64,000 nucleotides of DNA, taken from the NCBI GenBank assembly GCA_902779055.1, contig CACZAD010000017.1, positions 37,864-101,863 on the forward strand, in the 5' to 3' direction. Under the pieces are notes generated by a model that saw only the letters and a program-made list of their open reading frames with translations, was not told the origin of the DNA and searched no databases. Shown one piece after another: positions 1 to 64,000 of this stretch (positions within the stretch are counted from its first letter, which is position 1; each line of letters opens with the position of its first letter). The stretch comes from Fibrobacter succinogenes (GTDB lineage: Bacteria > Fibrobacterota > Fibrobacteria > Fibrobacterales > Fibrobacteraceae). Both the position numbers and the translations under genes were made by a program.

Positions 1-138
1 AATATGAACATTTTCACGTTGTCCATGGTCGATAAAATTGTAGTTTATGTAGTGATTCTGGTATTGCTTGGTCTTTACGGAATTCTGCAAAAAGGACGCC
101 TTGAACGTGATAGGCAAAAAAGAAAAGAAGGAATTTAA
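1..138 (+). CDS. C-terminal end of a membrane protein (partial)
   Basis: The frame is open from the window edge to a TAA at 136-138. It encodes one hydrophobic segment (VVYVVILVLLGLYGIL) followed by a short strongly basic tail rich in K and R, which suggests a last transmembrane helix with a cytoplasmic tail. It ends 2 bases before the next ATG, so it is probably the first visible member of the same operon as the cytidylyltransferase, LicD and glycosyltransferase genes. An ATG at position 4 would also allow a 44-residue small membrane protein. By context it could be the end of a polysaccharide-related membrane enzyme, but the family cannot be told. Confidence 0.5.
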   Translation, partial: NMNIFTLSMVDKIVVYVVILVLLGLYGILQKGRLERDRQKRKEGI

Positions 139-140
139 AA

Positions 141-581
141 ATGGACAATCAGGAAAACAAGAAGTATAAAGTCGGTTACACCTGCGGTGTGTTTGATTTG
201 TTCCATGTCGGCCACTTGATTCTGCTGGAACGTTGCAAGGCCATGTGCGACAAGCTGATTGTCGGCGTTTGTGATGACAATTACGTCAGGAATATCAAGC
301 ACAAGGAACCGGTGTTTTCCGAAAACGATAGAGTCCGCATATTGAAGGCGCTCAAGGTGGTGGACGACGCTCAGCTGGTGACTATCGAAGAAACCGACGA
401 CAAGATGCTGGCCTTGGAAAAGTTCCATTTTGACGTTTTGTTCTCTGGCGACGACTGGAAGGGTTCCGAAAGATACAACCAGACCGAAAAACAGTTTGCG
501 AAGGTGGGGGTTGCCATCGAATACTTGCCCTATACCAAAGGAATTTCTACGAGCCAGCTCAAGGAATCCATTAAAAAGTGA
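141..581 (+). CDS. Glycerol-3-phosphate cytidylyltransferase-like nucleotidyltransferase
   Basis: The 146-residue protein is a small cytidylyltransferase of the TagD/GCT type. It would transfer CMP from CTP to an alcohol phosphate such as glycerol-3-phosphate, giving an activated group for a surface polymer. The nucleotide-binding HxGH motif is visible as HVGH after GVFDLF near residues 18-26, and the family's late signature appears as GISTSQL near the C-terminus. Length is normal for a single-domain enzyme. The ATG has a good AAGGAA ribosome site. A LicD gene and a glycosyltransferase follow directly, so the product is probably used to decorate a cell-surface glycan. Phosphocholine or ribitol-phosphate specificity cannot be excluded. 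Confidence 0.85.
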   Translation: MDNQENKKYKVGYTCGVFDLFHVGHLILLERCKAMCDKLIVGVCDDNYVRNIKHKEPVFSENDRVRILKALKVVDDAQLVTIEETDDKMLALEKFHFDVLFSGDDWKGSERYNQTEKQFAKVGVAIEYLPYTKGISTSQLKESIKK

Positions 582-614
582 TATTGTGGTTGTCCTGGGT
601 AAACCATAGGGGAA

Positions 615-1430
615 ATGATTTTGAAAAAGATTGATCAACAAGAATGCAAGCGAATTGAATTGCAAATTTTGGATGAAGTTGTAAGGATCTGCAAGGAAAA
701 CAATTTCCAGTATTCCCTTGCTTACGGTTCCTTGATCGGTGCCGTGCGTCATAAGGGCTATATCCCTTGGGATGACGATATCGATATTTACGTTTACCGC
801 AAGGACTATGACAAGCTGATCGCTCTTTTGAAGGATAGCAGTTACAAGAAGGCAGATTGGGTCTCGGTCATTGATGATACCTGCGACGGATATTATTATA
901 CGTTTGCCAAGGTAGTCGATAACAGGACTGAGGTCAAGATGGACCGCCATGTCGGAAACCATGGACTCTGGGTCGATATTTTCCCGTTGGATAATATGCC
1001 TAATTCCGAATTCGGGGCTAAAGCGTTCATTTTGTTCTGTAGCTTTTTGCGCGTGATTGCCCTCGCTATGGACACCAACTTCTCGTCGAGTACGCTCAGT
1101 TTTGGAACTCTCCTGTACAAGCGTTTCTTTAATGCTTTGGCGACGGTCATCGGAAAGAAGCGTATTTGCCGTTTCATGGAGTGGGTTTTCCACCGTTACG
1201 AGAATACGGAAACGAATAACGTGGCGAACTTGTTCACGAATATGATGTACAAGGGGATTCTCAAGAAGGACAAGCTCTTGCCTTTGACGGTATTCCCGTT
1301 CGAAGACCGTGAATATACGGGCTTTGCCAATTACGATTACTATTTGTCCCGCCTGTACGGGAATTATATGCAGCTCCCTCCCGAAGAAAAGCGCATCACG
1401 CATAATTTTGACGCTTGGTGGAAAGAGTAA
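615..1430 (+). CDS. LicD family phosphotransferase
   Basis: A 271-residue LicD-family protein. Members transfer phosphodiester substituents, classically phosphocholine and also glycerol- or ribitol-phosphate, from CDP-activated donors to glycans. The signature is clear near the N-terminus: YGSLIGAVRHKGYIPWDDDID, with the acidic DDDID metal-binding cluster. A further conserved stretch, GLWVDIFPLD, lies in the middle. The ATG is preceded by TAGGGGA. The gene lies 33 bases after the cytidylyltransferase, which could make its CDP-linked donor, and 12 bases before a glycosyltransferase, so the three look like one decoration module. Which substituent is moved is inferred only. Confidence 0.88.
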   Translation: MILKKIDQQECKRIELQILDEVVRICKENNFQYSLAYGSLIGAVRHKGYIPWDDDIDIYVYRKDYDKLIALLKDSSYKKADWVSVIDDTCDGYYYTFAKVVDNRTEVKMDRHVGNHGLWVDIFPLDNMPNSEFGAKAFILFCSFLRVIALAMDTNFSSSTLSFGTLLYKRFFNALATVIGKKRICRFMEWVFHRYENTETNNVANLFTNMMYKGILKKDKLLPLTVFPFEDREYTGFANYDYYLSRLYGNYMQLPPEEKRITHNFDAWWKE

Positions 1431-1442
1431 AAGGATTTTTGT

Positions 1443-2453
1443 ATGACCAAGTATCTTTTTGTGTTGACGAGTTCTCCGAAGGATTTTTTCTGCGAGCAGA
1501 CGCTCGTGGCGATTGCCTCGTTGCGCGTCCATAACCCGCATGCCTTTGTGACGCTTTTGACGGACGACAAGACGGCGGCGACGCTTACGGGTTCGCGTGC
1601 GGCTTTGAAGGATGCTGTCGATGAACTCAAGGTCTTGACGCTTGATGAAAAGTTCACGCCGATGTTGCGTTCTCGTTACCTCAAGACGGTGATGCGCAAT
1701 GTGGTCGATGGCGACTTCTTGTATATGGATTCGGATATCGCGATTGTCGATGACTTGACGATTCCGGACGAATGGCGCGGTGGCATTTATGCGGTGCTCG
1801 ACTTCCACACGAATCTTTCGAAGGCCATCAACCGCAAGAAGGTCTTGAACAACGCAAAGATGATGGGCTTTTCGCCGATTTTGAATGACGAAATTTTCAA
1901 CGGTGGCGTGATGTTTGCCGCCGATACGCCGGAAGCCCGCGAGTTCTTCAAGACTTGGCACGAACTGTGGCTTTACTGCGTTTCGAAGAACTTCCCGTAC
2001 GACATGGCAAGCCTTGCCGAAACCAATTACAAGTTCGGATACATCACGAAAAAGATGGACGGCGGATGGAACTGCCAGCTTGCTTATGGCAACCGGTTTT
2101 TGCCGACGGCGAAGGTGTTGCACTTCTTCGGTTCGCGCATTATCGATACGTGTGGCCGCAAGGTGCCGGAATCGATGAACATCTTTTTGCCGAAGATTTT
2201 GCGCAAGGATTTTTATACGAACCTGAAGAGCCTTCCTGTGACGGTGAACGCGGACAAGTCCATTCACATCAACGAGTATTACGATGACGTGATTGCGCAT
2301 GCGAAGGATGCGTTTATGTACCAGACGAACAAGGTCGGGGCGGCGGGTGCCTACATCATCCGCTCTTATGCGTTTGCAAAATCGCTTGCCTGGCTTTACA
2401 AGAAAATGCCTTTCCTCGTAAAGCCTTTGGAAATTTTGGGCAAGCTTTTTTAA
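1443..2453 (+). CDS. Glycosyltransferase, GT8-like
   Basis: A 336-residue cytoplasmic glycosyltransferase with an A-type nucleotide-sugar fold. A DxD-type metal site is visible in LYMDSDIAIVDDL near residues 96-108, and the acceptor-side motif NGGVMF appears near residue 158. This pattern fits GT8-like enzymes that act on lipopolysaccharide or other surface glycans. The start has an AAAGGA site 7-8 bases upstream. It is the last gene of the operon that includes the cytidylyltransferase and LicD genes. No membrane segment or signal peptide is apparent. Donor and acceptor cannot be read from the sequence. Confidence 0.75.
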   Translation: MTKYLFVLTSSPKDFFCEQTLVAIASLRVHNPHAFVTLLTDDKTAATLTGSRAALKDAVDELKVLTLDEKFTPMLRSRYLKTVMRNVVDGDFLYMDSDIAIVDDLTIPDEWRGGIYAVLDFHTNLSKAINRKKVLNNAKMMGFSPILNDEIFNGGVMFAADTPEAREFFKTWHELWLYCVSKNFPYDMASLAETNYKFGYITKKMDGGWNCQLAYGNRFLPTAKVLHFFGSRIIDTCGRKVPESMNIFLPKILRKDFYTNLKSLPVTVNADKSIHINEYYDDVIAHAKDAFMYQTNKVGAAGAYIIRSYAFAKSLAWLYKKMPFLVKPLEILGKLF

Positions 2454-2529
2454 AGATTATTGTCGGAATTGTTTTCCCGGGATTGCGGGATAAGTAAAAA
2501 GTTGATCCCGCCCCGGAATAAAAGCAACC

Positions 2530-2600
2530 AAGGCGAACGCTGCGAAAATGCTTGCATTTTCATAGCTGAGCCGAAGGGCTTTGTACTTGTACAAATCCGG
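2530..2600. repeat. Dispersed intergenic element, copy A
   Basis: Non-coding stretch between two convergent genes that shares word order with gaps at 9930-9992 and 37206-37390: a CGAACG/CGAGCG word, then TGCTTGCA or TGCTAGCA, then CATAGCTGAGCCG or CATGACCGAG. It also contains the small palindrome TGTACTTGTACA. A 7-bp inverted repeat, GCGGGAT/ATCCCGC (2485-2491 and 2505-2511), lies just upstream and may act in transcript ends. Similarity is by eye and imperfect. Confidence 0.35.
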
Positions 2601-2612
2601 GTGCGAAACTTT

Positions 2613-3362
2613 TTACAGTTTCATCACGCGCTTCATCTCGAGGTTTTCGTAGCCTTCGGGGCAATGCGTCGAGAGGTAAACGGTTGGGTTGTTGGCGACA
2701 AATTCGCGGACACGGTCGAGTGTTTCGCGAGCGGCGTCGATGTCTTCAAAGACGATGCTTAACTTGTTTGCTTTGAGGGCTGCATCGCAGTAGGTCACAT
2801 CACCGTGCATCATATAAAAGAGTCCGTCGTTTTCGGCGACGATGATGCTGTTGCCTTTGGTGTGTCCCTTCGCTTCAATGAAATAGATTCCGTCTGCGAT
2901 CTTTTCGCATTTCGGGAAGTTGTGGTATGGTCCGTCCTTGTAGGTGCAGCGCACGATGTTTGGACCTTCGAGTTTCATGGCGTCGGCATCTTCGGGTGAG
3001 ACGAAAACCTTCGCATTTGGGAAATACTGGATGGCTGCCGAATGGTCCGGATGCTTGTGTGTGATGAGAATTTTGGTGACCTGCTCGGGCTTGTAGCCGA
3101 GTTCCGCAAAAGCTTGGGTGTAGTCCTTTAGCTTTTCGCCCATGTAAAGCGGTGCGCCGAGTTTCTTTTCGGGCGCCGCAAAGTCGTTGACAAATCCCGT
3201 ATCGACAAGGATGACTTCGCTCCCGGTGTCGATGAGAAAGTTTTGCAGACTGCTGCGGTAGATAATCTGCTCGTCGAACTTGTCCTTGCCTTCTTCACCG
3301 CCAAAGGCAAACGCCTGGTTCATGAAACCATGGTCAAACATGCGTACGGCTTTAATTTCCAT
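2613..3362 (-). CDS. MBL-fold metallo-hydrolase
   Basis: A 249-residue metallo-beta-lactamase-fold hydrolase. The zinc-binding motif HxHxDH is present as THKHPDHSA, followed by further expected ligands in KGHTKGNS and MHGDVTYCD. The family includes lactonases, glyoxalase II-like enzymes and other hydrolases; this one resembles the AHL-lactonase-like group but the substrate is unknown. A longer frame is open upstream, but the ATG at 3360-3362 has a good AGAAGGGGAAG ribosome site and gives the usual N-terminus (MEIKAVRMFDHG). No signal peptide, so it is cytoplasmic. It is divergent from purF and convergent with the glycan operon. Confidence 0.82.
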   Translation of the reverse strand: MEIKAVRMFDHGFMNQAFAFGGEEGKDKFDEQIIYRSSLQNFLIDTGSEVILVDTGFVNDFAAPEKKLGAPLYMGEKLKDYTQAFAELGYKPEQVTKILITHKHPDHSAAIQYFPNAKVFVSPEDADAMKLEGPNIVRCTYKDGPYHNFPKCEKIADGIYFIEAKGHTKGNSIIVAENDGLFYMMHGDVTYCDAALKANKLSIVFEDIDAARETLDRVREFVANNPTVYLSTHCPEGYENLEMKRVMKL

Positions 3363-3584
3363 ATGCTTCCCCTTCTGAATGTGTATGCTTTTATACCAAT
3401 ATATACACAAAAGGTTCTAAATCAAAATGGGGCTTTGTTCCAATTTGGGGCGTAAGCAAAAAATATGGCCGTTTGCCTGCCCGCCTGGCGGTTGAAATAA
3501 AATTTTTCGCTTTTTAGGGCTTGATTATTGCTCAAGATTTCTATTTTTGTGCGTGGAAAATCCTTTTCTATCCAGGAGTCTTAT
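3363..3584 (+). promoter_or_regulatory. purF 5' leader, possible cis-regulatory RNA
   Basis: This 222-base gap between divergent genes must hold the purF promoter and leader. It contains a tight inverted repeat CCGCC/GGCGG near 3480-3491 and a small hairpin CTTGA/TCAAG (3520-3536) followed by a T-rich run. From memory of published RNA-motif surveys, a Fibro-purF motif has been reported upstream of purF in Fibrobacter; I cannot confirm that its consensus is present here. The AGGAG ribosome site is at 3574-3578. Confidence 0.3.
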
Positions 3585-5033
3585 ATGGGCGGCTTTTGTG
3601 GTGTTATTTCCAAAGAAGACTGCGTTTGCCATTCTCACCTTGGCACTCACCGCGGCGGTATGGCTGTTTTGAAATCAGATGGAGTTTTCCATCGCTCGAT
3701 TCACAACATTCAGAACACTCCGTTCCGCAGTAAGTTCGAGCACGATCTTTCACATTTTTCTGGCAAGGTTGGCTTAGGCGTCATTTCTGACACGGACCCG
3801 CAGCCGCTCGTCATGACCTCCAAGCTGGGTACGTTTGCGATTGTGACTGTTGGTCTCATCACGAACATCGAAGATATCAAGAACGAACTTTTCCGCAATA
3901 ACTGCATGCAGCTCCAGTTCTCGACGACTAGCGGCATGGTCGGACCGACCGAAGTGGTGTCGGCCCTTATTGCTACTCAGGATTCCATTATCGACGGTCT
4001 CAAGTATGTCCAGGAAAAGGTGAAGGGCAGCTGCTCCGTGTTGATCATGGATAGCAAGGGTCGCTTCTACGCTAGCCGCGACAAGTGGGGCCGTACGGCA
4101 ATCATCCTCGGCAAGAAGGATGGTGCCATGATCGCCTTGCAAGAAAGCTGCGCTCTGCCGAACCTCGGTTACGAATACGTTCGCGATCTTGGTCCGGGTG
4201 AAGTCGTCGAACTCACTCCGGATGGCGAAACGACGCTCGTCGAAGCCCGCAAGAAGATGGCCATTTGTTCGTTCCTCTGGGTGTATTACGGTTACCCGGC
4301 CTCCAGTTACGAAGGACGTAACGTGGAAATGACCCGCTACCGTTGCGGTTCCGCTCTTGCGAAACGCACCCCGACCGAAGCCGATGCTGCTTGCGGTATT
4401 CCGGACTCCGGTACGTCTCACGCTTTGGGCTATGCTCACGAAGCCGGCATCAAGTTTGCCCGCCCGTTCGTGAAGTACACGCCGACTTGGGCTCGTTCGT
4501 TTATGCCGCAGGACCAGCGCCAGCGCGAACACGTTGCCTCGATGAAGCTCATCCCGATTCCGGGACTCATCAAGGACCGTCGCCTCGTTTTCTGCGATGA
4601 CTCCATCGTTCGCGGAACTCAGCTTGGTAAGCAGGCTGCAAAACTTTATTCGATGGGCTGCAAGGAAACGCACATGCGTATCGCTTGCCCGCCGCTCGTT
4701 TATCCGTGCAAGTTCATCAACTTCTCTCGCTCCAAGAATGAATACGACCTCATCACGCGCCGTTACATTCGCGACCAGGAAGGTGAAAACGCCGATCTCG
4801 ACAAGTACACCGATCCGAACGGTCAGCCGTACAAGGACATGGTCGAATACATCCGCAAGAAGCTGAACCTCACGTCGCTTGCGTTCCAGCGCATTGACGA
4901 CTTGATCCAGGCTATCGGCCTCCCGGAAGAAGACCTTTGCACTTACTGCTGGACTGGCAAGGACTACGCCGAAACGGGTGACTGCTATCATTGCCCGTGC
5001 CATTGCCACGATAAGGAAAAGGATAAGGAATAA
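3585..5033 (+). CDS. purF: Amidophosphoribosyltransferase (PurF), short internal deletion suspected
   Basis: First step of purine synthesis: glutamine plus PRPP to phosphoribosylamine. The 482-residue protein has an N-terminal glutamine-amidotransferase half (MGGFCGVISKEDC, then HSHLGTHRGGM) and a C-terminal phosphoribosyltransferase half with the PRPP loop VFCDDSIVRGTQ. DLCTYCW near the C-terminus fits the paired cysteines of iron-sulfur PurF proteins, followed by an odd His/Cys tail CYHCPCHCHD. The start is set by AGGAG at 3574-3578. Relatives of this MGGF-type PurF, as I remember them, carry about eight residues (DLFYGTDY-like) between the DCV and HSHLG motifs; here the two are fused in frame, suggesting a 24-base loss. 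The longer upstream frame is not supported. Confidence 0.9.
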   Translation: MGGFCGVISKEDCVCHSHLGTHRGGMAVLKSDGVFHRSIHNIQNTPFRSKFEHDLSHFSGKVGLGVISDTDPQPLVMTSKLGTFAIVTVGLITNIEDIKNELFRNNCMQLQFSTTSGMVGPTEVVSALIATQDSIIDGLKYVQEKVKGSCSVLIMDSKGRFYASRDKWGRTAIILGKKDGAMIALQESCALPNLGYEYVRDLGPGEVVELTPDGETTLVEARKKMAICSFLWVYYGYPASSYEGRNVEMTRYRCGSALAKRTPTEADAACGIPDSGTSHALGYAHEAGIKFARPFVKYTPTWARSFMPQDQRQREHVASMKLIPIPGLIKDRRLVFCDDSIVRGTQLGKQAAKLYSMGCKETHMRIACPPLVYPCKFINFSRSKNEYDLITRRYIRDQEGENADLDKYTDPNGQPYKDMVEYIRKKLNLTSLAFQRIDDLIQAIGLPEEDLCTYCWTGKDYAETGDCYHCPCHCHDKEKDKE

Positions 5034-5088
5034 TCCGCGATTTGGATGTCGCGGGCTTGCCCGCGAATTCTTGACGTTGAATGTTAGA

Positions 5089-5115
5089 AAAGTCCCGCAC
5101 ATCGTGCGGGACTTT
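5089..5115 (+). terminator. Intrinsic terminator after purF
   Basis: A perfect 12-bp stem, AAAGTCCCGCAC/GTGCGGGACTTT, with a 3-base loop lies between the convergent purF and lipoprotein genes. The flanking A and T runs allow it to act in both directions. Confidence 0.85.
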
Positions 5116-5147
5116 CTGCATAAGGAGAGAGCTATGGGTGCTTGCTT

Positions 5148-6737
5148 TTAGTGGCGCTTTTTCTTGTTGTTGAGTTGGATTGCAGTTGCGCCGCCGCATT
5201 TGCCACCGTTATACGGACCAATGGCCTGGATGTTGAAGTTGTAGGAACCCGGTGCTGCTTGCATCTTGAATCTGAGGGATGAAAGCATTCTGGATGCCTG
5301 TTCGCCAGTGACTTTGGTTTTGCCCTTGTACCAGGTGGGCTGCTTGAAGTCGGACCATTTGAGGAACTTTGTCGTGCCGGCGGTGCTCTTCGGGAGTGCT
5401 ACTGCCGGTAATGCGTAATCGATGGTGGCGTCCATATTGTCACCGAGGCTCATTTCGAGGGACGGAGCGACTTGGGAGCTGTAAGTGATGCATACACCGC
5501 CCATGCCTGCGGCATCGGCCTGTGCGAGATATCCAGTTTCCGATTCACCGGCCAAGCCGAAACCTACGCCGACGAACGGATTGTAAGTCAAGTTTCCCTT
5601 GGCGAGAACAGCCGTACCGCAGAGGCCTCCGCAGTAGTCAATGATCGGATCCATGGCATCGACGCTGTATTCGTTACCGGGTTCCACGGGCCAGACGACC
5701 TTTGAAACTCCGCCGTCTGCGTCATCACTGAAGCTGTACCAATAGCCGGATGTTTCGGTGCCGTTGTCGTAACCGGTTTGGATTTGGTATTCGCCATTGT
5801 AACCGAACCAGGTTTCGAAATTATTTGTTTCCGGTGCGGGCGGGATGATGATCACCGTATCTACCGGATTCGGATCTTCCGATAAAGTTGGAGGCAAGTA
5901 AACCGGGAGCGAGGATGCTTCGCAACCATCGTATGGGCCAACGGCTGTGATGTTGAAACGGCCCACGGTGGCGTCGGGTCCCTGGAATTTGAATCGGAGC
6001 GATACGAGTTCCTGGGCGGCTTTGTCGCCAGGCATCTTGAAGGTTCCCTTATACCAGGACGGCTGCTTGAAATCGGACCAGGAAATGAACTTTGTTGTGC
6101 CCGTAGTGCTCTTGGGGAGGCTCACGTACGGAACGGCGTAACCGATTTCCGCTTCGGTTTTGTCGCTGAGGCCCATTTCGAGTGCGAGTGCCATCTCGGA
6201 TGCGTACGTGACGCAGACGCCGCCCATGCTGGTAGCATCTGCCGCTTCTGGGGTCATGTCGGTGTAGCTTCGTTCTCCGACGAGATTGAAACCGACGCTG
6301 ACAAACGGGTGGTATGTCAAGGTTCCCTTGCTGAGTGCGTAAGTGCCGCAAAGACCGCCGCAGTATTCGATGATCGGATCTATGGCGTCGTCGCTGTATT
6401 CGTTACCTTTGGGGACGGGCCAGATGATTTGAGACTGTCCGCCATCATCGTCATCATATCTGGAGAACCAGTAGCCGTTTGTTTCTGTTTCGTTGCCGAA
6501 CCCGGTTTGAATTTGCCAATTGCCGTCATAGCCGTACCAGGTCTCGAATGGACTGTGCTGGTGAATGGCTGAAGAAGAACGGGGCTTGTTACTGGATGAA
6601 CTTGCTTGTATAGGATTGTCGTCCGAGGGATTGTGCAGGTGCGATTCGATGTAATCGCATGCGGTAAGTGCCATGGACGCTGCTGTTACAGCAAGGATTG
6701 ATGCCTTAGGGTACGATTTTCTTTTTGTTTTTTTCAT
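5148..6737 (-). CDS. Two-module secreted lipoprotein (CxGxCG module family)
   Basis: A 529-residue lipoprotein with signal peptide and lipobox LTAC (Cys27), a Ser-rich spacer (46-56), then two tandem modules at residues 64-270 and 307-510. Each module shows GYDGNWQIQTGF or GYNGEYQIQTGY, GYW, a WPV block, YCGGLCGT, GGVC-x-TY, LPKST, WSDFKQP-x-WYKG and FNI-x-A-x-GPY in the same order. The linker (280-305) is Pro-rich and the tail ends KKKRH. The same module occurs twice in each of the lipoproteins at 61298-62776 and 62839-64000. AGGAGGA sets the start. Surface location follows from the lipobox. I do not recognise the domain; the regular spacing and the GPY ending suggest a beta-sandwich, perhaps carbohydrate-binding, but that is a guess. 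Confidence 0.8.
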   Translation of the reverse strand: MKKTKRKSYPKASILAVTAASMALTACDYIESHLHNPSDDNPIQASSSSNKPRSSSAIHQHSPFETWYGYDGNWQIQTGFGNETETNGYWFSRYDDDDGGQSQIIWPVPKGNEYSDDAIDPIIEYCGGLCGTYALSKGTLTYHPFVSVGFNLVGERSYTDMTPEAADATSMGGVCVTYASEMALALEMGLSDKTEAEIGYAVPYVSLPKSTTGTTKFISWSDFKQPSWYKGTFKMPGDKAAQELVSLRFKFQGPDATVGRFNITAVGPYDGCEASSLPVYLPPTLSEDPNPVDTVIIIPPAPETNNFETWFGYNGEYQIQTGYDNGTETSGYWYSFSDDADGGVSKVVWPVEPGNEYSVDAMDPIIDYCGGLCGTAVLAKGNLTYNPFVGVGFGLAGESETGYLAQADAAGMGGVCITYSSQVAPSLEMSLGDNMDATIDYALPAVALPKSTAGTTKFLKWSDFKQPTWYKGKTKVTGEQASRMLSSLRFKMQAAPGSYNFNIQAIGPYNGGKCGGATAIQLNNKKKRH

Positions 6738-6840
6738 CAGATTCCTCCTAATTCTAATTCTGATGGTAAGAATATATATAAACTATAATGCGTGTGAAAA
6801 AATTTTTTTAATAGATTGTTTGTTTGTTTAATTTGTATGT

Positions 6841-6884
6841 ATTATGCAAGTAGCATAATGATACGTTAATTGTGCTTATGATAC
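6841..6884 (-). promoter_or_regulatory. Two GTATCAT sites upstream of the lipoprotein gene
   Basis: In the gap 6738-7040, which is AT-rich and otherwise empty, GTATCAT (on the minus strand) occurs at 6858-6864 and 6878-6884, exactly 20 bases apart. A 7-bp inverted repeat ATTATGC/GCATAAT lies beside them at 6841-6859. The same heptamer, in the same orientation relative to the genes, occurs four times upstream of the regulator-lipoprotein locus at 60478. It is a plausible operator; no protein is known to bind it. Confidence 0.4.
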
Positions 6885-7040
6885 GGAAAAACGCATTATA
6901 TAATACAAAGTTTTTGATAAACTCTTATATAATACGGATATGATGTGTATAATATACGGAATGAAATTTATGTAAAAATTTGTTTGCTAATGCGAAAAGT
7001 GTGACTCTAAGAGCTTGCATTTTTGAATTTGTTTGAAAAT

Positions 7041-7072
7041 AAAAAAGAGGCGCTCCGTTGGGAGTGCCTCTT
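7041..7072 (-). terminator. Intrinsic terminator of valS
   Basis: On the minus strand a 12-bp stem AAGAGGCACTCC/GGAGCGCCTCTT with a CAAC loop is followed by a T run. It lies about 70 bases after the valS stop codon. Confidence 0.85.
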
Positions 7073-7082
7073 AAACTTTTGG

Positions 7083-7136
7083 GTGATTCCCTCCCGGAAC
7101 GGGGTCCGGGATGACAAATGTGGCGGGAATGACAAC
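7083..7136. repeat. GTCATCCC-type dispersed repeat
   Basis: Short intergenic element containing CCCGGAACGGGGTCCGGG-like inverted sequence and two copies of the GTCAT word on the minus strand. Related GTCATCCTC...GGATCC elements sit after other genes at about 13975, 40914 and 56957. Confidence 0.45.
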
Positions 7137-7144
7137 CGTGAATT

Positions 7145-9907
7145 TTACTTGAGTTCTTCGAGAGCTTTTGTGCTCTTGGCGATGATGTCCTGCTGTGTAG
7201 CGAGCTTGGTGCGTTCGGCGTTCACGACAGCTTCCGGAGCTCCGTTCACGAACTTTTCATTCGACAACTTGCGTTCGATAGAAGCGGCGAATGCCTTTGC
7301 CTTTTCGATTTCCTTTTCGAGGCGTGCGATTTCTGCGGCCGGGTCAAGGATACCTTCGAGCGGGATGTAGAGTTCGCCACCCGGCACCACGGAGCTTGCG
7401 CTGAACTTCGGCTTTGCGGCCTTCACGGCTACAGAGAACGATTCAAGTCCACCGAGTTCGGTGATGATGGCCTGGCAGTCCTTCACGCTTGCTTCGGTTT
7501 CGGCGGTATCGACGCTCACAACAGCCTTGAGTTTGGTAGCCGGGCTTACGTTGTAGCGACCGCGCACGCCACGCACGCTTTCCACGACAGCGAATGCCTG
7601 GTTGAATGCGGCTTCGATCTTGGCGTCGATGAGGCTCGTGTCAGCCTTCGGCCATGCGCTGTTGATCACGCGTTCAGAACCCGGGAAGAGCGTTGCGTTC
7701 AGTTCTTCCGTGATGAACGGCATCACCGGATGCAACAGGTCAATCACGCCGCGGAGCACGTGGCTGAGGATTGCCATAGCGTTCTTCTTTTCGGCGGTGA
7801 GCGTTTCGCTGTTGATCACGGCCTTCTTGATTTCCAAGTAGCTGGAGCAGACATCGTCCCAGACAAAGCGGTAGAGGAAGCCGGCGAGTTCAGCAAAGTG
7901 GAACTCTTCGAGCATCTTCGTTGCGTCCTGGATGGTGGAGTTCAAGCGAGAGAGAATCCAGCGGTCTTCGAGAGCGAAGATCGAAGAATCCATCGGGAGC
8001 ATTTCCTTGGAAAGTGCGCCGGCCTGTTCCAAGTGCGGGAACAAGAAGCGGCAAGCGTTCCAGAGCTTGTTCGAGAAATTACGACCAATTTCGAACTTTT
8101 CGCTCGTGTTGATGACAGAACCATCTTCCTGCTTTTCCTTCTTCACCGGGAGACGAACGTCCTGGTTGTCGGTGCAGAGGCTTGCCATCACGAAGCGGAG
8201 AGCGTCCGTGCCGTACTTCTTTTCGATATCCATCGGGTCCACGCCATTGCCCTTGGACTTGCTCATGGTCATGCCATTGCCGTCCAAGATCTTCGGGTGG
8301 ATGTACACCGTGTGGAACGGAACCGTGCCCATGTTTTCCTGGCTGAAGAGCACCATACGGGCGACCCAGAGCGTAATGATGTCGCGGCTTGTCACAAGCA
8401 CGGAAGTCGGGTAGTACTTCTTGAGCGTGTCCGTCTGTTCCGGCCAGCCCATCGTGGAGTGCGGCCAGAGACCACTGGAGAACCACGTGTCGAGCACGTC
8501 TTCTTCCTGCACAATCTTGTGACCGGCAACAGCGTCTTCGGAGAGGTTTTCTTCTTCGGAGCAGATGAGCCAGATGCCGTTCTGTGCCTTGTAATAGTAA
8601 ATGTCGTTACGGCCTGCGAATGCCTTGTTCAAGTCCTCTTCGGTCGTCGTTTCGTCGGCGTGCCAAATAGGAATGCGGTGGCCCCACCAAAGCTGACGGC
8701 TGATGCACCAGTCGCGCTTTTCCTTGAGCCAGTCGAGGTACTTGTTTGCATAGCGTTCCGGAATGATCTTGATTTCGCCGCTTGTGACAGCCTTCATGGC
8801 GTTGTCGGCGAGAACGTCCATCTTCACGAACCACTGGTCGCTCAAGTACGGTTCAATCACAGTCTTGGAACGGTCGGAGTGACCCACCTGCATTTCGTGG
8901 TCTTCAATCTTGATGAGGAGACCGAGATCTTCGAGACCCTTCACCACAGCGTCGCGTGCGGCCTGACCCTTCATGCCCTGGAACGGACCGGCGTTCTCGT
9001 TGAGGCTGCCGTCGTCGTTCATGATGTTGATCATCGGGAGCTTGTGGCGGAGGCCTGTCGCGTAGTCGTTCGGGTCATGTGCCGGAGTCACCTTCACGGA
9101 ACCCGTACCGAATTCCATATCGACGAGGATAGCGTCTGCGATCACCGGAATTTCGCGGTTCACGAACGGAACCTTGAGCATCTTGCCGATGAACTGCTTG
9201 TAGCGTTCGTCGTTCGGGTGCACAGCGAGAGCCGTATCGCCCATAATCGTTTCCGGACGAGTCGTCGAAACCGGGATGAATCCCGAACCGTCGGCCAACG
9301 GATACTTGAACGTCCAGAAGTGACCCTTCACAGTTTCGTAATAAATTTCATCGTCTGCCACAGCCGTCTGGAGCTTGGTGTCCCAGTTCACGAGACGCTT
9401 GCCGCGGTAGATAAGACCCTTCTTGAAAAGGTTGAAGAATGCGTGGCGGACAGCCTTTGCGCAAACCGGGTCGAGCGTGAAGCGCTGACGGCTCCAGTCG
9501 CAGCTGACGCCGAGGCTCTTGAGCTGCTTCGTGATGCGGGCTTCGTATTCGTCCTTCCACTTCCAAATGCGTTCCACGAGGGCGTCGCGGCCAATGTCGT
9601 GGCGTGTCTTGTGTTCGTCCTGGAAAAGTCTCTTTTCGACGACAGCCTGCGTGGCAATGCCGGCGTGGTCCGTGCCCGGAATCCAGAGCGTGTCGCGGCC
9701 AGTCTTACGGCGATAGCGGACGAGAATGTCCTGCAACGTGTCGTTCAGAGCGTGGCCGAGGTGCAGAGCACCCGTAACGTTCGGAGGCGGAATGACGACG
9801 GAGAACGGTTCACCCTTTCCGCTCGGGGCAAAATCATTATTCTTGTTCCATTGGTCGTGCCAACGGTCTTCTACAATTTTCGGATTATAACGAGTTTCCA
9901 TTTCCAT
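7145..9907 (-). CDS. valS: Valyl-tRNA synthetase
   Basis: A 920-residue class I aminoacyl-tRNA synthetase that charges tRNA-Val in the cytoplasm. The HIGH motif appears as PNVTGALHLGHAL near residue 39-51 and the KMSKS loop as MTMSKSKGNG near 555. The editing domain contains STTRPETIMGDTALAVHP and the core the VLDTWFSSGLWPHS block. A C-terminal coiled-coil arm (PAAEIARLEKEIEKAKAF) is present, as expected for ValS. Length is normal and no lesion was found. Two in-frame ATGs (9907 and 9901) are possible starts; neither has a strong ribosome site. It is a single-gene unit ending in its own terminator. Confidence 0.97.
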   Translation of the reverse strand: MEMETRYNPKIVEDRWHDQWNKNNDFAPSGKGEPFSVVIPPPNVTGALHLGHALNDTLQDILVRYRRKTGRDTLWIPGTDHAGIATQAVVEKRLFQDEHKTRHDIGRDALVERIWKWKDEYEARITKQLKSLGVSCDWSRQRFTLDPVCAKAVRHAFFNLFKKGLIYRGKRLVNWDTKLQTAVADDEIYYETVKGHFWTFKYPLADGSGFIPVSTTRPETIMGDTALAVHPNDERYKQFIGKMLKVPFVNREIPVIADAILVDMEFGTGSVKVTPAHDPNDYATGLRHKLPMINIMNDDGSLNENAGPFQGMKGQAARDAVVKGLEDLGLLIKIEDHEMQVGHSDRSKTVIEPYLSDQWFVKMDVLADNAMKAVTSGEIKIIPERYANKYLDWLKEKRDWCISRQLWWGHRIPIWHADETTTEEDLNKAFAGRNDIYYYKAQNGIWLICSEEENLSEDAVAGHKIVQEEDVLDTWFSSGLWPHSTMGWPEQTDTLKKYYPTSVLVTSRDIITLWVARMVLFSQENMGTVPFHTVYIHPKILDGNGMTMSKSKGNGVDPMDIEKKYGTDALRFVMASLCTDNQDVRLPVKKEKQEDGSVINTSEKFEIGRNFSNKLWNACRFLFPHLEQAGALSKEMLPMDSSIFALEDRWILSRLNSTIQDATKMLEEFHFAELAGFLYRFVWDDVCSSYLEIKKAVINSETLTAEKKNAMAILSHVLRGVIDLLHPVMPFITEELNATLFPGSERVINSAWPKADTSLIDAKIEAAFNQAFAVVESVRGVRGRYNVSPATKLKAVVSVDTAETEASVKDCQAIITELGGLESFSVAVKAAKPKFSASSVVPGGELYIPLEGILDPAAEIARLEKEIEKAKAFAASIERKLSNEKFVNGAPEAVVNAERTKLATQQDIIAKSTKALEELK

Positions 9908-9929
9908 AATGCGCCAAATTTAGTAAATC

Positions 9930-9992
9930 GCGAGCGTCGCGACAATCGTGCTTGCACGAATTGTCATGACCGAGCCGTACTAAATCGCCCGA
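9930..9992. repeat. Dispersed intergenic element, copy B
   Basis: Contains CGAGCGTCGCGA, CGTGCTTGCACG, CATGACCGAGCCG and the inverted repeat CGCCCGAAGGGCG in a 320-base gap upstream of valS. The word order matches the elements at 2530 and 37206. The following 10010-10165 holds a simple run of GACGAGAGA/GACTAAA words and a GC-rich stretch; no gene was seen there. Confidence 0.4.
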
Positions 9993-10164
9993 AGGGCGCC
10001 AATTTAGTAAAATAGACGAGAGACTAAAGACGAGAGACGAGAGAATTGTAATTGAAAAAGCAATTAAAAAGGGTAGGAGGGGGAAAGCCTTCCCCTCACT
10101 CGCACTGCGTTGCTCGCTACCCCTTCGAGCGGGCCCTCATTCGCCGGCCCGCAACGCCCCGGCT

Positions 10165-10193
10165 AAAAAAGCTGCCGCAAAAATGCAACAGCT
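10165..10193 (-). terminator. Intrinsic terminator of the nitroreductase gene
   Basis: The minus strand reads AGCTGTTGC, a six-base loop, GCGGCAGCT (9 bp with two G-U pairs) and then TTTTTT. Confidence 0.8.
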
Positions 10194-10230
10194 CTAAAAG
10201 TTAATTTGCTTGAATTACTCCGCCAGATAA

Positions 10231-10761
10231 TTACTCCGCCCAGACGATGCGGCCTTCCTTGCGGGGGTGTGCTGCGGGCTGTTCGCAGTCGGCATAACCC
10301 AAAGCGCAGTGAGCGATACCAACCCATTCGTCAGCGTTCAGGCCCAGTGACTTGAGAATTTCCTTGCCCTCGTCGCTTTCGACTTCTTCCTTGGCGCGGT
10401 GAATCCAGATGCTGCCGAGCCCGAGGCTGTAAGCGGCGTTCATGAGGTTCCCCATGGCGAGCGATCCATCGTACAGGTGGGTCGGGATTTCCTTTTTCGC
10501 AAGGACTAGCAAAATCACGGGTGCTCCGTAGAACGGGTCGAAACCCTCGTCCCAACCGCCAATCTTGCGGTTCATTTCGGAGATGCGATCGCGCAGCCCT
10601 TTGTTCGTAATGGCGACCACGGTGGCGGCCTGCTTGCCCATGCCGCTTGCAGCGTAGATGCCCGCTTCGGCGACTTGTGCGATGAGTTCCTTGCTCACGG
10701 CGTCAGATTTGAATTTACGGATGCTCCTGCGGTTGAGCAAAGTCTTGATAGTTTCGTTCAT
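10231..10761 (-). CDS. Nitroreductase family protein
   Basis: A 176-residue FMN-dependent nitroreductase-fold oxidoreductase. The N-terminal RRSIRKF flavin-phosphate motif, the AASGMGKQ segment near residue 35 and the late GLGSIWIHRAKEE block are all in place. Such enzymes use NAD(P)H to reduce nitro groups, quinones or flavins; the physiological substrate cannot be told. The ATG at 10759-10761 is preceded by GGAGA, so the longer open frame upstream is unlikely to be coding. It stands alone with its own terminator. Confidence 0.88.
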   Translation of the reverse strand: MNETIKTLLNRRSIRKFKSDAVSKELIAQVAEAGIYAASGMGKQAATVVAITNKGLRDRISEMNRKIGGWDEGFDPFYGAPVILLVLAKKEIPTHLYDGSLAMGNLMNAAYSLGLGSIWIHRAKEEVESDEGKEILKSLGLNADEWVGIAHCALGYADCEQPAAHPRKEGRIVWAE

Positions 10762-10853
10762 AAAGTCTCCGGGAAATGGGGTGATAAATTTAAATCTATA
10801 AAAAATGTAGGGAAGTGGCGTTGTAATCCGTGACTTGACCGGGGATTTCCTTC

Positions 10854-11210
10854 TTAAGCCTTGTATGTTCTTCGTTTTTCGGCTACGGCGCATGGCATGT
10901 GACCTCGCTTACGCCTGAATTTGGCTTTGGGAACTAGGCGCATTTGAATGCCCATGGCGGCAAGGACTTTGAATACCGTTTCAAATCGCGGATGAGCTTT
11001 TTCATCAAGTGCCTTATAGAGACTCTCTCGTCCGAGACCGGACGTTTCCGCAATTTTCGCCATACCCTTGCTACGAGCTATATGACCGATAGACCTCAGT
11101 AACAGGGCTGGGTCGTTTTCTTGGCAAATGAGATTGAGATACTCAGCGACAATTTCTTCGCTGTCAAGATATTCTGCAATATCCAATTGAGTGATTTTAT
11201 TTTCTTTCAT
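10854..11210 (-). CDS. HigA-like antitoxin (TIGR02684-type antidote)
   Basis: A 118-residue DNA-binding antitoxin. The segment GMAKIAETSGLGRESLYKALDEKAHPRFETVFKVL is the helix-turn-helix of the addiction-module antidote family usually found downstream of a small RelE-like killer gene. An N-terminal IAEYLDSEE stretch also fits that family. The start overlaps the last codons of the toxin remnant, the normal arrangement. The C-terminus is unusually basic (FRRKRGHMPCAVAEKRRTYKA) and longer than I expect for the family. Because the toxin looks truncated, this is probably an orphan antitoxin. Confidence 0.75.
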   Translation of the reverse strand: MKENKITQLDIAEYLDSEEIVAEYLNLICQENDPALLLRSIGHIARSKGMAKIAETSGLGRESLYKALDEKAHPRFETVFKVLAAMGIQMRLVPKAKFRRKRGHMPCAVAEKRRTYKA

Positions 11211-11340
11211 TTTTGATTCCTTGCCAAATATTCTTTGCCCTTGCGATGTCTTGATCTTGTGTGGATTTATCGCCGCCAATTAAAAGAATTACGATTGTTT
11301 TGCCATCTTTTGCAACGCTATGAAAACCAGGAATCTGAAC
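11197..11340 (-). pseudogene. 3' remnant of a RelE/HigB-like toxin
   Basis: Reading the minus strand in the frame that ends at the TAA 11197-11199 gives KTIVILLIGGDKSTQDQDIA, then RAKNIWQGIKNERK. This is the characteristic C-terminal end of the TIGR02683-type killer protein (usual form LL-x-GGDKSTQ-x-KDI-x-KAK). Upstream of about 11340 the match to the family stops and no family-like start region is present. The stop overlaps the antitoxin ATG. Only about 40-48 of the usual 100 or so residues remain, so it should be inactive. The exact break point is uncertain. Confidence 0.6.
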
Positions 11341-11349
11341 GACAGAGAA

Positions 11350-11798
11350 AACTTTGCGATGGCTTGTGGGCAATCGGAAGAGGCAAAGGAACTGTTTCAG
11401 GTTACGATAAACAGCTTGTGGACCTTGTTCTCGTTACGAATGGAGTGTATAAACTAAATCAGGATTCTGTTGCAGAATATTTCCACACGACAATGAACGT
11501 TTATCTGAATTCTGCTCGATACGGCTCGGAAAAGCCTAAGACAGTAGTGGCTTTCTATAAGGACGATCATTCGGAATATCAAATGGATTCTTCAAGTGTC
11601 GGAATTTTTATAGATGTTCAGAATCGCGTTGGCGTCAGCGTGAAAAAAGATTTCCCAGCGGGAACGTCTCACGTGAAATTTATTCTTGTTTCGGATGAAA
11701 ATCCTGTTAAAGAACTTGTTCTAAATTTCGACATTTTTGAAAAACGCGAAAAACCCGGATGCTGGTCAAAGTCTACAATTGAGTTCTACGAGATGTAA
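11350..11798 (+). pseudogene. 3' fragment of an uncharacterised gene
   Basis: The plus-strand frame from roughly 11350 to 11798 encodes about 150 residues beginning near GTVSGYDKQLVDLVLVTNG and ending KSTIEFYEM. Its 5' part runs antisense into the toxin remnant and has no convincing start or ribosome site, so this looks like the distal part of a larger gene joined to the toxin remnant by a rearrangement. The sequence is soluble-looking, with no signal peptide or recognised domain. An independent small gene starting at an internal TTG or GTG cannot be excluded. Confidence 0.4.
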
Positions 11799-11832
11799 AT
11801 CTGCAATATATTGCGGTTTTAGGATGTGTAAA

Positions 11833-12039
11833 ATGGAAGAAATCGGCAAACAGATTGCGGAAAGACGTAAGAAAAAGGGGCTGTCCCAGCAGGATTTAGC
11901 CGAAATGTCCGGTATTTCTCCTAGGACCATTAACTCTGTCGAGCTGGGGAAAGCGAATCCGTCCATAAATGTGTTGAGCAAGATGGTTAAACCTCTTGGT
12001 TTTGTGGTCTCCTTAAGCGAGCGGGTCCGGTATGAATAA
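11833..12039 (+). CDS. HipB-like XRE-family regulator
   Basis: A 68-residue protein that is almost entirely an XRE helix-turn-helix: IGKQIAERRKKKGLSQQDLA, then SGISPRTINSVELGKANPS. The form is that of HipB-type antitoxins, which bind their own operator and partner the HipA kinase. The ATG at 11833 has AGGAT upstream. Its stop codon overlaps the ATG of a short HipA-like fragment, the standard hipBA layout. With the partner truncated it may persist only as a transcription factor. Confidence 0.75.
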   Translation: MEEIGKQIAERRKKKGLSQQDLAEMSGISPRTINSVELGKANPSINVLSKMVKPLGFVVSLSERVRYE

Positions 12040-12118
12040 TCTACCGAAAGTCCGTAGTGCTTGCGTGTATTACAACAATATTTTGGCGGGCTATCTTAGA
12101 AATTTGCCAATTTTTTAA
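12032..12118 (+). pseudogene. N-terminal remnant of a HipA-like kinase
   Basis: A 28-codon frame overlapping the end of the HipB-like gene reads MNNLPKVRSACVYYNNILAG and then YLRNLPIF before a stop. The segment ACVYYNNILAGYL matches the opening beta-strands of HipA N-terminal domains (pattern VYYNG-x-LVG-x-L). The frame stops exactly where the convergent RhuM gene ends, so the rest of the toxin was probably lost when that gene arrived. Identification rests on a short motif plus gene order. Confidence 0.5.
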
Positions 12119-13071
12119 GTTTCTGTTGAAAACAATGATTCCATTAGTTCGTGATAAACTTCTGGATGTTCGATTTGCATGATGGTAGTAACCTTGTTGC
12201 CCGCGTCTTTTGACGAGGCTCCGCAGAGGAACAACTTTTCATTTGACAGACCGAAATCCAAGAATGCATAGCGATCGTGAAACTTGCGATTCTGACGATC
12301 GATTTTCAAAGAAACATCGGGCCTTGCTTTTTCGTAATCTGCCTTTATCGCTGGTGTTATCTTTTCGTCACCCCATTGCTCGCTGAATATGTGTACGCCT
12401 ACATTTTTCGCAATTCCACGAAGCAAATCTAGCGTCTTTACGCCTACATAGTTATCTATGATTGTAATGGATTTCTTGGCCATTCCGTAAATCTGTGTGT
12501 AGGCGACATCCGCTTCTAGCTTTTGACCGTCAAAAATCAAGAAATGTTTGTAAGTTGAGGGGTCAATGAAATTTTCCATGACTTTCTTCATATCTTCAGA
12601 AAGTCGTTCTATCTTTTCGTTTTGGACGTTGTGTACAGTATTGACGAAGAAATCAACTCGTTGTTCGACTGCTGTAAGTCGGGAATTGACATTTTCAAGC
12701 ATTTTTTGCTGGGGCTGGGTGCACAACATTCGCTGATTTACCGCATAACCTTTGAGTAGATAATCTCTGAGAACCTGATTAGCCCAACGGCGGAATTTCA
12801 CTCCGTTTGCTGACTTGACTCGGTAACCGACGGAAATAATTACATCTAGCGAATAGATTGTTGTAGGTTTGTATTTTGAAAGAGTATTATGCAAAATATG
12901 CATATTACTTTCGGCTGATACTTCGCCCTCTTTGAATGCGTTTTGTATGTGTCTAGCGATGACAGATTGATTTTTGCAGAACAGTTCTGCCATCTGTGCT
13001 TGAGTAAGCCAGACTGTCTCGTTTTCTACTCGAACTTCGATGTGGAATTCTCCGCCCTCTGGCTGGTACAC
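12115..13071 (-). CDS. RhuM family protein, start region altered
   Basis: A 318-residue RhuM-family protein. The N-terminal part (TVWLTQAQMAELF, SVIARHIQNAFKEGE) is the usual winged-helix-like region, followed by YSLDVIISVGYRVKS and FRRWANQVLRDYLLKGYA, the conserved core. The C-terminal half (residues 180-318) is separate and ends in a FHDRYAFLD-type block. Family members occur in mobile and defence regions; function is unproven. The frame continues upstream to an ATG at 13114-13116 with a typical MKKEV start, but codon 6 is TAG (13099-13101). Translation would need the GTG at 13069-13071 or suppression, so it may be a recent pseudogene. Confidence 0.75.
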   Translation of the reverse strand: MYQPEGGEFHIEVRVENETVWLTQAQMAELFCKNQSVIARHIQNAFKEGEVSAESNMHILHNTLSKYKPTTIYSLDVIISVGYRVKSANGVKFRRWANQVLRDYLLKGYAVNQRMLCTQPQQKMLENVNSRLTAVEQRVDFFVNTVHNVQNEKIERLSEDMKKVMENFIDPSTYKHFLIFDGQKLEADVAYTQIYGMAKKSITIIDNYVGVKTLDLLRGIAKNVGVHIFSEQWGDEKITPAIKADYEKARPDVSLKIDRQNRKFHDRYAFLDFGLSNEKLFLCGASSKDAGNKVTTIMQIEHPEVYHELMESLFSTET

Positions 13072-13190
13072 GACGATTTCGTTTTTGTCTACGACGGACT
13101 AAACTTCTTTCTTCATCTATTGCTCCGACCACCTACATACTGTAAAAAGGTGGATAAAAATTGTTGTGATTGTAATTTAAAATATTCTAA

Positions 13191-13205
13191 TGTCATATTA
13201 TGACA
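13191..13205. promoter_or_regulatory. Perfect palindrome TGTCATATTATGACA
   Basis: A 15-base perfect palindrome in the 140-base gap between the divergent RhuM and SIMPL genes. Size and position fit an operator for a dimeric regulator; the HipB-like or RhuM protein next door are possible but unproven binders. Confidence 0.4.
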
Positions 13206-13257
13206 GTCACTGAAATTATATTAAGAAAAGTGAAAATAATAAAACCTGAGGTAACTT

Positions 13258-13914
13258 ATGGACCAAAATCAGAAAACCATTCGCGTCATGGGAATCGGCA
13301 ACGTCAAGGTCGCACCCGACACAACTAAGCTCAGTTTCTCCGTGGATTCCCTGCACAAGGACTACGAAACGGCATATGCCGAAGCCGCTGTGGGAAATAA
13401 GGAATTGCGGAAAGCTCTTGAAATGTTGCAACTTCCGAAAGATTCCCTCAAGACATCGAATTTTTCTATAACCAAGGAAACGGAATGGAAACGCAAAGAA
13501 GAAAAATGGGTGCTAGTCGGCTTTAAACTCCGGCAGACATTGGCCATTGAACTCCCGCTCGATAGCGTCATCACGTCGAAGGTTATGTCCGCGCTGGGAG
13601 CGGCTTGGCCCGAATTGGAAGTGAAAATCTCCTTTGTAAAGAAGGATTCGCACGATGTCAAGTTGCAAATTCTGGAATCGGCAGTAAGGGATGCCCGCGA
13701 AAAAGCTGAAGTTATCGCCTGTACGCTCGGTCACAAGTTGGGTGGTATTGTTAACGTAGATTATTCGAAATGTCGTTTGGACATTCATGTTCGCGAAGAA
13801 GAATATGATTGCTGTGAAATTGCAGACGCAGCAGGTGTTCCTGAATCTATTGACTACACTCCCGAAGACATCGAAGCCGGTGACACTGTAGAGACCGTGT
13901 GGTATTTGGAGTAG
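13258..13914 (+). CDS. SIMPL-domain (DUF541) protein
   Basis: A 218-residue SIMPL-domain protein. The N-terminus IRVMGIGNVKVAPDTTKLSFSV is the family hallmark (G-x-G-x-V/A-x-P-D), and the central part keeps the expected LKTSNFSI and ESAVRDAREKAEVIA blocks. Most relatives are exported and of unknown role; here there is no signal peptide, so a cytoplasmic form is likely. TGAGGT lies 6 bases before the ATG. It is a single gene followed by a repeat element and a terminator. Confidence 0.82.
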   Translation: MDQNQKTIRVMGIGNVKVAPDTTKLSFSVDSLHKDYETAYAEAAVGNKELRKALEMLQLPKDSLKTSNFSITKETEWKRKEEKWVLVGFKLRQTLAIELPLDSVITSKVMSALGAAWPELEVKISFVKKDSHDVKLQILESAVRDAREKAEVIACTLGHKLGGIVNVDYSKCRLDIHVREEEYDCCEIADAAGVPESIDYTPEDIEAGDTVETVWYLE

Positions 13915-13921
13915 GGGGCGG

Positions 13922-14036
13922 AATATGGTCCCTGAGCTTGTCAAAGGATCCTGTCAACGAAGAATCTTACCATCGCCCATGTCATCCTCGTCCCTACAGC
14001 TGTTATCCCCGCGAAGGCGGGGATCTCCTTTTTTTT
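13922..14036 (+). terminator. Terminator hairpin within a GTCATCCTC repeat element
   Basis: A perfect 8-bp stem ATCCCCGC/GCGGGGAT (14005-14024) with a GAAG loop is followed by CTCC and eight T bases. The preceding stretch includes GGATCCTGTC and GTCATCCTCG (13981-13990), words shared with elements after other genes in the window. Confidence 0.75.
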
Positions 14037-14124
14037 GCTTCAATTCTTGAAAAAAGCTTGTAATGAGGGATGTATAAGTACTTTTCTTAAATGAATTACG
14101 TATCTTTTGAAAAAGAGGTATCAT

Positions 14125-16170
14125 ATGGACGAAAGACTTGAAACCCGAATAAAGGAAATTCTCGAAACAAATAAAACGATTGCTGATAAAATTTCTAGCG
14201 ATGTTTTTTGGCTTGAAAAAGGGCGTGAGGCTCTTAGGAAATTCCAGTCATATTCGATAGATCCTACGTTCTTGGATAGTTTGATTGAAAAAGCTTCCTC
14301 TATTGATGGATTTAAGGAAATTAAAGATTCAAAAGATGCCTCAATTGCTGAAATCAGGGAAATGATTTTTACGATTGTAGCATATTGTGATCAGAATGCG
14401 TCGGGTAAAAGAAATTACAATGAGTATAGTGATTTTCGAGTTATTGCAAAAGCTGGTATTCGTCAGAATGATTGGGTGAAAGCATTCTTACGGTATAAGA
14501 AAAATGATGATACAATTGCTGATTCTGCAATGAATGCTATTGAATATTTGGATCAGCCGGTGACTCATTTTGGAAATGTGAGCGAAAATCATCGAAAGAT
14601 GATAGCCAAGAACATCCTGAAGATTCCATATGATCGCGCATCATTTTTTGATTCTGTAAAAAACTTTTTTGTTCCATTTAGTATTGAATGCAGAAATCCT
14701 GATAATTTGGGAACAACTTTAGGTCAGATTCTATATGATAAGGAAATAATGGATTTTTGGCTCGAAAAAGAATCTTCTTCTGATGAATTGGAATCGCTGC
14801 GTTATTGGGTATATTCTCCTGGAACGAAAGCTTCAAATTGGGAAAATGACAAAGAAAATGGCGTTATGTCCATTGGCCATAGCAATATTGTAGATTGGGG
14901 TACTTTAAATAGTAAAGAAGAGTACCGGATAAAACTACAAGAATTTCATAATGATAGTTCATCTCATAAAAATGATGTTCATGCATTTTGGCAATTTGTA
15001 CATGATATCAAAATTGGTGATGTAGTCTATGCAAAGGATGGCGTTTCAAAAGTTATTGGTCGTGGAATTGTCCAAGGTGATTACACCTATGACGCAAAAA
15101 AACAATCGTTTTGCTGCAGTAGAAAAGTCCAATGGACTCATGTGGATTGTAATTATGAATTGCCGGATGATGGCGCTTTCTCAATGAAAATGCTGACTGA
15201 AATCACAAAGTATTCTGGACTGGTAAAACAGATTGAAGACTATTTTGAAGAAATTCCAAGCGACGATTCGATAAAACCTTCGATTATACCGAATCAACCT
15301 CCTCCTGAGAAACTTTCATACACTAAAGAAGATTTTCTGGATGATGTCTTTATGGATGAGTCTAATTATGATTCTTTAATTGCCTTGCTAGAACGAAAAA
15401 AGAATATTATTCTTCAAGGGGCGCCTGGCGTGGGTAAAACTTGGATGGCCAAGCGTTTAGCTTACTCCATGATGGGTGAAAAAGATGAATCTCGTGTACA
15501 GATGATTCAATTCCACCAAAGCTATAGCTACGAAGATTTTATTATGGGATATCGTCCGGATGGGAATGGTTTTAAATTAAAAAAAGGCCCATTCTATGAT
15601 ATTTGCAATATTGCAGAGGAAAATCCAGAAAAAGATTATTTCTTTATCATTGATGAAATAAATCGTGGCAATATCAGTAAAATATTTGGTGAACTTTTTA
15701 TGCTCATCGAAAAAGACAAACGAGGCAAGAAACTTCGCTTGTTGTACAATGATGAACTTTTTTCTGTTCCGAAAAACCTATATGTTATTGGTCTTATGAA
15801 TACGGCGGATAGAAGCATCGCCATGATTGATTACGCTCTTCGCCGTCGTTTCTCGTTCTTTGATGTTAAACCGGCATTTAACTCAGATCAATTTAATGAA
15901 CTACGTGAAAAAATTGCAAATGAAAAATACAATAGCCTTATTGACTGTATTAAGGGATTGAATAAGGAAATTGCCGTTGACGAAACACTTGGAGAGGGAT
16001 TCTGTGTCGGTCACAGCTATTTTTGCGTTGAAGAGGGCGACACTGTTGATGACGATTGGCTTAAATCTGTTGTAGAATATGAAATCATACCGCTTTTAAA
16101 AGAATATTGGTTTGACGATCCTGATAAAGTGAAAAATTGGAGTGCTAGTTTAAGGTCTTCGATACAGTGA
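14125..16170 (+). CDS. mcrB: McrB-type AAA+ GTPase of a type IV restriction system
   Basis: A 681-residue McrB-like motor subunit. The C-terminal AAA+ domain has Walker A GAPGVGKT (432-439), the McrB-specific Walker B DEINRGN (510-516) and MNTADRS (558-564) followed by an arginine-rich RRRF. The middle (about 227-344, YWVYSPGTKASNW and DIKIGDVVYAKDG) resembles an EVE/PUA-like domain that could sense modified bases. With McrC it would cut DNA carrying modified cytosine or similar marks. AGAGG precedes the ATG at 14125; an earlier in-frame start is less likely. The region is much more AT-rich than the flanking housekeeping genes, suggesting transfer. The end overlaps the mcrC start. Confidence 0.9.
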   Translation: MDERLETRIKEILETNKTIADKISSDVFWLEKGREALRKFQSYSIDPTFLDSLIEKASSIDGFKEIKDSKDASIAEIREMIFTIVAYCDQNASGKRNYNEYSDFRVIAKAGIRQNDWVKAFLRYKKNDDTIADSAMNAIEYLDQPVTHFGNVSENHRKMIAKNILKIPYDRASFFDSVKNFFVPFSIECRNPDNLGTTLGQILYDKEIMDFWLEKESSSDELESLRYWVYSPGTKASNWENDKENGVMSIGHSNIVDWGTLNSKEEYRIKLQEFHNDSSSHKNDVHAFWQFVHDIKIGDVVYAKDGVSKVIGRGIVQGDYTYDAKKQSFCCSRKVQWTHVDCNYELPDDGAFSMKMLTEITKYSGLVKQIEDYFEEIPSDDSIKPSIIPNQPPPEKLSYTKEDFLDDVFMDESNYDSLIALLERKKNIILQGAPGVGKTWMAKRLAYSMMGEKDESRVQMIQFHQSYSYEDFIMGYRPDGNGFKLKKGPFYDICNIAEENPEKDYFFIIDEINRGNISKIFGELFMLIEKDKRGKKLRLLYNDELFSVPKNLYVIGLMNTADRSIAMIDYALRRRFSFFDVKPAFNSDQFNELREKIANEKYNSLIDCIKGLNKEIAVDETLGEGFCVGHSYFCVEEGDTVDDDWLKSVVEYEIIPLLKEYWFDDPDKVKNWSASLRSSIQ

Positions 16171-17201
16171 TTCCCATAAAAAACATTTACCACATGCTTT
16201 CTTATGCGTTCCGTTGCTTAAACGAGGGCGCTTTTAAAGCGTTGTCTGATGAAAAGGAATCGTTTGAATGTATCAATGATTTGTATGCTGAGATTTTGAT
16301 TCTTGGTGTTTCGACGCAAATAAAGCGAGGCCTATTACGTGGATATATAGATGTGACGGAATCGCTGAAACGTCCTCATGGGAAAATAGAAATCGCAGAA
16401 TCAATAAAAGCGATGAGCTCAATGAAACGAGAATTGGTTTGTTCGTTTCAGGAGTATAACGAAAATCATTTACTAAATCGGATTTTGAAACAAACTTTTA
16501 CTTACCTGTTGTGTAGTAAAGGTGTATCTTGTGATAGAAAAAAGAAAATTCGTAAAATACTTTCTTATTTCTGTGCGGTAGAAACAATAGATTTGCATTT
16601 TGTTGATTGGAATATTCAGTTTAATCGTTGTAATAAGACTTATCAAATGCTGATTTATATTTGCCATTGGATTTATGAAGAGTGGCTCTTTAGTCATAAT
16701 TCTGAATCAAAGAAAATGCGCGAATATAAAGATGACCAAAAAATAAGCCGTCTTTATGAAAAATTTGTTCTAGAATATTTTCGACGTGAGCATCCTTCGT
16801 TAAATGCCAAAGCTCCTCATTTAAAGTGGCAATTGGATGATGGTGTTGATGCCATGTTGCCTGTAATGAAAACGGATGTTACCTTGGAAAGGGGTGGCAA
16901 GATTCTCGTTATTGATACAAAGTTTTATAATAGCATGTTGCAGCGTACCTATGATTCTAGAACTCAGCATTCTCATAATATGTATCAGATTTTTACATAT
17001 GTGAAAAATATGGCAAGTGATCGGCTGCTTGAAGGCAAAACTATTTCGGGCTTGTTGCTTTATGCAAGGACTAATGAAAAAATTGCACCAGATCAAGATT
17101 ATAGTATGAGCGGGAATAGGATAAGTGTGAAAAGTCTTGATTTGAACAAGGACTTTGTTACAATTAAAGCTCAATTAGATGCTGTTGTGTCTATGATTTA
17201 A
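16167..17201 (+). CDS. mcrC: McrC-type nuclease subunit
   Basis: A 344-residue McrC-like protein. A PD-(D/E)xK nuclease site is visible as KTDVTLERGGKILVIDTKFY (Asp237, then Asp250-Thr-Lys252), preceded by the conserved YEKFVLEYF helix near 197-205. The N-terminal half (IPIKNIYHMLSYAF and LLRGYIDVTES) is the usual McrB-contacting part. The start is GTG within a GTGA overlap with the McrB stop, indicating translational coupling. It supplies the nuclease of the type IV restriction complex. Confidence 0.9.
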   Translation: MIPIKNIYHMLSYAFRCLNEGAFKALSDEKESFECINDLYAEILILGVSTQIKRGLLRGYIDVTESLKRPHGKIEIAESIKAMSSMKRELVCSFQEYNENHLLNRILKQTFTYLLCSKGVSCDRKKKIRKILSYFCAVETIDLHFVDWNIQFNRCNKTYQMLIYICHWIYEEWLFSHNSESKKMREYKDDQKISRLYEKFVLEYFRREHPSLNAKAPHLKWQLDDGVDAMLPVMKTDVTLERGGKILVIDTKFYNSMLQRTYDSRTQHSHNMYQIFTYVKNMASDRLLEGKTISGLLLYARTNEKIAPDQDYSMSGNRISVKSLDLNKDFVTIKAQLDAVVSMI

Positions 17202-17229
17202 TTTTTTGGAATTTTTCACAAACACTAAA

Positions 17230-17859
17230 ATGTTCTCCTTCATTCGAAAATTCTTTGAGAATCGTCGTAAACGGGCTGCTGAACGCGACCGGTTGTGCCA
17301 AGATTTGTTACATCGAGTGTCGAAAGCGTTATCAGATTATATTGGTGTTGATAAGGACAACAAAGAATGCATTCAAAAATGGCGAGGTGATAACGGAAAT
17401 TTATTGAGTGAATTGAGTAATATTCGCAGATTCAAATGGTCTTCTTTTTATGGAACGTTGAAACAACAAAAGGAAAAGTTTGATGAATTCTACAGGCGTT
17501 CTTATGAAAGAATTCAATCTATATATGCAAGAGAAAGGCAAAAACAGGAAGAATCAAAGCTTGTTTCAAAAATGCTGAAACAATTGGTTTCGAAGCAAAA
17601 AGATCAAAAATTCAAGGTTATTGAATCAAAAGATTTAAATCGAAAATTAGGAGTGTTGACCTCGCATTGTGATGATGTTATTCCTTTTGATGAAAATTGT
17701 CCTTGCTGTGGAAAGGATGGTCGGAAAAAGACGCTTTATTCAACAGAGGCTGAAGCTTTGATTGTTGCAGAACAATGTTCCAAAGAAAGGGGTTATCCTT
17801 TGCGTGTTTATCCATGTCCTTATGGTGGTGGATTTCACATTACAAGTAATCCGAATTAG
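17230..17859 (+). CDS. McrBC-linked protein with coiled coil and zinc-binding tail
   Basis: A 209-residue protein I do not recognise. Residues 1-120 are highly charged and helical (FFENRRKRAAERDR, YARERQKQEESK), suggesting a coiled coil. The C-terminus has CPCCGKDGRKKTLYS, an alpha-helical spacer, then RVYPCPYGGGFHITS, a four-Cys/His arrangement like a small zinc ribbon. The gene follows mcrC by 28 bases with the same AT-rich composition, so it is probably part of the operon. It may be a DNA- or RNA-binding accessory of the restriction system; that is inference from position. A TTG at 17206 is an alternative start. Confidence 0.65.
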   Translation: MFSFIRKFFENRRKRAAERDRLCQDLLHRVSKALSDYIGVDKDNKECIQKWRGDNGNLLSELSNIRRFKWSSFYGTLKQQKEKFDEFYRRSYERIQSIYARERQKQEESKLVSKMLKQLVSKQKDQKFKVIESKDLNRKLGVLTSHCDDVIPFDENCPCCGKDGRKKTLYSTEAEALIVAEQCSKERGYPLRVYPCPYGGGFHITSNPN

Positions 17860-17879
17860 GCTTAAATTGCACTACCCCA

Positions 17880-17947
17880 AAAACTACCTAGAAAACCACC
17901 TAGAAAACCACCTAGAAAACCACCCAATCACTACCCAATCACCACCC
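17880..17947. repeat. 12-bp then 11-bp tandem repeats
   Basis: Just after the zinc-tail gene, AAAACCACCTAG-type units repeat at 17880, 17892, 17904 and a partial copy at 17916. They run on into two 11-base units AATCA(C/T)TACCC or AATCACCACCC at 17926 and 17937. Units have no spacers, so this is a minisatellite and not a CRISPR array. Confidence 0.85.
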
Positions 17948-18008
17948 AGTAAAGTGAGAAAAATTTTTTAGGAACATTGAAAAAAAACACCAGCCACTTC
18001 AAGGTTAT

Positions 18009-18320
18009 CTAATCATCTTCTAGTACATCGTCTTCCTGTTTTTTCAATTCTTCATCTAAATGTTTTTGATACCATTCAGCTTCCTTCGGATTTATGCATC
18101 TGAGGTATTGGATGTAGTTGCGATAGTCTTCTTTGGCAAATTCACCACCAAAACCAATAATTCCTTCAAAGATAGCATCGGCGTAATAATCTAATATCTT
18201 TAAGTCTTTTTCATGGCGAAACATTAACCGATAAAGCATTGCTGCGGCTTGGTCATGTTGAGTGGCAACAAGTTCATTTAGATTTTTGATAGACTCGATA
18301 AAGTCTTTAGGTAATTCCAT
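18009..18320 (-). CDS. Hypothetical small acidic protein
   Basis: A 103-residue soluble protein with no recognised domain. It is predicted mainly helical and ends in an acidic run (QEDDVLEDD). The ATG has a clear AAAAGGA ribosome site, and the AT-rich composition matches the McrBC island. It runs convergent to the McrBC operon. No signal peptide or membrane segment is visible. Confidence 0.6.
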   Translation of the reverse strand: MELPKDFIESIKNLNELVATQHDQAAAMLYRLMFRHEKDLKILDYYADAIFEGIIGFGGEFAKEDYRNYIQYLRCINPKEAEWYQKHLDEELKKQEDDVLEDD

Positions 18321-18412
18321 AATTTGTGTCCTTTTTGCTTATAATCTATATTTATGTGTTTTATGCATCAAGTTCTTGAACTGTGGGCGTTTTTTGTGGA
18401 AAGTTATATTCC

Positions 18413-18441
18413 TTGACGTCGCTATCCCGTTTATATATATT
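18413..18441 (+). promoter_or_regulatory. Sigma-70-like promoter of the RNA candidate
   Basis: TTGACG, a 17-base spacer and TATATT place a start site at about 18448-18450, just before the structured RNA candidate. No coding frame follows. Confidence 0.7.
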
Positions 18442-18449
18442 ACTTCTGT

Positions 18450-18637
18450 AATTCGATAATCCCTGTGACAGTCGGCATAGACCTAATGGTCCGTACGTGC
18501 ATCCGCGATGGGGCTCATCAACCTTCTTGTTGATGTTGTTGGATAGCTGGTAGGAACACGACCTGCTTATGTGCACTCGCAAAAGTGCCTAGTAATGCCG
18601 AGGAAAACCCTCGCCAATAGCATTGCAAGATTATCCG
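18450..18637 (+). ncRNA. Structured non-coding RNA candidate, 6S-like in size and shape
   Basis: No protein-coding frame fits this stretch, yet it has its own promoter, a closing stem joining CGATAATC (18454-18461) with GATTATC (18629-18635), a second stem CGGCAT/ATGCCG (18473-18478 region with 18595-18600), and pairing of GCATCC with GGATAGC. A terminal hairpin CATCAAC/GTTGATG and two side hairpins, GCACT/AGTGC and CGAGG/CCTCG, complete a rod-like fold of about 185 nucleotides. Length and shape would suit 6S RNA, but I see no decisive signature, and an unknown class is equally possible. It is not SRP RNA, tmRNA or RNase P RNA. Confidence 0.5.
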
Positions 18638-18662
18638 ATTTTCTACGCGGGAAGTAGAAAAT
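18638..18662 (+). terminator. Hairpin ending the RNA candidate
   Basis: A 9-bp stem ATTTTCTAC/GTAGAAAAT with a 7-base loop directly follows the closing stem. The following T tract is short (TTCTC), so termination may be moderate. Confidence 0.6.
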
Positions 18663-18723
18663 TTCTCAAAAAAGTAATGTTGCAACAAATGGAACTGAGT
18701 CCTTTGTTGTATTGTAATATGTA

Positions 18724-18752
18724 TTGACAATAGTATATACATTTTCTATAAT
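18724..18752 (+). promoter_or_regulatory. Consensus sigma-70 promoter of the toxin-antitoxin pair
   Basis: TTGACA, exactly 17 bases, TATAAT: a perfect consensus. The predicted start site (about 18759) falls on the ribosome site GAAGG and only 8-9 bases before the toxin ATG, so the message would have almost no leader. Confidence 0.8.
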
Positions 18753-18766
18753 AGTGAAGGTAATAA

Positions 18767-19009
18767 ATGAATATTACAAGACACGCTTTTGAGCGGATGC
18801 TTGAAAGGAATTTTACCGTAGAAATGCTTGGAAAATTTTTACGGCAAAAAAGGTTAAGATGGAGTCCTACAGAAAAAGACGGTGTGTCAAAAATTACTGC
18901 TGAAGTTGATAATCAATTTTGGACATTAATTGTAACTGACGATTTGAAAACTTTAATCACCGTAAGGAGAGCTCATGAAGACGAGGTGCAAGATGCAAAA
19001 GAAGGTTAA
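18767..19009 (+). CDS. Small toxin-like protein (DUF4258-like)
   Basis: An 80-residue protein with the pattern ITRHAFERMLERN near the start and WTLIVTDDLKTLITVRRAHE near the end. This arrangement is typical of DUF4258-like or BrnT-like toxin folds, small RNase-like proteins with an N-terminal RHAxxRMxER block. It overlaps the next gene by 35 bases; that gene encodes a ribbon-helix-helix antitoxin. A consensus promoter lies immediately upstream. Toxicity and target are inferred from family resemblance and gene order. Confidence 0.65.
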   Translation: MNITRHAFERMLERNFTVEMLGKFLRQKRLRWSPTEKDGVSKITAEVDNQFWTLIVTDDLKTLITVRRAHEDEVQDAKEG

Positions 19010-19310
19010 GTTGCCCAGGGGCTTTAAGCTGGTGAAGGATATTTATCCTAAGGCGGTTATTGAGGAACTGGAAAATGATACCAGTGTGAAAAATTCGATG
19101 ACGATTACCGGAGGCCATGAGTCGGAAACTCTTGAAGAATCCATTGCTCGTGTTAAGCGTGCGATTGCAGAATCCAAGGAAGAAAAGAAAATGTATTCCA
19201 TAAGGCTCAAGGTGAAAACTGTAGAGGCTATTAAGCGTAAGGCTGCCGAGGCAGGCATCCCGTATCAGACTTATGTGAATGTTTTATTGGACAATGCGGC
19301 TTTGGCCTAA
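18975..19310 (+). CDS. Ribbon-helix-helix antitoxin
   Basis: A 111-residue protein. The C-terminal 40 residues (MYSIRLKVKTVEAIKRKAAE, AGIPYQTYVNVLLDNA) form a CopG-type ribbon-helix-helix as in BrnA-like antitoxins; the N-terminal part would bind the toxin. AGGAGA (18963-18968) gives a strong ribosome site for the ATG at 18975 inside the toxin gene, so the antitoxin is translated from the same message. It probably also represses the promoter at 18724. Confidence 0.75.
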   Translation: MKTRCKMQKKVKLPRGFKLVKDIYPKAVIEELENDTSVKNSMTITGGHESETLEESIARVKRAIAESKEEKKMYSIRLKVKTVEAIKRKAAEAGIPYQTYVNVLLDNAALA

Positions 19311-19328
19311 AAATTCCCCATAAAAAAT

Positions 19329-19354
19329 GCCCCGCTCGATGGCGGGGCGCTTTT
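19329..19354 (+). terminator. Terminator after the toxin-antitoxin pair
   Basis: A 7-bp GC stem GCCCCGC/GCGGGGC with a 6-base loop and a short T run lies between two convergent genes. Confidence 0.75.
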
Positions 19355-19366
19355 GCATAGGCTTCT

Positions 19367-20728
19367 TTAAATCTTGATCCTAATCTTCTTCTGCTTGTAA
19401 ATCGATTGCCCGCCGTTGCAGATGTAGGCGACCGTGCAGACGATGAAGAATGCGGGGAGACTGTTGAATCCGAAGATTTCGCCGGCAATGAGGATGGGTG
19501 CCCAGAGTGTATTGCTTGCGCTTGCGAACACGGCGGCAAAGCCGAGGGCTGCGGCGAGGGCGACGGGCATCCCGAACATGCTTGCGATGAAGATTCCGAA
19601 GGTTGCGCCGATGGCGAAAAGCGGGGTGACGGCACCGCCGATGAATCCGGCGGAGAGCGTGAGGATTGTGAGTGCAAATTTCAGAATCCAGTCGTACCCG
19701 GCAATTCCGGCGGCATTTCCAAAGGCATCAAGTCCGAAACACATATCCAATAAGTTTGTTCCAAGTCCGGCGTAACGGCCCTGGAAAAATACGAGCAACA
19801 ATGCGCTTATTCCAACGCCCATAATTGCAATTCGCTTAATGCTGTTCGGGAACTTCTTGGCGAAGAAGTTTTGCGAGAGTACGAGGAGCTTTGCAAAACC
19901 GCCACCGACAACTCCGAAGAGCACGCCCATCAGCGCGAGCTTCACAAGGAACTTGCCGTCGAGCGCGCCTTCGTTCGTGAAAATGCTTGCCGAGAATCCG
20001 CTTGCGTCAAGGAGCGAACTCAAGTCTACGCTGAACTTGTGGAATCCGAGAAGGCTTGCGACTTTGCAGGCGGTGAATGCGGCTGCAGCGGCGGGGAGCA
20101 ATGCGCCAAGTTCCAAATGTCCGACGAGCAGGACTTCCAATGCGAATGCGGTGGCGGCCATCGGTGCCTGGAAAATTCCAGCGAAGCCTGCGGCAAGCCC
20201 TGTCACGAGCATAACGTGTGCTGCGTTTTCGAATGGCAATTTTTTGCTTATGTTGTACGAGAGCGCGGAACCGATTTGCATAGCGGCACCTTCTCGTCCA
20301 GCGCTTCCGCCGAAGAGCTGCGTCAGCCAAGTGCTCACGGCTGCCATCGGGATGGAAACGAGCGGAAAGTCTGATTCCTTGTTGAGTCCGACGGCGAAGA
20401 CCTGGTCCATGCCGCGTTCCGTCCAGCGTCCCCATTTCTTATAAGCGAATACGATGGCGGCGCCGCCGATGGCAAGTGCGGGAATGAAGTACAATGGGTT
20501 TGCATCGCGGATGGCCGAAAGCCTGTCGCTGATGTCGCCGAAGCATGCGGTGAGTGCGCCGATGACTGCGCCGAGAACAATTCCGAGCAGCACGAATGTC
20601 GGTGTCGCAAACCACTTGAGTAACTTTTCCTTAACGCGGGCTTTGGCCATCTTCATCATCTGTTCTTTCATTTCGGGGCTTAACTGATTGAACTGCTGGC
20701 TTGCCTTGCTGAAGTCGCTGAAATTCAT
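19367..20728 (-). CDS. ClC-type chloride channel or transporter
   Basis: A 453-residue inner-membrane protein with the many hydrophobic segments of the ClC family. The anion-filter sequence GSAGREGAA (residues 141-149) carries the gating glutamate of the GREGP motif, with Ala in place of the usual Pro. A second conserved block, AGFAGIFQAPMAATAFALE, lies near 195-213. Without a C-terminal CBS pair it is a short bacterial form. The presence of the gating glutamate fits a proton-coupled antiporter as well as a channel. ATG at 20728 gives MNFSDFSK; the longer frame upstream is unsupported. Confidence 0.9.
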   Translation of the reverse strand: MNFSDFSKASQQFNQLSPEMKEQMMKMAKARVKEKLLKWFATPTFVLLGIVLGAVIGALTACFGDISDRLSAIRDANPLYFIPALAIGGAAIVFAYKKWGRWTERGMDQVFAVGLNKESDFPLVSIPMAAVSTWLTQLFGGSAGREGAAMQIGSALSYNISKKLPFENAAHVMLVTGLAAGFAGIFQAPMAATAFALEVLLVGHLELGALLPAAAAAFTACKVASLLGFHKFSVDLSSLLDASGFSASIFTNEGALDGKFLVKLALMGVLFGVVGGGFAKLLVLSQNFFAKKFPNSIKRIAIMGVGISALLLVFFQGRYAGLGTNLLDMCFGLDAFGNAAGIAGYDWILKFALTILTLSAGFIGGAVTPLFAIGATFGIFIASMFGMPVALAAALGFAAVFASASNTLWAPILIAGEIFGFNSLPAFFIVCTVAYICNGGQSIYKQKKIRIKI

Positions 20729-20940
20729 ATAAAAACCTGTTTTTGTTAAAAAATTTTCACGACAAAAATAGTAAAACGGAACGGCTTGTTCCGATAATTT
20801 GCGTGTTGTCAAATGCTCAATCCTTTTACAACGACTAATCAAAAAAAAGAGGTTTTGCGGTTCCTGTCAATGTATACTTAAGCAAAGGATTGGATTGGTG
20901 TATCGCTCAAAATGTTCCGCTCAATAAAGGGTATATGGAA

Positions 20941-23900
20941 ATGAAATCTTTTTCAAAAGTAGCACTATGTGGGATTGGCTTAAGTTTAGTTTTATCCGCT
21001 TGCGGTGATTCATCGAATGAAAATTCGATTGTGAATCCTGCGGGTTCTGATTTCGGTGAAGTCAGCTCTAGTTCTTACGATGATGTTGGCGATTTGGTGG
21101 GCCTTTCTAGTGCGGGCGTGCCTGGGCTTTCTTCGGGCGTAGTCGCCACATCTTCTGCAGGATTTGGATTGTCATCTTCGGTAAATCCCGCATCTTCTTC
21201 GAGTGCCTTGGTTCCAGGTTCCAGTGTAACGGTTCCTGCCTCGAGCGCTGCTAGCGTTATTCCGCATTTTGAGGGTAACAGTCCTGTCTTTTTCTCGGAA
21301 GTCTCTCCGACGAATGCGAATTTCAAGGACAATGACGGCAATGATCCGGGCTGGGTCGAATTCTACAACTCGTCCGATGCTCCTGTAAGTTTGAGTGGTT
21401 ATGCGCTGACCGATGACTTGACGAATCCGCGTCGTTGGGTCTTTGGCGATGCAACCGTTCCTGCCAAAAGCTACATGATCGTGTTCCTCTCGGGAAAGAA
21501 TTATCCCGACTATGTTCTGCCTTCGGATTCCCTTAACATGATGGGTTCTGATTGCAGTGCGGAATCTGCTGCGGGTGGCATGGGCGGCTTCAACTTTGGC
21601 GATTTCGGTGGCGGAATGGGCGACTGGGGTGGCGGCGGCTGGGGCGGCAACATGGGCGGTATGGGTGGCAATACCGGTGCTGCGTCTTCTGGAAACAATG
21701 TTGAAAATTTGCCGGGCAAGTCTTCGCTGTGCTTTAACGAAGGCGGTACTCAGCAAGTCGGTTCCGTGATGAAGGTCGCTCAGGGCGGTTCGTATTCGCG
21801 CGTGGTTGTCAAGGCTAATTCGGCAAATCTTGGCAAGGTCAACCAGCTTGTCGTTCGCGGGTTCATCACCAAGAATCATAAGATCCGTGTGAATTTCAAG
21901 GAAGGCGATTCGCTAAGCCATTGGAGCGGCAAGAACCTCCGCGGTACGGGTGAGGCTTCGTCGGTTTACTACGTGCGTCTGGATGATAATGCAAAGGATC
22001 TCGACCGTAACAAAGTGACGGCAACGACTTTTGCAACAGAAACTCAGGGCAGCGAAACGACAACCATTCAAATCACGTCGTACATCGCTCGCAATCGCGG
22101 TCATGAACCTCATGCATCGTTCAAGGTTGAAAAGAGCGGTGGAGCTCTTTACTTTGTAAATGCCGAAAGTGCCATTGTGGATTCAGTGCGCTTTGGCGCT
22201 GTTCCGACGGGAGCTTCCTGGTCCCGTGACGGAGCGGGCAAGTGGGGCTTTGCGACACCTTCGCCTTATGGCAATACGCTTGGTGAAGTTTTTGCAGAAC
22301 AGGTTCAGGTGGCCGAGGTGAACATTCCGCCTTCGGGATTCTATTCGTCTGCGGTGACGGCGACGTTCCCGGCGGGTACCCGTTGCGAGCAGGGCGGTGC
22401 CGAACCTACGGTAAATTCTCCGGCGGTACAGACTACGGTGACGATCAGCGCTACGACGGTTCTGCGTTGCCGTGCTTATGTCGGTGGCTCTTATCCGAGC
22501 GAAGAAATTATCCGTACTTACGTCTTTGAACAGCAGCCTTCTCTTGCGGCTATCTTTGTGACGACGGATCCGCTTTCGATGTTCAGCCCCGATTCCGGCC
22601 TTTATATGACCGGCAATAACGCCAGCATGATGGATCCTAAAAAAGGCGCGAACTTCTGGAGCAACCGCGAACTCCCGGTTTATGTGGAAATGTTTGAACC
22701 CGGCCAGCCGAAAACTCCGGCATTTGGCGTGATGGGCGATTACAAGATTTCTGGGCAGTACAGCCGTGCAAAAGAAAAGAAATCGTTTGCGGTGACGCTG
22801 CGTGAAGAATATGGAGAGAAGCGTCTCAAATACACGCTCTTCCCGGATCATCCGGAACTCAAGAAGTTCAAGGCATTCTCGCTCAGAAACTTCGGTAACA
22901 ACAGCGGTAACGATTACGTGCGCGACCGTTTGGGAACTTCGATGACGGATGGTCTTGATGTGGATTATCAACGTGGCCGTTATGTCATCGTGTATTACAA
23001 CGGCAAGTACTACGGCATCCACGATTTGCGTGAACGCAACAACGAATACTATTACGAAACTAAGTACGGTTACGACCCGAACGATATCGACCTTCTTGCT
23101 ACGACTAGCAGCGGAACCGATGAAGCTAGCACGGGATCTTCTGCGGATTACAAGTCGATGTTGGACTGGCTCCAGAGTAATGAACTCAAGAGCGATGCCA
23201 ACTACCAGAAAATTGCAGATCAGGTAGACATCGATAACTTTATCAACTATATGCAGGCCGAAATGTTCCTGAACAACAGCGACTGGCCGCATAACAATAT
23301 GAAAAAATGGCGTGTCGCAAGCCAGAAAAGCAAGTGGAGATGGTTCCTTTACGATACCGACTTTGGCTTTGGCGTGTCTTACAATACCCAGACCGGTAAC
23401 GTGTTCAGCTATGTGACCAACGCCAATGGCACAAGTGGAATGGGGGGCTTCAATTTCGGCGGTATGGGTGATTTCGGTGGAATGGGCGGTGGCCAGCAGC
23501 AGGCGACTAACGGTTCCATCTCTCCGCATACGATTCTTATGATTCGCCTGCTCGAGAATGAAAACTTCAAAAACGCATTCATCAACCGCTTTAGCGTGCT
23601 TCTGTCGATGAACTTCTCTGCCGACAGGCTCCTGAAGCGCATCGAAGAATTGCAGTCACAGGTGGAGTCCGAAATGGCCCGCGATCAGAAATTCTGGAAT
23701 TATGATGCCGCCAGCATGAGCAGCAACCTGGAAACGGTAAAGAGCTTTGCTCAGACGCGTCAGGCCAAGATCCGCGAACAGATGGAATCGTACTTCTCCT
23801 TGGGCAGCACGGCGAATATGACCCTTAGTGCGCAAGGCTCTGGCACGATTCTTGTGGACGGGCTCCCGCTGGATCAATCGACGATGCAGTTGACGTTCTA

Positions 23901-24033
23901 TACGGGCGTGCCGGTGACGCTCACGGCAAAGGGTAATTCGGGCGTGTTCACGGGATGGAGCGATGGCGTCACGGACGTGACTCGTAAAGTGAATCCCGGC
24001 GAAGTCTCCTCGCTTACGGCCGTGTTTAGATAG
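20941..24033 (+). CDS. CotH-kinase lipoprotein with lamin-tail domain and Gly-rich inserts
   Basis: A 1030-residue lipoprotein: signal peptide with lipobox LSAC (Cys21) and a Ser-rich stalk, then a lamin-tail domain (about 114-250; VFFSEVSPTNANF, WVEFYNSSDAPV). A chitobiase-type C-terminal domain (about 459-530) and a CotH kinase-like domain (about 574-940; SFAVTLREEYGEKRL, NFINYMQAEMFLNNSDWPHNN, WRWFLYDTDFGFG) follow. A divergent bacterial repeat ending GVFTGWSDGV closes the protein. Two Gly/Met/Phe-rich inserts with the same GGFNFG wording interrupt the lamin-tail domain (about 211-250) and the CotH domain (about 834-854). AAAGGG favours ATG 20941 over ATG 20935. It is probably surface-exposed; CotH proteins phosphorylate other proteins in spores. 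Confidence 0.85.
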   Translation: MKSFSKVALCGIGLSLVLSACGDSSNENSIVNPAGSDFGEVSSSSYDDVGDLVGLSSAGVPGLSSGVVATSSAGFGLSSSVNPASSSSALVPGSSVTVPASSAASVIPHFEGNSPVFFSEVSPTNANFKDNDGNDPGWVEFYNSSDAPVSLSGYALTDDLTNPRRWVFGDATVPAKSYMIVFLSGKNYPDYVLPSDSLNMMGSDCSAESAAGGMGGFNFGDFGGGMGDWGGGGWGGNMGGMGGNTGAASSGNNVENLPGKSSLCFNEGGTQQVGSVMKVAQGGSYSRVVVKANSANLGKVNQLVVRGFITKNHKIRVNFKEGDSLSHWSGKNLRGTGEASSVYYVRLDDNAKDLDRNKVTATTFATETQGSETTTIQITSYIARNRGHEPHASFKVEKSGGALYFVNAESAIVDSVRFGAVPTGASWSRDGAGKWGFATPSPYGNTLGEVFAEQVQVAEVNIPPSGFYSSAVTATFPAGTRCEQGGAEPTVNSPAVQTTVTISATTVLRCRAYVGGSYPSEEIIRTYVFEQQPSLAAIFVTTDPLSMFSPDSGLYMTGNNASMMDPKKGANFWSNRELPVYVEMFEPGQPKTPAFGVMGDYKISGQYSRAKEKKSFAVTLREEYGEKRLKYTLFPDHPELKKFKAFSLRNFGNNSGNDYVRDRLGTSMTDGLDVDYQRGRYVIVYYNGKYYGIHDLRERNNEYYYETKYGYDPNDIDLLATTSSGTDEASTGSSADYKSMLDWLQSNELKSDANYQKIADQVDIDNFINYMQAEMFLNNSDWPHNNMKKWRVASQKSKWRWFLYDTDFGFGVSYNTQTGNVFSYVTNANGTSGMGGFNFGGMGDFGGMGGGQQQATNGSISPHTILMIRLLENENFKNAFINRFSVLLSMNFSADRLLKRIEELQSQVESEMARDQKFWNYDAASMSSNLETVKSFAQTRQAKIREQMESYFSLGSTANMTLSAQGSGTILVDGLPLDQSTMQLTFYTGVPVTLTAKGNSGVFTGWSDGVTDVTRKVNPGEVSSLTAVFR

Positions 24034-24056
24034 AATCAGTTAGGTTTGTTGTTTTG

Positions 24057-24098
24057 GGCTTCCTCATGGTTGAATAGACTGTGGGGAAGCCTTTTTTT
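24057..24098 (+). terminator. Terminator of the CotH gene
   Basis: A 7-bp stem GGCTTCC/GGAAGCC encloses a 21-base loop and is followed by seven T bases. Confidence 0.8.
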
Positions 24099-24167
24099 AT
24101 GAAACTTCAAAAAAACTCTTTACATTTCCTCTCCTTATGACGATATCCCTAATGGAGGCGCTGGTTT

Positions 24168-24920
24168 ATGAACTACAAAAGCTTATTCATTCTTCGTGTG
24201 TTCTTCTATTGCTTTTGGGAACCGAAGCCCGGTTATGACATTGATAAGGAAAGCTTTAGCTACCGCTTGTCGGCGTGCCCGGGGTTCTATATTGAAAACT
24301 TGGAAACGGGGTATTATCAATCTCTAGCCCTGGCCGAAAAAAGAATCAGGCAACTTGCTAAAAATAAGCAGAGTAATGTTTACTGTTTTTTGGTAGAAGA
24401 AAAGCCGCTGGATTATCCGCTCGGATCCTATGCAAGGCTTTCGGTTAGGCGTTATCTGGGAAATGGAAAATTGTGGCTCACGAGCGATGTCTCGAGCATC
24501 TATTACAAGGGGCGAAAACGGAACCCTTTAGGGAATGTCGTATTCCGTGGTCGAGACCCCAAGACGATCCTCTTTGAAGAAGGCGATTTTGTAGAAGTTG
24601 TTCGGGAAAACGGAGTGGACCTGGCTATTGTCTGGAAAATGCCTGCGACTGCGGAACAGATGGAAACGTTTTACGAAAGGGAACGGCTTCGCAAAAAGAA
24701 TGAACCTCGATACCAGTGTATGGAAAACTTGGACGATACCTATACCCTTGTCGGTTATCTGGAATCGAAGAATGGTGAAATCAGCAATCGATGTTTTGAT
24801 TGCCTTGCGGTCGATGTCCTTCCGACGTCGTTGCCTGTTCCTGGAAAGATTGCAAAGGAGCTGCGCCGGCAGTTGAAAATTGCACAGAGTGCGCCACCGG
24901 ACGATGAATTGCCATTTTAA
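24168..24920 (+). CDS. Hypothetical protein upstream of recCBD
   Basis: A 250-residue soluble protein with no domain I recognise. It contains several aromatic and charged stretches (FYIENLETGYYQSLALAEKR, RLRKKNEPRYQCMENLDDTY) and ends APPDDELPF. A strong GGAGG site precedes the ATG. It ends 52 bases before recC, so it could be co-transcribed with the repair operon. The ending DDELPF resembles the acidic, phenylalanine-ended tails of single-strand-binding proteins, which recruit repair partners; this is only a resemblance. Confidence 0.6.
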   Translation: MNYKSLFILRVFFYCFWEPKPGYDIDKESFSYRLSACPGFYIENLETGYYQSLALAEKRIRQLAKNKQSNVYCFLVEEKPLDYPLGSYARLSVRRYLGNGKLWLTSDVSSIYYKGRKRNPLGNVVFRGRDPKTILFEEGDFVEVVRENGVDLAIVWKMPATAEQMETFYERERLRKKNEPRYQCMENLDDTYTLVGYLESKNGEISNRCFDCLAVDVLPTSLPVPGKIAKELRRQLKIAQSAPPDDELPF

Positions 24921-24972
24921 TGGATTTAAAGGATATATATTTGTAGGGATACTTTTTTGAGAATATTGCAGT

Positions 24973-27900
24973 ATGCTACACTTGAAATTTGCATTGAATC
25001 TTGAAACACTTGCAGACGAAATGATTGACGCTGTGACCCAGTCCTGGAACGATCCTTTTAGGGCTCCCGTGGTCATTTTTCCGGATGCCAAGCTGGAACA
25101 GTGGTTCCGTTTGCGCTGGGTCAAGAAGAATGGCGTCTTGGCCAACTTGAACAAGAGTACAATCGACCGATTCCTGTTCGACGTCCTTGTTGGTGATGAT
25201 GATTCCAAGTCCAAGCTTACTGCGGAAATGCTGACGAACGTCATTCTTGCTTACTTGCGAAAAGAAGAAAATGGCGTTCCGAATTACCAGACTCTTGATG
25301 ATGAAGTAAGCCGTTATCTGATGGTCGATCGTATGGATGAGAACGGCAACGAAAAGCGCGTCCTTGACGAAAACCGTCTGTTTGATTTCGCGCAGAAAAT
25401 GGCGACGTTGTTCCTGGACTACGAAACGAGCCGCCCGAATGGTTTTGCCAGGAATTCTAAAGGTGAGGCTCCCGGCATTCTTGAAAAGTGGAACCAGGAC
25501 GGACTGAAACTGTTTTTTGCTGAATTCAATAGCGGTGTTGCCGCACGCGAAAAATGGCAGCAGAAGCTTTATTCGGCGATATTTCATCAGCATGAGGGAG
25601 ATTCGTTGTTGACTCAAATGTTCAATAACGAAAATGCTCGTAAGGGGCTGGATAAGGAAAACCGTGGCATTACATACCTGACGATCCCTTTCCTTTACAG
25701 TGAAGCCCTTGAACGTGAAAAAAAAGGTGAGAAGCCCTTTTACGATAAAACGCTGAACGATGCTCCGCTCTTTATTTTTGGACTTTCGGGCATGGGACAG
25801 TTCTATCGTGTCATCTTGCAGAAGTTTGCCGAAAGCCATGAAGTGTACGCCTATATCCAGAACCCCTGTATGGAGTTCTGGGAAGACGTCAAGACGGTTC
25901 GCGAAACAAAGAAAGTTCATCGTAACTGGAATGCCCGACAGAGTGTATTGTCGACCTCCAATGGCGAAGTTCTTGATGATATCAAGAAGAATATGAATGT
26001 GTCGTTTGATGATTCCGCATCTGCCGAGGCTGACGTTGATGACGTTCCCGAGGCTATTGCGAATAACGAAGAAAACGAACTCTTGATCAGTTGGGGGCGT
26101 TCGGGCCGTGATAACATTAAGCTTTGGTGCCAGGCTTCGAATTACGATTTTGATTTTAAGGGGGCAGATGGCGCAGATGCAAGTGCGCTGCCTCAGGATT
26201 CGCTCCTTCATAAGGTGCAGTATTCCATTGCCCATCGCGAAACGTTGAAGGATGTGACTCAAGCGGATCTGGAGGACGGTTCCCTTGATGTGACGGCCGC
26301 TCCGACTCGAATTCGCGAAATCGAAGACCTGCATACGAAAATCTGCAAGCTGTTGCAAGGTGATACCCGTGTCGAGGACATTCTCGTCGTTTCACCCTGC
26401 TTGGATGATTACCGCACGGCAATCAGTATGGTTTTTGACCAGACTCCCGTGAAGGCGGAATCTAAGGAAAAGGACGGCTTTTTGCACGTGCGTTTTTCGA
26501 TTGTCGATTCTCCTGCTAAGGGTTCGCTTACCGAAAGTGCATTGGAAAGTTTGTTTTCGATTCTGCAACAAAAGTCCATTACGAGACCCGATTTCTTTAG
26601 CCTGGTCCGCAATCCCGTAGTGCAGGCGTCGCGAGGTATCAAGAACGAAGAAATTGATGCCTGGCAAGAATGGATTACCGAAACGAATACGTACCGAGTC
26701 CGTGATGATCAGGATGATTGGATGAAGTCGGTGAACCGCTTGCTGCTTGCCCAGATGACGACTAGCGATGTGGATCTGGATGGTAACGAAATCCGCCCCT
26801 ATGCCGATATGGCCTGCTCGAACAAGGCGTCGCTTTGCCGTTTTGTGGAATGCATCGAGTCGTTGCAAAAGTGGCTTGAACTCGGCGTGGACCGAGAAAA
26901 TGGTTGCCTGAAAAATTTGTCGGACTTGTCGTTATTGCAGGATCGCTTGAACGAATGGATTGGAATGCAGAAAGTTCCCGATTCGCTCAAGAGCGAGATG
27001 ATTGTTTATAAGCGCATCTCGACGGCTTTGGATCAGCTGAATTGCCAGTTGTCCGCAGGCGCTTCTGACATTTCGATGGACATTATTAAGCAGAGCCTGA
27101 TGCTTGCGGCGCAGGGGACGGAATATAGCTGTGGAAACCTGTTCGTGAATGGCGTCACGTTTATGAAGTTCGTGCCGAACCGGGCGATTCCTGTAAAGCA
27201 CCTGTTCTTTATCGGTGCGAACGCGTCGGCGTTCCCGGGTGCGAAACTGCACAATACGCTGGATTTGCGCAAGTCGTGCAGGCCGTGGCCCGGCGATGAT
27301 TCGCCGATTTCCAAAAACCGTTACGCGTTCCTTTGCCAGTTCATGAGCGCAAGCGAAGGGTTCCATATCAGCTATTTGAATAAGGATCTCAAGAAAGATG
27401 CCGAACTTTACCCGTCATCTGTAGTCAGTGACTTGCGTAAGTTCATTGAATTGGCCACCAGGAATGATGCCAATGAAAAGTCGCTCAAGTGGGCAGATAT
27501 TCCTGTTTCTCTGGATGAAACCCGCAAGTTTGAGGAACTCTTTACGCAAAAGAGCCTGCGAAATAAGGTGGCATACATCAAGATGCTCAAGGACGATTCC
27601 GGTGACGGAAATGATGGATCGCATGACTCCGAATTGCCATCCGCAGAAAATGAATCGTCCAAGAACTTGTCTACTGAAAAGGGAACTGTAAAACGCAGGG
27701 ATCCTCAAAAAATGGTGAAGCTTCCGGATCGAGTCAACTTCTATTCGTTGACATCGTTCTTGACGGATCCTTTCCAGTTCCGCATTAGCCAAATGTTGAT
27801 GGACGAAGATGACGAGGACGTCGAAAAAGAATTTTTCGAGCCGGTTTTGTTTGACCATATCGACACGAGCATTGTCTTGAAGAAGATGATTGTCGCCGCA

Positions 27901-28827
27901 CTTTCGGAAGATGGGTCTGCAGAAAAGAAGGAACTCGAAAAGCTTAAGAAGGAACTTGAACTTTGCGGAAAAATGCCGAGCGGTGTTTTTGGTGAAAAAC
28001 AAGAAAAGTTGCTTAAGGCCAAGGCGCTTCTTATTCTGGAACAGATGGCGAAAGCGGACGGAAAAGTCCCTGCCCTTGTTCGAAAGATTGAGGCCCATGG
28101 CGACGAAAAATCGGCGATGCAATCGAATGACGGAAAGTTCTACAAGTTCCAGTTTATTGATGATTGGTCTTTTGGCGCTAAGATCCAGGATATGGTCTTG
28201 TCCCGTTCTGGCGAATCCCATTGGCTGCTTTCTGGACGGTTGGACTGGTGCAACGCTCCTCAAGGTGAAATTGAAAAGGCGACGAGGATTCTCGGAATCA
28301 CGACCTCTGATAGCAAAAACAGCAGTATTTCTTTTGATAAGTACTTGTCGCCTTATGTGAAGGCTTTGGCGCTGATTGCTTACAAGGGCGAAAAAAATCC
28401 GTCCGTTGCAGATGAAGAACAGACGATCGAAATTTTGATATACTCTTGTGATCCTCAAAAGAACGGTCCTGCGGTTACGAAGGTCTTGTTTACTCCGAGA
28501 GCAGCCAAGAAAAAACTCGAAGAAATTTATGCAAAGGCGTTTGGCGAAATCAAGAACGAAGTCGTCCTCCCTTATTGCAAGGCAGTCCCTGCGGAAATGC
28601 TGGACTGGCCTTCAAAGGAGACTGATGATAACAGTATCTTTGGTTTCAGAAAAAAACTGGTGGAAGATCACGGCCCCTGGGCATACTTTGACAAGAAGAG
28701 CCTTTTTGACCCTGTAGCCGATGTCGGTTATTCTGCGGAAAATTTTGCATCGGAATGGTCTAATGCAAAAAAGGTGATGCGCGATCTGATAAAGATTAGC
28801 AAGTATGCTAAGCCTTCTAAAAAGTAA
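24973..28827 (+). CDS. recC: Exodeoxyribonuclease V gamma subunit (RecC)
   Basis: A 1284-residue RecC-like subunit of the RecBCD helicase-nuclease, which processes double-strand breaks and degrades foreign linear DNA. The N-terminus shows the expected region (APVVIFPDAKLEQWFRLRW, LFDVL), then FIFGLSGMGQFYRVILQ and an inactivated helicase fold, as in known RecC proteins. The C-terminal region from about 810 (RVNFYSLTSFLTDPFQF) is the inactive nuclease-like part. A hydrophilic low-complexity linker rich in D, G and S lies near 780-810. It is the first of three adjacent rec genes; recB starts 11 bases after its stop. Confidence 0.88.
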   Translation: MLHLKFALNLETLADEMIDAVTQSWNDPFRAPVVIFPDAKLEQWFRLRWVKKNGVLANLNKSTIDRFLFDVLVGDDDSKSKLTAEMLTNVILAYLRKEENGVPNYQTLDDEVSRYLMVDRMDENGNEKRVLDENRLFDFAQKMATLFLDYETSRPNGFARNSKGEAPGILEKWNQDGLKLFFAEFNSGVAAREKWQQKLYSAIFHQHEGDSLLTQMFNNENARKGLDKENRGITYLTIPFLYSEALEREKKGEKPFYDKTLNDAPLFIFGLSGMGQFYRVILQKFAESHEVYAYIQNPCMEFWEDVKTVRETKKVHRNWNARQSVLSTSNGEVLDDIKKNMNVSFDDSASAEADVDDVPEAIANNEENELLISWGRSGRDNIKLWCQASNYDFDFKGADGADASALPQDSLLHKVQYSIAHRETLKDVTQADLEDGSLDVTAAPTRIREIEDLHTKICKLLQGDTRVEDILVVSPCLDDYRTAISMVFDQTPVKAESKEKDGFLHVRFSIVDSPAKGSLTESALESLFSILQQKSITRPDFFSLVRNPVVQASRGIKNEEIDAWQEWITETNTYRVRDDQDDWMKSVNRLLLAQMTTSDVDLDGNEIRPYADMACSNKASLCRFVECIESLQKWLELGVDRENGCLKNLSDLSLLQDRLNEWIGMQKVPDSLKSEMIVYKRISTALDQLNCQLSAGASDISMDIIKQSLMLAAQGTEYSCGNLFVNGVTFMKFVPNRAIPVKHLFFIGANASAFPGAKLHNTLDLRKSCRPWPGDDSPISKNRYAFLCQFMSASEGFHISYLNKDLKKDAELYPSSVVSDLRKFIELATRNDANEKSLKWADIPVSLDETRKFEELFTQKSLRNKVAYIKMLKDDSGDGNDGSHDSELPSAENESSKNLSTEKGTVKRRDPQKMVKLPDRVNFYSLTSFLTDPFQFRISQMLMDEDDEDVEKEFFEPVLFDHIDTSIVLKKMIVAALSEDGSAEKKELEKLKKELELCGKMPSGVFGEKQEKLLKAKALLILEQMAKADGKVPALVRKIEAHGDEKSAMQSNDGKFYKFQFIDDWSFGAKIQDMVLSRSGESHWLLSGRLDWCNAPQGEIEKATRILGITTSDSKNSSISFDKYLSPYVKALALIAYKGEKNPSVADEEQTIEILIYSCDPQKNGPAVTKVLFTPRAAKKKLEEIYAKAFGEIKNEVVLPYCKAVPAEMLDWPSKETDDNSIFGFRKKLVEDHGPWAYFDKKSLFDPVADVGYSAENFASEWSNAKKVMRDLIKISKYAKPSKK

Positions 28828-28838
28828 AGGTGATGGAT

Positions 28839-31800
28839 ATGTCTGAGCAAAAAGAATTTAAGATTGGTGAATTTAAAACGGGCAAAAGCCTCTTTATCGA
28901 GGCCTCGGCAGGTACAGGTAAGACGTACACCATCCAGCTGATGGTCGCGAAGATGATTGCAGAAGGAACGCCGCTCAAGAAAATCCTGATTGTAACCTAT
29001 ACCGAAAAGGCGGCGGGCGAACTGAAGGACCGCATCCGTAAAAAAATCAACGAGGTTCTCGAAAAGCGCAAGATTGACAAGACCGAGCCCGAATTAAACG
29101 AGTGCCAGTTGGCCGATTTCCGCAAGGCTTACCAGGATGTCGATAATGCCGCCATCTTTACCATCCATTCGTTTTGCCAAAAGGCATTGAAGGAATACGC
29201 CTACGATGCGGGCCGTCCTTTTGATATGACGATGATTGACGATGCCGCTGTCGAAGATTATGTGGAAAAATTGATTCGCGACAGGTGGGCCACAAGCGAA
29301 GATTTCAAGGACCTGTTTAATTGCAGTGACAATCCTGGCTCGCTGATGGATAAAATCAAGGAACTTTTTGTCAGCGCCGTCAATCTGTATAAAGGGAAGG
29401 ATTTTACTGGCAAAGAACTTGTGATTTTGGACCCGGTGGAACTGCCAAAGTTTGGAGACAAGGAACTTTCGATAGAACAGCTTGAACAGTTGGGTTCTGT
29501 TACCAAATTCGACGATCTGGATGTCTTTGCGGAAGTCCGTGAAAATTGGGATGCGCTAGAGCAGGCCGCTTCCAGTGACGATCGTGCGAACGGGTTCCTT
29601 GCGGAACTGAAATCTTGGGAAAAGGGCAAGCCCCTATATGATGGGCGCAAGTATCGTTCAAATGCTCTGGGTAATATTCCTGTTGAGGCTTTCAACTATT
29701 TCAAGAATTTGAAGGATCTGGTCGGTAGCATTGATGAGGCTCTTTTAAAGGCCAAGATGAATCAATTCGTCATTAAGCATCTTCCGGATTTGTTTGATGA
29801 ATGGCAACAGTACAAGGCCGAGAACAAGTTGCAGTCCTTCAACGATATGATTCTTTCGGTACACAAGGCGGTGCTGTCATCGGATAACTTGTTGAAGTCC
29901 AGGCTCCGTGCCCAATATAAGTTTGCGATTATCGATGAATTCCAGGATACGAACCAGTTGCAGTGGGATATTTTCCGCAAAGTATTTTTGACGGATGAAG
30001 ACAATTCTGATTCTGAATTCGAAACGGTTCCCGAGCATTCCATATTTGTGGTGGGGGATCCCAAGCAGTCCATTTACAGTTTCCAGGGTGCCGATGTCAA
30101 CGTCTATATGGCTGCGACGGAAAAGATTGGCTATCGGAACGATCTGCTTTGCAATTACCGTTCGACTGATAATGTGATCAATGGCTGCACGGCGCTTTTT
30201 GAAGGTGATTTCTTTAAACCGGCCGAAGGTGATCCGCTGATCCATTTTAGCGGTTCAAAGGTTCCGGGTGACGGTAATAAAAAGGCTCAACCCGTGTTTG
30301 ATGGCAAACCCGTCAATTCCATCTGGCTGAGTGAACCTGAAATTACTCCTGAAAACTTTGCCAATGCGGTCGTTGCGCAGATTATTGACTGGTGTTCTTT
30401 TGATAAATCGGGAAAGACCCGTTTGCAGGTTTTCTGTAAGGATGATCCCTCGAAATTGAAGGATGTCTCGTTCAAGGATTTTGCCATTCTGGCGAGGTCC
30501 CGCAGCGAAATGGAAATTATCGAGGGGGCTATGCGCAACGTGGGGATGCCCTATATGCGCTATAAAGAAGCCAAACTGTTCAAGAGCAGGGAATGTGCTG
30601 AGTGGATAGCCTTGTTCCGCGCCATCAGTGCTCCTGATTTTTCGTCATGGAATAGAAGGCTTTTGAGCGAAGTCTTGATTACCGACTTCTTTAGAGACGC
30701 CGTTGTTCGCGGCATGGATTCGGATAATTTGAAGGATACGAGCGAAGGCCTTGCCAGGTTGTACTATGCCGAAAGCGAAGCGTTCGATAATCCGGGCAAT
30801 GACGTGAGGATGTGCATCGCAAAGTGGCGCTCTTTAGCCCTGAAGCACCGTTATGCCGAATTGCAGGAACGGATTTACGAAGACACCAAAGTCGAAGAAC
30901 GCCTGATGAAGGTGGAATGCTTGCAGGGAATGTCCCGCTTGCGTCAGATTGGTAACTATGCTATCGATTATCTGTACCGGAACCAATGTACGTTGGATGA
31001 TCTGATCCGTCATCTTGAAGGGCTTTCCCGTTATGAGGAATCTGCCGATGATGAGAACGGCGACCTTGTTGAAAAAGGCAGTGATTTCAATGCTGTCCAG
31101 GTGATGACGATCCATGCTTCGAAAGGTCTTGAATTCCCCGTGGTGATTTCGGTGGCGGGTTTCAAGGGGTACAACAAGAAAACTTCGGCGCCGTACCTTT
31201 ATCATGACGAAAAAAAGAATCTGCACGTTGGATTTGGAGATACGGCAAAGCAGGCCCGAAAGAGTGAAGAACTTGAAGAATGGAAACGCCTGTTCTATGT
31301 TGATTTTACTCGAGCCTCGTCGATACTTGTTTTGCCCCGGTACAAAAAATGGACTGAGAAAGATTCCAAGGGGAATGTGAAAAATCCTGAATTTTCGTTC
31401 CTGAACGAGGCCATAGAGTCTTTTGCGACCGCCAAAAGTGGCGATGCCACATTCTTCAATGCCGAATTGAATGGTGATTCCAAAAAGCGGATAAAGAAGA
31501 TCCTGAACCGCGTGGATGATGAATCTCTGAATGATTCCGAATTGACCGAAAAGGTTGAAGCCCAGAAAGCTGAAATGGCCTCCTTGCAGAAGGTGCTTCC
31601 TGAAAGAGCCGTGATGCAGTTCTCGTATTCGTTGCTTTCGAAAAAGGACGATGACGAAGCTGAAGCTTCGGTGAGCGAGGATAATGGTGATCGTATCGAC
31701 AAGGACGGGGTTACGGATCATAGCTCCGATATCCCGGAAAATGCGGCTCAGAAAGGAAGGTCGACTCGCCTGAAAGACATTGATACGAATGTCGTGACGA

Positions 31801-32705
31801 GGGATTGTGACACAACCGCATTGCGAAATGGAATTCTGGGAGAAGAACGGTTCCCGCGTGGCTCCAAGATCGGTGATGCCTTGCACAACGTCCTGGAACG
31901 GATTCCCTTTATGGAGTTTGGCGAAAAATACAGGACTCTACAGCAGGCGCTCGAGAATCCTTCGGCGAAACTGAAAAATGTTATTGACGAAGAATTCAAG
32001 GCGGTTTCGTTGCCTATCGAAAAGAATAGAGACGAATGGAATGCTGTTGCCATCAGTTTCATCTGGAATACGCTGAATACGGAACTCCCTGTGATTGCTG
32101 GCGGTACGTTTGTCGAAAATGCAGAGCCGTTCAAGCTGACGAGCCTTCCGCTTACGGACCACAAGCCCGAAGTCCGCTTTGACTTGAATGCCGATGCCAA
32201 TGATCTGCCGGCAGAAGCTTCTGAAGCAGGCGAGGCGATGGCGCTGTTGCATCGAGTGTGCAAGGGCTTTATCGACTTGCTGTTCGTGCGCGAAGTCGAT
32301 GGCGTCAGGCGCTATTCGATTCTGGACTGGAAATCGGATACCCTGGAAAATTATAGCTACTCAAGTATCAAGAATAAAGTAGACAATGAATACTCTGTGC
32401 AGCGAGTTCTCTATAGCTACTGCCTGATTCAATGGCTTAAACAGTTTTACGGTCCTCGCAAAACCGAAAAAGGTATTGTTGATGGCCTCGATGAAACGCA
32501 GATTTTCAATCGGTATTTTGGCGGCATCTATTATGCGTTCTTGCGCGGAACGGTCGGCCGCGACGATTCCATTAATGAAAATGTTTGTCGTGGCATTTAC
32601 GCTCAGACCTGGAAGGATTACGGTACGCTCAAGCAAGCGTATGAGCGTGTGAAGGAGTTGATGGGGCCTTCTGGCAAAAATGCAAATGAAAGAGGGAATG
32701 ACTGA
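28839..32705 (+). CDS. recB: Exodeoxyribonuclease V beta subunit (RecB)
   Basis: A 1288-residue UvrD-type helicase with a C-terminal nuclease. Walker A is EASAGTGKTYT near residue 25; Walker B is IDEFQDTNQLQWDIF. Motif IV-VI elements include GDPKQSIYSFQGADV and ASKGLEFPVV. The nuclease domain keeps GDALHNVLER, LDWKSD (catalytic Asp-Trp-Lys) and QRVLYSY. A low-complexity acidic linker (KKDDDEAEASVSEDNGDRID) joins the two parts. AAAGG sets the ATG at 28839; ATG 28833 and GTG 28830 are alternatives. The nuclease residues appear intact, so the complex should be active. Confidence 0.9.
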   Translation: MSEQKEFKIGEFKTGKSLFIEASAGTGKTYTIQLMVAKMIAEGTPLKKILIVTYTEKAAGELKDRIRKKINEVLEKRKIDKTEPELNECQLADFRKAYQDVDNAAIFTIHSFCQKALKEYAYDAGRPFDMTMIDDAAVEDYVEKLIRDRWATSEDFKDLFNCSDNPGSLMDKIKELFVSAVNLYKGKDFTGKELVILDPVELPKFGDKELSIEQLEQLGSVTKFDDLDVFAEVRENWDALEQAASSDDRANGFLAELKSWEKGKPLYDGRKYRSNALGNIPVEAFNYFKNLKDLVGSIDEALLKAKMNQFVIKHLPDLFDEWQQYKAENKLQSFNDMILSVHKAVLSSDNLLKSRLRAQYKFAIIDEFQDTNQLQWDIFRKVFLTDEDNSDSEFETVPEHSIFVVGDPKQSIYSFQGADVNVYMAATEKIGYRNDLLCNYRSTDNVINGCTALFEGDFFKPAEGDPLIHFSGSKVPGDGNKKAQPVFDGKPVNSIWLSEPEITPENFANAVVAQIIDWCSFDKSGKTRLQVFCKDDPSKLKDVSFKDFAILARSRSEMEIIEGAMRNVGMPYMRYKEAKLFKSRECAEWIALFRAISAPDFSSWNRRLLSEVLITDFFRDAVVRGMDSDNLKDTSEGLARLYYAESEAFDNPGNDVRMCIAKWRSLALKHRYAELQERIYEDTKVEERLMKVECLQGMSRLRQIGNYAIDYLYRNQCTLDDLIRHLEGLSRYEESADDENGDLVEKGSDFNAVQVMTIHASKGLEFPVVISVAGFKGYNKKTSAPYLYHDEKKNLHVGFGDTAKQARKSEELEEWKRLFYVDFTRASSILVLPRYKKWTEKDSKGNVKNPEFSFLNEAIESFATAKSGDATFFNAELNGDSKKRIKKILNRVDDESLNDSELTEKVEAQKAEMASLQKVLPERAVMQFSYSLLSKKDDDEAEASVSEDNGDRIDKDGVTDHSSDIPENAAQKGRSTRLKDIDTNVVTRDCDTTALRNGILGEERFPRGSKIGDALHNVLERIPFMEFGEKYRTLQQALENPSAKLKNVIDEEFKAVSLPIEKNRDEWNAVAISFIWNTLNTELPVIAGGTFVENAEPFKLTSLPLTDHKPEVRFDLNADANDLPAEASEAGEAMALLHRVCKGFIDLLFVREVDGVRRYSILDWKSDTLENYSYSSIKNKVDNEYSVQRVLYSYCLIQWLKQFYGPRKTEKGIVDGLDETQIFNRYFGGIYYAFLRGTVGRDDSINENVCRGIYAQTWKDYGTLKQAYERVKELMGPSGKNANERGND

Positions 32706-32706
32706 T

Positions 32707-34932
32707 ATGGCGGATTTTAGCAAGATGGATTTGTTTTTTGACAAGCTGAAAGAAATGCACGGCATTGCCGAACTGGATCGTCATTTGTTGCATTTGCTGT
32801 TTTCAATGCAGCCCGATGTGTCCGAGACGACGCAGAAGTTCCTGTGCCTTTGCTTTTCGCTGTGGGATGATGGCAATACCCGTGTTCCGCTTAATGAAAT
32901 ATTGTTCCGCGAACGTTGGAATGTAAAATGGGCCGGTCTTAAAAAGTTGAAGGAAAGCCAGGAAGATTCTTTCGATGCCGAAGGTGCTGAGTTTGATGAC
33001 TTCGATCAGATTATTAAATGCGGTGTTGATGATTTGCTGACAAAAAATTTTTCGGCAATTATCGAAACGCTTGATGCTGATGAATTTGACGAAAGCCTAA
33101 AGCATACGCCTCTTGTCAAACGGGAAACGGAATATGTCATTGATGGCTTGAAAAGCCCGTGCTTTTTCCTGTATATGGCAAAACATTTTAGGGCTAAGCT
33201 TGAAATCCAGGATTCGATGGCCCGCCTCTTTAAGGATGGGCGTGAACGTGCCGAAAGCATTACTCAAGCCGAACTGGATGCCTGCATTTCTGGAATCAAA
33301 GAACTTGCTGCGCGAAAGGACGATAAGTTGGGAATGGTTCCGCTGGTGTTGAATGCGGAACAGGCTCAAGCTGTTGTTCGTGGCCAGAACGAGAATCTTG
33401 TGGTGACAGGTGGTCCTGGCACGGGCAAGACGACGGTTGTTCTGTACATTTTGTGGAACTTGCTGACAAGTCTTGTGAAGAATGCCCGGAATCCGGCCGA
33501 GGCCGATGATGCGTCCGGCACTATCGATTTGAGGCCCACGCCCGAAGAAATCCTGTGCGAATATGGAATCTATCTTGCTGCTCCAAGTGGCAAGGCCGCT
33601 GACCGTATGTCTGAAAGCCTGAAGAATGGCTTGGACGGGATCAGGGAAGAATTGGTAAACGCGGATTATAAAAAGTCGGCCGTCTTTGCGAAACTGAAAA
33701 GTCTCGAAGGATCGACGATTCATCGCTTGCTCAAGTATTCAAGATCTAGCAACGGTTTTACCTTCAATGCCGAAAACCGCTTCCCCGAAAAATCAATTTT
33801 TGTGATTGATGAAGCGAGCATGGTCGACGTCAACTTGTTTGCCTCGTTGTTGCAGGCCATTCCCGACAATGCGAAGGTGTTCATCTTGGGCGATCCGTAC
33901 CAGTTGCCGTCTGTTGATGCAGGAGCTGTATTGGGTGAAATTCTCGAACCGAGTTCTGGCAAGAATTTTAAGGTTGGGCTTACCATATCGAACCGTTTCA
34001 AGGATGGCTCTGCTATTGGTGAACTTGCGAAGGTCATTAAGGACTGCGCCAAGATTAAGGGGACGAAGGCTCCCGATAAAACGTTTGAACTTCATCCTGT
34101 GTTTCGTAAGGATGCGGAATCTGGTTCGGTAGATGGAGCCCCGTCTGAGATGCCCACGGATTCTGTTTCTTACTACTCGCTTCCCGAGAATCCGTCCACC
34201 AAAAAAGACCTCCAGGCTAATGTCGAAAAGGTGCTTCAGACGTGGGTGGGGGATTTCGAAGAACTTCCCCGGTTGGCGCTACAGATTGACCCGTCCTTGA
34301 TGAATTCTCCGACCGAAGAACTTAATCAGCTGTGCAATAAAATCTGGAGCCTTTCTTTGAAAAAGCGGATACTCTCGGCAGAACGCCGTGGCCCGTTTGG
34401 CGTGGAGCAGATCAATAAGGTTGTTTGCTCCGCTATCAAGAAAAAGTTCTGGAACGCATTGAAGGAACGTCAGGTCAAGGGCGTCAAGGTTTCGGATTAT
34501 TTTGCGGACTCGCGCTATTTCCCGGGACAGCTATTGATGATCACACAGAACCAGGAAATGTACAAACTGTATAATGGCGATACGGGCATCGTGTTGTTCA
34601 AGGGGGCGACTCCCTACATTATGCTGAAAAAGCCTAATGGTGAAAAGGATCCTGAAAAGAAACGTGATTTTGTGGTTTATCCGCTTTCTCTGTTGCCGGC
34701 CGATGCCGTGGAAAGTGCCTTTGCGATTACCATCCACAAGTCACAGGGATCCGAGTACAAGTACGTGACGATGTTCCTGCCTGCACAGGAAGGGCATCCG
34801 CTATTGAATAACCAGATCCTTTATACGGGCATTACGCGTGCCAAGGCCTCGGTGACGATCATCGCGACGCCCGAAACATTCAAGGCGGCTTGCGAAACTG
34901 TTATCGAACGCGATACGGGCATAGAGCTGTAG
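32707..34932 (+). CDS. recD: Exodeoxyribonuclease V alpha subunit (RecD)
   Basis: A 741-residue RecD-type 5'-3' helicase. Walker A is VTGGPGTGKTTVVL and Walker B is VIDEASMVDVNLF; the late helicase motif FAITIHKSQGSEYKYV is complete and is followed by YTGITRAKASVTI. It completes the RecBCD set. The start codon follows the recB stop by a single base, with GAGGGA upstream; ATG 32698 is possible but too near the ribosome site. A hairpin terminator follows at 35020. Confidence 0.9.
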   Translation: MADFSKMDLFFDKLKEMHGIAELDRHLLHLLFSMQPDVSETTQKFLCLCFSLWDDGNTRVPLNEILFRERWNVKWAGLKKLKESQEDSFDAEGAEFDDFDQIIKCGVDDLLTKNFSAIIETLDADEFDESLKHTPLVKRETEYVIDGLKSPCFFLYMAKHFRAKLEIQDSMARLFKDGRERAESITQAELDACISGIKELAARKDDKLGMVPLVLNAEQAQAVVRGQNENLVVTGGPGTGKTTVVLYILWNLLTSLVKNARNPAEADDASGTIDLRPTPEEILCEYGIYLAAPSGKAADRMSESLKNGLDGIREELVNADYKKSAVFAKLKSLEGSTIHRLLKYSRSSNGFTFNAENRFPEKSIFVIDEASMVDVNLFASLLQAIPDNAKVFILGDPYQLPSVDAGAVLGEILEPSSGKNFKVGLTISNRFKDGSAIGELAKVIKDCAKIKGTKAPDKTFELHPVFRKDAESGSVDGAPSEMPTDSVSYYSLPENPSTKKDLQANVEKVLQTWVGDFEELPRLALQIDPSLMNSPTEELNQLCNKIWSLSLKKRILSAERRGPFGVEQINKVVCSAIKKKFWNALKERQVKGVKVSDYFADSRYFPGQLLMITQNQEMYKLYNGDTGIVLFKGATPYIMLKKPNGEKDPEKKRDFVVYPLSLLPADAVESAFAITIHKSQGSEYKYVTMFLPAQEGHPLLNNQILYTGITRAKASVTIIATPETFKAACETVIERDTGIEL

Positions 34933-35019
34933 CTTGTGTGCAATTCCTAATGTGGACTTTCGCGCGGCGCGCATTTCCGGTGCGCATTTCCCGCGTGCAT
35001 TTCTAGCTCGCTCGCAAAA

Positions 35020-35048
35020 AAAGCGAAACGGTATTTCCGTTTCGCTTT
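35020..35048. terminator. Bidirectional terminator between recD and the ACT gene
   Basis: A perfect 12-bp stem AAAGCGAAACGG/CCGTTTCGCTTT with a 5-base loop, flanked by an A run on one side and T bases on the other, lies between convergent genes. Confidence 0.85.
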
Positions 35049-35114
35049 TCTAATGACTAGTTGCTTGTAACTGGCAACTGTGGCGAAGTTCGATGAACTC
35101 GTCGGCAGGTTCTG

Positions 35115-35540
35115 TTAGCCGAGCATTTCCTGGGTGCTGAGCGTCTTGAAGTTCTTTTCTTCCAAGACTTTGAGCGCCTTTTCGGTATCGCTGAAGCGCA
35201 GAATCATGACGTTTGTTGCCGTCGAGCATTCGGACGGATAAGCGTACATGTAGTCAATCTGCAAGTCGCCGAGAACGTCGAGGAGGTCTGCAAGACCGCC
35301 AACCTTGTCTGCAACAGGGCATGCGACAACGTCGGTAACGGTTGCGCTGAGGCCAGCCTTGGCAAGCACATCGACAGCCTTTTCGGAATCGTTCACGATC
35401 AGGCGGATAAGGCCGAATTCGCCGGAATCGGCGAGCGTGAGCGATAGAAGGTTGATGCCTGCGTCAGCAAGCGAGCGGCAAACAGCCTGGAGACGACCCG
35501 GGCGGTTCGACACGAAAACTGAAACCTGTGGAATCTTCAT
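35115..35540 (-). CDS. Tandem ACT-domain protein
   Basis: A 141-residue protein consisting of two ACT domains: QVSVFVSNRPGRLQAVCRSL near the start and a second copy from about residue 70 (IDYMYAYPSE, TNVMILRFSDTEKALKVLEE). ACT domains bind amino acids and regulate enzymes. It is downstream of and co-oriented with a phenylacetate-CoA ligase gene, 14 bases away, a pairing often found with aromatic 2-oxoacid metabolism, so it probably senses an aromatic amino acid. ATG is preceded by GAAGGAGAAA. Confidence 0.85.
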   Translation of the reverse strand: MKIPQVSVFVSNRPGRLQAVCRSLADAGINLLSLTLADSGEFGLIRLIVNDSEKAVDVLAKAGLSATVTDVVACPVADKVGGLADLLDVLGDLQIDYMYAYPSECSTATNVMILRFSDTEKALKVLEEKNFKTLSTQEMLG

Positions 35541-35554
35541 AAAATTTCTCCTTC

Positions 35555-36892
35555 TTAAATCTTCTTTCTGTTGTCGATGACGCGCTTGGCCTTGCCTTCG
35601 CTACGCGGCAGAGAATCCGGTTCGCAGAGCGTGACAATCACGGAGATGCCAAGAATCTGTTCGATGGAGTGCTTGAACTTCTTGGAGAGCTGTTCCATAT
35701 CGCTCATGGAGTCGCTCACCATGTCGCGAGAAACTTCGACCTTGACTTCGAGCGTATCCATGTTGTTCTTGGTATCGAGTACGATCTGGTAGTGCGGCAA
35801 AGCCTTTTCGGCGCGGAGGAGAGCCGTTTCGATCTGGCTCGGGAACACATTCACGCCACGCATGATGATCATGTCGTCGCTACGGCGGCCAATGCGGCGG
35901 ATACGGCGGATGGTACGGCCGCATGCGCACTTGGTCTTTTCAATAGCAGTGATGTCGCGGGTACGGTAGCGGAGGATCGGCATAGCGCGCTTGCTGAGCG
36001 TACTGATGACGAGTTCGCCTTCTTCGCCGTCCGGAAGCGGTTCGAGCGTTTCCGGGTCCACGATTTCGGGGTAGAAGTGGTCTTCGAAAATGTGGATGCC
36101 GTCGCGGCATTCGCATTCGCAACCCACGCCCGGGCCGACAATTTCAGAAAGACCGTAAATGTCGTAAGCCTTGATGCCCGTCTTTTCTTCGATGTAGTCG
36201 CGCATGCCGTCGCTCCACGGTTCTGCACCGAAGATGCCGCGCTTCACGTTCAACTTGGAAATGTCGACGCCCATCTTTTCGGCAACGTCAATGATGCGGA
36301 CGAAATAGCTCGGGGTGCCGCCGACTGCGGTCACGCCGAAGTCCTTCATGAGCATCACCTGGCGTTCGGTATTGCCGCCGCTAATCGGCACGACTGTGGC
36401 GCCGAGGGCTTCAAAACCGCCGTGAATGCCAAGGCCGCCCGTAAAGAGGCCGTAGCCGTAGAAGTTCTGCACAATGTCCGTGCTGCGGAAACCGCAGGCG
36501 AGGAGGCCGCGCTTGACGACCTGGGCCCAGACTTCCATGTCTTCCTTGGTGTAACCGACAACGATCGGCTTACCGGTAGTGCCGGAGCTTGCGTGCAGAC
36601 GCACGACTTCGCTCATGTCGACAGCGAAGAGGCCGTACGGATAAGTGTCGCGCAAGTCCTTCTTCATGGAGAACGGAATCTTGACGATGTCCTTCAAAGT
36701 CTTGATGTCGTCGGGCGTAACACCTTTTTCGACCATGCGGTCGTGGAACAGCGGGACCTTTTCGTAGGCGAGCTTCACGGTTGCACGCAAACGCTGCAAC
36801 TGCAATTCGCGCAATTTTTCTTCGGGCATAAAGTCAAGAGCCATTTCGGGCAGGACTTTGTTTTCTTCGTCGTTCCAGGCTGTAGATCGCAT
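35555..36892 (-). CDS. paaK: Phenylacetate-CoA ligase
   Basis: A 445-residue AMP-forming acyl-CoA ligase of the PaaK type. The phosphate loop SSGTTGKPIVVGYT and the adenylate motif YGLSEIVGPGVG are clear, followed by the C-terminal DDMIIMRGVNVFPSQIE block typical of PaaK. It would activate phenylacetate or related aryl acetates with ATP and CoA. In many anaerobes PaaK occurs with an ACT protein and indolepyruvate oxidoreductase; the ACT gene follows here but iorAB are not in the window. GAAGGAT sets the ATG at 36892. Confidence 0.88.
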   Translation of the reverse strand: MRSTAWNDEENKVLPEMALDFMPEEKLRELQLQRLRATVKLAYEKVPLFHDRMVEKGVTPDDIKTLKDIVKIPFSMKKDLRDTYPYGLFAVDMSEVVRLHASSGTTGKPIVVGYTKEDMEVWAQVVKRGLLACGFRSTDIVQNFYGYGLFTGGLGIHGGFEALGATVVPISGGNTERQVMLMKDFGVTAVGGTPSYFVRIIDVAEKMGVDISKLNVKRGIFGAEPWSDGMRDYIEEKTGIKAYDIYGLSEIVGPGVGCECECRDGIHIFEDHFYPEIVDPETLEPLPDGEEGELVISTLSKRAMPILRYRTRDITAIEKTKCACGRTIRRIRRIGRRSDDMIIMRGVNVFPSQIETALLRAEKALPHYQIVLDTKNNMDTLEVKVEVSRDMVSDSMSDMEQLSKKFKHSIEQILGISVIVTLCEPDSLPRSEGKAKRVIDNRKKI

Positions 36893-37012
36893 AGTATCCT
36901 TCAATAGAGGGTTAGGTTAAAATTTTTCGCCTTAAATATATATAATGCTCCCGTATTGCGAACCCGCAAGGTGCGTTTCTTTTTCTTTGCGAAAATGCGG
37001 TGCAATCCTAGC

Positions 37013-37128
37013 CCATATATATGGAACTCTATAGCGCATAGCGTAACACTTTCAAAAAGTGTAAAAATAGGTTGGTTTAACGGCTTTCTTGTAATTGTAT
37101 GTGGTTCGATAAAAATCCATATATATGG
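37013..37128. repeat. Two copies of CCATATATATGG, 104 bases apart
   Basis: The perfect 12-base palindrome occurs at 37013-37024 and 37117-37128, and in both cases GGAA and TATAGCG follow within the next 12 bases. The copies sit in the 600-base gene-free gap 36893-37507 between divergent paaK and bamA. They are candidates for paired operators. A TATAAT at 37471-37476 may be the -10 of bamA. Confidence 0.5.
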
Positions 37129-37205
37129 AATGTATAGCGTGATAAATGGTTATATATTTCAGGAATGGTGGTTGTATTTGTGAGAATGAAAGCGTTGGCC
37201 AAGGT

Positions 37206-37390
37206 ATTTTCTTCGCAGTAGCGTGCAAAACGAGAGTCGCGAACGACTGCTAGCAGGCGTTCATGACCGAGTGAAGCCGCTGACGCCGTAGGCGTCAAAA
37301 GCGTCAAAGGCGAATGCTGTGGTTGCACTTGTGCAAACATAGCTGAGCCGTAATTGCTGATGCTGAAAGCATCCACTCTGAGCTGGGGCC
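37206..37390. repeat. Dispersed intergenic element, copy C
   Basis: Longest copy of the element seen at 2530 and 9930: GAGAGTCGCGAACGACTGC, CATGACCGAG, the palindrome GACGCCGTAGGCGTC, TTGCACTTGTGCAA and CATAGCTGAGCCG. Small open frames across it are not convincing. Confidence 0.4.
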
Positions 37391-37507
37391 CCGCCCGCAT
37401 AAAGAACTCTTTGCTTTAAAAAAGGCGTTGGGCGGTATGTCTAAATCTCCCTTGTTTATTCATTGACGATTATAATTCGGCTATGGGGGCGTTTTTAAAA
37501 AAGTCGA

Positions 37508-40360
37508 GTGGGCGGGGTAGTGTATTTTTTGTATTTTTGGGCAGAAATTTTAATAAACTGCTTTATAGGTAGGTCTATTCTGCGTTCCCGTTCGCTTTTA
37601 TTCATTCTTGCTTTGGTCGGTCTGTCGAATGCCCAGCTTTTGGATATGTCGCAGATTTCCGACAAGTATATGGTTGAGAATAAGATCAACAAGATTCGTG
37701 TCGAAGGTACTCATCACATGGATGACCGTTCCGTTATCGGTCGTGTGGGTATCCGTGTCGGACAGACCTTTTCTCCTACGTCGCTTTCTGAAAAAGTCCA
37801 GAACTCGGTAAGCTCCCTTTATGCATCGGGCCTGTTCGACGATGTGACGGCCTGGGTCGATTATGTGGGTGAAGGATCCGATGTGGATTTGGTGTTCAAG
37901 GTCAAGGAACTCCCCGCTTTGGATACGACCATCTTGGACGGCTGCGACGAAGTTTCCGAAGACGATTTGCGCCTGAAGATCCATATGGTTCCGGGCCAGG
38001 TCTATAGCAAGGCTCAACTCGAACGTACGCGCCAGGCTTTGCTTGAACATTACCGTTCCGAAGGCTTCCTCCTTGCAGAAGTGGGCTACCGCGAAGAACC
38101 GACCGACGAATACCAGAACAAGGTGACCTTTCTGATCCGTGAAGGTGCCAAGGTGCGTGTCCGCGGCTTTGACGTGAAGGGCAATGACCACGTGCCGGTC
38201 GAAGAAATCACGGACCACATGCTTTCCAAGGAAAACCAGTGGTGGGGCGGTGGCGAATTCAAGGAAAATGTCTTTGAAGCCGACCGTGATACCGTGCTGA
38301 ACGTGTTCCGTCATTTTGGTTTCTTGGATGCAGAACTCAATGACTACCATGCAGAATACCTGCCGGATTCTACCTGCCTCTTCTATCTTGGACGCATGGT
38401 GCCGGTTGGTGAACGTCTGGCTCCGCTCTATACGCAGCTGAACGAAGCCATCGCGGATTCGTCCAATCCGTTCTATGCTATTGCGGGCAAGCCCTCGATG
38501 GAAGTGACGCACTACTACAGGAACATGCGCAAGGCTGGTGACAAGTCCAAGCTGACGAGACATTTGCCGCAGGTGAAGTCCGAAGAAGACGCCTGGAAGA
38601 TTCTGAACGACATTATCCGCTACGAAAGCGCCCGCAATGAATGGCTTTCCCTCGTTGCCGATAAAAAGTGGAACAACCCGAAGATCGATTCCCTCCTGAA
38701 AATCAAGAAACGCACCGCTTACGAAAGCAAGCTCCTCGTGCGCTACATGATTGAGGATATGATCCCGGCCCTTTACAAGTACGATAACATCAAGACCTCC
38801 AGCGACATCATTGTCCATATCGACGTGACCGAAGGTCGCCGCTACTATATGGGCAACCTCCACTTTACCGGAAACGAAGTCCAGAGCGACAAGATGCTCG
38901 AATACGTGTTCCGCTTGGACAGTGGCGCCGTGTTTGACCAGTACCTCTACGAAGCTTCTAGAAAGGCCTTGCTCGACTCCTACCGCGAAGACGGTTACCT
39001 CTTTGCCCAGTTCGACGAAGAAAGATCGTTCGAAAATGATTCTGTCGTGAACCTCACGTACAGGATGAACGAAGGCTTGCCGGCCCAGATCCATAAGGTG
39101 CATATCCACGGCAACACCAAGACGAACGAAAAGGTGATCCGCCGCGAAGTGCGTCTGTATCCGGGCGACACGTACCGCCAGTCCGCTTTGGAACGCAGCT
39201 TCCGCGACATTATGCAGCTCAACTACTTCGACATGGTTGTTCCGGACATCAAGGTCGTGGGCGAACAGGAAGTGGATCTTGACTTTGCCGTGCAGGAAAA
39301 GCAGGCAGGTACGGGTCAGTTCAGCTTGGGCGTTTCGTACAGTGAAAGCGATGGCTTTGTCGGAACGGCTAGCGTTTCTATCCCGAACTGCTGTATGGGT
39401 GATGGCCAGGCCGCAGCCCTTAGCCTTGAATACGGTACCGACAAGAAGAGCGCTACAATCAGCTTTAACGAACCGTGGTTCCTCGACAAGCCGATTTCGC
39501 TGGGTGCAAGCCTCAGCTATACCTGGTGGAACATGGAAGACTACGACGAACACGACATTACCCGTTACGGTGGTAACATCTATGTGGGTAAGCGCCTCAC
39601 GTGGCCGGACGACTACTTCTACGGACAGATCGGTTACGGCTGGCTCATGAACGACCAGGGCCCGAACATCGACAACAGCTACGTGGTCTATACGGGTATC
39701 GAATCTTCGTTCAACTTCCGTCTCCAGCGTGACGACAAGAACTTGCCGCAGTTCCCGACCGACGGTTCCCGCTACGTGCTTGACGTGCAGTGGGCCAACG
39801 GTGCCATTGGCAGTGACTTTGAATTCGTGAAGGCAGACCTCTCCATCAAGTGGTGGTTCCCGCTCTTCCGCGACCGTCTGTCGATTGCCCTTACGAACGA
39901 ATACGGCGTGATCTTTGGCGACAAGCTGCAGCACCGCACTCTCTACAGAATGGGTGGCGTGCTTGGCTATGACGGTATGCTCCGTGGTTACGGTTCTGGA
40001 TCTGTTGGTTACGGTCGCTTGGGCCGCAGCTACCAGTACATCGGTGCCGAACTCCAGTTGGGACTTGTGCCGCAGACGTTCTACTTGTTGCCGTTCTTCT
40101 TTGATGCCGGTAACGTGTTCGGTGACCGTATCGACACTAACAATCGAATTGACAAGCCCAAGAAGAACCCGCTTAGCGAATGGGATCCGACCTCGCTCAA
40201 GAAGGATATCGGCTTTGGCTTCCGCGTCGTAGTTCCGATGCTTGGCATTATCGGCTTTGACTTTGCCTGGCCGCTCGATCCGGGCGAAGCCTCCAACGGA
40301 ACCCGATACTCCAAGGTCGGCGATATGGAATTCAACTTTGTCATTGGTCAGGCATTCTAG
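37508..40360 (+). CDS. bamA: BamA outer-membrane assembly factor with a large POTRA insert
   Basis: An Omp85-family protein that inserts beta-barrels into the outer membrane. A signal peptide (SLLFILALVGLSNAQ, about residues 29-43) precedes POTRA-type repeats (INKIRVEGTHHMDDRSV, LDGCDEVSEDDL, VRVRGFDVKGNDHVP, HFTGNEVQSDKML, VHIHGNTKTNEKVI). The C-terminal barrel has the LRGYG lid-lock motif and ends in GQAF. About 140 extra, mostly helical and charged residues (about 293-430) interrupt the third POTRA. The frame opens with GTG at 37508, which gives a long N-terminus; ATT at 37577 may be the true start. skp follows 19 bases later. Confidence 0.9.
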   Translation: MGGVVYFLYFWAEILINCFIGRSILRSRSLLFILALVGLSNAQLLDMSQISDKYMVENKINKIRVEGTHHMDDRSVIGRVGIRVGQTFSPTSLSEKVQNSVSSLYASGLFDDVTAWVDYVGEGSDVDLVFKVKELPALDTTILDGCDEVSEDDLRLKIHMVPGQVYSKAQLERTRQALLEHYRSEGFLLAEVGYREEPTDEYQNKVTFLIREGAKVRVRGFDVKGNDHVPVEEITDHMLSKENQWWGGGEFKENVFEADRDTVLNVFRHFGFLDAELNDYHAEYLPDSTCLFYLGRMVPVGERLAPLYTQLNEAIADSSNPFYAIAGKPSMEVTHYYRNMRKAGDKSKLTRHLPQVKSEEDAWKILNDIIRYESARNEWLSLVADKKWNNPKIDSLLKIKKRTAYESKLLVRYMIEDMIPALYKYDNIKTSSDIIVHIDVTEGRRYYMGNLHFTGNEVQSDKMLEYVFRLDSGAVFDQYLYEASRKALLDSYREDGYLFAQFDEERSFENDSVVNLTYRMNEGLPAQIHKVHIHGNTKTNEKVIRREVRLYPGDTYRQSALERSFRDIMQLNYFDMVVPDIKVVGEQEVDLDFAVQEKQAGTGQFSLGVSYSESDGFVGTASVSIPNCCMGDGQAAALSLEYGTDKKSATISFNEPWFLDKPISLGASLSYTWWNMEDYDEHDITRYGGNIYVGKRLTWPDDYFYGQIGYGWLMNDQGPNIDNSYVVYTGIESSFNFRLQRDDKNLPQFPTDGSRYVLDVQWANGAIGSDFEFVKADLSIKWWFPLFRDRLSIALTNEYGVIFGDKLQHRTLYRMGGVLGYDGMLRGYGSGSVGYGRLGRSYQYIGAELQLGLVPQTFYLLPFFFDAGNVFGDRIDTNNRIDKPKKNPLSEWDPTSLKKDIGFGFRVVVPMLGIIGFDFAWPLDPGEASNGTRYSKVGDMEFNFVIGQAF

Positions 40361-40379
40361 TCTGACGGGAGGGAGCGCT

Positions 40380-40895
40380 ATGATTCGCAAGTTGATAGTT
40401 TTGCTTTCGGTCGTGTTTGCCTGTGCAAGCTTTGCCGAAGACGGCCTTCGCATAGCCCATGTGGATTCAAAGATCATCTTTGACGGCTACAAGGGCACCA
40501 AGAAGGCTCAGGAAGAATACGATCGCCAGGTGGCGAAATGGGAACAGCAGGCAAACCTTTTGCAGAAGGAACTGGCCGCTATCAAGGAAAAGCTTGATAA
40601 GCAGGTCCTGATGTTCTCTGACGAAAAGAAGCGCGAACTCGAGGCCGAATACAACAAGAAGGATACGGAACTCAAGTCGTTCATCGACCGCGTCTATGGA
40701 CGTAACGGCGAACTCATCACCGAAAACGAAAAGGTGAGTGCCCCGATCATCCAGCTCATCCGCAAGGCCGTGAACGAAATTGCGCTCCAGGAAGGCTACG
40801 ATATGGTGGTTGACCGTGCGACAGGTGCCGTACTCTTCTGGAAAAAAGAGAACGACATTACGAACAAGGTTCTGAACTATCTGAACAATAGATAG
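40380..40895 (+). CDS. skp: Periplasmic chaperone Skp/OmpH
   Basis: A 171-residue Skp/OmpH-family chaperone. A signal peptide ends at FACASFA; the mature protein starts LRIAHVDSKIIFDGYKG and continues into a long charged coiled coil (KWEQQANLLQKELAAIKEKL) that forms the tentacles of the trimer. It holds unfolded outer-membrane proteins for BamA, whose gene is directly upstream. GGGAGGG precedes the ATG. A longer frame upstream overlaps bamA and is not coding. Confidence 0.9.
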   Translation: MIRKLIVLLSVVFACASFAEDGLRIAHVDSKIIFDGYKGTKKAQEEYDRQVAKWEQQANLLQKELAAIKEKLDKQVLMFSDEKKRELEAEYNKKDTELKSFIDRVYGRNGELITENEKVSAPIIQLIRKAVNEIALQEGYDMVVDRATGAVLFWKKENDITNKVLNYLNNR

Positions 40896-40913
40896 CGATT
40901 TGTCAAGCCCGCC

Positions 40914-40946
40914 CGTCATCCTCGAACAGGGTGAGGGGATCCTGTA
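40914..40946. repeat. GTCATCCTC...GGATCC dispersed repeat
   Basis: Short 3' element starting GTCATCCTCGAACAGGGTGA and ending GGGGATCCTGT. It shares both end words with copies near 13975 and 56957 and sits between skp and its terminator. Confidence 0.5.
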
Positions 40947-40963
40947 AATATTATAAATGAACA

Positions 40964-40995
40964 TCCCGCAGTTCAGAGAGCTGCGGGACTTTTTT
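40964..40995 (+). terminator. Terminator of bamA-skp
   Basis: An 8-bp stem TCCCGCAG/CTGCGGGA with a 9-base loop is followed by six T bases. The T run touches the stop codon of the convergent DUF262 gene. Confidence 0.85.
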
Positions 40996-42880
40996 ATTTA
41001 GAGGTTGCTGTAGTGTTTCGTGCGATTTCTTTTTCTAATAAGCTTAACATTTCCTGGTTGTGTTTTTGGGCCAAATCGCGCGTCCATTCATTATTCTTTT
41101 TGGTTATTTGTTCCATTACCATCAATTTAGGGCTTTGCTTAATAATGCTGTTATAACTTATTTTTCCAATGGGGACAATATTTGAAAATCTGGAATTGCC
41201 CGATGTTGTAATTAAAGCCAGGTTTCCAAAAGAATTCAAATCATTATCTTCCCATTTTGTCATTTCAGCGGGATGCTGTGGGAAAAAATGTTCTATTGAT
41301 GTTCTGTACTGATACTGGTAATTGCTGGGAATGTCTACTTTTTGACCATCGACCGAATAGGAATCTCGCCAAAGCAGGTAATCCAAATAGGTAAATACAA
41401 TTCGCTCAATTTGAAAGCCTTTTGAATTTTGATAATCGCTACTACTGATTTTTTCGCAGCAGTATTTTTCGAGAATGTTGGTCAAGTTTGCTTTTTCGTC
41501 TTCCAATAACGTTCGCAATGTGATTGTTATCCAATGCATCATTTTCGGAGATGTGTAGGTAATTCTTAAGCACGCCTCCAATGTGCGGATTTTTCTGGTC
41601 GCATCAGAATCAGCCGCTTCTTTATCGGCGGAATCGCCATTATATGTGCCGTAATATTGCGGCTTTAATGTGTTGTTGCGGGATTCGTCTTTATAAGACT
41701 TGATCCCTTGCAGCATCCATCTTCCTTCTTCTTGATAGTCCTTGTAGTATTCTCGCTTAATGATGTATTTGTCAAATAGATAACGGCACTTCAACATCAT
41801 GAATATGAATTGCTTGGCCGATTCTTCAGAAGACCAGTTGTGTTCGAGAATATCCAGGAATCGTTTGTCATCTAGCCCTTCCTCGTCGCCATTTGAAATT
41901 GCGGCATTGACTTGCAGTAAAAAATTCGGAAATGAGATGATGGATTCGAAGCGTTCCTGTTCTTCTCTTTCTGTCTTCTTTTTTTCGTCTTTAAGTGGAG
42001 CGTTGCTTTTTAAATAATCGATTAATGTGAAGTCTTCATCATTATTTCCCGGGCCATTCTCTTTATTTTCTTTGGTGAGTTTTTTTGCAGCGCTATCGAA
42101 TGAGTCGCAAAGAAGCTCTTCCCAATTTTTGTCAAAAAGGATCTTTCGGGATTCCGTATCAAAATTCATCTGCACATACGAATCCATTAGAGCGCATGCA
42201 TCCCAAATTTTAGCAGCGACTGCTTTTTGATCTTTAATAGCGTTAATGATTCTTGCTTTTACAATCTCGTGTGGCTCGAGCTGTTCTCCTCTGGTGTTCA
42301 TTATTTCAAAATAGTGGTTCAAATCGATTCCCTTGGGTACTTGAACGCGGACGATTTTTACTTTTTTGAGTTTTTCTATAAAGTTTTCATAATCGCCGTT
42401 TTCCTTAAAGTTCGACTTGAAGAAATCCGCAATGATTTTGAATCCGTTAATTAATTCTTCCGAAGACCATTCTTTTTCGTCGGATCCGTTTTTCATTCGT
42501 CTGAATGTCTCGTTTGATTTTTCGCGAGCTTCAAATACTAAGGTCCCCTCAGGAATAGATATTTGACAAGAGTGATTTTGTTCTTTAAGTTGCTTGTCTA
42601 AATATAATGACATTAAATAAAGAGTCGTTAATCGTTGTTGCCCGTCAATCACTTCATACCGGTTTGGACCGGACTGATTCACGATGAGGCTTCCTAAATA
42701 GTAGGACTCGGCATCCGGCAATACATCCCTAATGTCTTGGATCAGTCTATCTATCTGGTCTTTTCCCCAGGCATAGTTTCTTTGATAAATTGGAACCACG
42801 TATTCAACATTGTTGAATACCTCATTGACGCTCATCAATTTGGGTTGTTCGATTGTATTTTCGTTTTCTCGACTAGACAT
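40994..42880 (-). CDS. DUF262/DUF1524 protein, GmrSD-like
   Basis: A 628-residue protein with an N-terminal DUF262 domain (VVPIYQRNYAWGKDQIDRL, and DGQQRLTTL at residues 79-87) and a C-terminal DUF1524-type HNH region (SIEHFFPQHP from 528, then LNSFGNLALITTSGNSRFSN). In GmrSD-like type IV systems the DUF262 domain is a nucleotide-binding, ParB-like sensor and the DUF1524 domain cuts modified DNA. The HNH histidine is present as EHFFPQ. It overlaps the upstream DUF262 gene by 8 bases, so the two are translationally coupled. AT-rich composition suggests transfer. Confidence 0.85.
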   Translation of the reverse strand: MSSRENENTIEQPKLMSVNEVFNNVEYVVPIYQRNYAWGKDQIDRLIQDIRDVLPDAESYYLGSLIVNQSGPNRYEVIDGQQRLTTLYLMSLYLDKQLKEQNHSCQISIPEGTLVFEAREKSNETFRRMKNGSDEKEWSSEELINGFKIIADFFKSNFKENGDYENFIEKLKKVKIVRVQVPKGIDLNHYFEIMNTRGEQLEPHEIVKARIINAIKDQKAVAAKIWDACALMDSYVQMNFDTESRKILFDKNWEELLCDSFDSAAKKLTKENKENGPGNNDEDFTLIDYLKSNAPLKDEKKKTEREEQERFESIISFPNFLLQVNAAISNGDEEGLDDKRFLDILEHNWSSEESAKQFIFMMLKCRYLFDKYIIKREYYKDYQEEGRWMLQGIKSYKDESRNNTLKPQYYGTYNGDSADKEAADSDATRKIRTLEACLRITYTSPKMMHWITITLRTLLEDEKANLTNILEKYCCEKISSSDYQNSKGFQIERIVFTYLDYLLWRDSYSVDGQKVDIPSNYQYQYRTSIEHFFPQHPAEMTKWEDNDLNSFGNLALITTSGNSRFSNIVPIGKISYNSIIKQSPKLMVMEQITKKNNEWTRDLAQKHNQEMLSLLEKEIARNTTATSK

Positions 42881-44192
42881 TTTTAACCCCTAAGCCAGAA
42901 TACTTTTCCCAGTTTTCGACGTATCGTTTTAAACGAGTTTCATGTGCCTTTTTCGAGGGCTTTTCCCATTTTGTAGCATCTGGTTTTGATAGTGCGTTTT
43001 CAAATAATTCTTTTGGCTGGTTCATTTGGTTTATTAAGGCAAATAGATTCAGTCCATAATTGATGGTATGGTTGCCTAACGCATATTTGTTAATGGATTC
43101 TTCATACACGCTATATAACGAAATGCGGAGTATGTAAACCCATGAAAATAAATATCGGTATACGGCTTCTGACAATTCCTTCTCGCCAAATCGATCTACA
43201 AAAAACAGCAACACATTGATGAATAAGTTCCTTACAAGTTGATCTCCTCGACCTCCATTGCTAAGCTCAGGGAATTTTTTTTCAATTATTCCATCAATCT
43301 TTTTATATAGTTCATAGTAGTGCAATGTGTAGAAAAAGAACCTTTTCCCGGCGATAAGCGGCTGTGATAATTGAAATTGATTTATCTTCTTTTCTGACAG
43401 AATCTCATAGACATTGCTTTGATTCATCTGTTCTATGTATAGATTTGCCGACTTGTGATAGACAGAAAAATTGTAATTGTTGTTCTTTTTTATTCCTTTG
43501 AAGAAACTGATTTTTTTAGAAGAATAGCCTAGGCCATCCTTTCCTCTAAACCATCGTACAAGTGGGTATAAAACATCTTTGAAAAATGATGCGAGATCGT
43601 CTTGGTTCGTGTCTTCCCATCGGTTTATAAGTGAAGTTTTCTCGGCGACGCTATCATCGTTCATTTCTCTCAGGTGATAGGATTTTAATAAATCATGCGG
43701 AGCCAATTCTTTTCCTCTTGAATTTTGGGAATCGAAGAACTGGAAGGCCTCCTGCTCATTTTGTACGATTATCTTGACGATTGTGCAGTGCTTTTTTAGA
43801 TATTCTTTTAAACCGGATTTTCTTTCGTTGTCCAGGTTTTCGCACAATTGGGACAATGTATTGAAATTTTGCGATATAGCTTTTTTGGACGCTTTACCGT
43901 ATTTTTGTTTCAATAAAGCCGTCGATGAATTTTTATCCAAACAATAGAGTAATAGTGATATTGTTGTTAAACGCTGTTGACCGTCAACAATATCATAAGA
44001 TTTCCCGTTAAAGTATAGAATCACGGATCCGATGCGGTATTCGTCCAATGAATTACTATATGCTTCAAAAACATCCCAGTATAAGGTCGATGCTGATTTG
44101 GCATTCCATGTATAGGGACGCTGGTATTCTGGAAGGCTCAAGGGATATGTCAGTAGATCGCCGATAGATACTATTTGGGGTTCTGTGGTCAT
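42873..44192 (-). CDS. DUF262 protein without nuclease domain
   Basis: A 439-residue partner of the DUF262/DUF1524 gene. The N-terminus has the same layout (LPEYQRPYTWN at 20-30 and VDGQQRLTTISLL at 69-81), but no EHxxPQ nuclease signature was found in the C-terminal half. Within it lie SQNSRGKELAPHDLLKSYHL (family block) and a long helical stretch. The second gene begins inside its end. The pair looks like a sensor plus nuclease arrangement of two diverged DUF262 proteins; substrate and activity are unknown. Confidence 0.8.
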   Translation of the reverse strand: MTTEPQIVSIGDLLTYPLSLPEYQRPYTWNAKSASTLYWDVFEAYSNSLDEYRIGSVILYFNGKSYDIVDGQQRLTTISLLLYCLDKNSSTALLKQKYGKASKKAISQNFNTLSQLCENLDNERKSGLKEYLKKHCTIVKIIVQNEQEAFQFFDSQNSRGKELAPHDLLKSYHLREMNDDSVAEKTSLINRWEDTNQDDLASFFKDVLYPLVRWFRGKDGLGYSSKKISFFKGIKKNNNYNFSVYHKSANLYIEQMNQSNVYEILSEKKINQFQLSQPLIAGKRFFFYTLHYYELYKKIDGIIEKKFPELSNGGRGDQLVRNLFINVLLFFVDRFGEKELSEAVYRYLFSWVYILRISLYSVYEESINKYALGNHTINYGLNLFALINQMNQPKELFENALSKPDATKWEKPSKKAHETRLKRYVENWEKYSGLGVKNV

Positions 44193-44280
44193 TGCTAAAA
44201 TTCCATTTTTTCCAAATATACATCATATAATTGTCTTTTTTTATTACCTTTTCCCATATATCCCACCTACGGAGATCCCT

Positions 44281-44925
44281 ATGCAAAACACACTCCCTGA
44301 TCCGATGACAGTCCATCCGATTGCGGGTTATGACAAAGAAATATACGTGAAGCCGACTCTCAAGAATCCGCAGATTGTCGTGGGTGATTTCACCTACATT
44401 GCCGATAGCGATTTCGAGAGCCACGTGACGCATCTGTATCCGTGGAATGGTGATAAGTTGATTGTCGGAAAGTTCTGCCAGATTGCCTCTGGTGTGGAGT
44501 TCGTGATGAATGGGGCGAACCATCAGATGAATGCGGTTTCGACTTTTCCGTTCTATACATTGCGGGGGTGGAATATGGCGCCTCCTGCTAAAGAAAATAT
44601 GCCGCTCAAGGGCGATACGGTGATTGGAAACGATGTGTGGATCGGACAGAATGCAGTGATTTTGCCTGGCGTGCATATTGGCGACGGGGCGATTATCGGT
44701 GCGAATGCGGTCGTGGGGAGCAACGTGGAACCTTACACGGTTGTGGTGGGGAACCCGGCGCAGTTTATACGCAATCGTTTCGATGAGGAATTGACAGCGC
44801 TTATGCTTCAGTGGAAATGGTGGGATAAGTCCATCGAAGAAATCAATGCGATGATTCCGATTCTCACGAATCCGAACCTGGCTTTTGTCAAGGCGAAAAT
44901 CAAGGAATTCCTTGCGAAACCTTGA
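44281..44925 (+). CDS. Hexapeptide acetyltransferase, Vat/CatB-like
   Basis: A 214-residue left-handed beta-helix acetyltransferase. The hexapeptide repeats IGNDVWIGQNAVILPGVHIG and the catalytic-type stretch NGANHQMNAVSTFPF match xenobiotic acetyltransferases (Vat, CatB). The C-terminal NRFDEELTALMLQWKWWDK block is also typical of that group. It would use acetyl-CoA; antibiotic resistance is possible but many chromosomal relatives act on sugars. GGAGA precedes the ATG, and the longer frame is unsupported. Confidence 0.88.
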   Translation: MQNTLPDPMTVHPIAGYDKEIYVKPTLKNPQIVVGDFTYIADSDFESHVTHLYPWNGDKLIVGKFCQIASGVEFVMNGANHQMNAVSTFPFYTLRGWNMAPPAKENMPLKGDTVIGNDVWIGQNAVILPGVHIGDGAIIGANAVVGSNVEPYTVVVGNPAQFIRNRFDEELTALMLQWKWWDKSIEEINAMIPILTNPNLAFVKAKIKEFLAKP

Positions 44926-45016
44926 TGCATAAGGCTTGCGCCGTAACGGACGGCGAATTGTGCCAAAAAAATATTTCTATATTGGCAATGAAGAAAATAT
45001 GGATTTAAAATAATCC

Positions 45017-45044
45017 CTAATCACTAACCACTAACCACTAATCA
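45017..45044 (+). repeat. Four heptamer repeats CTAA(T/C)CA before ettA
   Basis: Units CTAATCA, CTAACCA, CTAACCA and CTAATCA run tandemly and end 7 bases before the ettA ATG, occupying the place of a ribosome site. No Shine-Dalgarno sequence is visible. A related CTAATCACTAACCA occurs right after the gene ending at 55571. Confidence 0.75.
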
Positions 45045-45051
45045 CTAAAAT

Positions 45052-46662
45052 ATGGCCGAACAAAACAAAGCAGAAAAATTCGTTTTCTACATGTACAAAA
45101 TGACCAAGTCCTATCCGCCTAACAAAGAGGTGCTGAAGGACATTTCTTTGAGCTTCTACTATGGCGGCGAAGCTTGGATTGAACCGGGCCGCACTGCTGG
45201 TTACTTGCCGCAGGAACCGCAGCTGGACCCGAACTTGACCGTCAAGGAAAACGTGATGCAGGCTGTCGCTAAAAAGCAGGCCGTGCTTGACCGCTTCAAC
45301 GAAATTTCCATGAAGTTTGCTGAACCCATGGAAGACGACGAGATGAACAAGCTCCTCGACGAACAGGCAAAGCTTCAGGACATTATCGACGCTCAGGATT
45401 TGTGGAGCCTTGACCGCAACATTGAAATTGCAATGGACGCTCTCCGCTGCCCGCCGGGCGATTGGCCGGTGACAAACCTCTCCGGTGGTGAAAAGCGCCG
45501 TGTGGCTCTCTGCCGCTTGCTCCTCGAAGAACCGGATTTGTTGCTCCTCGACGAACCGACGAACCACTTGGATGCCGAAACGGTTGCATGGCTTGAACGT
45601 CACCTCCGCGAATACAAGGGCTCCGTGATTCTCGTGACGCACGACCGTTACTTCCTCGACAACGTAACGAACTGGATTTTGGAAATCGACCGCGGTCGCG
45701 GCATTCCTTGGGAAGGCAATTACGCCCAGTGGCTGGACCAGAAGCTTGAACGCATGAAGAACGAAGAAAAGGGTGAATCTGACCGTCAGAAGCGCCTTGC
45801 TCGCGAACAGGAATGGGTCAAGCAGAGTCCGAAGGCTCGCCAGGCAAAGAGCAAGGCTCGTCTCAAGGCATACGAAGAACTCTTGGCCGAAGATTCCAAG
45901 GAACAGATCAAGGTGGCTCAGATCCACATTGCCAACGGCAAACGCTTGGGCGATGTCGTCATTCAGGCGGAACATTTGCAGAAGGCCTTTGGCGAAAAGG
46001 TGCTGTTCGACGATTTGAACTTCAGCTTGCCGCGTTCGGGTATCGTGGGCATTATCGGTCCGAACGGTGCTGGTAAGACGACTTTGTTCAAGATGATCAT
46101 GGGCCAGGAAAAGCCGGATGGCGGTACGCTCAAGATTGGCGAAACTGTCGAAATCATCAGTATGGAACAGGGCCGCGAAAGCCTGGACGATTCCAAGACG
46201 GTTTGGGAATCCATCACGGGTGGCAATGACGAAATTTTGGTGGGCGACCGCAAGATGAATGGCCGTGCTTACTGCGGTCTCTTCAACTTCACGGGTGCAG
46301 CCCAGCAGAAGAAACTCTCGCAGCTCTCTGGTGGTGAACGCAACCGCGTGCTTATGGCAAAGAACTTGCAGAAGCCGGGCAACCTCTTGTTCCTTGACGA
46401 ACCGACGAATGACTTGGATATCGAAACGTTGCAGGCTTTGGAACAGGCAATCCTCAAGTTCGCAGGCTGCGCTGTGATCATCTCGCATGACCGCTGGTTC
46501 CTCGACCGTATCGCAACGCACATCCTCGCTTACGAAGGCGATTCGAAGGTCGTGTGGTTCGAAGGCAACTGGAGCGAATACGAAGCTGATCGCCGCAAGC
46601 GCCTCGGCGAAGACGCCGACAACCCGAAGCCGATTAAGTACAAGACACTGACGAGACAGTAA
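45052..46662 (+). CDS. ettA: ABC-F translation factor EttA-like, first Walker A missing
   Basis: A 536-residue ABC-F protein with two ATPase domains; EttA-type members bind the ribosomal E site and gate translation in response to energy status. Both signature motifs are present (SGGEKRRVAL and SGGERNRV), both Walker B motifs (LLLLDEPTNHLD and LLFLDEPTNDLD), and the second Walker A (GPNGAGKT). Compared with E. coli EttA, about 28 residues between FYYG and GEAWIEPG are absent, exactly the part with the first Walker A. The frame is kept, so this is an 84-base loss. Either the protein has a dead first site or the assembly dropped sequence. Heptamer repeats replace the ribosome site. Confidence 0.9.
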   Translation: MAEQNKAEKFVFYMYKMTKSYPPNKEVLKDISLSFYYGGEAWIEPGRTAGYLPQEPQLDPNLTVKENVMQAVAKKQAVLDRFNEISMKFAEPMEDDEMNKLLDEQAKLQDIIDAQDLWSLDRNIEIAMDALRCPPGDWPVTNLSGGEKRRVALCRLLLEEPDLLLLDEPTNHLDAETVAWLERHLREYKGSVILVTHDRYFLDNVTNWILEIDRGRGIPWEGNYAQWLDQKLERMKNEEKGESDRQKRLAREQEWVKQSPKARQAKSKARLKAYEELLAEDSKEQIKVAQIHIANGKRLGDVVIQAEHLQKAFGEKVLFDDLNFSLPRSGIVGIIGPNGAGKTTLFKMIMGQEKPDGGTLKIGETVEIISMEQGRESLDDSKTVWESITGGNDEILVGDRKMNGRAYCGLFNFTGAAQQKKLSQLSGGERNRVLMAKNLQKPGNLLFLDEPTNDLDIETLQALEQAILKFAGCAVIISHDRWFLDRIATHILAYEGDSKVVWFEGNWSEYEADRRKRLGEDADNPKPIKYKTLTRQ

Positions 46663-46731
46663 GGCTTTGCCTTATCGCCTCAGTAGGAAGTAGACAGTAG
46701 GCGGTAGGCAGATCGAGTTAAACGACTATGC

Positions 46732-46761
46732 AAAAAAAGCAGGATTTTATCCTGCTTTTTT
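46732..46761 (+). terminator. Terminator of ettA
   Basis: A 12-bp stem AAAAAAGCAGGA/TCCTGCTTTTTT with a TTTTA loop; the 3' arm supplies the T run. It may serve the convergent gene as well. Confidence 0.85.
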
Positions 46762-46771
46762 AGTTGTTATT

Positions 46772-47110
46772 TTAGAAAGCCCAGAAGATGCCGACGCTGC
46801 CCAAAAACATCATTCCGATTCCTGCGCCAATGGCTATTTTGCTTTCTTTATGATTGTAATTTTCATTATTGACGGTTGTACATCCTATGATCATCAGTCC
46901 AAATCCTGAAATAGCAATGCCGATAGACAATCCACCAACGAGATAGCGAAGCGGCGAAAATTCGGTTTCTGCGTTTTCTTCAGCGAAGCCCGATGCCGCT
47001 ATACTTCGATCTTCTTGCGTTTTCAAAACTAAAGGTGCGTTCAGGGAAACCGCAAAAGAGCTTGTAGCCATCAGTGAGAGACTTAAAATTAATACTGTTA
47101 AAAATTTCAT
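46772..47110 (-). CDS. Small exported membrane protein
   Basis: A 112-residue protein with a signal peptide (MKFLTVLILSLSLMATSSFA) and two hydrophobic segments rich in Gly in the mature part (YLVGGLSIGIAISGFGLMII and IAIGAGIGMMFLGSVGIFW). No family recognised. It is probably an envelope protein. The ATG at 47110 is chosen over the longer frame because it begins the signal peptide. It follows the 112-residue membrane gene at 47160 in the same direction, separated by a terminator-type hairpin. Confidence 0.6.
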   Translation of the reverse strand: MKFLTVLILSLSLMATSSFAVSLNAPLVLKTQEDRSIAASGFAEENAETEFSPLRYLVGGLSIGIAISGFGLMIIGCTTVNNENYNHKESKIAIGAGIGMMFLGSVGIFWAF

Positions 47111-47126
47111 AGATGGAATATACCTA

Positions 47127-47154
47127 AAAACGGGACTCGAACGAGTCCCGTTTT
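47127..47154 (-). terminator. Terminator of the gene at 47160-47498
   Basis: A perfect inverted repeat CGGGACTCG/CGAGTCCCG around AA, flanked by A5 and T4 runs, lies between two co-directional genes. Confidence 0.8.
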
Positions 47155-47159
47155 GTAAT

Positions 47160-47498
47160 TTATTTGTTTTTCTTCCTTGCGGCGATGAGTTCGTCAAAGG
47201 ATTTTTCTTTTTTCTTTAAGCCCATAATTTCGTCAAATTTGTCCGTTTCGTCGCCGTGGTTGTCTTCTTCCGAAAAATAATCGTCGATGTACATATTATC
47301 GGTTTTCTTGAATATGTTCCTTCGTCCGGGAAATTTTCCAAAAACGAAAATACTTATTGCAGAAAAAAGCGAATATGCAAGGAATATGTAGAGTGCTTTT
47401 TTAAAGCCGAAAAGAGGAGTTAGAAAAGCCCCAAATATAAGCCCGCCGGCACTATAAACCGCCCACACGGAGAGTTTGTTTTTCAAATTATCGCTCAT
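47160..47498 (-). CDS. Small membrane protein with charged tail
   Basis: A 112-residue protein: a short basic N-terminus, two transmembrane segments (about 11-31 and 36-54), and a hydrophilic cytoplasmic tail with acidic then lysine-rich character (FSEEDNHGDETDKFDEIM, KKKEKSFDELIAARKK). No family recognised. The second segment ends with FGKFPGRRN. No Shine-Dalgarno sequence is seen before the ATG, so the start is less certain. Its upstream gap carries an unusual inverted-repeat array. Confidence 0.55.
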   Translation of the reverse strand: MSDNLKNKLSVWAVYSAGGLIFGAFLTPLFGFKKALYIFLAYSLFSAISIFVFGKFPGRRNIFKKTDNMYIDDYFSEEDNHGDETDKFDEIMGLKKKEKSFDELIAARKKNK

Positions 47499-47596
47499 AA
47501 AAAGTTGTGTGTTTATGTTTAAGAGTATATGCTAATATACTTTTTTGTGTACTCTGAAGCAAATTGGTGCGAAAAGTGATACGGAAAATGCAGAAA

Positions 47597-47815
47597 TATG
47601 CTACTAAATGGGTGAATTCTCCGTTTTTGTAGCATAATTTTTGGATAAATTAAGCGAAATGTAGGCCGATTTTGAGCTTGTCCGCTGGATTTGTACTACA
47701 AAAAAGGTCAAAATGCGAATTTTGTAGCACGCGAAAAGTGTTTTTATCTATAAATATTGTGGATAAAGTAGAATTTATGCTACTGAAAATGGAAAAATCT
47801 AAAATTAGTAGCATA
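47597..47815. repeat. Array of three 40-bp inverted repeats with CTAC/GTAG arms
   Basis: In the gene-free AT-rich gap 47499-47959, TATGCTAC and GTAGCATA form pairs at 47597/47629 and 47776/47808, both with starts exactly 32 bases apart. A related pair, GTxCTACAAAA (47693) and TTTTGTAGxAC (47720), lies between them. Each unit spans about 38-40 bases and the units are 40-60 bases apart. A further small palindrome GTATA/TATAC is at 47525-47540. The repeat TTGCTTCGTCACGTTGTTCC (47890-47909) with TCGCAATGACG follows at the downstream edge. No gene is seen. Confidence 0.7.
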
Positions 47816-47959
47816 AAATGAACGAAATCGCACTTTGCGTGCATATAAATCGCCCCTGCTAGAGTTTTTTTTACTAAGTTCTAGGCAAGATTGCTTCGTC
47901 ACGTTGTTCCTCGCAATGACGTTGTTCTGTCTACTTCTCACTTCCTGCTGCCAACTGGT

Positions 47960-48604
47960 ATGTTCCATATCTTTAAACATGAGCTTTGTCTGATTTTCCG
48001 GGAACCTCGTTTCTGGATTCCGTTCGTGATTCCGCCGATGATTTTTGCGGTAAGCCAGATGTTGGCCGTGTCGCGTTATGGTGGGCAGGTTATGGCGGGA
48101 ATGGAAGGCTATATGATGCTCTTGCTCGGTTGCCTGATGGCTCCGATGGGTGCTCCTTTGGCGGCGGACTGTTTTGCTGGCGAACGCGAACGCAAGTCGC
48201 TTGAGCTTTTGCAACTTCTGCCGATTAAACCGTCAAAACTGTTCTGGGGAAAACTTTTGGCCGTTATGCCGTTCCCGGTGGTTTTTGCGGTTGTCGTGCA
48301 ACTCGCTTATTGGCTCGGCCGTCCGATGATTCCGAAGGAAACGGCGCTGGCCGCATTTATCGGTGCGGTTTCTGTGGCGCTTGTCGTGAATGCGTTTACT
48401 TTGCTCGTGTCGCTTCGTGCAAAGACTGTGCGTGCGGCGACCCAGAGCGTGCTGTTTCTGGTCGTCCCGATTTTGCTGCTCGTCCAGATGAATTACGAAG
48501 TCTTTTTGGCGGGGCTCACGATTCCGCTGATTACGCTTGCGGTCAGCCTGCTTCTCGTTTTGATTTTCGTGAAAATTGGACTCCGCCGTTTTGTAGAAAT
48601 GTAG
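47960..48604 (+). CDS. ABC-2 type transporter permease
   Basis: A 214-residue membrane protein with about six hydrophobic segments. The pattern FKHELCLIFREPRFWIPFVI at the start, then ERERKSLELLQLLPIKPSKLFWGK in the middle, is typical of ABC-2 or NatB-type permeases. No ATP-binding partner is adjacent, so it may pair with an ATPase encoded elsewhere. The ATG at 47960 is chosen because the preceding frame lies in a repeat. No good ribosome site is visible. Confidence 0.75.
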   Translation: MFHIFKHELCLIFREPRFWIPFVIPPMIFAVSQMLAVSRYGGQVMAGMEGYMMLLLGCLMAPMGAPLAADCFAGERERKSLELLQLLPIKPSKLFWGKLLAVMPFPVVFAVVVQLAYWLGRPMIPKETALAAFIGAVSVALVVNAFTLLVSLRAKTVRAATQSVLFLVVPILLLVQMNYEVFLAGLTIPLITLAVSLLLVLIFVKIGLRRFVEM

Positions 48605-48640
48605 GTGGATTTTAGGGCGGGCGAACCCCCTCTAATTGGA

Positions 48641-48669
48641 GAAGGCTCCCGCAGTTAGCGGAAGCCTTC
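48641..48669 (-). terminator. Hairpin at the 3' end of rnpB
   Basis: On the minus strand GAAGGCTTCCGC pairs with GCGGGAGCCTTC (one mismatch) around a 5-base loop. There is no T run, so it may be a processing hairpin as well as a terminator. Confidence 0.55.
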
Positions 48670-48674
48670 ATTAA

Positions 48675-49037
48675 CGGGTAGTTATAAGCCGGGTTCTGTA
48701 CTCCTTGCGGAGCGATGACCATCTCTCTGGACGAATCGTTACCGACCGCCTCAAGCGACCTACCCGGATATCCAGCTGGCGCGGGCCGCACCAGGTCCTT
48801 GCGGACGGATTCCTGCTTGGTCTTGCACCGGATGAGGTTTACCTAGCCACTCCTGTCACCAGTCGTGCGGTGAGCTCTTACCTCGCCGTTTCACCCTTAC
48901 CCACATTGCTGCGGGCGGTCTATTCTCTGTTGCACTTTCTGTCGCGTTTCCGCGCCTGGACGTTATCCAGCATCATGCCCTGCGGTGCCCGGACTTTCCT
49001 CCAGCCGTGAAGCCGGCGGCCATCCGCTACCCAGCCC
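48675..49037 (-). ncRNA. rnpB: RNase P RNA, bacterial type A
   Basis: The minus strand carries the catalytic RNA that matures tRNA 5' ends. Conserved blocks appear in order: GAGGAAAGTCCGGGC near the 5' end, GGGTGAAACGGCGAGGTAAG, then GAGCTCACC, AGGTAAACCTCATCCGG, GCAAGACCAAGCAGG and, near the 3' end, GGCTTATAACTACCC. GGGTAGCGGATGG at the 5' end pairs with CTACCC at the 3' end. Length (about 363) is normal. Its promoter lies at 49039-49067. Ends are approximate to a few bases. Confidence 0.93.
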
Positions 49038-49038
49038 A

Positions 49039-49067
49039 AATGTAGAAAAAGCGATGGGAATGTGCAA
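49039..49067 (-). promoter_or_regulatory. Promoter of rnpB
   Basis: On the minus strand TTGCAC, a 17-base spacer and TACATT place transcription start at the GGGC that opens the RNase P RNA. Confidence 0.75.
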
Positions 49068-49149
49068 GATGAGAACGCCGGGCCAACTACGTTCTCCCAA
49101 CGGCCTTCACCAGGCTTTCACATGCTCACTATTTTTATATATTGTAATT

Positions 49150-50916
49150 GTGAAAAATTTGATACTTTGCTTATTTTGTCTAGCTTCATTTTCTTTTGCA
49201 GGGGTCTCAGCTGCCGATTCGTCGGCGGCTTCTGCTGCTGAATCCAAGGTTGATTCCAATGCGGTGTTCCGTGTCGATGGCATCCGCTATTTCATTGGTG
49301 ATGCTTTTGACGATTCGCGTGCGCATACCAAGTACGACCGTTGGGCGTATGACTTCTTGAACATAATTCATATCGAGACGCGCATTGCGACGGTCCGCAA
49401 GCTTTTGCTTTTTGATCAGGGGTACTTGGTCAACCTGAACTTGCTTTTGGAATCGGAACGTTTTCTGCGTGACCAGAAGTTTCTTTCGGATGCCAACATC
49501 ACGGTGCTGAATGTCGATGGAAAAAACATCGTTGACGTCAAGACAAGCGATAACTGGACGCTCACGGTTCCGTTTGCCCTTGGATTTTCGGGCAGCGAGT
49601 GGAAGTACAAGAACCTTGTGTATGGCGTTGGCATTCAAGAAAGCAACTTTCTTGGGCTAGGGCAAAAGCTTGGCTTCTATTTTGGCCACGATGAATTCCG
49701 CGATATGTGGCAGGTGGAATATGGCGACCCGCATTTCCTTTTCCGCTACAACCATTTGGACTTCTTGTATAGCTACAACACGGACGGTTACCTTGCCAGC
49801 TGGAAGATGTACGTGCCGTTCCTGACTCGTAGCGTGAATCAGTGGGCTTACACAATCGAGGGCCTGAAGAACAAGCGCTTCGATTACATTTATGGGAGTG
49901 GCGACCTTCCGAAGGGCGCTGTCGTGACGAACTCGAGCCGCCCGCTGGATTCGCTTCAGCTCTTCAACGGAAAGGAAGCTGTTGAACTGTTGCGCGTCGA
50001 AGACTATATCGATGACTCTCTGAGTTTCCGCATTAGCCGTTCGTTTGGCGGAACGTTGCGTAAGTTATATCTGGGCGCAACGTACGATTACCACCGCGCG
50101 ACAGCGGATGACGGACGCATATTCTCAAGGCTGTTTACGGATGGCAAGCAGGCCTATGCTATCGATTCTGCCAGCGCACGTGACGAATGGGTGCCGGAAC
50201 GTATGGACTCCCGTTTGGGCTTCTACATCAAGTATTCGAACATCCGTTACGAAAAAATAAAGAACTACCATAACGCCAAATGGAACGAGGATGTGGACAA
50301 GGGCTTTGCCGTCAAGGCCCAGATTTCCAAGAACTACGAACAGCTGGGTGCTGGCGACAACGATATCCGTTTGGACTTTTGGACGGATCTTTTCCTTGGA
50401 CGTGATTGCCATCATCTGACGCTTCAGTCGTATATGAACTTCTACCTGGATCACGGCAAACGTCACGACTTTTACGGAAGTGTCAGTGGCGAATACTTGT
50501 TCCATCCGAGCAACAGTTTTTCGACGGCCTTGTCGGGCCTTGTGGACTTGTATGATAATGCAAGGCTTGGAAATCAGCTGACGCTTGGCGGTTCCGATGG
50601 ATTTGTTGGGTTCCCGACTGGGTATTATGCAGGCCAGGCCCGTGTTTACGCAAGTTTGGAACCGCGCTGGTTCCCGGATTTCGAAATTGCAACGCTTGTT
50701 CCGGTGGTTGTCGCTTTTGGAAGTGTGGGGGAGACGGCTTCCCGCATTATGGATATCAACCGCAAGGATTTGATTTATGTGCTTGGCTTTGGCCTGCGCT
50801 TGGTGCAGACAAAGTCCATTACTCGCCTGGTGAACAAGATCGATGTGAGCATCCCACTGAACGGTGTGCGCAAGGGTGAGGCTCATTACTCTGTGACAAC
50901 GGCATACACCCTTTAA
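49150..50916 (+). CDS. Exported outer-membrane beta-barrel protein, Omp85-like
   Basis: A 588-residue protein with a signal peptide (about 1-22, ending FAGVSAA), a small N-terminal POTRA-like region (FDQGYLVNLNLLLESERFLR, DANITVLNVDGKNIVDV) and a long C-terminal half of alternating hydrophobic strands. LGGSDGFVGFPTGYYAG resembles the lid-loop (LRGY-like) region of Omp85 proteins, and the end KGEAHYSVTTAYTL fits a final barrel strand. GTG at 49150 is the only start that gives a signal peptide; no ribosome site is seen, so translation may be leaderless. Role is unknown: protein or lipid export is possible. It is followed 17 bases later by a small membrane-protein gene. Confidence 0.7.
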   Translation: MKNLILCLFCLASFSFAGVSAADSSAASAAESKVDSNAVFRVDGIRYFIGDAFDDSRAHTKYDRWAYDFLNIIHIETRIATVRKLLLFDQGYLVNLNLLLESERFLRDQKFLSDANITVLNVDGKNIVDVKTSDNWTLTVPFALGFSGSEWKYKNLVYGVGIQESNFLGLGQKLGFYFGHDEFRDMWQVEYGDPHFLFRYNHLDFLYSYNTDGYLASWKMYVPFLTRSVNQWAYTIEGLKNKRFDYIYGSGDLPKGAVVTNSSRPLDSLQLFNGKEAVELLRVEDYIDDSLSFRISRSFGGTLRKLYLGATYDYHRATADDGRIFSRLFTDGKQAYAIDSASARDEWVPERMDSRLGFYIKYSNIRYEKIKNYHNAKWNEDVDKGFAVKAQISKNYEQLGAGDNDIRLDFWTDLFLGRDCHHLTLQSYMNFYLDHGKRHDFYGSVSGEYLFHPSNSFSTALSGLVDLYDNARLGNQLTLGGSDGFVGFPTGYYAGQARVYASLEPRWFPDFEIATLVPVVVAFGSVGETASRIMDINRKDLIYVLGFGLRLVQTKSITRLVNKIDVSIPLNGVRKGEAHYSVTTAYTL

Positions 50917-50933
50917 AATAAAGAAGATATCAA

Positions 50934-51284
50934 ATGGCTCAGGACGAAGACGAAAAGAAATTGGCGCAGCTTGCTCGCCGCGAGAGGGCTCGTGAAGTCA
51001 AGCGCATCTTTATGCGTGTCGAAATCATCATCGGCATTATCGCGATGATCGCTGGCGTTGGGCTTACGATTCTTGTGTGGAACGAGGGTTACTATGCGGG
51101 GGCGTTGATGCTTGTGATGACGGGCTTTATCAATGCATTCTTGGCTGCAAAAGAGCTAATCCATCCGACGGATCACATTCTGCATTGGCAGGCCATCTTC
51201 TTCTTGATCGTGCGCCGGGCGATGTTCTTTTTGAACGTTGTCCTGATTGCTCTTGTCGTCGGAACGATGACGCGCCTGATTTGA
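50934..51284 (+). CDS. Small inner-membrane protein
   Basis: A 116-residue protein with a charged N-terminus (DEDEKKLAQLARRERAREVK) followed by about three hydrophobic segments (VEIIIGIIAMIAGVGLTILV, ALMLVMTGFINAFLAA, FFLNVVLIALVVGTMT). No family recognised. AAGAAGA precedes the ATG. It lies 17 bases after the outer-membrane protein gene and is probably in its operon. A weak ACGC/GCGT hairpin with T bases ends at about 51299, touching the recG stop codon. Confidence 0.65.
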   Translation: MAQDEDEKKLAQLARRERAREVKRIFMRVEIIIGIIAMIAGVGLTILVWNEGYYAGALMLVMTGFINAFLAAKELIHPTDHILHWQAIFFLIVRRAMFFLNVVLIALVVGTMTRLI

Positions 51285-51297
51285 CGCTTGGGGCGTT

Positions 51298-53409
51298 TTA
51301 ATGGACACCGTCCTCGTTTGCCGAGGGCTTCTCGTTATACCAGGTCTGGATTTTTTCACGAGCGGTTTCGCTGAATGCGGAACCGTCTTTGAGTATATGC
51401 TCGGCGCGTTCGAGCGTCTGCGAAATGAGTTCCTGGTCGTGGATCCAGTCGAACCAGCGGAACACCCAGGCGCCACTCTGTTCGTTGCCTTCGAGGTTTC
51501 CGGCGCCGCGGTTCTTGAGGTCGAGTTCAGCGATCTCAAAACCGTCTTCGGTGGCGGCGAACTGCGATAAACGCTCCATGCTCGTTTCGGCGGTTTCGCC
51601 CTCGGGGATCATCAAAAAGCACCAGGCTTCCTGATTGCCTCGGCCCACGCGCCCGCGCAGCTGGTGGAGCTGCGCCAGACCGAATCGGTCTGGCTGGTCG
51701 ATGACCATGAGGTTTGCGGCAGGGACGTTCACGCCGACTTCAATGACGGTTGTTGCGACGAGAATCTGGATTTCGCCGGCGGCAAAGCGCTTGATGATTT
51801 CGTCTCTTTCACCATCGTCCATTTGTCCGTGGACGCCGGCGACCTTGAGTTTCGCGATATTCGGGTCGGCGTGCCCGGTGGCGGCAATGAAGGAACGTAA
51901 TTCGTTCACGATGTCATCGACACTGCGGGCGCTGCTTTCGTCGGTGTTGTCAGAGCCACTCGATGCGTCTGAACCATCGGCGTTCACGCGGCTTGCAATC
52001 CAATAGCAGAGGTTTCCGCTCGCGGCTTCCTTGCAAATAAACTGCTTCATCGATTCACGCTTGGCGGCATTCACGAGGCGCGTTTTGATGGGCTTGCGGC
52101 CTGCTGGTTTTTCCTTGATGCTGATGACTTTCAAGTCGCCATATAGCGTCATCGCGAGGCTTCGCGGAATCGGCGTGGCGCTCATCACGAGCATGTCGGG
52201 GTAGTCGCCTTTGGCGAGCAGCGCTTCGCGCTGGCTCACGCCGAATCGGTGCTGTTCGTCGATGATGACGAATCCGAGCTTTGAAAAGTAGACGTCCTTG
52301 CTGAACAGCGCGTGCGTCCCGATGACGACGTTGCAAAGTCCCATTTGCAGTTCGCCTAGGATGACTCGCTTTTCGGCGGCGGATGTGGCTCCGACCAAGA
52401 GCTGTACGCGGATGCCGGCCGCATCGAAGAACGGCTTGAGCGATTTGAAGTGCTGCCTGGCGAGAATGTCGGTCGGCACCATCAAAGCGCACTGTTCGCC
52501 TGCGCCGCAAACGGCCATGATGGCGAGCATGGCAACGACTGTCTTTCCGCAGCCCACGTCGCCCTGCAACAATGCGTGGAATTGCTTTTTGCCATTGAGC
52601 CCTTCGATAATCGTATTCAGCGCGGAGTCCTGACTGGCTGTCAGCAGGAACGGTAAACGGGATTTCGCCGCCATCACGTTCCCTAAATCGATTTGCCTTT
52701 CGTGCCCGCGGATCTTCTGGTTCTCGCGTCGTTTGACCATACGCAGGCAGAACGGCAAAAGCTCCAGAATCTTGAGCTCTCGTTTGGCCCTGTAGATCGA
52801 GTCAAAGTCCTTGGGCATATGGAGCGCGCGGAGGTTGTCCATCACCGGAGCAAAGTGCAGGTAGTCCGTGAGTTCGCGTGGGCAGGCGTTCGGGAGCGTA
52901 AGGCCCGGAAAATTAAAAATAGTCTTGTAGAGCCCGCGGAAAAAGCGCTGCTCCATCTTTGCTTCGCGGCAAATTTCGCTGATGGGATAGACCGGGAGAA
53001 TTTGTCCGTTAAAAGCTTCGCCCTCGTCGAACGGCTGCATGTCGGGGTGTACTAGCTGGAGCCCGCGGTACGAGCCGACAGTGCCCGAAACAAGCCATCT
53101 TGTACCCGTCTTGACCCGGTTTGCAATGTACTTTGTGCCGCGGAAGAACAAAAGCTGAATCTCCCCGGTCCCGTCCGTGAGTACCGCCATGAAACGTGAC
53201 ATGCGCCCCTTGACGATTCCGGCACGCGTGATGATGCCGATGACGACGACGCGGTCGCCTTCGTGGCATTCCGCAATTTTCGAAACTTTGGTCTGGTCGA
53301 GGTAGGTTCGGGGAATGTTGTACAGAAGATCGGCGATGGTGTTTAAACCGGACTTGCTTAACTTTTCAAGTCTCTTGGGGCCGAGTCCAGGCAGATTAGA
53401 TAAATCCAT
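51298..53409 (-). CDS. recG: ATP-dependent DNA helicase RecG
   Basis: A 703-residue RecG, which rewinds stalled replication forks and branch-migrates Holliday junctions. The wedge domain at the N-terminus (LPGLGPKRLEKLSKSGL, VVIGIITRAG) is followed by helicase motifs: LTASQDSAL, Walker A LQGDVGCGKT (281-290), IIDEQHRFGVSQRE, MSATPIPRSLAMTLYG and DQPDRFGLAQLHQLRGRVGR. A short low-complexity insert (DGSDASSGSDNTDESSARS) lies before motif IV. The ATG directly abuts the TAA of the MCE gene upstream, so they are co-transcribed. Confidence 0.95.
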   Translation of the reverse strand: MDLSNLPGLGPKRLEKLSKSGLNTIADLLYNIPRTYLDQTKVSKIAECHEGDRVVVIGIITRAGIVKGRMSRFMAVLTDGTGEIQLLFFRGTKYIANRVKTGTRWLVSGTVGSYRGLQLVHPDMQPFDEGEAFNGQILPVYPISEICREAKMEQRFFRGLYKTIFNFPGLTLPNACPRELTDYLHFAPVMDNLRALHMPKDFDSIYRAKRELKILELLPFCLRMVKRRENQKIRGHERQIDLGNVMAAKSRLPFLLTASQDSALNTIIEGLNGKKQFHALLQGDVGCGKTVVAMLAIMAVCGAGEQCALMVPTDILARQHFKSLKPFFDAAGIRVQLLVGATSAAEKRVILGELQMGLCNVVIGTHALFSKDVYFSKLGFVIIDEQHRFGVSQREALLAKGDYPDMLVMSATPIPRSLAMTLYGDLKVISIKEKPAGRKPIKTRLVNAAKRESMKQFICKEAASGNLCYWIASRVNADGSDASSGSDNTDESSARSVDDIVNELRSFIAATGHADPNIAKLKVAGVHGQMDDGERDEIIKRFAAGEIQILVATTVIEVGVNVPAANLMVIDQPDRFGLAQLHQLRGRVGRGNQEAWCFLMIPEGETAETSMERLSQFAATEDGFEIAELDLKNRGAGNLEGNEQSGAWVFRWFDWIHDQELISQTLERAEHILKDGSAFSETAREKIQTWYNEKPSANEDGVH

Positions 53410-54426
53410 TTACTTGCCTGCTTTGTTCTGCTCTTGCTGTGCCTTGGCTTCTTCCAATCGCTTGCGAGCCTTGCCTCTAGCTGTTTCGCCGACGATGTTG
53501 ATGTTCTTCCACGTGATGAGATGGATCTTGTTGCCTTTTTCGTCCTTGAAGCCAAAGTTCTTGGTGTCGATGGCCTGGATGCCCTTGTTGATGGCGGCAA
53601 TGGTGTTGTTGATGTTTTCAACAAGTTCCTTTGATTGCAAAAGCGTTTCGTTGTCGATGCCCTTTTCGATGTTCGTAATCAGCTGGTTCGTCTTTTCGGC
53701 GTTTTCCGAAAGCGAGATGATGACGGAATCGATGAGCGAAATCTTTTCGTTTGCGGCCGCCGTCACGGTCTTGATGGCCGTGTCTGCCTGGAGCGTCGAT
53801 TTGGTCAATGCCTTGCTGGACTTATTCACCTGATTGAAAAGCTTGTTCAGCTTGGGACCAAGCGTACCGACGGTCTTTTCGGTGTGGGCAAAAATGTCTT
53901 CGATGGAGCGCATCGCCTCTTCGTAAACTTCGGGGGCGGACTTGTGCGTCGAATCGCCTTGGGCAAGCAGAAGGACCATCTTTTGCACGGTTTCAAGCTG
54001 CTCGTTTACGTTTTCGATGAAACGCAGCGTTTCTGCAATGCCCGGTTCAAAATGGCCTTCGAATACGTGATTCTCGGGCATGACGGCACCCGTCTTTGAT
54101 GGAATGACTTCGAGACGGCGCTGGCCCATGAGGGCGTAGTTCACGTTGTTGAACTGTGTGCCTTCGCGGATGGTGATCGGTTCAAAAAACTTGATTTTGA
54201 CGCGGGAGCGGTCTTTGAGCCAGGTCACCTCGCCGATGGTGCCGATGTGGTAACCGCGCAGCACGACGGGATCTTCGGGTTGCAATGAACCGAGTTCCTT
54301 GAAATCGACAATTGCCGTTTTGTTGACGTTCTGGTGGGCGGCCCACATACCAAAGGAAATGCCGCCAAAAATGCCTGCAAATACGAGAATCGAAATGTAA
54401 CCGAGCGCTCTGTCAGAAATCTTCAT
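53410..54426 (-). CDS. MlaD-type MCE-domain lipid transport protein
   Basis: A 338-residue MCE protein. An N-terminal signal anchor (YISILVFAGIFGGISFGMWA) places the rest in the periplasm. The MCE domain (about 40-120) is recognised by GSLQPEDPVVLRGYHIGTIG and ITIREGTQFNNVNYALMG. The C-terminal half is a long helical region, as in MlaD relatives that form lipid tunnels. It would act in phospholipid traffic between membranes; the ATPase and permease genes (mlaE/F type) are not nearby. No Shine-Dalgarno before the ATG. recG follows with no spacing. Confidence 0.85.
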   Translation of the reverse strand: MKISDRALGYISILVFAGIFGGISFGMWAAHQNVNKTAIVDFKELGSLQPEDPVVLRGYHIGTIGEVTWLKDRSRVKIKFFEPITIREGTQFNNVNYALMGQRRLEVIPSKTGAVMPENHVFEGHFEPGIAETLRFIENVNEQLETVQKMVLLLAQGDSTHKSAPEVYEEAMRSIEDIFAHTEKTVGTLGPKLNKLFNQVNKSSKALTKSTLQADTAIKTVTAAANEKISLIDSVIISLSENAEKTNQLITNIEKGIDNETLLQSKELVENINNTIAAINKGIQAIDTKNFGFKDEKGNKIHLITWKNINIVGETARGKARKRLEEAKAQQEQNKAGK

Positions 54427-54527
54427 ATTTTCGAAAATAGAAAAAAATGAATTGGAGCTTGGCGCGGGCTGGTATAATTGTTTGAAAAGATGTTAGATTT
54501 TTGAAGCATGTTTTTTAGGTGGTGATG

Positions 54528-55571
54528 ATGAAAATTCTAATGAACGTGTTTGGGTTGTTTTGTGCTTGCGCCGTAGCTTCTTTTGCAGAAGATGCTGTGG
54601 ACGTTTTTGGCTTTCAGAAATTTTATGAGACTAAGGCGGGCTCGGTTTCTTGGACGTCCGAACATTGGGCGAACGGGAATGCGCGTACTTTTGCAGACTG
54701 GTCGGACGATCCCGATGATCCCTTGCAGTGGTCGGATAGCCGTGGTGTCGATGGTGAAGGTTACACGGTCGATGGCAAGGGGGTGATGCAGATGTTGGGG
54801 GAGGGCCCCCGCTTCCATATTAACGGACAACGCGAATGGGCTTCCCAGAAACAGTTTTTCCTGAATACTGAATATACTGCTTATTTTATGCGAAATGATA
54901 CCGGCGGAAAGAATTACGGCGGTATGGTGGTCGGAGTCCGCAGCGGTGCCTTGGGGCATGGCTCTAGCGGGGGTAACAACTGCGACGCCAATACTTATTA
55001 TGCTCGCTTTCGCAATGACGGTCGTTGGGACTTTGAAAAGGAACTGAAGCACCCGTCGAGCTATTACCGCAGTGGTTCGGGCATTGGCAAGCAGGATCCG
55101 CTTTGGGGCGGCGAATCGCTTCCTTTGAACAAGTGGATCGGTATGAAGTACATCGTCTACAACAAGGATGAATCGACGGTGCGTCTAGAACTCTACATCG
55201 ACTCGACGAGTGGTGCGACACCGCCGGGCAAGTGGGAACTCGTGGGCGTTGCCGAGGACGCTGGGTTGGACTGGTCCGGTGCCGAAGCGGGAGCCGCAAA
55301 GATCGAAGGCTGCAAGGATTATAACGGACTCGAAAATGCCTATGACGCCATATTGAAGGGCGGGGGAGTCGTCATCATGCGTACGGATAACGACCATCCG
55401 TCTTACAAGTTCGTCTCGATTCGTGAGATTGACCCCGCGTTACCGATAAAGGCAGATTCGACAACATCGATTCGGCGCGCATCTCGCCGTGCATCCGACC
55501 GCGTTCATGACAAGCTGAATGTCAAGTATTTCGATCTCCTCGGCCGGGCACTCCCATTTACAAAACGCTAA
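54528..55571 (+). CDS. Secreted protein with FDLLGR-type C-terminal tail
   Basis: A 347-residue protein with a signal peptide ending CAVASFA. The mature part resembles a concanavalin-like or polysaccharide-lyase-type beta-sandwich (TAYFMRNDTGGKNYGGMVVG, ANTYYARFRNDGRWDFEKEL, KWIGMKYIVYN) but no family is certain. The tail VKYFDLLGRALPFTKR matches the short C-terminal sorting-type tail found in many Fibrobacter secreted enzymes. An Arg/Ser-rich segment (SIRRASRRASDRVHDK) precedes the tail. AGGTGG sets the ATG at 54528; earlier GTG and ATG codons are closer to that site. Extracellular carbohydrate binding or cleavage is the best guess. Confidence 0.65.
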   Translation: MKILMNVFGLFCACAVASFAEDAVDVFGFQKFYETKAGSVSWTSEHWANGNARTFADWSDDPDDPLQWSDSRGVDGEGYTVDGKGVMQMLGEGPRFHINGQREWASQKQFFLNTEYTAYFMRNDTGGKNYGGMVVGVRSGALGHGSSGGNNCDANTYYARFRNDGRWDFEKELKHPSSYYRSGSGIGKQDPLWGGESLPLNKWIGMKYIVYNKDESTVRLELYIDSTSGATPPGKWELVGVAEDAGLDWSGAEAGAAKIEGCKDYNGLENAYDAILKGGGVVIMRTDNDHPSYKFVSIREIDPALPIKADSTTSIRRASRRASDRVHDKLNVKYFDLLGRALPFTKR

Positions 55572-55676
55572 TCACTAACCATTTTTTTAACAAAAAATTT
55601 TTGAGCCTCTCGTCTCTAGTCTCTAGTCTATTCTATATTTACATCGTCTAAAAATTTTTCTCAAAGGACATTCAAA

Positions 55677-56914
55677 ATGGCTAAAACAGAATCCAAGAAG
55701 AAAGTCGTCCTCGCTTACAGCGGTGGACTTGACACCTCCATCATCATTCCTTGGCTCAAGCAGCCGACCTCGGCCAGAATGACTTCCCGAACGCAAAGGC
55801 TCTCGAAGAAAAGGCTCTCAAGACCGGTGCTTCCAAGTGCTACGTTCTCGACCTTAAGAAGGAATTCCTTGAAGAATACGTTTGGCCGACCGTTCGCGCC
55901 GGTGCAAAGTACGAAGGCACTTACCTCCTCGGTACGTCCTTTGCTCGTCCGCTCATCGCTAAGTACCAGGTTAAGATCGCCGAAAAGGAAGGCGCATACG
56001 CTGTTGCTCACGGTGCTACCGGTAAGGGTAACGACCAGGTTCGTTTCGAACTCACCTACGCCGCTCTCAACCCGAAGCTCGAAGTCATCGCTCCGTGGAA
56101 GGATCCGCGTTGGACGTTCCACAGCCGCGAAGACGCTATCGACTACGCCGCTGCTCACAAGATTCCGCTCAACGGCATCAGCAAGAAGAAGATCTACTCC
56201 GAAGACGGCAACCTCTGGCACCTCTCTCACGAAGGTGGCGTCTTGGAATTCCCGGAACAGGAACACAAGTACGAATTCCTCAAGCACACTGCCACGTATG
56301 AAAAGGCTCCGAACAAGGCTGATCACGTGACGATCTCCTTCGAAAAGGGCAATCCGGTGGCTATCAACGGCAAGAAGATGGGCGCTGTTGAACTTCTCGA
56401 ATTCTTGAACGAAATCGGTGGCAAGAACGCTTGCGGTCTCCTCGATATCGTTGAAAACCGCCTCGTCGGCCTCAAGAGCCGCGGTGTTTATGAAACTCCG
56501 GGTGGCACGCTCCTTTACAAGGCTCACGAATGCTTGCAGCAGCTCGTGCTCGATAAGGAAACTTTGTTCGAAGCCCAGAAGATGTCTATGACCTATGCAA
56601 ACCTTGTCTACAATGGCCAGTGGTTCACTCCGCTCCGCCAGGCTATGGATGCCTTCTTCAATGAAGTGAACAAGGTTGTGACTGGTGATGTGACCCTCAA
56701 GCTTTACAAGGGCAACATCATCCCGGCTGGCATCAAGAGCCCGTACAGCTTGTACGACATGGGCCTCGGTGGCTTCACGGACGTTGACATGTACGACCAG
56801 AAGGACGCTACTGGCTTCATCCGCTGCTACGGCCTCCCGCTCAAGACTCGCGCTCTCTTGCTCGGCAAGAAGACGAACGTCGACTTCGGTGGCGTTCCGA
56901 GCCTCAAGAAGTAA
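55677..56914 (+). pseudogene. argG: Argininosuccinate synthase, broken by a frameshifting deletion
   Basis: This would make argininosuccinate from citrulline, aspartate and ATP. The first 28 codons give MAKTESKKKVVLAYSGG then LDTSIIIPWLK, with the PP-loop motif AYSGGLDTS at residues 13-21. From 55759 the protein-like sequence continues in another frame: ADLGQNDFPNAKALEEKALK and on without interruption to KTNVDFGGVPSLKK at 56914. Relatives have about eleven residues between WLK and ADLGQ; here they are missing and the frame shifts, consistent with a loss of about 31 bases. The rest is normal, including LLGTSFARPLIAK and GNDQVRFELTYAAL. AAAGGA precedes the ATG. A true null would make the cell dependent on arginine, so an assembly fault is quite possible. 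Confidence 0.9.
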
Positions 56915-56956
56915 TTTTCTTGACAGCCGTCTTGGCTGTCATCAATACTTCGCATG

Positions 56957-56992
56957 TCATCCTCACGACCCGCAGGGTCGATAGGATCCATT
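56957..56992. repeat. GTCATCCTC...GGATCC dispersed repeat
   Basis: Element after argG: GTCATCCTCACGACCCGCAG followed by GGTCGATAGGATCC, with a central ACCCGCAGGGT inverted repeat. End words match the copies at 13975 and 40914. A small hairpin GACAGCC/GGCTGTC precedes it. Confidence 0.5.
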
Positions 56993-56999
56993 ACTTTTA

Positions 57000-57032
57000 A
57001 GGAATTCTCACATTTGTGGGAATTCTTTTTTA
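57000..57032 (+). terminator. Terminator after argG
   Basis: GAATTCTCAC pairs with GTGGGAATTC (one wobble) around ATTT and is followed by six T bases. Confidence 0.8.
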
Positions 57033-57042
57033 TATTCGTAAT

Positions 57043-57747
57043 ATGAAAAAATTTGTTCTTTGTGCTTCTCTTTGGATTGGACTTTTCCTTGCCGCCTGCG
57101 GCGATGATAGTTCTGTAACTAGCCCTTCGGGGAAGGAGTCTTTATCGACTTTGACGGACTCCCGCGACGGTCAAACCTATAAGACTGTCGTTATCGGAAA
57201 ACAGACGTGGATGGCTCAGAACTTGAACATTGAAACGGAAAAATCATTCTGTTTCAATGACGATTCCTCCAACTGCACCAAGTACGGTCGCCTGTACACA
57301 TGGGCTGCGGCGATGGACAGCGCAGGCGAGTGGAATTCGAACGGCAAGGGGTGCGGCTATAAATCGGAATGTTCGGCGATGTCCCCGGTGCGTGGTGTTT
57401 GTCCGAATGGCTGGCACTTGCCGACAAAAGCGGAGTTTGAAACATTGTTCTCTGCTGTTGGCGGCGACTCTGTTGCGGGCAAGATGCTTAAATCAACAAG
57501 TGGCTGGAACTTTGCCAAAGCTAGCGGCAACGGCTCGGATGATTACGCGTTCTCGGCTTTGCCTGTCGGCTACAGGGATGGTAGGGGTGATTATACCTAT
57601 GTGGGCAACGAAGCAACTTTTTGGATCTCTACAGAGAAGAGTGACGAGTATGCGTATGCCATGCGCTTGATCTATAGGAATGACAATGCGGATGTGGACT
57701 ATCGTCCCAAGTTCATGGCTTTTTCAGTCCGTTGCGTCAAAGACTAG
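57043..57747 (+). CDS. FISUMP-domain lipoprotein
   Basis: A 234-residue lipoprotein: signal peptide with lipobox LAAC (Cys19), a short Ser-rich spacer, then one FISUMP domain (TIGR02145, Fibrobacter succinogenes major paralogous domain). Its hallmarks are DSRDGQTYKTVVIGKQTWMA, QNLNIET, YGRLYTWAAAM, CPNGWHLPTKAEFETLF and FWISTEKSDEYAYAMRL. The domain belongs to a C-type-lectin-like superfamily group of unknown ligand. It is anchored in the envelope. A terminator lies directly upstream, so it must have its own promoter. Confidence 0.9.
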   Translation: MKKFVLCASLWIGLFLAACGDDSSVTSPSGKESLSTLTDSRDGQTYKTVVIGKQTWMAQNLNIETEKSFCFNDDSSNCTKYGRLYTWAAAMDSAGEWNSNGKGCGYKSECSAMSPVRGVCPNGWHLPTKAEFETLFSAVGGDSVAGKMLKSTSGWNFAKASGNGSDDYAFSALPVGYRDGRGDYTYVGNEATFWISTEKSDEYAYAMRLIYRNDNADVDYRPKFMAFSVRCVKD

Positions 57748-57799
57748 AAATGTGTTCTCTCTAGTCTTTCGTCTGTAGCCGCTTGCGGCGTTCTTTCGT

Positions 57800-58312
57800 T
57801 TAGAATTTATACGCATACCCGATTTGCCAGATGACACTAGGCTCGTCGTGCTTCATGAATCCATGTACCGGAACGGCAATGTATGTGAAAAAGCCGTAGA
57901 TGCTCGCGCGCATTTCCATCGAAATGTCCAGCACTTCCTTGTAGTTGTACGAACGCACGTATATGGTGCTGTTCGCTCTGTTCATGGCCTTGTAGATTTC
58001 GTTGGGCGCCTTTGCAAAAGCGTAACCGCACCCGATTCCGGGGGAGAGCGTGAACGGCAAACCGTGGAAAAATTCCCAGGAGAATCCGCCGCGGTATCCG
58101 ACCCAGTAATCGTCCGTGCCAAAGTACATGGCGCCAGCCATGGCCCTGAAAAAGAGGTTCTTGTAGCCGACGCCTGCGTTCAGCAAGATGGGGGTGGGCC
58201 TGCCAGCTGATGCGCCGGCCTCGAACTGCCAAGACGACGGTTTTTCGTTTGCAAAGGTTGTCCCAGTGCAAAAAAGTACGAGTGTGGCAACAATAAGGCG
58301 CTTCAGTAACAT
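57800..58312 (-). CDS. Small outer-membrane beta-barrel protein
   Basis: A 170-residue protein with signal peptide (ending CTGTTFA) and a mature part of alternating Gly/aromatic strands (AGVGYKNLFFRAMAGAMYFG, WVGYRGGFSWEFF, GIGCGYAF). It ends in YAYKF, the aromatic terminal residue typical of outer-membrane barrels. It probably forms an eight-stranded barrel; function unknown. It is convergent with the FISUMP gene and divergent from the DUF3078-like gene. Confidence 0.7.
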   Translation of the reverse strand: MLLKRLIVATLVLFCTGTTFANEKPSSWQFEAGASAGRPTPILLNAGVGYKNLFFRAMAGAMYFGTDDYWVGYRGGFSWEFFHGLPFTLSPGIGCGYAFAKAPNEIYKAMNRANSTIYVRSYNYKEVLDISMEMRASIYGFFTYIAVPVHGFMKHDEPSVIWQIGYAYKF

Positions 58313-58433
58313 ATTCGTAATAATAGCAATCGAAATGGACGTCCGGCACGTTTTTTTCTGAAAAAAATGTTATCTTTAACGCAAAGAACTTCACAGGTCT
58401 ATGGGAAAGAAGGACCATAATCAAGGAAGAAAT

Positions 58434-59303
58434 ATGAAAAAATCATTGCTTGCAATCGGATGCGCCGCTCTCGTTTCTGCCTCTGCAGCTTTTGCTGATG
58501 GTGGCATGTTCGAAGCCTGGCTTCCGGAAAACATGACTGCCGACGTAGTCGCAGCCATCAAGTTCACCCGCTTGGATTTCCATAACTGGCAGGAGGGCGG
58601 TACGTCTTCTTCGACGTGGCTTTTCACGTATGACGCCGATCTCAAGAACCACTGGGAAGTTGTGGACTGGCGCAACAAGGTGAACCTTGCCCTTGGCCAG
58701 ACCTGGACGGATGGCTTCGGCAAGCGCAAGTCCGATGACAAGATCTTCATTGAAACGATGGCCGACTTCAACGTTTCCGAACAGTTCAAGCCGTATGTCG
58801 GTGCCCGTTTCGAAAGCCAGTTCATGAAGAGCTACGAATACAGCGAAGACGAAGACGGCAACGAAATCCGTACTCCGATCTCTTGCTTCATGGATCCGGG
58901 TTACGTGACGCAGATGGCCGGTATCGGTTACTTCCCGAACGATATGTTCTCCACCCGTCTTGGCTTTGCTAACCGTATGACGATTTCCCGTGGCTACGGC
59001 TATGCTGACGATCAGGATACAAAGAAGAAGGAAAAGTTCAGGGACGAACCGGGTCTCGAAAGCATTACTGAATTCAAGTATGCCTTCTCCGACATCGTGG
59101 GCTTCAAGACCCGCCTGTGGGCATTCGTGAACTTCCACGGCTTTGACGAAATCGACGGCAAGTGGGAAAACCTCCTCACGGTCGCCCTTTCTCCGCTGTT
59201 CGAATTCCAGTTCGGTTTCGACATGGCATACGACAAGGACTTGGACCTCGATTCCCAGGCCAAGAGCATGATCCTCATCGGTGTGACCTGGCGCTGGTTC
59301 TAA
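58434..59303 (+). CDS. DUF3078-like outer-membrane protein
   Basis: A 289-residue protein with a signal peptide (SASAAFA) and a beta-rich mature part. HWEVVDWRNKVNLALGQTW and the ending SMILIGVTWRWF fit DUF3078-type barrel proteins common in Bacteroidota and Fibrobacterota. AAGGAAG lies before the ATG; a longer frame is open upstream but has no better start. High use of preferred codons suggests strong expression. Function is unknown. Confidence 0.72.
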   Translation: MKKSLLAIGCAALVSASAAFADGGMFEAWLPENMTADVVAAIKFTRLDFHNWQEGGTSSSTWLFTYDADLKNHWEVVDWRNKVNLALGQTWTDGFGKRKSDDKIFIETMADFNVSEQFKPYVGARFESQFMKSYEYSEDEDGNEIRTPISCFMDPGYVTQMAGIGYFPNDMFSTRLGFANRMTISRGYGYADDQDTKKKEKFRDEPGLESITEFKYAFSDIVGFKTRLWAFVNFHGFDEIDGKWENLLTVALSPLFEFQFGFDMAYDKDLDLDSQAKSMILIGVTWRWF

Positions 59304-59331
59304 TTTAGAATCAAATCCAAACTATTTAAGG

Positions 59332-59355
59332 GAACCGCTTCGGCGGTTCTTTTTT
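59332..59355 (+). terminator. Terminator of the DUF3078-like gene
   Basis: A 7-bp stem GAACCGC/GCGGTTC with the stable tetraloop TTCG is followed by six T bases. Confidence 0.92.
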
Positions 59356-59389
59356 CTATCTTTGTACGTGCAAAATTAAAGAGGTTTCT

Positions 59390-60004
59390 ATGGCTATTAC
59401 TGTTGTGGATTACAATGCAGGCAACTTGACTTCGGTGATGAATGCGCTCAAGTTTATTGGCGTCGATGCCAAGGTGAGCCGCGATCCCGATGAAATCGCG
59501 AAGGCCACGCGCTTGATTTTCCCGGGCGTGGGTGCAGCCGCATCTGCAATGGAAACCTTGACCAAAACAGGAATCGGCGAAGCCATCAAGGCGGTGGTGA
59601 AGTCCGGCAATCCGGTGCTGGGCATTTGCATCGGCTGCCAGATCATTCTCGAAGAAAGCGAAGAAGACGGCGGAGTCAAGACCCTCGGCCTCATTCCGGG
59701 ACGTGCCGTGCGCTTCAAGGACGAACCGGGCCTCAAGATCCCGCACATGGGCTGGAACCAGGTGAACTTCACGCGTGAACACCCGATCATGAAGGGTATC
59801 CGCAGCGGTTGCGACTTTTACTACGTGCATTCGTACTATCCGCAGGTCCCTGCTGAATACGCCTATGCCGAAACCACCTACGGAACGCAGACGTTTACCG
59901 GACTCATCGGCAAGGACAACCTGATTGCAAGCCAGTTCCATCAGGAAAAGAGCGGTGAAGTCGGGCTCGCAATGCTCAAGAACTTCTGCGACTGGAACGT
60001 GTAA
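59390..60004 (+). CDS. hisH: Imidazole glycerol phosphate synthase, glutaminase subunit HisH
   Basis: A 204-residue class I glutamine amidotransferase that feeds ammonia to HisF in histidine synthesis. N-terminal VVDYNAGNLTSVMNAL, oxyanion loop PGVGAA, and the nucleophile elbow GICIGCQ (Cys80) are as expected; IPHMGWNQV and FYYVHSYYP are also conserved. The late catalytic His-x-Glu pair appears as FHQEKS. AGAGG precedes the ATG. hisF is not adjacent in the window, so the pathway genes are scattered here. It stands between two terminators. Confidence 0.95.
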   Translation: MAITVVDYNAGNLTSVMNALKFIGVDAKVSRDPDEIAKATRLIFPGVGAAASAMETLTKTGIGEAIKAVVKSGNPVLGICIGCQIILEESEEDGGVKTLGLIPGRAVRFKDEPGLKIPHMGWNQVNFTREHPIMKGIRSGCDFYYVHSYYPQVPAEYAYAETTYGTQTFTGLIGKDNLIASQFHQEKSGEVGLAMLKNFCDWNV

Positions 60005-60038
60005 GGCGCAAGCTCCGTAACATTCAAAAACAAAGACG

Positions 60039-60074
60039 CCCCGGTTCTGTGTTGAACGACCGGGGATTTTTTTT
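60039..60074 (+). terminator. Terminator of hisH
   Basis: CCCCGGT pairs with ACCGGGG around a 13-base loop and is followed by A and eight T bases. Confidence 0.88.
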
Positions 60075-60097
60075 GCTGTATCTTATAGGCATTAAAT

Positions 60098-60436
60098 GTA
60101 TCATAAAAATGCTATTTTTGATAAAATGATTCATATATGTTAAATTTTTATAAAATATGGTTAAAAAGTATCATATGGTATTGCTTTGTTGAAAAAAAGA
60201 GAGTATATTTGCCAATGTAAGATCTGTTTGAAATTTTACGTTCAAATTCTGAAATGACTCATATCTCGGAGATTACGGATGAGAGCGTCGAGTGTTTAGG
60301 AGGAATGACATTCTTGTCCGTAATCTTGCCGGGAGGGGCTTTTTTCGAGTCCTTTTAAAGTATCATGGAAAAACATTTTTTAGGATGATGCTTGAAAATG
60401 ACTACATTTTTGTTTTAAATCCTACAAAAGTATCAT
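60098..60436 (+). promoter_or_regulatory. Four GTATCAT sites upstream of the TIGR02147 gene
   Basis: GTATCAT occurs at 60098, 60168, 60360 and 60430, mostly as AAGTATCAT. The two inner distances are equal: 70 bases in each pair. The region is very AT-rich. The same word occurs twice upstream of the related lipoprotein at 5148-6737. These may be binding sites of the TIGR02147 regulator; this is inferred from co-occurrence only. Confidence 0.45.
60254..60358 (+). other. Leader hairpin with small open frame
   Basis: GATTACGGA (60271-60279) pairs with TCCGTAATC (60317-60325), with an inner stem GAGTGT/ACATTC (60290-60295, 60308-60313) that closes a loop holding TTAGGAGGAATG. Six T bases follow at 60340-60345. 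A 34-codon frame (ATG 60254 to TAA 60358) covers the hairpin but has no ribosome site; a nested ATG at 60305 is only one base from AGGAGG. It may be an attenuator or small-RNA structure before the regulator. Confidence 0.35.
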
Positions 60437-60477
60437 AAGAAAGAAATTATCTAAATAACAATTATATATTTGGAATT

Positions 60478-61308
60478 ATGAAGCCGGTTACGGAATATCA
60501 GGACTACCGCATTTACATGCAGGACTACTATAACGAACGAAAAAGGGTTTCGTCGTTTTCGTGGCGTGAGTTTACGCGTGCTTCTGGCTTTACTTCTCCG
60601 ACGTATCTCAAGCTGGTGTGCGAAGGCAAAACGCGCCTTTCGCCTTTGGGGGCCGAAAAAGTCGGCGCGGCGATGCACCTTGCTGGCTTTGAACTGGAAT
60701 ACTTCAAGTCGCTGGTGGATTATTGCCATGCCAAGACGGACCAGGCGCGCAAAATCGCTTACGAGTCCATGCTGGAGCTGGCGCATGACAACAAGATAAA
60801 GGTTGTTGACGGCGAAGCTTTCCATTATTTTGAATCCTGGGTCCATCCTGTCGTTAGAGAACTCGCTCCCGTGATGCCGGGAGCGACTCCTGGTGAAATT
60901 GCAAAACGTTGCTGTCAGGAGGTCTCCGCCGGGGACGTCCGCGAATCGCTTGATTTTATGGTCCGCTCCGGTCTCTTGAAGCGGAATGGCGATACTTACG
61001 AACAGACGGACAAGCATTTAAAAGGAACTTCCGATATCATGCCTGTGGTGCTGCGTTCGATGCACCGCGAAATGGCTTCGTTTGCAGAAGAGGCCATTGA
61101 TCGTTATGCCCCGTCCGAGCGAAATTTTACGGGCCTTACCATGGGTATTTCGGCCGAAGATTACGGAAAGATCGTGCAAGAACTGGATGCCTGCCGCAAG
61201 AAGATCACGCAGATTGCGTTGAACAGCCGCGGCACGGAACGTGTTTATAGATTGAATTTACAGTTGTTTCCATTGACGTGGAGAGAGGATGAAAACAATG
61301 ATAAGTAG
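60478..61308 (+). CDS. TIGR02147-family regulator
   Basis: A 276-residue protein of the Fibrobacter-enriched TIGR02147 family (DUF4423-related). Typical blocks are DYRIYMQDYYNERKR, FSWREFTRASGFTSPTYLKL, VCEGKTRLS and AFHYFESWVHPVVRELAPVM, with a late NFTGLTMGISAEDYGKIVQE. The N-terminal part looks like a helix-turn-helix and the family is thought to control gene expression, but this is not proven. The end overlaps the following lipoprotein gene by 11 bases, implying co-translation, so it probably regulates or senses that lipoprotein. No good ribosome site; TTTGGA is the nearest. Confidence 0.85.
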   Translation: MKPVTEYQDYRIYMQDYYNERKRVSSFSWREFTRASGFTSPTYLKLVCEGKTRLSPLGAEKVGAAMHLAGFELEYFKSLVDYCHAKTDQARKIAYESMLELAHDNKIKVVDGEAFHYFESWVHPVVRELAPVMPGATPGEIAKRCCQEVSAGDVRESLDFMVRSGLLKRNGDTYEQTDKHLKGTSDIMPVVLRSMHREMASFAEEAIDRYAPSERNFTGLTMGISAEDYGKIVQELDACRKKITQIALNSRGTERVYRLNLQLFPLTWREDENNDK

Positions 61309-62776
61309 AATTCTTGAAGTGTCTCTGTATGCTTTTTTGATGACTATCATAGCGTGTTCCGATGGAGATAACACTGCCGGGGTTACCGAAGACGGTAATC
61401 CGGCTTTTGCCGCTGCGTTCGAAGTTGAGAAACCCGATCATTATGATTTGTGGTCTGTTGATACCAAGACCTCGGATAAGGATAATTCCGGTTACTGGTT
61501 TGATTTGAACAGTTGGGAAGACGATCCCGCTGCTGTCATTACGTTCCCTGCAATGCTTGGCGATGGATCGTCTAGCGATTCGATGAAGGCCATTGTGGAT
61601 TCTTGTGGCGGTGTTTGCGGAACCGTTGAATTTGTGAATTCTCTAAGACCAATGTTGACGGCTGGCGTCGGATTCTCGCTGGATAAGGGTAACTCGTTGG
61701 TCGATGCATCTTCGTGGAACGGCCTGTGCGTTTCCTATGAATCTGATTTTAACATGCGGGTGAAGCTGAGCCTTGACAAGGACGAATACGCGACCGTCAA
61801 TGGCGATTTGCCTTATGCGGAATTCCCCAAGATGCTCAAGCTTGGCACCCGCTGTGCCAAGTGGGAAAGCTTCAAGCACTCTAATGCGGGCAATGTCGCT
61901 ATCGAAGAGGCTGTCAAGAAGGTCGGTTCGCTCGTGTTCGAGTTTATCGGTAAGCCGAACCAGAAGGGTTCCTTCAATATCAAGGGATTTACTTCCCTTA
62001 AGGATGTTGAACAGAATGCTGGCGCAAGTTCTAGCTCCCAGTCCAGCTCCAGTTCTAACGCCACTTCTAGCGTCAAGGTTGTTCATGACACGTTTAATGA
62101 TGTCTGCTCGTTTGTCTCTATCGATGATCTGTGGTATGGCCCGCATTGGGAACCGCAACTGGAACTGCCTTTGGATGACGGCTCGATGACGACTACAAGT
62201 TGGTATGTCCTCTCGGGAATCGGATCGACTGAGGTTTCGCGAATCAAGTGGCCTGTCGCCAAATCTGGAGGTTCTGGGGCCACTGCCATGACACCGATTG
62301 TTGAATACTGTAGTGGTATTTGTGGCGATTTTGTTTTTGACAGCGATGGTTATGCCGGTATCGCGATTGATCTTGCTGGCGGAACCTCGATTAATGGCGT
62401 GAAAAGAAAATATGTGGGTGTCTCTGATTGGGGCGGCTTGTGTGTAACGTATGCTTCGACAAGAATGCTTCAGGTTGTGACGAACAGTGCGGGCTGGCAG
62501 GATGCCGCGAATGACTATTTTGAGATGGGTATTTTTGATATGCCTATGGTGAAATTGCCGAGCAGCCAGCATCTTGTGACTGAGTGCTTTAAATGGTCTG
62601 AATTTATCCCTGCGGACGGAGATCCTGTGGAACCGGATAAAATGGTCTCGATTTATTTTATTGCGGAAGGTGGAGCTGGCGTTTCGGGCAAGTTCAATAT
62701 TGTTGGGTTAGGACGGTATCAGGATCTTGAACATCCTGAATGTGCAGTCAAGGAAAAATATGTTTCGGGATCGTAG
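61298..62776 (+). CDS. Two-module secreted lipoprotein (CxGxCG module family)
   Basis: A 492-residue lipoprotein with lipobox IIAC and two modules of the same family as the 5148-6737 gene (about residues 49-235 and 277-477). Landmarks are NSGYW, SCGGVCGTVEF, LCVSYESDF and RCAKWESFKHS in module 1, and IKWPV, YCSGICGDF, GGLCVTYAS, ECFKWSEF and FNIVGLGRY in module 2. A Ser-rich linker (241-259) joins them. The fourth cysteine (RCAKW/ECFKW) is absent from the 5148 protein. ATG 61298 has a better distance from GAGAGAGG than ATG 61289. It is coupled to the TIGR02147 gene. Confidence 0.8.
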   Translation: MISRILEVSLYAFLMTIIACSDGDNTAGVTEDGNPAFAAAFEVEKPDHYDLWSVDTKTSDKDNSGYWFDLNSWEDDPAAVITFPAMLGDGSSSDSMKAIVDSCGGVCGTVEFVNSLRPMLTAGVGFSLDKGNSLVDASSWNGLCVSYESDFNMRVKLSLDKDEYATVNGDLPYAEFPKMLKLGTRCAKWESFKHSNAGNVAIEEAVKKVGSLVFEFIGKPNQKGSFNIKGFTSLKDVEQNAGASSSSQSSSSSNATSSVKVVHDTFNDVCSFVSIDDLWYGPHWEPQLELPLDDGSMTTTSWYVLSGIGSTEVSRIKWPVAKSGGSGATAMTPIVEYCSGICGDFVFDSDGYAGIAIDLAGGTSINGVKRKYVGVSDWGGLCVTYASTRMLQVVTNSAGWQDAANDYFEMGIFDMPMVKLPSSQHLVTECFKWSEFIPADGDPVEPDKMVSIYFIAEGGAGVSGKFNIVGLGRYQDLEHPECAVKEKYVSGS

Positions 62777-62838
62777 TGCCGTGATGGCGTTGTAGTCTCG
62801 GTGCTATTCCTGGATTTTGTTTGTTTGAGGGAGGACCT

Positions 62839-64000
62839 CATGTTGCGTAGGTTTTGCGGGCTTGCCGTATCGGCTCTTTTGTTGGGCGTTGTCGCTTGCT
62901 CTGACAACAATCCGTCGGGTGGTGTCGAAGACCCCATTTTGGAGGGCGTTAGCAGTTCGTCTGTAGAAGCGCTTTCGAGCGGTGGCGTAATCGAATCTTC
63001 TTCAAATGGTGCAGTATCTTCGAGTAGCGCGGTAAAAACGGCCCGCTACAATTTGTGGGACCCAGCCATAGATTACAAGGTCAATACGGGTGACGATAGC
63101 ACGGGCTATTGGAAAACTTTTGGCGATAACCTGTTTGGCCATCAGGGCGAATCGAAGATTATTTTCCCTGTCGAACTTGAAGAATCGTCGACGCCGCTTG
63201 CTTCTGTCTTTAAACATTGCGATGGTTTGTGCGGATCGATTGAACCCGATTACTTAATGATCGGTCCCTGGGCGGGTGTTGAAATCCCGCTTGCCAAGGA
63301 CGGCGCTACGGCGGATGTCACGTCTTGGGGTGGTGTCTGTGTCACTTACGAATCTGATTATTTGATAAGCATTTATTTAAAGGTTCAAGTTGATGGGTTT
63401 GATTCTAATAGCATTAGGACTCCGTTTGATGCATATCCTATAGGCTTTTTAGGTAGAACATCGCTTGAAGATTCTCCTGCACCTACGCTTCGTAATATGT
63501 ACTATATTGACGATGTTAAAACTGTATGTAGAAAATGGAGCAACTTTGTTGAAGCCAATTGGACCGATTATAGCGGTTCTTCAAAGGTGAGTAAAGTTCT
63601 TACAGGCGAAGAGGCTGCAAAGAAAATTCAGTCTATCATGTTTGTAATTCAAAGCCGTGGTGATGACGATAAGAAAACTTTCAATATCAGGGGAATCAGT
63701 ACTTACGATCCGAGCGGTTCTAAGTATGATGGGCGACAACCTGATGATGAAAACCCTGTAAAATTTCCTGAAGACGATTCCTTGACCTGCCTGTGGAAAG
63801 GGGGCTTGGGCGATACCTATGTGAATACGGGCTATAATGATCGTGATGAATACGTGGGTATGCTGGTGCCTTTTGATGAGTCTCCTGCTAACTCTTATGC
63901 GCATATTGAATACCCTGCGTATCCGTCGATGGAGTTTGGCCCTGATATGTATGGGGGTGTTATTTGGGAGTGTGCCGGTTTTTGTGGAACGATGGATATT
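62839..64000 (+). CDS. Third lipoprotein of the CxGxCG module family (partial)
   Basis: The frame is open from ATG 62839 to the window end (387 codons). GAGGGAGG precedes the start. A signal peptide with lipobox GVVAC (Cys20) and a Ser-rich stalk are followed by a module with STGYW, KIIFPV, HCDGLCGSIEP, WGGVCVTYESDY, VCRKWSNF and FNIRGIS. A second module has begun and reaches WECAGFCGTMDI at the edge. It lies 62 bases after the previous lipoprotein, so the two are probably co-transcribed. The second copy is more diverged from the others. Confidence 0.8.

Follow-up and report, generated by a model that had tools for sequence, protein, structure and literature searches.

A cysteine-bearing module family on predicted lipoproteins of Fibrobacter succinogenes and its relation to CIA30 and CBM11 domains

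Three genes, A, B and C, in a stretch of 64,000 nucleotides of the Fibrobacter succinogenes genome (the window) encode predicted lipoproteins that carry tandem copies of a module of about 200 residues. The five full copies in the window are clearly homologous, and the family is real, unnamed and large, yet a branch of a known superfamily. The best reading of the profile comparisons and predicted structures is that the module, with its CxGxCG cysteine pair, forms a branch within the CIA30/CBM11 beta-sandwich superfamily. We consider it probable that A, B and C are surface enzyme-free adhesins or substrate-capture proteins, with CIA30/CBM11-type modules that bind plant-wall polysaccharide.

The module family is of interest because it is still unsettled how Fibrobacter attaches to crystalline cellulose, having neither cellulosomes nor identifiable domains that bind this substrate. 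The accessible text of the S85 genome paper (PMC3079729) lists only seven CBM-only genes (CBM4, 6, 30 and 51) and suggests that "other unidentified modules" may have CBM-like roles. In the accessible part of another study, 23 of 122 hypothetical proteins were up on cellulose (PMC4668043); that part and the accessible text of PMC6204037 name no recognisable member of the module family. A literature search found no paper on Fibrobacter and CIA30, nor on FSU_3189 (P0108), an S85 family member recovered by the search for A homologues. The family, which numbers 26 modules or more in this genome, is matched in each of the 80 searched genomes of the genus and has window copies that neither Pfam nor NCBIfam names, is a concrete candidate for fibre attachment. 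Binding by these modules, if borne out, would markedly enlarge the known repertoire of fibre-binding domains in a major degrader of fibre in the rumen.

Lipoprotein genes and their repeated modules

The preliminary description of this DNA had reported three lipoprotein genes with a repeated module, and all three open reading frames are present (Table 1). The two copies that it assigned to each lipoprotein were found in A and B, while C has at least three (C1, C2 and C3), distributed over two contigs. Its start for B, 61298, is a later in-frame ATG of a frame that opens at 61289; if B starts at 61289, the last 20 bases of the TIGR02147 gene lie within the B frame. For C, it gave a start (62839) that is shifted by one base and falls in a frame with 45 stops; the likely start is the in-frame ATG at 62840. 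A, B and C are predicted to be lipoproteins with a signal peptide and a lipobox cysteine; the lipoboxes were read from the sequence, and a simple lipobox pattern also flags B and C.

Table 1. Position of the three lipoprotein genes, their modules and the gene preceding B in the window
Feature	Position	Strand	Description
Gene of predicted lipoprotein A	5148-6737	-	529 aa, two modules; lipobox LTAC, Cys27
Module A1	5925..6548	-	residues 64-271 of lipoprotein A
Module A2	5202..5819	-	residues 307-512 of lipoprotein A
TIGR02147/DUF4423 gene	60478..61308	+	directly 5' of B; predicted regulator; TIGR02147 E 1.2e-85, DUF4423 E 2e-30
Gene of predicted lipoprotein B	ORF 61289-62776	+	495 aa, two modules; lipobox IIAC, Cys23; post-Cys signature SDGDNTAGVTEDGN
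Module B1	61439..62002	+	residues 51-238 of lipoprotein B
Module B2	62123..62725	+	residues 279-479 of lipoprotein B
Gene of predicted lipoprotein C	ORF 62801-64000	+	400 aa to window/contig end; lipobox VVAC; N-terminal Ser-rich stalk
Module C1	63044..63712	+	residues 82-304 of lipoprotein C
Module C2, first 72 residues	63785..64000	+	remainder and module C3 on contig C7:1-1257

The contig of the window (C17) stops at the window edge. Contig C7 shares its first 99 bases with C17 and carries the frame of C onwards; the two parts of C were analysed separately, unjoined. Where C2 continues on C7, the sequence is clearly that of a module (E 2e-20). After gene C, contig C7 holds a further two-module lipoprotein, D (L027:1487-3028), and then a one-module protein (L027:7492-8496), so that B and the C7 genes make four module genes in proximity if the two contigs adjoin.

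A1 and A2 share 61% identity; in the remaining nine pairings among the full copies, identity is 27-32%. The phmmer E-values among these copies range from 8e-84 to 1e-7 (2e-19 to 1e-7 excluding the A1-A2 pair), compared with a best E of 0.015 among 12,000 shuffled sequences, which rules out chance repeats. Within the window C2 is only partly secure as a module: its 72 residues matched A2 with E 3e-5 and A1 with E 0.008 to 0.027, the latter no better than the best shuffled sequence. By column conservation over the modules, W90, W106, Y178 and W228 (A numbering) are conserved. The fixed order of landmarks described earlier recurs, with GYW missing from B2 and C2. The xCxKW cysteine, said to be confined to the second locus, was indeed seen in B1, B2 and C1 and not in A. 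As for the Ser-rich stalks said to precede the modules, C has such a stalk at its N-terminus, whereas in B the Ser-rich stretch lies between B1 and B2.

The cysteines were counted over 267 modules (the A set and this genome). Both cysteines of CxGxCG are present in 250 modules, neither in 11 and only one in 6 (phi 0.78). The xCxKW cysteine and the cysteine after FNI tend to be mutually exclusive, with both in 8 modules, one or the other in 38 and 210, and neither in 11 (phi -0.76 by this column count), but the exclusion was less clear in a regex count over 521 modules including the B set (phi -0.38, both in 183). It is as if the GGxC cysteine could pair with either of the two. Co-occurrence suggests disulfides between these cysteines, and the differing disulfide patterns proposed in the preliminary description are plausible, their support being this co-occurrence.

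Kinship to CIA30 and CBM11, and relatives on enzymes

Pfam searches of A, B and C gave no meaningful match and NCBIfam left the modules unnamed, the best hits of both being at chance level (E 0.054 and worse). The gathering scores of CIA30 (PF08547, 24 bits) and CBM11 (PF03425, 27 bits) were not reached by A, B or C, which had no CIA30 match even at E 10 and no CBM11 match, and PDB sequence searches with two profiles (A2, A3) returned no credible match. The earlier statement that the module is no known domain therefore holds for its naming by Pfam and NCBIfam in A, B and C, but profile comparison and predicted structure place it in the CIA30/CBM11 superfamily. The observation named beforehand as speaking against a new family, a profile search that puts all six copies in a described one, was not made, since none of the copies reached a family cut-off.

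In predicted structure, the module shows both the CIA30/NDUFAF1 beta-sandwich fold and the CBM11 fold. Two predicted models gave this known beta-sandwich, with CIA30 as the top Z in both; in the AlphaFold model A1 has a pLDDT of about 85-98, and the rows of the fold search fall on A2 and hardly cover A1. An unrelated new fold was ruled out by the two models. Among 38 aligned A homologues compared with Pfam at E <= 1, CIA30 was the most frequently matched family (11/38, best 5.7e-8); other families were weaker or derived from tails (Por_Secre_tail 4/38; Sde0182_C, a cellulose-binding name, 3/38, best 0.0016). Among the B homologues, CIA30 was matched by 1/44, with E 0.11. A five-module tandem protein of 1211 residues in this genome (contig C52, L030:1023-4655), whose modules are without the CxGxCG cysteines, passes the CIA30 cut-off of 24 with 69.9 bits. 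The T9SS-like tail of this protein scores under the Pfam cut-off. Kinship to CBM6 was rejected, with a profile Prob of at most 1.3 (control) and PF03422 touched by only 2/38 A homologues at E 0.028 and worse.

The strongest rival to fibre adhesion is CIA30-like protein docking, in which the modules would assemble envelope complexes, such as ones of cellulases and fibro-slime proteins, and bind no sugar. The top rank of CIA30 in both models, its frequency among the A homologues and the one paralogue above its cut-off are consistent with docking, as is the report, in the accessible text of PMC6851124, that in Fibrobacter vesicles cellulases form a multi-protein complex together with fibro-slime, TPR and OmpA proteins. 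We regard docking as unlikely all the same, and the earlier guess that these are binding proteins gains support from the predicted carbohydrate-binding fold and from relatives fused to glycoside hydrolase domains.

The family profile matched long proteins in other Fibrobacterota. Twenty stretches, including two from the same genus, were picked for the length of their frames, and 19 of the 21 matching proteins were scanned with Pfam. These 19 chosen relatives included GH8 in eight proteins, GH44 in four and GH18 in one, and six had no catalytic domain, so that carbohydrate-active enzymes carry the module in 13 of the 19 and, in addition, in a GH5 protein of this genome. GH8, GH44 and GH5 are families known for plant-wall enzymes. 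A, B and C themselves had no enzyme domain in the Pfam search. Ten modules with borders set by hand, eight of them from GH8 proteins, were taken as a GH8-type set, which matched the 26-module family profile with Prob 99.4 (E 4e-21, 164 columns), the A-type modules alone with 99.6 and the B-type modules alone with 98.5. The module of one GH8 protein is narrowly above both Pfam cut-offs (CIA30 24.7, CBM_11 27.1 bits). Direct profile kinship to CBM11 is weak (7.4 for the A3 profile, 1.6 for the A type and 1.0 for the B type), suggesting that the modules are a sister branch and not members of CBM11; by way of the GH8-type set, the kinship scores 99.4 and then 96.2 (GH8-type set against Fibrobacterota CBM11).

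The GH5 frame of this genome (L285:1403-4162, 919 residues) has a GH5 cellulase domain, two GH8-type (CIA30-like) modules and a T9SS tail. Its pair of modules matched the family profile (A3) with 95.4 and the A type with 96.5, and profile comparison gave no match to the B type (9.75) or CBM11 (0.9). Layout and length suggest that it is the orthologue of S85 FSU_2914, which is tabulated as GH5 (CBM11) and up 1.93-fold on cellulose in the accessible part of PMC6851124. PF03425 misses the GH5 copy of this genome, although the similar FSU_2914 is tabulated there as CBM11. In this genome the PF03425 cut-off was reached only by C4:2223-2720. Two further large proteins of the genome (L286:2939-5908 and L287:454-3381) have partial GH44 matches and terminate in a module distantly related to the GH8 type (domain E about 2e-13, with four proteins searched).

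Relatives on enzymes of cellulase families lead to the prediction that the module helps to hold the bacterium on plant fibre. Alternatively, the modules might bind a carbohydrate from the coat of the cell itself, from other bacteria or from host mucin, with self-adhesion or biofilm formation as their role rather than fibre attachment. The fold is common to CBMs with many ligands, B1, B2 and C1 are so strongly diverged from the A type (27-32% identity) that their ligands may differ, and the B-type modules fail to match the GH5-linked pair; against this, the fusions of relatives mostly involve GH8, GH44 and GH5 enzymes, and we judge a non-fibre ligand somewhat less likely still than docking. Attachment to fibre remains the preferred reading.

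Distribution of the family and the neighbouring TIGR02147 gene

An HMM scan of the loci read in this genome found 26 modules, each covering at least 150 profile positions, and the 72-residue start of C2. This count is a lower bound for the genome, and the six copies of the preliminary description, five full and one cut by the edge within the window, understated it. The 26 modules lie in 16 reading frames, or 15 proteins, as C is split over two contigs, and a whole-genome search with the 26-module profile gave 32 matches. Besides the five-module protein, the architectures include two-module lipoproteins and one-module proteins with a T9SS-like tail (KIVLK/R, by eye); the best reading is display of the modules on lipoproteins or type IX-secreted proteins.

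About 8,000 candidates were scored in each of the searches for homologues of A and of B, yielding 663 for A at E <= 0.01 and 144 for B at E <= 0.001; the organism was Fibrobacter wherever it was named among the matches listed (120 each). At E <= 1e-5, the 26-module profile found matches in all 80 searched genomes of the genus, between 2 and 33 in each. The full-profile search covered Fibrobacterota, where 122 of 167 genomes matched; in most rows, the candidates scored per genome were capped at 18. A scan with one conserved stretch, using one genome per species, gave 57 loci, of which 56 carry the label Fibrobacter and the remaining one Treponema. The latter was rejected as a sign of horizontal presence in Treponema: this locus, labelled Treponema sp. 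UBA3870 (L158), is likely mis-binned, because stretches of its DNA are 73-76% identical to a Fibrobacter-labelled contig (L165). In L158, the module is fused behind a sequence that by eye resembles a Fib_succ_major domain.

The TIGR02147 gene preceding B belongs to a phylum-wide two-gene cassette of TIGR02147 and a lipoprotein gene. This genome has 35 TIGR02147 matches, read as 34 places, and the simple lipobox pattern flags a lipoprotein-like gene directly 3' at 25 of the 34, while reading by eye does so at 32. A strict signature, a cysteine after a hydrophobic stretch followed by a G...E/T/G..N motif, was found at 20/34 loci of this genome and at 21/28 loci of other Fibrobacterota (28 read of 30 returned), compared with 7/286 control ORFs, of which two, judged by eye, resemble true partners; the signature misses 14/34 and 7/28 of these loci, respectively. 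The ectodomains of the paired lipoproteins vary, and those directly 3' of TIGR02147 genes include four with modules, three of them clear cases and one weak. By eye, the signature is missing from lipoproteins A and D, and C has at most a degenerate form. TIGR02147 is predicted to be a regulator. Comparison with DNA-binding proteins gave no significant match (the best in the PDB search being a CI repressor, E 0.42), nor did PHROGs (E 0.12), and a literature search found no paper on the name TIGR02147.

B and its relatives behind TIGR02147 could be sensors, the lipoprotein capturing a glycan and the paired protein adjusting expression, a reading that the strict signature directly after TIGR02147 and the module genes in that position would fit, but which we hold to be the least likely of the alternatives, as no route was found by which a lipoprotein in the outer membrane would signal to a protein in the cytoplasm, TIGR02147 lacks a significant DNA-binding match, and A and other module genes have no TIGR02147 directly 5' in the regions read.

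Proposed role and comparison with known systems

The copies are homologous and are kin in sequence to the modules behind GH8 catalytic domains; the A type is also kin to the modules of a GH5 cellulase. The family has matches in each of the searched genomes of the genus, and the fold of the module is predicted. In the fibre-adhesion reading, lipoproteins A, B and C would face outwards on the cell surface, and the concave sheet face of the module would bind a glycan, presumably a beta-glucan-type chain. The CxGxCG cysteines may form a disulfide that stiffens the loop ahead of the LxKG strand, and the most likely job of the three proteins would be to attach the cell to plant fibre without an enzyme. 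A wider proposal is possible but doubtful: the modules would be the main, hitherto unrecognised Fibrobacter fibre adhesins, cysteine-stapled and CBM-like, which lipoproteins and type IX-secreted proteins would carry in numbers of up to dozens per genome, with a subset in the phylum-wide cassette, where each TIGR02147 regulator would control its own signature lipoprotein and thus provide switchable surface binders.

Among known systems, the fibro-slime proteins of S85, with a proposed role in cellulose attachment, are comparable in proposed role, and the family member FSU_3189 is missing from the seven CBM-only genes of that strain (accessible text of PMC3079729). The enzyme-linked modules come after the catalytic domain in GH8 enzymes of Fibrobacterota and in a GH5 cellulase (FSU_2914-like). 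By eye, they have in common with the window copies W(F/Y)TYxD, LxKGxxxxxPFVGxGF, DIS, WxDFxQPxW and GxxGxxxI; the ten that were aligned are without the CxGxCG pair and, unlike the window copies, are attached to enzymes. Compared with CBM11 (PF03425; 1v0a, CtCBM11), the window copies go undetected by PF03425 and match weakly by direct profile comparison, have the CxGxCG pair and GGxCxTYxS, and occur on enzyme-free lipoproteins. The likeness to CIA30/NDUFAF1 (PF08547; 7zkq, 7zkp) consists of the top fold match in both models, the PF08547 matches in 11/38 A-type homologues and the 69.9 bits of the paralogue, whereas the window copies are below Pfam detection, exported, cysteine-bearing and in tandem, with the B type at 1/44 (E 0.11).
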